From: Planctomycetota bacterium
Lineage (GTDB): Bacteria > Planctomycetota > UBA11346
Direction: 5' to 3'
Assembly: GCA_024641365.1 (NCBI GenBank)
Contig: JAHEDF010000023.1
Coordinates: 1 to 17,698 of the forward strand
Length of the DNA stretch: 17,698 nucleotides
In this document: in pieces, positions 1 through 17,698 of the stretch
How positions within the stretch are numbered: position 1 is the stretch's first letter
How the letters are laid out: the number at the start of each line of letters is the position of its first letter
Position numbers and translations under genes: made by a program
The notes under the pieces: generated by a model
Databases searched by the model: none
What the model saw: only the letters and a program-made list of their open reading frames with translations
What the model was told of the DNA's origin: nothing

Positions 1-1014
1 GCGATGATGGTGCCTCCCACTACTCCACCACCTACCATTGATCCCAATACATCGGTTAATGACGTGCTTGATGCATGCGGCGTTACAGGAGTAGCCCGAG
101 AAGTCCTCGGTAGTATGGCAGGCATTTTAGCAATGCGGCCTGAATTTACACCGATGGGATTGTATGCTGCATTTGCCGGTACATCGCTGGCTGGTTCTTA
201 TCGTGCAGAAGGTGGCGGCGAAGCGATTATCAAACCGCTCGTTGCCCGCCTCAAAGAACATGGCGGACAATTACTCACTAATCGTGCGGCGGAAAAAATT
301 CATTTCGATGAGCGGCAAATTACCGCCATTGAAGACGTAAAAGGTAATCAGTATGTGGCTGATTTATATTTAGCCACCTGCCACCCCGCAGAAATTATGC
401 GCCTTACCGGTCCCGGTGGCATGCGCCCGTCGTTAGAAGAACGTATTCGTGACATGCCCGATAGTGCCAGCGTCGTCTTGGTCTATGCAGCATTAGATAA
501 AGCACCCACAGAATTAGGCCGCAGTCATCATTTTGCGAGTATTGATGGCCAAAATGAATTATATTATTTAGCACCCAGTAATTTTTACGATGAAGAAAAA
601 CCACCTTATTTAGAAGCTATGATATGGATCGATGGCAATGCCGTTGCCGAGTGGCGTGATACCAAAAAAGGAAAACGCCCTGAAGAATATGAAGCGTGGA
701 AACGTGCCAAAGAACAAGCGATTTTGCAGGAAGTGATAAAACTGCATCCATCGATAGAAGGCACTATAACTAAAGTCTGGTCTTCAACTCCGTTGTCGGT
801 TTATGATTATGTTCGCTCACGCAATGGTGGAGCGATGGGACTATCACATAACATCGGACAACTGGGAACCGAACCATTGCCGCGTCGAAACCGCCTAAAA
901 AATTTATTCTTTGCCGGGCAAAATATCGGTCATCCTGGCGTTCTCGGGGCCATGATCGAAGGATTTGTAATGGCCAGTGCTATTGTCGGTAAAGAATTAG
1001 CGCACGAAAAATAA
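1..1014 (+). CDS. Phytoene desaturase / carotenoid isomerase-like FAD-dependent oxidoreductase, 5'-truncated
   Basis: This is the C-terminal part of an FAD/NAD(P)-binding amine-oxidase-fold protein of the CrtI / CrtISO / retinol-saturase type. The frame is open to the window edge and the N-terminal Rossmann GxGxxG motif is missing, so the ATG at position 4 is probably internal; about 336 residues of an expected roughly 500 are visible. Seen in the protein: a YRAEGGGEAIIKPL segment followed by a beta-strand region ending TNRAAEKIHF, the usual place where these enzymes select a substrate and contact FAD; a middle substrate domain; and a C-terminal FAADQ-like block, FFAGQNIGHPGVLGAMIEG, which in the family closes over the FAD. 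Family members desaturate or isomerise polyenes, but some act on other lipids, so the substrate is unknown. It converges with the next gene, with 39 bases between stop codons. Confidence is high for the fold and low for the reaction. Confidence 0.85.
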   Translation, partial: AMMVPPTTPPPTIDPNTSVNDVLDACGVTGVAREVLGSMAGILAMRPEFTPMGLYAAFAGTSLAGSYRAEGGGEAIIKPLVARLKEHGGQLLTNRAAEKIHFDERQITAIEDVKGNQYVADLYLATCHPAEIMRLTGPGGMRPSLEERIRDMPDSASVVLVYAALDKAPTELGRSHHFASIDGQNELYYLAPSNFYDEEKPPYLEAMIWIDGNAVAEWRDTKKGKRPEEYEAWKRAKEQAILQEVIKLHPSIEGTITKVWSSTPLSVYDYVRSRNGGAMGLSHNIGQLGTEPLPRRNRLKNLFFAGQNIGHPGVLGAMIEGFVMASAIVGKELAHEK

Positions 1015-1053
1015 TTTACAGTGCGTTCTGATTCTGTGACAGTGACTATTTTA

Positions 1054-2322
1054 TTATAAAATTGTAATATCAGGTATATTCGCAATTATCGGCAATAAAT
1101 TTTCTGAAACACTCATTTCCTGCAAATGTAACGTGTCTTTAATTCGGACTATGGTAACATCGCTGGGGCTTTTCCCAGGAATACAGCTCATCGCTGCACG
1201 AATTACTGATGATTCATCCGGTAAGGTAATGGGTATTTTTCCCGCATCCAAACTGCCACTGGTCAAAATATTTGTATATAGCAAACGTTTATCGATGGCT
1301 TGATAGGCTGACTCAGTAATTAAGTCAGCAAGACCAATTCCGGCTGCATTGCCATGGGATTCCGGCGTAATCCCCAACACCACGATGCGTTTAATAAGCG
1401 GGCCATCAAAACCTAGAACTGGGCCTGCTTCTCCGCGACCAGTAATATTAGGGTCCATCCCAGTGCCACTGATATTTTTACCAATTTGTTCGACAATTAA
1501 CACATCTATGGTAGGAATTAATAAACGCGGCATTAATTGTCGTGCCCGTTCTAATAAAGGTGGTTCTTCTAGCATGATCTGTGTAGCAGAAACGGCACAA
1601 ACGTGTGCTGTTTGTTCAACCGCATTTTCTAGGACGGCCAATGAAAAACCAATCTTTCCGGTATCAATAATAACTTGCGCTGCAGCAGGGATTAATTTTG
1701 CAAAACGATCATAGCCAGCGCGATGATAACGCGAACAACCAGCATGTTTTCCTAAACCGATACTGAGCATTTTGCATATGCCACTTTCATATGGGCCGCG
1801 AAAGCCCGTGTGTGGCTTAATGCGCACAATAGGAATAACCATATCGCAGTCCCATGCGTCTTGTGCTAAAGAAATAGATAGCGCACCATCGGGACTGGAT
1901 TGATAGCAATCTGTTTCCGCATCATAGTCAAGGCCGCCAACTATGCGCGTGTTCATCGTGCTCACTATTGAGACACCCATATGAGACTCAGTTATGCCAT
2001 AATCAGCTAATACTTGTTTTTGCCCTGCAGCTGTTGCACCACCATGAGAACCCATTGCTGGGATAATTATGACCTCGCATTTTTGTTTTTTAACAAAGTC
2101 GATAACTAATTTCGTTATGGTCGCAATATGTCGAATGCCACGACTACCAACTGCAATACCGACACGCAAACCTGAACGTATCGGTGTGTGTTTTGTCGTT
2201 CCTGCTAATGCCTCTTGCACCGAGGCGGTTAAATCTTCAACCGTCGGCGTTGGAAAATGTTGATGAATACGATGAAATGCTGGTAATTGGACATGCGCCA
2301 AACCAGGGTGATAATCAGCCAT
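1054..2322 (-). CDS. LarA-like (DUF2088) nickel-dependent racemase/epimerase homologue
   Basis: This 422-residue protein belongs to the LarA/DUF2088 superfamily, whose characterised members use a nickel-pincer nucleotide to racemise or epimerise 2-hydroxy acids. Visible motifs are GSRGI (residues 59-63), PAMGSHGGAT (88-97), KPHTGFRGPYESGICKML (169-186), and a lysine/histidine-rich stretch LGKHAGCSRYH (190-200). Lactobacillus LarA uses one lysine to carry the pincer and several histidines to hold nickel. Lys184, His171, His193 and His200 are candidates here, but only an alignment could assign them. No signal peptide is visible, so it should be cytoplasmic. It is divergent from the PocR-AraC gene with 93 bases between the starts, which suggests co-regulation. 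No LarB, LarC or LarE cofactor genes are in the window. The start has no clear Shine-Dalgarno; an ACGGTACTCTGC element lies about 18 bases upstream. The substrate is unknown; lactate should not be assumed. Confidence 0.82.
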   Translation of the reverse strand: MADYHPGLAHVQLPAFHRIHQHFPTPTVEDLTASVQEALAGTTKHTPIRSGLRVGIAVGSRGIRHIATITKLVIDFVKKQKCEVIIIPAMGSHGGATAAGQKQVLADYGITESHMGVSIVSTMNTRIVGGLDYDAETDCYQSSPDGALSISLAQDAWDCDMVIPIVRIKPHTGFRGPYESGICKMLSIGLGKHAGCSRYHRAGYDRFAKLIPAAAQVIIDTGKIGFSLAVLENAVEQTAHVCAVSATQIMLEEPPLLERARQLMPRLLIPTIDVLIVEQIGKNISGTGMDPNITGRGEAGPVLGFDGPLIKRIVVLGITPESHGNAAGIGLADLITESAYQAIDKRLLYTNILTSGSLDAGKIPITLPDESSVIRAAMSCIPGKSPSDVTIVRIKDTLHLQEMSVSENLLPIIANIPDITIL

Positions 2323-2338
2323 ACTATTATGCTAAACG

Positions 2339-2348
2339 CAGAGTACCG
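2339..2348 (-). promoter_or_regulatory. GGTACTCTG element upstream of the LarA-like gene (candidate -10 or operator)
   Basis: Read on the minus strand, CGGTACTCTG lies about 17 bases before the ATG of the LarA-like gene. The ten-base string GGTACTCTGC recurs exactly upstream of the FAD oxidoreductase at 9657-9666. TACTCT could be a -10 hexamer, giving a leader of about 11 bases, but no convincing -35 is present. It could equally be an activator half-site. Confidence 0.3.
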
Positions 2349-2415
2349 TCAGCGAAAGCAGGGAAATCAATGACAGCACTTTATCTCTCCGTGCGTATCT
2401 CCATAACCGAACCGC

Positions 2416-3273
2416 ATGAGCACCATCGCTAACGATCATTTATCAGTGCCTGATACCGCCATTTCGACCTTCGAAAAAGCACATGATGTCTTGATTACGG
2501 TGCATGATTTTTCCGGGCGCATTAATAGGCGCTTACAAATTAATCGTCACGCCCATCGCCACCCCCTCTGCCAAGTTGCCAAAGCACGCGATAATAATCG
2601 CGCGTGTATGGAATTTGATTCTGTGGGTCTTCACGCCGCTGCACCGCTCCACCCGAATGGCTTAATTCAACGGTGCCACGCAGGCTTGGTCGAGGCAATC
2701 GTTCCTGTACGTGTGGCTGAAAAAGTAGTCGCCATTCTTTATGCGGGACCACGCATCATTACAGATCCGTCATTTGCCTTTCAACGATCTCGACAACAAG
2801 TGCCTGATTTACCAATTCCCCAAATAATGGAATGGAGCGAAGACCAAGCCTATGCGCTCTTAGAATTATTGCGTCAATTAGGAGCGCGCTTAGAGCAATG
2901 GTTACAAACTGTTGGCATTGATCCTAACGCCGCCGCTATGGATCGGCGCAGTCAAATTTTACATATTATTGCAAATAATGCTCATCAGGAAATCTCGCTG
3001 TCAATATTGGCAAAACATTTAAAATTATCGACTCACCGCACAAGCCACGTGGTACGAGAAGAATTTGGCATGACTTATTTAGATTTAGTCAATCAATTTC
3101 GTTTGGAACGTGCGGCCTCATTATTAACCCACAGCAACATGGCTATTAGTGATATTGCTCTGAGTAGCGGTTTTGGCGATGTGTCGACCTTTCACCGTAA
3201 ATTTCGCGAGCATTATTTAATGACACCCCGTCAATTTCGCATTCGTGAGTCAGAGCAGCGCAATAAAAATTAA
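2416..3273 (+). CDS. AraC-family transcriptional regulator with PocR sensory domain (paralogue 1)
   Basis: This 285-residue regulator has an N-terminal PocR-type sensory domain (about residues 15-165) and a C-terminal AraC double helix-turn-helix (about 178-275). The PocR signature is visible as HPLCQVAKA (49-57), RACMEFD (62-68) and QRCHAGLVEAIVPV (85-98), with cysteines 52, 64 and 87. The DNA-binding part shows ISLSILAKHLKLS for the first helix pair and SDIALSSGFGDVSTFHRKFR for the second, ending in the family's MTPRQFR. The founding PocR controls propanediol and cobalamin genes in Salmonella; PocR domains are thought to bind small organic molecules, and the ligand here is unknown. It is divergent from the LarA-like gene and 197 bases upstream of the DUF1549/DUF1553 cassette, so either could be its target. 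It is clearly paralogous to the regulator at 8710-9624. No Shine-Dalgarno is visible before the ATG. Confidence 0.88.
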   Translation: MSTIANDHLSVPDTAISTFEKAHDVLITVHDFSGRINRRLQINRHAHRHPLCQVAKARDNNRACMEFDSVGLHAAAPLHPNGLIQRCHAGLVEAIVPVRVAEKVVAILYAGPRIITDPSFAFQRSRQQVPDLPIPQIMEWSEDQAYALLELLRQLGARLEQWLQTVGIDPNAAAMDRRSQILHIIANNAHQEISLSILAKHLKLSTHRTSHVVREEFGMTYLDLVNQFRLERAASLLTHSNMAISDIALSSGFGDVSTFHRKFREHYLMTPRQFRIRESEQRNKN

Positions 3274-3455
3274 CCTTTTCTTCCCGTGAATAAGCAGAAC
3301 TGGGAAGTTGGTTGCATTGGCCTGTCGACGTGACCTACGAATAACCAGCATGTTCGTTGTCACCAGTTTTTGAGCGTTTTATTGCCTAAATTCTCAGTGG
3401 GCAGCAAAAACCACCACTTATCTAGCCACAATGTCCACGATGAGAACTGTGACTG

Positions 3456-3464
3456 TGGTATACT
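3456..3464 (+). promoter_or_regulatory. Extended -10 promoter candidate (TGGTATACT) for the DUF1549/DUF1553 cassette
   Basis: TGG followed by TATACT matches an extended -10 element with one deviation from TATAAT. There is no good -35 at 16-18 bases upstream (the bases there read around ccacgatg), consistent with an extended -10 or an activator-dependent promoter. Transcription would start about seven bases after the hexamer, at or next to the A of the ATG at 3471, and no Shine-Dalgarno precedes that ATG, so a leaderless mRNA is possible. Confidence 0.4.
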
Positions 3465-3470
3465 GATGCA

Positions 3471-6329
<2,859 letters not shown>

Positions 6330-6339
6330 GGAAAAGACC

Positions 6340-7749
6340 ATGTCCTTAATTGATCGTCGTACTTTGCTCACACACAGCGCTTGTGGATTTGGCTCGCTCG
6401 CATTGGCGGGGTTGCTGAATCGTTCCATTTACGGACAAGAACCTGCTACGTTGCACCATGCTCCCAAGGCAAAGCGTATTATATTTTTATTTATGCAGGG
6501 CGGCCCCAGTCATGTCGATAGCTTTGATTATAAGCCACAATTAGCTGCTCATGACGGAAAAATGATGGACTTTAGAGATGCACGCACCATCGCCCGAGGT
6601 GAAAAGAACGATGCGACATCACAACGTGTTATGAAATCATTGTGGGAATATAAACAACATGGCCAATGTGGACGTTGGGCCTCACAATTATTTCCCGAAA
6701 TCAGTAAACATGTAGACGACCTGTGTTTTGTGCACTCGTTACATACTGAAGGTATTGCGCATGGGCCAGCAACTATTTTTCTTCATAGTGGCACCACTAA
6801 TTTTATCCGCCCTTCTATGGGGTCTTGGATTTCATATGGATTAGGAAGTGCTAATAATAATTTACCTCCTTTTGTCACGCTCAGCCCATCGTCAGGAAAT
6901 GGCGGTCCACGTAATTATGGCTCAGCCTTTTTGCCATCACGATATCAAGGTACTGCCATTGGCAGCGCCGGTACTCTAATAAAAAATGCCTCTATTTCTA
7001 ATATTAATAATAAACATCGTAGCCCTGAAGCACAACGCGAACAGTATGAATTAATACACTCCTTGAGTGACCAACAACGTGCTGGGCTCCCCACTGATGA
7101 CCAACTTGATGCTATGATAGAAAGTTATGAACTCGCTTGGCGGATGCAGCAAAATGCGCCTGATATTTTAGATATTTCAAAAGAGCCACAACATATTTTA
7201 GAGATGTATGGTATCACCAATCCTAAAACTGAAAATTATGGTAGGCAATGTTTAATGGCACGACGTCTTGCCGAAGCAGGCGTACGTTACATTCAAGTAA
7301 CCTATGGTGACAACAGCGCTAACCCAGCGTGGGATCAACATTCAAATATTAAAAAACATGGTGAACATGCCGCCGCAACCGATCTGCCAGTGGCTGGATT
7401 ATTAGCGGATTTAAAACAACGCGGCTTATTAGAAGACACCATTGTGTGGTGGGGCGGAGAATTTGGCCGCACTCCTTATGCGCAAAAAAATGGTACAGGT
7501 CGCGATCATAATTCTCGTGGCTTTACCCACTGGGTCGCCGGTGGTGGGTTTAAACCGGGATTTGCTTATGGCGCTACTGATGAATTTGGACACCAAGCTG
7601 TCGTTGATAAAGTACACATGCATGATTTACATGCAACGCTTTTACATCAATTAGGGATTGATCATGAACGTTTAACTTATCGCCATGATGGCCGTGATTA
7701 TCGATTAACCGATGTCTACGGTCACGTCGTACACAATATATTACAATAA
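6340..7749 (+). CDS. DUF1501 protein, Tat-exported
   Basis: This 469-residue protein is a DUF1501 member, a family distantly related to the alkaline phosphatase/sulfatase fold that almost always accompanies DUF1549/DUF1553 proteins in PVC bacteria. It opens with a twin-arginine signal (IDRRTLL, then a hydrophobic stretch to about residue 27), so it should be exported folded. Characteristic blocks are FLFMQGGPSHVDSFD (49-63), HGPAT, GGEFGRTP (372-379) and GRDHN (387-391), with conserved Asp/His residues that could bind a metal. I chose the ATG at 6340 because AAGGA sits 7 bases before it and it gives a clean Tat signal; an in-frame TTG at 6322 would overlap the upstream gene and add six residues. 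The start lies ten bases after the previous stop, so translation is probably coupled. The exact activity is unknown; a hydrolase acting on a sulfated or phosphorylated substrate is only a guess. Confidence 0.92.
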   Translation: MSLIDRRTLLTHSACGFGSLALAGLLNRSIYGQEPATLHHAPKAKRIIFLFMQGGPSHVDSFDYKPQLAAHDGKMMDFRDARTIARGEKNDATSQRVMKSLWEYKQHGQCGRWASQLFPEISKHVDDLCFVHSLHTEGIAHGPATIFLHSGTTNFIRPSMGSWISYGLGSANNNLPPFVTLSPSSGNGGPRNYGSAFLPSRYQGTAIGSAGTLIKNASISNINNKHRSPEAQREQYELIHSLSDQQRAGLPTDDQLDAMIESYELAWRMQQNAPDILDISKEPQHILEMYGITNPKTENYGRQCLMARRLAEAGVRYIQVTYGDNSANPAWDQHSNIKKHGEHAAATDLPVAGLLADLKQRGLLEDTIVWWGGEFGRTPYAQKNGTGRDHNSRGFTHWVAGGGFKPGFAYGATDEFGHQAVVDKVHMHDLHATLLHQLGIDHERLTYRHDGRDYRLTDVYGHVVHNILQ

Positions 7750-7766
7750 TTTAGGGAATTCTATTA

Positions 7767-8662
7767 ATGTCACATATATTATCACTCGCAGGCAAGTTCT
7801 CGCGAAAATTATGTCTGCAATGTATGATCGCTTGCATCTTGGCTGTTTATATTTCATCAACACCTGCTGCTGAAAAAAATATTCTCCTGATCGCGGGAGC
7901 GGTTAAACCAGTCGATCGCACAGGTCATCATGATTATCTTGGCGGTGCCACGTTATTACGCGATCTATTGCAACAGACCGCGAACATAAAAGCCGCGGTT
8001 ATTACTGACGGTTGGCCAAGCGACGAATCGGTTTTTTCTTCAGCGGATTGTGTTGTCTTGTATACAGATGGTGGCGGCAAACAGGCGTATCTGTCTTCAC
8101 CAGAACGAATTGCTATTATAAATACACTGGTCGCTCGTGGTGCTGGGATTGTGCAAATTCATCAAGCGGTTGATTATCCAGTGGAACATCTTGAACAGGC
8201 TCAGAAATGGATCGGCGGCGTTTATTCAGCACAAGGGTCTGGTCGTGGCCATTGGGATAGTCATCATAGTGAATTTCCAGCTCATCAAATTACGCATGGG
8301 GTAACAGCATGGAAAATAAATGATGGCTGGTTAAATAAATTAGTATTTCTTGCTAATAAAAAGGTATTACGCCAATTGTCTGGTCATCCAAAGAGCACAG
8401 CGGTTCAAGTGCAGGCGGTGATGCTGCCATTGTAGCCTGGACATTTGATCGAGACGACGGTGGTCGATCATTTGGCTTTACGGGACTTGATGCGCACAGT
8501 GCCTGGAAATTGCCCGGTATGCGTCAACTCGTGGTCAATGGTATCTTATGGTCTGCTGGCTGTACCATTCCGGACAGCGGTGCACCTTGTGACGCCGATG
8601 ATGCGACTATCAATAAATATCTGACACCACGCGTTGATGGTAAAAAGCTTTTTGGTAAATAA
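7767..8662 (+). pseudogene. ThuA-like (trehalose utilisation family) protein, interrupted by a one-base frameshift
   Basis: The annotated frame gives 222 residues ending at 8435, but ThuA-family sequence continues in another frame to the stop at 8660-8662. The upstream frame holds a signal peptide (to about residue 35), VVLYTDGGG, GAGIVQIHQAVDYP, and RGHWDSHHSEFPAHQITHG, all typical of the ThuA glutamine-amidotransferase-like fold. The reading switches at five As, 8358-8362: adding one A restores NKKGITPIVWSS and then AWTFDRDDGGRSFGFTG, GMRQLVVNGILWSAG and a Cys-containing tail, for about 298 residues. The upstream frame reads plausibly right up to the A-run and the other frame right after it, so the break is placed there. 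The gene follows DUF1501 by 17 bases with a weak AGGGA ribosome site. ThuA proteins occur in disaccharide catabolism, but the reaction is uncertain. A sequencing error, a real mutation, or slippage during expression could each explain it. Confidence 0.8.
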
Positions 8663-8709
8663 TCCGTAATAGAATCATATCCAGCTCACTACTACTTACC
8701 TACTTCGCT

Positions 8710-9624
8710 GTGAGTGAGGTAGATACTTGTAATAATTTCACTCAAAAGCCCTCTTTCGCCATAAAGACAACGCAACACGATACCGCCGTGACCGATCCAT
8801 TTTCGATTCCAGAATTAGCGATTTCGACATTTGAAGGTGTCCACGATGTACTAATCACCATTCATGATTTTAGTGGTCGCATTCGTCAACGTTTACAGAT
8901 TAATCGTTCATTTCATCGTCATCCCCTGTGCCATGCAGCTAAAGCACACGATAGTGAACGTGCCTGTCTCTCTTTTGACCTTGTTGCCTTACATGCCATT
9001 GCGCCTTTGCACCCTCATGGTTTTTTACAGCGTTGTCATGCCGGATTAGTCGAAGCCGTTGTGCCAGTTCGACTAAAAGGCGAGGTCATGGCTATATTAA
9101 ATGCTGGCCCACGCACCATTAGCGATGAAAATATTTCATTTCTACGTTCACAATTATTATCGCCACAAATTCCTGCTCCCAGTTTACCCGTGTGGTCACA
9201 TGATGAAGCACAAAATGTTTTAGAATCATTACGACAATTAGCAGCTCGCCTAGAAAGATGGTTGGACAATAGCGAAAACTATAAAGGTACGCATAGTAGC
9301 GATCGCCGTTCGCAAATATTACATATTATTTCTCATCAGGCACCGCGTGGTGTTACCTTACCGCTATTGGCAAAACGATTAGGGTTAAGTGTCGATCGCA
9401 CTGGCCATGTCGTACGTGAAGAATTTGGCATCACCTTTTTGGAATTAGTTAATCAACATCGCCTGGAACGTGCGGCGGCATTACTGAAGCACAGCGATTT
9501 GTCGATTAGTGCCATTGCCCTCAACAGCGGTTTTGGGGACGTATCGACATTTCATCGGCGCTTTCGTGCGCAATTTGCCATGACCCCGCGGGAGTACCGA
9601 CAGCGGAATCCGCCACACAAGTAG
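8710..9624 (+). CDS. AraC-family transcriptional regulator with PocR sensory domain (paralogue 2)
   Basis: This protein has the same architecture as the regulator at 2416-3273: a PocR sensory domain with HPLCHAAKA, RACLSFD and QRCHAGLVEAVVPV, so the three cysteines are kept, then an AraC double helix-turn-helix with LPLLAKRLGLS and SAIALNSGFGDVSTFHRRFR. Counted by eye, about two thirds of the last hundred residues are identical to paralogue 1; the sensory halves also align throughout, with most change near residues about 140-165. The frame can start at GTG 8710 (304 residues), but a second in-frame GTG at 8788 gives an N-terminus (MTDPFSIPELAIS) matching the length of paralogue 1, so the true start is uncertain. 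No strong Shine-Dalgarno marks either. It sits 47 bases after the ThuA-like gene and 68 bases before the FAD oxidoreductase, making both plausible targets. The ligand is unknown. Confidence 0.88.
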   Translation: MSEVDTCNNFTQKPSFAIKTTQHDTAVTDPFSIPELAISTFEGVHDVLITIHDFSGRIRQRLQINRSFHRHPLCHAAKAHDSERACLSFDLVALHAIAPLHPHGFLQRCHAGLVEAVVPVRLKGEVMAILNAGPRTISDENISFLRSQLLSPQIPAPSLPVWSHDEAQNVLESLRQLAARLERWLDNSENYKGTHSSDRRSQILHIISHQAPRGVTLPLLAKRLGLSVDRTGHVVREEFGITFLELVNQHRLERAAALLKHSDLSISAIALNSGFGDVSTFHRRFRAQFAMTPREYRQRNPPHK

Positions 9625-9654
9625 CCGTAATTGCCAAGTAATGATGTCATTTTC

Positions 9655-9666
9655 TGGTACTCTGCC
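9655..9666 (+). promoter_or_regulatory. TGGTACTCTGC element upstream of the FAD oxidoreductase (candidate extended -10 or operator)
   Basis: TGG followed by TACTCT resembles an extended -10 and would start transcription near 9670, about 23 bases before the ATG. GGTACTCTGC is identical to the string before the LarA-like gene, and it resembles GGTATACTG before the DUF1549/DUF1553 cassette. No good -35 lies at the normal spacing, so a regulator-dependent promoter is possible. Confidence 0.35.
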
Positions 9667-9692
9667 ATACTTTCCCACATCGGAGCGTCGTT

Positions 9693-11348
9693 ATGGCACA
9701 TACTATCAAAACATCCCTAACCGTCAGCATGTTAGCATGTTTACCTCTTTTAGCCCAGGCAGCGGATTATGATGTCGTCGTTTACGGTGGCACCTCGGCG
9801 GGTGTCATTGCTGCGGTACAAGCAAAGAAAATGGGTAAGTCAGTTATTATTGTTGGTCCTGATAAACATTTAGGCGGCTTATCGAGTGGTGGATTAGGAT
9901 GGACCGATACCGGAAAAAAAGAAGTTATTGGCGGTTTGTCACGCGATTTTTATCACCGCATTTGGAAACATTACGACGATGAAGGTGGATGGAAATGGCA
10001 GAAAAAATCTGAATACGGCAATAAAGGACAAGGCAATAGCGCAATTGATGGCGAACAACGTACCATGTGGATATTTGAGCCACACGCAGCAGAAAAAGTT
10101 TTTGAAAGTTATATTAAAGATTTTGACATTCAGGTCGATCGCGACGAATGGCTTAATCGTGACAATGGTATAAAAAAAGACGGGACACGCATTGTCAGTA
10201 TAACGATGCTCAGTGGAAAAACCTACAATGGGAAAATGTTTATAGATGCGACCTATGAAGGTGATTTATTAGCAACTGCTGGTGTTGAATATACGGTTGG
10301 TCGTGAAGCGGTGTCACAATATGATGAATCATTTAATGGTGTTCAAACCGGTGTATTACATCATTCCCATCATTTTGGAAAATTGAAAATAAGTCCGTAT
10401 CTTATTCCTGACGATCCCGCCAGTGGTGTATTGCCACTTATTAACCCAGATCATCCAGGTGAAAAAAGTGCTGCTGATAAAAAAGTTCAAGCCTATTGTT
10501 TTCGCATGTGTTTGACTGATGTTGAAGAAAATCGCATCCCATTTAGTAAACCGGACGGCTACGATCCAAAACAGTACGAATTACTGGCACGACTATTTGC
10601 TGTTGGTTGGAAACAAGTATTTAATAAATTTGACCCCATCCCAAATCACAAAACAGATACTAACAATCATGGGCCATTTAGCTCTGATAATATTGGAAAA
10701 AATTACGATTACCCGGAAGCGAGTTACGAACGACGTCGCGAAATAATTAAAGAACATGAAACTTATCAAAAAGGGTGGTTGTATTTCATCTGCACCGATC
10801 CTCGTGTTCCCAAAGATGTGCAAGATAAAATGAATACCTGGGGCTTACCTAAAGATGAATTCACCGATAACGGCGGATGGTCGCACCAACTCTATATTCG
10901 TGAAGCGCGACGTATGGTTGGGAATTATGTCATGACTCAAAATGAATTAACGAAGAAAAAACCAACACCAGAATCGGTCGGTATGGGCTCATACACGATG
11001 GATTCCCATAACACGCAGCGCTATATTACCCCAGAAGGCTTTGTGCAAAATGAAGGAGATATTGGCGTACACCTCAAAGAACCCTACGAAATCGCTTATG
11101 GCTCACTCGTACCCAAAAAGGAACAGGTCACCAATTTATTAGTTCCTGTTGCTGTTAGCGCGTCCCACATTGCCTACGGCAGTATTCGTATGGAACCTGT
11201 CTTTATGATATTAGGACAAAGCGCAGCAACTGCCGCCTGTCTTGCAATTGATAGTACTCTTGCTGTACAAGATGTACCGTATGAGCAATTGCGGACACGC
11301 TTACTAGCAGATGGTCAAATATTAGAAAAACCCACCATATCAAAATAA
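9693..11348 (+). CDS. Secreted FAD-dependent oxidoreductase (FAD_oxidored family)
   Basis: This 551-residue protein starts with a signal peptide ending at LAQA (cleavage near 23/24), followed at once by a dinucleotide-binding fold, YDVVVYGGTSAGVIAAVQA (26-44), and the family block HLGGLSSGGLGWTD (59-72). A later DATYEGDLLATAGVEYTVGRE contains the conserved Asp/Glu segment of the family, and the C-terminal HIAYGSIRMEPVFMILGQSAA is the usual closing FAD/substrate region. Related proteins are abundant in PVC bacteria and are often called xanthan-lyase-like; they are thought to oxidise carbohydrates, but the substrate is not established. It lacks the golvesin-like C-terminal module that often follows this domain in relatives; a similar module instead sits in the DUF1549/DUF1553 protein nearby. 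GGAG seven bases before the ATG fixes the start. It lies 68 bases after a PocR-AraC gene, and a long palindrome follows its stop. Confidence 0.9.
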   Translation: MAHTIKTSLTVSMLACLPLLAQAADYDVVVYGGTSAGVIAAVQAKKMGKSVIIVGPDKHLGGLSSGGLGWTDTGKKEVIGGLSRDFYHRIWKHYDDEGGWKWQKKSEYGNKGQGNSAIDGEQRTMWIFEPHAAEKVFESYIKDFDIQVDRDEWLNRDNGIKKDGTRIVSITMLSGKTYNGKMFIDATYEGDLLATAGVEYTVGREAVSQYDESFNGVQTGVLHHSHHFGKLKISPYLIPDDPASGVLPLINPDHPGEKSAADKKVQAYCFRMCLTDVEENRIPFSKPDGYDPKQYELLARLFAVGWKQVFNKFDPIPNHKTDTNNHGPFSSDNIGKNYDYPEASYERRREIIKEHETYQKGWLYFICTDPRVPKDVQDKMNTWGLPKDEFTDNGGWSHQLYIREARRMVGNYVMTQNELTKKKPTPESVGMGSYTMDSHNTQRYITPEGFVQNEGDIGVHLKEPYEIAYGSLVPKKEQVTNLLVPVAVSASHIAYGSIRMEPVFMILGQSAATAACLAIDSTLAVQDVPYEQLRTRLLADGQILEKPTISK

Positions 11349-11731
11349 TACCTACAGCGATTTCAAAGATTTTCACTTGGCACAATTATTGTTTGTTTTT
11401 CACAAGAGAAACGCAGGGACGGAGAAGAAATTGGTTTTATTCATACCAATTCCGGTTCACTATATCCTAAATAATAAGACACTTACATGAAGGACCGGAG
11501 AAACGGAGAAATGCCAAGGTGGAAATCCTGTGGTTATTGAAAAAAGCACAGCTTTCCTCTTCGGTTCTCTGGTTCTCCATGTTAATCTGTTGCCATTACG
11601 GATGATTTGAGGCGGAATTAGTATCAGAACATTATCTAGGTGAATGTCCTCCGTTTCTCTGTTCCTCCTGATTAAATATTTTTTGCGCTGCATTGCCACT
11701 TGAATTGGCTGAAGCACAGTTTGCGGTGAAT
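11349..11731. other. Gene-free region between convergent genes
   Basis: I see no convincing gene in these 383 bases. Small open frames here only reflect purine-rich repeat tracts and lack ribosome sites or recognisable protein features. Most of the stretch is taken up by the nested palindrome described separately. It lies between the 3' ends of the FAD oxidoreductase and the tetraheme cytochrome. Confidence 0.7.
11405..11660. repeat. Long nested imperfect palindrome (large hairpin) with GAGAAACGGAG-type repeats
   Basis: Four pairs of inverted segments are nested around a centre near 11537. AGAGAAACGCAGGGAC (11405-11420) pairs with 11646-11660. ATACCAATTCCG (11443-11454) pairs with CGGAATTAGTAT (11613-11624) with one mismatch. 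A 25-base segment at 11485-11509 starting ACATG pairs with 11558-11582 at 20 of 25 positions. GGAAATCCTGTG (11521-11532) pairs with CACAGCTTTCC (11547-11557), leaving a 14-base loop. Both arms repeat GAGAA/CGGAGA motifs, reminiscent of the CAGAGAA-type tracts common in intergenic DNA of environmental bacteria. It has no long T-run on either side, so it is not a classical terminator, though it could end or stabilise both convergent transcripts. A non-autonomous mobile repeat (MITE-like) or a structured RNA are alternatives. Confidence 0.8.
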
Positions 11732-13102
11732 TTATTTACCGTGCTTAATTTGCTGCCAATACGTTTGGTAGTTAAATTTTGGACTGTTTTCTTCGTCATG
11801 ACATTGCATGCAGGTGGCAACGCCAACAGGTCGCATCGGTTGTTGCTGGCCCCCTGCTGCGACGTGCGCTGCACCTGGGCCATGACACGATTCGCACGAT
11901 ACCTGCGCGTGATTGGGTGGTGAAACGCGCCGTTGAAATCCATCGCTGTATCCGAGACCTGTCACGTGACAGCGAAGGCAATCTGGATCGTGTTGATAAC
12001 CACGTTTTTCTAACGAGGCGAACGCATGGGCATGTTTACTTGCTCCATGTACTTGCGCTGCTTGCGCATGACACGTTATACACGCTGCATCGCCAACAAA
12101 CCCACCGGTCCGTGTCGATTTATCACTGTCTAAATCAATTGTTCCAAGGTGTTTTTGGTAATTACTTACAATACCACGAATGTCTGGACTGTCAGGTAAC
12201 ATGTCATGAATTAAATCAAAGTGACAGGCATCTGACCCCCATCGCCAATAACCAATAGTTTTTCCATGATTGGCAACATGCACAACGCGCACAGCACCAA
12301 CCGAAAGCGGCGTTTGCGATGGCGACGTAACAGCGCCACCAACAATGAGCGACACGCTTGGCAAGGCACCTGCAAGAGTCTGCAATTCTTCTTCTGACAT
12401 ATCTGCCATGACTACCACTTTCCGACCCTGTGCCACAGCTGCGACCTTGGTTATGGCATCAACCGGATCTACGATTTGCAAACCATCCCCGTGCGCCGTA
12501 CGCGGTACCACTGACGTCACAATAAACACTTCACCACCTGCTGTAATTTCAGCAAAAGTTTTTACGTCAGTTTTATTATCATCAAATCGCACATTCGCAC
12601 TCACCAGTGGTGGTACTTCAGTTAAAAGTAATGATTTTAAAATTGTTGCCCCTAATGCCACTTCCGAGGTGCCGACACCAATTACATCAATGCCTGCGTT
12701 TGCCAGGGCGCGCACATAAAAATTACCGCGTATGTGCAAATGCTCAGCTTTTCCCGCAGTCCATCCGCCGAGTTCCAATGACAACTGACGTTCGTTCGGT
12801 ATACGGCTCAATAAACCAGCACGACGAACGAGTCCGCCATACATGCCTGCGGTACAACCACACGGTTCAAAACGAGCAGCGGTGTGTGCCGACCACGCAA
12901 CTATCGGATCATGTCCTTTAAAAACCGCTTCGGGCAATTGTGGTAATAAAGATAATAGTGGATTAGCCACTCGTTCTTGTGGACTTTCTAAGGTGACTTC
13001 TGTTTTGATCGGTGACTGTTCATTTCTTTTTAAGAGAATGACACCAATAACCAATGCAATCATTACACATGCCAGACCAGCTAAACCAAATTTTAATCGC
13101 AT
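11732..13102 (-). CDS. Tetraheme cytochrome c with degenerate metallophosphatase-like N-terminal domain
   Basis: This 456-residue membrane-anchored protein has one N-terminal hydrophobic segment (residues 5-24), so the rest should be periplasmic. Residues about 65-300 resemble the UshA/5'-nucleotidase metallophosphatase fold, including the EPCGCTAGMYGGLVRRAGLL block (79-98), but the usual metal ligands look lost: DxH, GD and GNHE positions read AWSAH, LGGW and GVGTSE. The C-terminal part (about 335-456) is a cytochrome-c554-like module with four CxxCH sites at 341-345, 375-379, 403-407 and 431-435, plus conserved KHAHAF and a tail SPKFNYQTYWQQIKHG. This architecture occurs in PVC and deltaproteobacterial genomes; electron transfer is a safe role, but partners are unknown. 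It begins nine bases after the DUF4159 gene, clearly in one operon, and ends facing the long palindrome. Confidence 0.88.
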   Translation of the reverse strand: MRLKFGLAGLACVMIALVIGVILLKRNEQSPIKTEVTLESPQERVANPLLSLLPQLPEAVFKGHDPIVAWSAHTAARFEPCGCTAGMYGGLVRRAGLLSRIPNERQLSLELGGWTAGKAEHLHIRGNFYVRALANAGIDVIGVGTSEVALGATILKSLLLTEVPPLVSANVRFDDNKTDVKTFAEITAGGEVFIVTSVVPRTAHGDGLQIVDPVDAITKVAAVAQGRKVVVMADMSEEELQTLAGALPSVSLIVGGAVTSPSQTPLSVGAVRVVHVANHGKTIGYWRWGSDACHFDLIHDMLPDSPDIRGIVSNYQKHLGTIDLDSDKSTRTGGFVGDAACITCHAQAAQVHGASKHAHAFASLEKRGYQHDPDCLRCHVTGLGYSDGFQRRVSPPNHAQVSCESCHGPGAAHVAAGGQQQPMRPVGVATCMQCHDEENSPKFNYQTYWQQIKHGK

Positions 13103-13111
13103 TGTTAGAAA

Positions 13112-13789
13112 TTATTCGACTAAGGCGTACACTAATGCATTTGCGACGATTTGATGTGCATTGGTGATTTCGTTTCCGCCACAGCAGCAACAACCTTTTA
13201 CACGTTTCGTGTCATTTAAACCTTCTGGTGAAAACAAACAGGCCAAACGACCATCAATAACAACGCCTTCAAAGCGTGCTTGTCCATCATGTTTTAAGGT
13301 CGCACTTCGCACATCATATAAAGTTTGGAATAATGGATGATCGGCACTAATTTTTACCATCGCTTTTTCGCCAAACATTTGGGCCATTTCTTTTCGTAAA
13401 CTGGTTGCCCATTCTTTTGATGAGCATCCGGCTGACGCTAATAAGAATCCGCCATTTTCCATCCACGCTCGGGTATAACGACGTTCATCTTCTGTCATCG
13501 TAAATGCGCCTTCACCCGTCATGATAGCAAAGCCAACTTGTCCTAGGTCTCCCGCGCTACCACTTTTCACCGACAGGAATTTTGTAACTAAATTAATGCC
13601 ACTATCTTTTTGTACGCTTTCTAAAAATGAATCGCTAAAACATTTCGAGGTTTTGGTGCCAGCGTAGACTAAATTACCAACCTGCACTTGCCGCGACGTT
13701 GTTGTTTCAGCGGTATCAGCGGCAACAACATTAATAGGCGCAAGGGCGACGCTTATCACGAGCATGCAGAGTATGACTATGAATCGCAT
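13112..13789 (-). CDS. Exported DUF4159 protein
   Basis: This 225-residue protein has a signal peptide (about residues 1-24) and a DUF4159 domain, a glutamine-amidotransferase-like fold seen in envelope gene clusters of many Gram-negative bacteria. Visible blocks include VGNLVYAG, GFAIMTGEGAFTMTEDE, WMENGGFLLASAGC, HPLFQTLYDV and the C-terminal NEITNAHQIVANALVYAL. A run of four cysteines, KGCCCCGGNE, precedes that last block, where relatives usually show one or two. I chose the ATG at 13789 because GGAGG lies four bases before it and it yields a clean signal peptide; an upstream ATG at 13837 would add 16 residues without one. It lies between DUF4175 and the tetraheme cytochrome, nine bases from the latter. 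The molecular role of DUF4159 is unknown; it often accompanies MoxR/BatA-type chaperone genes, which are not visible here. Confidence 0.88.
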   Translation of the reverse strand: MRFIVILCMLVISVALAPINVVAADTAETTTSRQVQVGNLVYAGTKTSKCFSDSFLESVQKDSGINLVTKFLSVKSGSAGDLGQVGFAIMTGEGAFTMTEDERRYTRAWMENGGFLLASAGCSSKEWATSLRKEMAQMFGEKAMVKISADHPLFQTLYDVRSATLKHDGQARFEGVVIDGRLACLFSPEGLNDTKRVKGCCCCGGNEITNAHQIVANALVYALVE

Positions 13790-13951
13790 ACAACCTCCGC
13801 GGGAAACGGGCTTTGGTAAGATAGGTAATCTATACATGATGAACGCTGCGGGGCAAACACGGTTCTATGATGCTGGTAACAACTGCTGAAACAGCCGGAA
13901 ATTGTGAGCTAATCGCTAAAACGCCAACCTCAGCACCAGATGTGCTTGTTA

Positions 13952-16711
13952 TTATGGTATTGATTCGACGTTTTGTTGTTCGGGAGCATTGCTCTGAGGA
14001 TTGTCTAAATTACGGAAATAATCCTCAATCAACTTTTCTTCTGCTGGGCTAAATGAAGCGCCTACGCCAGCAGTGGTTTTTCGTACATCGGTTGCATAAG
14101 CCGTTGCAGGACGCCCATTGGCATCGAGTGCAACGCCTGCGCCTTGGCCTGCTTGATGCGCTTGTTGGTTGCCGCTCCGAGCACCAGCTAATGCCGTTAA
14201 TGTTTCCGGTCCAAATAATTGTAATTGCGGGCTGTTTGGTTGAGCGCGTCCACCACGGCGCACCATCATGCCACCACCTGATGCGCCTGTTGCTCCACCG
14301 CCTGATCCGCCCACTGATTGCCCGCTGCTGTAACCGCGTTTAGCTAAGCCACCTAATTGTGACATGCATTTACCATAGCCTGGATTTGGACACCAGCCTG
14401 GACTTGATCCACTGCGACCATTTTTGTGTTTCCCAACAAGTGCTTCTAAATGTTGCGCCGCTTTTTCAGCATTGCTGTGTGCCTCCTCGTTACGCCCGGC
14501 ACGTGCGCTACGTGATGATTGGCTCACCAAATTTTCAACTTTTTTCTGCTGCAATTCCTGAACAATATCGCCTAGTTGTCCAGCTTCTTGTGGATGTGAA
14601 TCCTGAAGTTGTTCTTGCACTTGTTTAGCGGCTAATTCCCATTCGCGTAATGCTTGTTCGATTAGTTGTTCTTGCCGACTTGCTTCGCGCAATTTCGCGC
14701 GATCAATATCATTGTGAACACCATTGTCGCGCAGCTCTTGTAATTGGTTTGCCGTTTCCCGTTGTGCCTTGGTAATATCTGCTAATTGTTCTAGCAGTGC
14801 TTCGCGCTCTGCACGTGCGGTTAAATCAGCAATATCTTGTTTCATTTGCTCGGCTAAGGCCTTGGCAGCTTCACCGCTTTGTAGTGACTTTTCTAATTCT
14901 TTCAGATGATTGAGTAAGGCGTCTTGCAAATCTGGCTCGACCGCAAAAAGCGGTTCTGGTCGGCGCATGTCCTCAATTTGCTCGCGCAGCTCGGCCGTTT
15001 TCTCCATTAATTTTTCTAATCGCGACTGGCGTTCAGCAGCCGATTCATTCGGCCTTTGGTCAGCAACTTGTTTCGCAATTTCTGCTTCAAGCTGGGCTAT
15101 TTTATCTAAAATATCGCCATATTTTTGCTTGAGTGCATTTTGGTCAATTTGTTCCATCACTAAGGCGTTATAATCTTTATCACTCATAATATGAATGATG
15201 CGCTCCACTAGCTCAGAAACTTGTCCGTTAGTCGGCATGGTATCAGTTGCAACCGCACCAATACGTAATTCATCACCTACGACTAAACCGTCAGTCGACA
15301 CCGTTCCGCGATAGGTATCACTGGTGCCGCCTAAGGTGTCACGACTTTCTGTTTCGCGCACGCCATTACGTGTGCGGTAACGTGATAACCGAACTAAGCC
15401 CAAATCATCACGAGCGTGTATGATCACTGGAATTTTCATGCCTGGTGTCGCCACCGCATTACTCATCGGTTGTTCAAATTCGACGCGTGGTGGTTGATCG
15501 ACTCGTCGCACAACTGTGGCTATTGGAATGGCTTCGCTACTATAACGACTTTTCTCATCTGAGCGATTTTGCTCGTCTGTCCCTGTCGTTTTATCAACAA
15601 CTGCATCCGCTACGGCAGTTAATACAACGGAATATTTCCCAGGAGCGGGATCAGGAATATTAATTGTCGTTGTAGAGTAGGTCATCACCACCGTGCCATC
15701 ACGCACAATTTGCATATCGGTAATTGGGCGATTAGTCGTAGCCGACAAGGTGAGCATACTACCAGGCAATGCCTGGAATTCGATCGCCGAACCATCCAGG
15801 CGTCTGTCATCATCTTTTAATAAACTATAGGCTGGGCTGGTGAGACGAATGCTGCCGCCCGTTAATTGCGGAATAGGATCTAAAATAATTTTCCGATAAT
15901 GTGTGCGCGTGCCAGCTGCTTCTACCCATACAGTCAAAGGCGATTTCATGGTGGATAATTGCGATGGCTCTAATGGAGCCATCGTGGCACTCCATTGATC
16001 GCCGCCTAACGCGACCATCGTCACACGTAAAACTTGTTTCCCTGTAGCATCCTGCCCAAACACAACCACGTCATCAGGTTGTGGGCCCGTTGCTTGAATT
16101 ACCAAACGTGGTGCCTGCGGTGGACGCATGCTGCTTGGTACTTCAACCCAGTTTAATGTCGTTAAACTATATGGCGGATGATCGCCAAACGGATCTAATA
16201 ATCGTGGGATAACCATGGGAAATAATGTTGGACGAACAACATGTGTTATAAGCGCAATTAAACAGGCACCCAAAGCAATAAATATAAATCTTTGCCAACG
16301 ACTTTTGGGGATAATTGATTTTAAATAGCTATCATCTATTGAACCGCTAAATTGTTCGGCACCACGTGCCGCCAAAGTACCCGGCATATTTTGTAATTCT
16401 AATGAGGTGGTTAGTGAGCGATACAAATCTCCGCATGCCGATTCTGCGATGCGTTGTCCTTGCGATTTCTTTGGTGCCAACCAACGCCAGGTGCATAATA
16501 ATAAAAAACCAAGTCCGACTGAAGCCACTAACATCAAGATAACAACACCAACACGTGACCACGCTGGTAGACCAGCGCTCGCGTCTATGGTGACACTCAT
16601 TAATCCTAAAACAGGAATTACCGATGCCGCAATAGCGAAACCAACACGGCGGCGATTGCGTGCTACTAAATCACAGGTTCGGTCAACAACTTGGGCCGGA
16701 GTCATCACCAT
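13952..16711 (-). CDS. DUF4175-like large membrane protein with coiled-coil and Gly-rich tail
   Basis: This 919-residue protein resembles the DUF4175 family. Two hydrophobic segments (about 24-42 and 53-73) and a third (about 141-159) anchor it in the inner membrane. Residues about 180-510 form a large beta-rich periplasmic region, with RLTSPAYSLL and PPRVEFEQP starting recognisable Ig-like repeats. About 515-760 is strongly helical and charged, rich in Gln, Glu and Lys, predicted as coiled coil. The tail (about 765-870) is glycine- and serine-rich, followed by SPAEEKLIEDYFRNL. It is the first gene of the operon with DUF4159 and the tetraheme cytochrome, with about 160 bases before DUF4159. 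DUF4175 proteins usually occur near MoxR, DUF58 and BatA genes, but here it is divergent from a photolyase. No Shine-Dalgarno precedes the ATG, and ATG 16705 is an alternative two codons in. Its function is unknown; an envelope scaffold role is an inference. Confidence 0.8.
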   Translation of the reverse strand: MVMTPAQVVDRTCDLVARNRRRVGFAIAASVIPVLGLMSVTIDASAGLPAWSRVGVVILMLVASVGLGFLLLCTWRWLAPKKSQGQRIAESACGDLYRSLTTSLELQNMPGTLAARGAEQFSGSIDDSYLKSIIPKSRWQRFIFIALGACLIALITHVVRPTLFPMVIPRLLDPFGDHPPYSLTTLNWVEVPSSMRPPQAPRLVIQATGPQPDDVVVFGQDATGKQVLRVTMVALGGDQWSATMAPLEPSQLSTMKSPLTVWVEAAGTRTHYRKIILDPIPQLTGGSIRLTSPAYSLLKDDDRRLDGSAIEFQALPGSMLTLSATTNRPITDMQIVRDGTVVMTYSTTTINIPDPAPGKYSVVLTAVADAVVDKTTGTDEQNRSDEKSRYSSEAIPIATVVRRVDQPPRVEFEQPMSNAVATPGMKIPVIIHARDDLGLVRLSRYRTRNGVRETESRDTLGGTSDTYRGTVSTDGLVVGDELRIGAVATDTMPTNGQVSELVERIIHIMSDKDYNALVMEQIDQNALKQKYGDILDKIAQLEAEIAKQVADQRPNESAAERQSRLEKLMEKTAELREQIEDMRRPEPLFAVEPDLQDALLNHLKELEKSLQSGEAAKALAEQMKQDIADLTARAEREALLEQLADITKAQRETANQLQELRDNGVHNDIDRAKLREASRQEQLIEQALREWELAAKQVQEQLQDSHPQEAGQLGDIVQELQQKKVENLVSQSSRSARAGRNEEAHSNAEKAAQHLEALVGKHKNGRSGSSPGWCPNPGYGKCMSQLGGLAKRGYSSGQSVGGSGGGATGASGGGMMVRRGGRAQPNSPQLQLFGPETLTALAGARSGNQQAHQAGQGAGVALDANGRPATAYATDVRKTTAGVGASFSPAEEKLIEDYFRNLDNPQSNAPEQQNVESIP

Positions 16712-16831
16712 ACTGTTCTAGCATGGTCGCTTTTTTCCTGCGTGAAGTCGAATGTGGGCCGCCCAGACACGTTTGCGCACAGCTGATATCCTCAGTATTT
16801 GTTAGGAAGATGATTACTTTGTGCAATAAAT

Positions 16832-16844
16832 TACAAACTTTGTA
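16832..16844. promoter_or_regulatory. 13-base palindrome TACAAACTTTGTA, operator candidate
   Basis: Two six-base arms, TACAAA and TTTGTA, are perfect inverted copies around a central C. ACTTTGTG also occurs about 21 bases upstream at 16816-16823. The size suits a dimeric repressor site for the DUF4175 or photolyase promoter, but a chance match is possible since such arms are short. Confidence 0.25.
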
Positions 16845-16967
16845 GACGCTAAAAGGAGTGGGCGTAGAAGTGGATTTTCTAATGAATCTCCTATAAATGC
16901 CACAATTTTCTCATTAACAGGCATGAGCGTTGGCTGTATCTACTTAAAAAATCCTGCGCTCTAAAGG

Positions 16968-16978
16968 CCCCTGAGGGG
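16968..16978. promoter_or_regulatory. 11-base palindrome CCCCTGAGGGG, operator candidate
   Basis: Five-base arms CCCCT and AGGGG flank a central G. It ends about 21 bases before the TATACT hexamer at 17000-17005, close to where a -35 box would be, so a bound regulator could block or aid a plus-strand promoter. It may also fold as a small RNA stem if transcribed from further upstream. Confidence 0.3.
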
Positions 16979-16996
16979 TGCTGCGGATAAACAGAA

Positions 16997-17005
16997 TGTT
17001 ATACT
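16997..17005 (+). promoter_or_regulatory. Extended -10 promoter candidate (TGTTATACT) for the photolyase gene
   Basis: TGT followed by TATACT has the same form as the TGGTATACT before the DUF1549/DUF1553 cassette. No good -35 is seen at 16-18 bases upstream. A start near 17012 would give an untranslated leader of about 107 bases before the ATG at 17119. Confidence 0.3.
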
Positions 17006-17118
17006 ACCCACAATGACGGCTCAGTAATGACTACATAACGTTAGCCTTACGACTTCAGTTGTAGAGTAACCCGTTTTTCACACTCGAATTTTTTACGTTT
17101 CAACAACATGCTTTCTAT

Positions 17119-17698
17119 ATGGCCATTAATCCACTCCGTATCATTTCCAGCAATTCACATCCGCCACAGACCGCTGGCAACTATGTTTTATACTGGATGA
17201 CCAGTGCGCGGCGGCTGCACTATAATTTTTCCTTAGAACATGCCGTTAACTGGGCAAATAAATTACAAAAACCCTTGGTTATTATAGAAGCATTAAATAG
17301 TGACTACCCATGGGCCAGTGATCGGTTTCATCACTTCGTGTGGCAAGGCATGTGTGATAATGCCGCTTTTGCGGCTAAGAAATCAGTAACCTATATCCCC
17401 TATATTGAAAACAAAAAGGACGCTGGTCGTGGATTAATTACAGCGCTAAGCACGAATGCCAGTGTAGTGATCGGCGATTATTTTCCCGCTAGTTGGTTAG
17501 CGCGGATGGTTCCTCGTGTTTTATCATCGCTACCATGCGCAGCAGAATTAGTTGACGGTAATGGTATTTTACCCATTGCGCTAAGTGAGAAAGCGAGTCC
17601 GACTGCTTACGCTTTTCGACGCTTTTTTCAGAAACAAGCGCTCTCCTTTTTACAAGAATTTCCAAAAGAAGACCCGCTACGGTCATTAAAAAATAAAA
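17119..17698 (+). CDS. phr: Class II deoxyribodipyrimidine photolyase, 3'-truncated
   Basis: The first 193 residues of a photolyase are visible before the window ends. The N-terminus ANYVLYWM-type block here reads GNYVLYWMTSARRLHYNF, followed by ANKLQKPLVIIEALNSDYP and the DRFHHFVWQGM segment, which is the hallmark of the class II (eukaryote-like, also in many bacteria) cyclobutane pyrimidine dimer photolyases. This part is the alpha/beta domain; the FAD-binding helical domain lies beyond the window. Such enzymes use light and FAD to split UV-induced dimers. The ATG at 17119 is the first in-frame ATG after a stop at 17062-17064; an ATG at 17108 is in another frame. No Shine-Dalgarno is visible. 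The family is certain by pattern; the full length cannot be judged. Confidence 0.88.
   Translation, partial: MAINPLRIISSNSHPPQTAGNYVLYWMTSARRLHYNFSLEHAVNWANKLQKPLVIIEALNSDYPWASDRFHHFVWQGMCDNAAFAAKKSVTYIPYIENKKDAGRGLITALSTNASVVIGDYFPASWLARMVPRVLSSLPCAAELVDGNGILPIALSEKASPTAYAFRRFFQKQALSFLQEFPKEDPLRSLKNK

Follow-up and report, generated by a model that had tools for sequence, protein, structure and literature searches.

The window, by which we mean the whole stretch of 17,698 nucleotides of planctomycete DNA analysed here, contains a long imperfect palindrome hosted by a 383-nt gap between two convergent genes, one coding for an oxidoreductase and the other for a multihaem cytochrome. The cytochrome gene has relatives at E <= 1e-30 in seven of 23 genomes of the order, and the closest named relative of the window DNA, Planctomycetota bacterium MGR_bin356 (locus L001; genome G001), shows 52% identity over this gene. 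Elsewhere in the window we noted a gene for a nickel pincer cofactor-dependent isomerase, group 22 (1054-2322; NF052515, above cut-off), and two PocR-domain AraC-type regulators (2416-3273 and 8710-9624) on either side of a PSD1/DUF1501/ThuA-like cluster. The features of the palindrome and its flanks are as follows:

9693..11348, plus strand: FAD-dependent oxidoreductase gene (PF12831), its stop about 50 nt before the left outer arm
About 11398..11676, no strand: the whole nested palindrome, by arm-to-arm alignment and fold z
11394..11427, plus strand: outer left arm, family A (PWM score 20.7, second best A match in the window; Markov maximum 0.2)
11443..11454, plus strand: left half of a weak middle pair, ATACCAATTCCG (score 9.5; 32 of 2000 shuffles as good)
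11477..11511, plus strand: inner left arm, family C (PWM score 35.8, top C match in the window; Markov maximum -2.5)
11556..11590, minus strand: inner right arm, family C (PWM score 31.8, second best C match in the window)
11613..11624, minus strand: right half of the weak middle pair (score 9.5; 32 of 2000 shuffles as good)
11645..11679, minus strand: outer right arm, family A (PWM score 32.7, top A match in the window)
11732..13102, minus strand: cytochrome c554-like/UshA-like multihaem cytochrome gene, the convergent flank of the palindrome

When the left half is aligned to the reverse-complemented right half, 11398-11514 pairs with 11551-11676, so that the long palindrome reported here in the initial annotation is real and slightly wider than was claimed. 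It also folds better than shuffled controls, a comparison that had been proposed: for 11405-11660 the fold z is -5.25 on the plus strand and -5.50 on the minus strand, with none of 200 shuffles equally stable on either. The inner loop, previously given as 14 bases, comprises 8 nt in the minimum-energy fold of the plus strand. PWMs built from 42 A arms and 39 C arms were scanned over the 17.7-kb window, with 20 Markov sequences as background, and the four window arms proved to be the two best A and the two best C matches in its entire length. With the arms typed as A (outer) and C (inner), the four concentric pairs described earlier resolve into an A pair centred at 11537, a C pair centred at 11534 and a weak middle pair centred at about 11533; the first two hold, while the middle pair is marginal when taken alone, and no repeat family for it was found among the collected loci. 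A chance palindrome was also considered, and is ruled out by the fold compared with shuffles together with the family-matched arms.

The GAGAA/CGGAGA motifs noticed in the arms are genuine, and correspond to tandem 8-nt units of the two repeat families, the copies of which were read from matches in G001. The family A arm has the form (GAT)TGAACARGAGGAAC GGAGRAAC GGAG, also written TTGAACAAGAGGAAC-GGAGRAAC-GGAG, and the family C arm the form TGACATGGAGGACC GGAGAACC GGAG, also written GACATGGAGGACC-GGAGAACC-GGAG. By blastn, the outer left arm is 88% identical to positions 1067-1098 of contig C24 in genome G004, and the outer right arm is 94% identical (E 2.8e-5) to positions 1131-1160 of the same contig, the two stretches being the arms of a single G004 element. 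At one G001 locus (L019:1373-1523), one C arm has grown to nine overlapping unit-pair matches against two in its partner, which points to slippage.

A search of G001 with the palindrome by blastn yielded 70 matches at E <= 10, all of them short stretches. The extra copies that were to be looked for are many in relatives; the window has no second copy. From the collected loci we distinguished 57 copies, of which 27 have a pair of A arms, 29 a pair of C arms and one a single recognised C arm. Short, multi-copy, gene-less A and C copies with terminal inverted repeats occur in G001, G004 and G005; the palindrome is matched at E <= 0.1, in some cases weakly, in seven of the 23 genomes of G001's order, the A pattern is present in three of 392 genomes sampled from the phylum, and the exact C arm was found in one of 59 genomes, G001, where it occurs 33 times. 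On these counts the families are lineage-specific and multi-copy. A DNA-level search of plasmids with the intergenic gap returned no relatives, and, among viral sequences, no IMG/VR contig carried the A pattern.

The strong fold on both strands and the position between convergent genes might suggest a structured RNA or a bidirectional transcription terminator maintained by selection. Mismatches between the window arms, however, comprise 10 G-T and 8 A-C among 119 aligned pairs, with no preference for G-U, and in the two most variable inner arm columns (14 and 18) of 23 type-A relatives the pair is kept in 8 cells and broken in 7; the covariation term for the A copies is -0.38, with any double change in 4 of 25 pairs, and no Rfam family exceeded its curated threshold over the palindrome. 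Moreover, among 58 copies, window included, neighbours could be called for 42 and were tandem in 22, convergent in 15 and divergent in 5, as compared with 120, 57 and 59 in the G001 background, so that enrichment between convergent genes is weak; 15 of the 58 had been set aside for overlap with a long ORF call, partly the result of generous start choice. The mix of mismatches and of kept and broken pairs fits DNA units better than a selected RNA fold, and a structured RNA, as envisaged in the initial annotation, or a terminator maintained by selection is very unlikely, although a bidirectional transcript end may arise as a side effect of the palindrome.

Related genomes also harbor genes for Y1 transposases, which raised the prospect of REP/REPIN elements moved by a RAYT protein: Y1_Tnp genes are present in all five relatives searched, with G001 accounting for 10 of the 18 matches. 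Nevertheless, at none of the six Y1 loci examined, out of these 18 matches, were there paired A or C arms, and the GTAG or CGTC tags, as given in the accessible portion of PMC3733652, directly adjoin 6 of 114 arms on their outer side, compared with 14 after shuffling, so that this origin appears exceedingly improbable. One Y1 locus, L284, has two weak matches resembling a right arm, and at two others, L285 and L281, the Y1 transposase genes lie between long inverted repeats composed of different palindromes, the arrangement that RAYT/REP pairs would be expected to show.

A longer relative of the A hairpins was found in G005 (contig C801), where a gene lies between rtcB and rtcA within A arms that resemble the arms of the short copies. 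It codes for a clear member of the GxxExxY family (TIGR04256/PF13366), which has a PD-(D/E)XK fold, and one arm together with the start of rtcA has been tandemly duplicated beside this element (L068:1018-1280). The gene-less A hairpins and the longer GxxExxY-bearing element thus have common ends, from which family A is shown, at the level of sequence, to be kin of the GxxExxY elements; none of the collected loci has C arms around a gene, and family C would be kin by likeness of build only. G001 has a GxxExxY gene with (CCACAGAGG)n arms and, elsewhere in the genome, a gene-less hairpin built of the same units. In G126, 32 matches were obtained with an arm of one GxxExxY gene, and these include gene-less pairs. 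The window palindrome has no GxxExxY gene between its arms, and can therefore be only a gene-less relative.

Bracketing of GxxExxY genes by inverted arms looks general. We assembled 103 GxxExxY loci, of which genomes of G001's phylum supplied 97 and plasmids the rest, these being six of seven plasmid matches (the genome searches listed more matches), and 101 of them had long enough flanks. With flanks taken from the estimated gene ends, inverted repeats at score 20 were found for 36 of 101 GxxExxY genes versus one of 94 other ORFs from the same loci; because the reading frame often begins within an arm, the comparison was repeated with 45 nt inside each end, raising these counts to 62 of 101 and 3 of 94. 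At a score of at least 14 the repeats flank 87 of 101 GxxExxY genes versus 4 of 94 neighbouring ORFs, leaving 14 genes without arms, and in a control in which flanks were paired across loci this score was reached in 211 of 2020 combinations; the sampled loci are related, so that these counts do not represent independent events. Among 77 arms with scores of at least 16, the best period was 8, 9 or 10 in 68; arm identity at the best period is 0.48 compared with 0.40 for shuffles, a modest periodicity by this measure.

GxxExxY genes occur in 178 of the 392 sampled Planctomycetota genomes and also on plasmids of five other phyla; two viral loci in IMG/VR carry them as well, and each has inverted arms, which score 23.5 and 26.0 (uncontrolled). 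On a Sphingomonas plasmid (L217) the gene lies between fabD and fabG, and on a Bacteroides plasmid (L218) it follows radA and has CACAGAGG-type arms. Comparison of the GxxExxY protein with solved structures by sequence gave a sole match at E 0.26, Foldseek gave none at E <= 0.001, and PADLOC gave weak Cas4 matches only (E 0.0075-0.046).

Some of the G001 hairpins are enclosed by the ends of other elements. In the T family (L018, L019, L032, L037 and others), ends GAAGCTGTCT..AGACAGCTTC surround a C hairpin as core and are flanked by 3-bp TNA duplications; the owner of these ends may be of the IS5/IS1031 type. We looked for a full-length T-ended transposon in G001 and rejected it, as the 47 T ends found there at up to 2 mismatches only pair about 130-200 nt apart or stand single. 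In the M family (L023, L119, L126, L145), with ends CAATGGCGTTTAGCTAAG, all five elements found enclose a tandem-unit hairpin of varying type. Since T and M ends surround part of the A and C copies, other transposases move that part, and the carriers thus account for some of the spread.

As T and M MITEs carry some of the hairpins, it could be argued that all hairpins are merely their cargo, and that GxxExxY genes are in turn cargo in palindromes, with a nuclease that moves nothing. Indeed, T ends lie on both sides of 15 of the 29 C copies in the collected loci, and 3-nt flanks of T-enclosed C copies are identical in 16 of 21 rows, with none at shifts 1-5 (three of the rows are second pairings of a listed end, and one, L170, is from another genome), while the 10-nt duplications flanking M elements are exact in four of five, the fifth being one base out as judged by eye. 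On the other hand, although M ends enclose 3 of the 27 A copies, a search within 75 nt found no T or M ends at 23 of these 27 or at 8 of the 29 C copies. Within 300 nt, and with up to 1 mismatch allowed, not one of the 103 GxxExxY genes is bracketed by T or M ends, and the window lacks both types. We regard this explanation as rather unlikely. The short flanking duplications that would mark a mobile element are clear at the T and M MITEs enclosing some G001 copies, but not at A itself: for 20 A copies both ends could be placed, and their 4-nt flanks are identical in four at offset 2 and in none at offset 0, 1 or 3-6; one of the four (L117, in G005) comes from a group with shared flanks. At L029, as judged by eye, C is outermost and A innermost, with M-like ends between them, so that nesting is not confined to the window.

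The GxxExxY elements recur at the same operon junctions in different genomes. An lpd match was found in 20 of the 23 genomes of the order, with a sucB-like gene near the best match, and a GxxExxY gene lies between the two in five and is absent in 15; among the latter, G017 has a gene-less tandem-unit hairpin and G019 another palindrome, and the junctions of G014 and G015 have several hundred other bases instead. Of 12 genomes with rtcB, three carry a GxxExxY gene ahead of rtcA and another three show short gaps, of 7, 33 and 64 nt; in the other six there is different DNA, or rtcA was not found beside rtcB. Within each of eight junction elements the two arms match each other with scores of 24.5-39.5, whereas arms are mostly unmatched across genomes, with the exception of G001 and G005 at sucB-lpd (25.0-30.0). 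In 13 cross-genome pairs at one junction, the GxxExxY proteins are 54-65% identical in ten and 46-47% in three, all involving G012, while two junctions in one genome give 49% (G005) and 48% (G022). These identities argue against recent hopping, the copies appearing old and kept in place, and we read the junction elements, from their sequences, as old units whose arms turn over together. In the GxxExxY tree, which has too few columns for a firm answer, the five sucB-lpd copies need two changes, and a single origin is compatible. Neighbours could be called in 84 of the 103 loci; both point in the same direction in 58, and the GxxExxY gene agrees with them in 51 (p 2.4e-9), which suggests that the host operon and the gene are probably transcribed together.

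Free-standing homing genes are copied into a cut site by repair, and a similar parasitic cycle could be imagined here, in which the GxxExxY nuclease cuts an empty junction, repair copies the element in, and the interrupted operon stays expressed thanks to the arms. Such a cycle would agree with the occupation of the same junction in several genomes and with the co-directional reading just described, but it leaves the dispersed gene-less hairpins at unrelated sites unexplained, and we consider it unlikely.

Taken together, we favor, with a probability of roughly 0.72, the view that the window palindrome is an old, decayed nest of gene-less MITE-like hairpins, C within A, akin to GxxExxY elements. 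The earlier idea of a decayed duplicated or mobile unit of MITE type is thus largely upheld by the dispersed copies and the four typed arms, except that there are two nested families rather than a single unit. The C hairpin would sit at the centre of the A hairpin, and the nest is probably inert now. As to how such nests might form, the tandem-unit arms may represent the ends of a larger element with a GxxExxY gene between them, the gene-less hairpins being its short MITE-like relatives; the GxxExxY nuclease would take the arms as hairpin or cruciform DNA, and would cut them and copy or move them. The centre of an existing palindrome may then be a favoured landing place, giving rise to concentric nests, a preference behind which there are few nests. 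The bracketing of the very common GxxExxY genes by hairpins of like make-up hints at a little-known kind of mobile DNA. More broadly, and only tentatively, GxxExxY genes with their tandem-unit arms could constitute a widespread, undescribed class of mobile elements, driven by a PD-(D/E)XK nuclease whose substrate is hairpin or cruciform DNA and accompanied by a swarm of gene-less hairpins. These elements would insert at operon junctions and palindrome centres, and would keep both arms alike by using one as the template for its partner.

MITEs are non-autonomous transposon derivatives, and the A and C hairpins resemble them in being short, palindromic, gene-less, multi-copy and mostly intergenic and, in the case of A, in being related to a longer gene-bearing form that has the same ends. 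They differ in that their arms consist of tandem 8-11 nt units, no target duplication is clear at A, and the gene-bearing form holds a protein of the PD-(D/E)XK fold rather than a DDE transposase. Rpn/YhgA-like proteins, which belong to the PD-(D/E)XK fold class, offer another comparison. In the part of PMC5350276 available they are linked to RecA-independent transfer, and the GxxExxY protein is similar in having a nuclease fold; they constitute, however, another family (PF04754), and flanking arms go unmentioned in that part of the source. REP/BIME/REPIN elements, according to the accessible text of PMC3733652, are palindromic repeats of 20-40 bp, also known from Planctomycetes, and resemble the hairpins in their many copies; the hairpins are larger, lack the GTAG/CGTC tag described there, and are not beside Y1 transposases at the examined loci. 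In the literature searched, which was thin on subscription journals, we found neither the arms nor their association with GxxExxY described; GxxExxY is named in two papers and PF13366 in one, and neither TIGR04256 nor PDDEXK_3 was named. To our knowledge, GxxExxY genes have no known role.

If the arms are indeed the substrate of the GxxExxY protein, a huge orphan family would gain a testable function, and many unexplained bacterial intergenic hairpins would gain a source. The arms themselves, as fast-changing yet matched inverted repeats, provide a direct test bed for palindrome repair.
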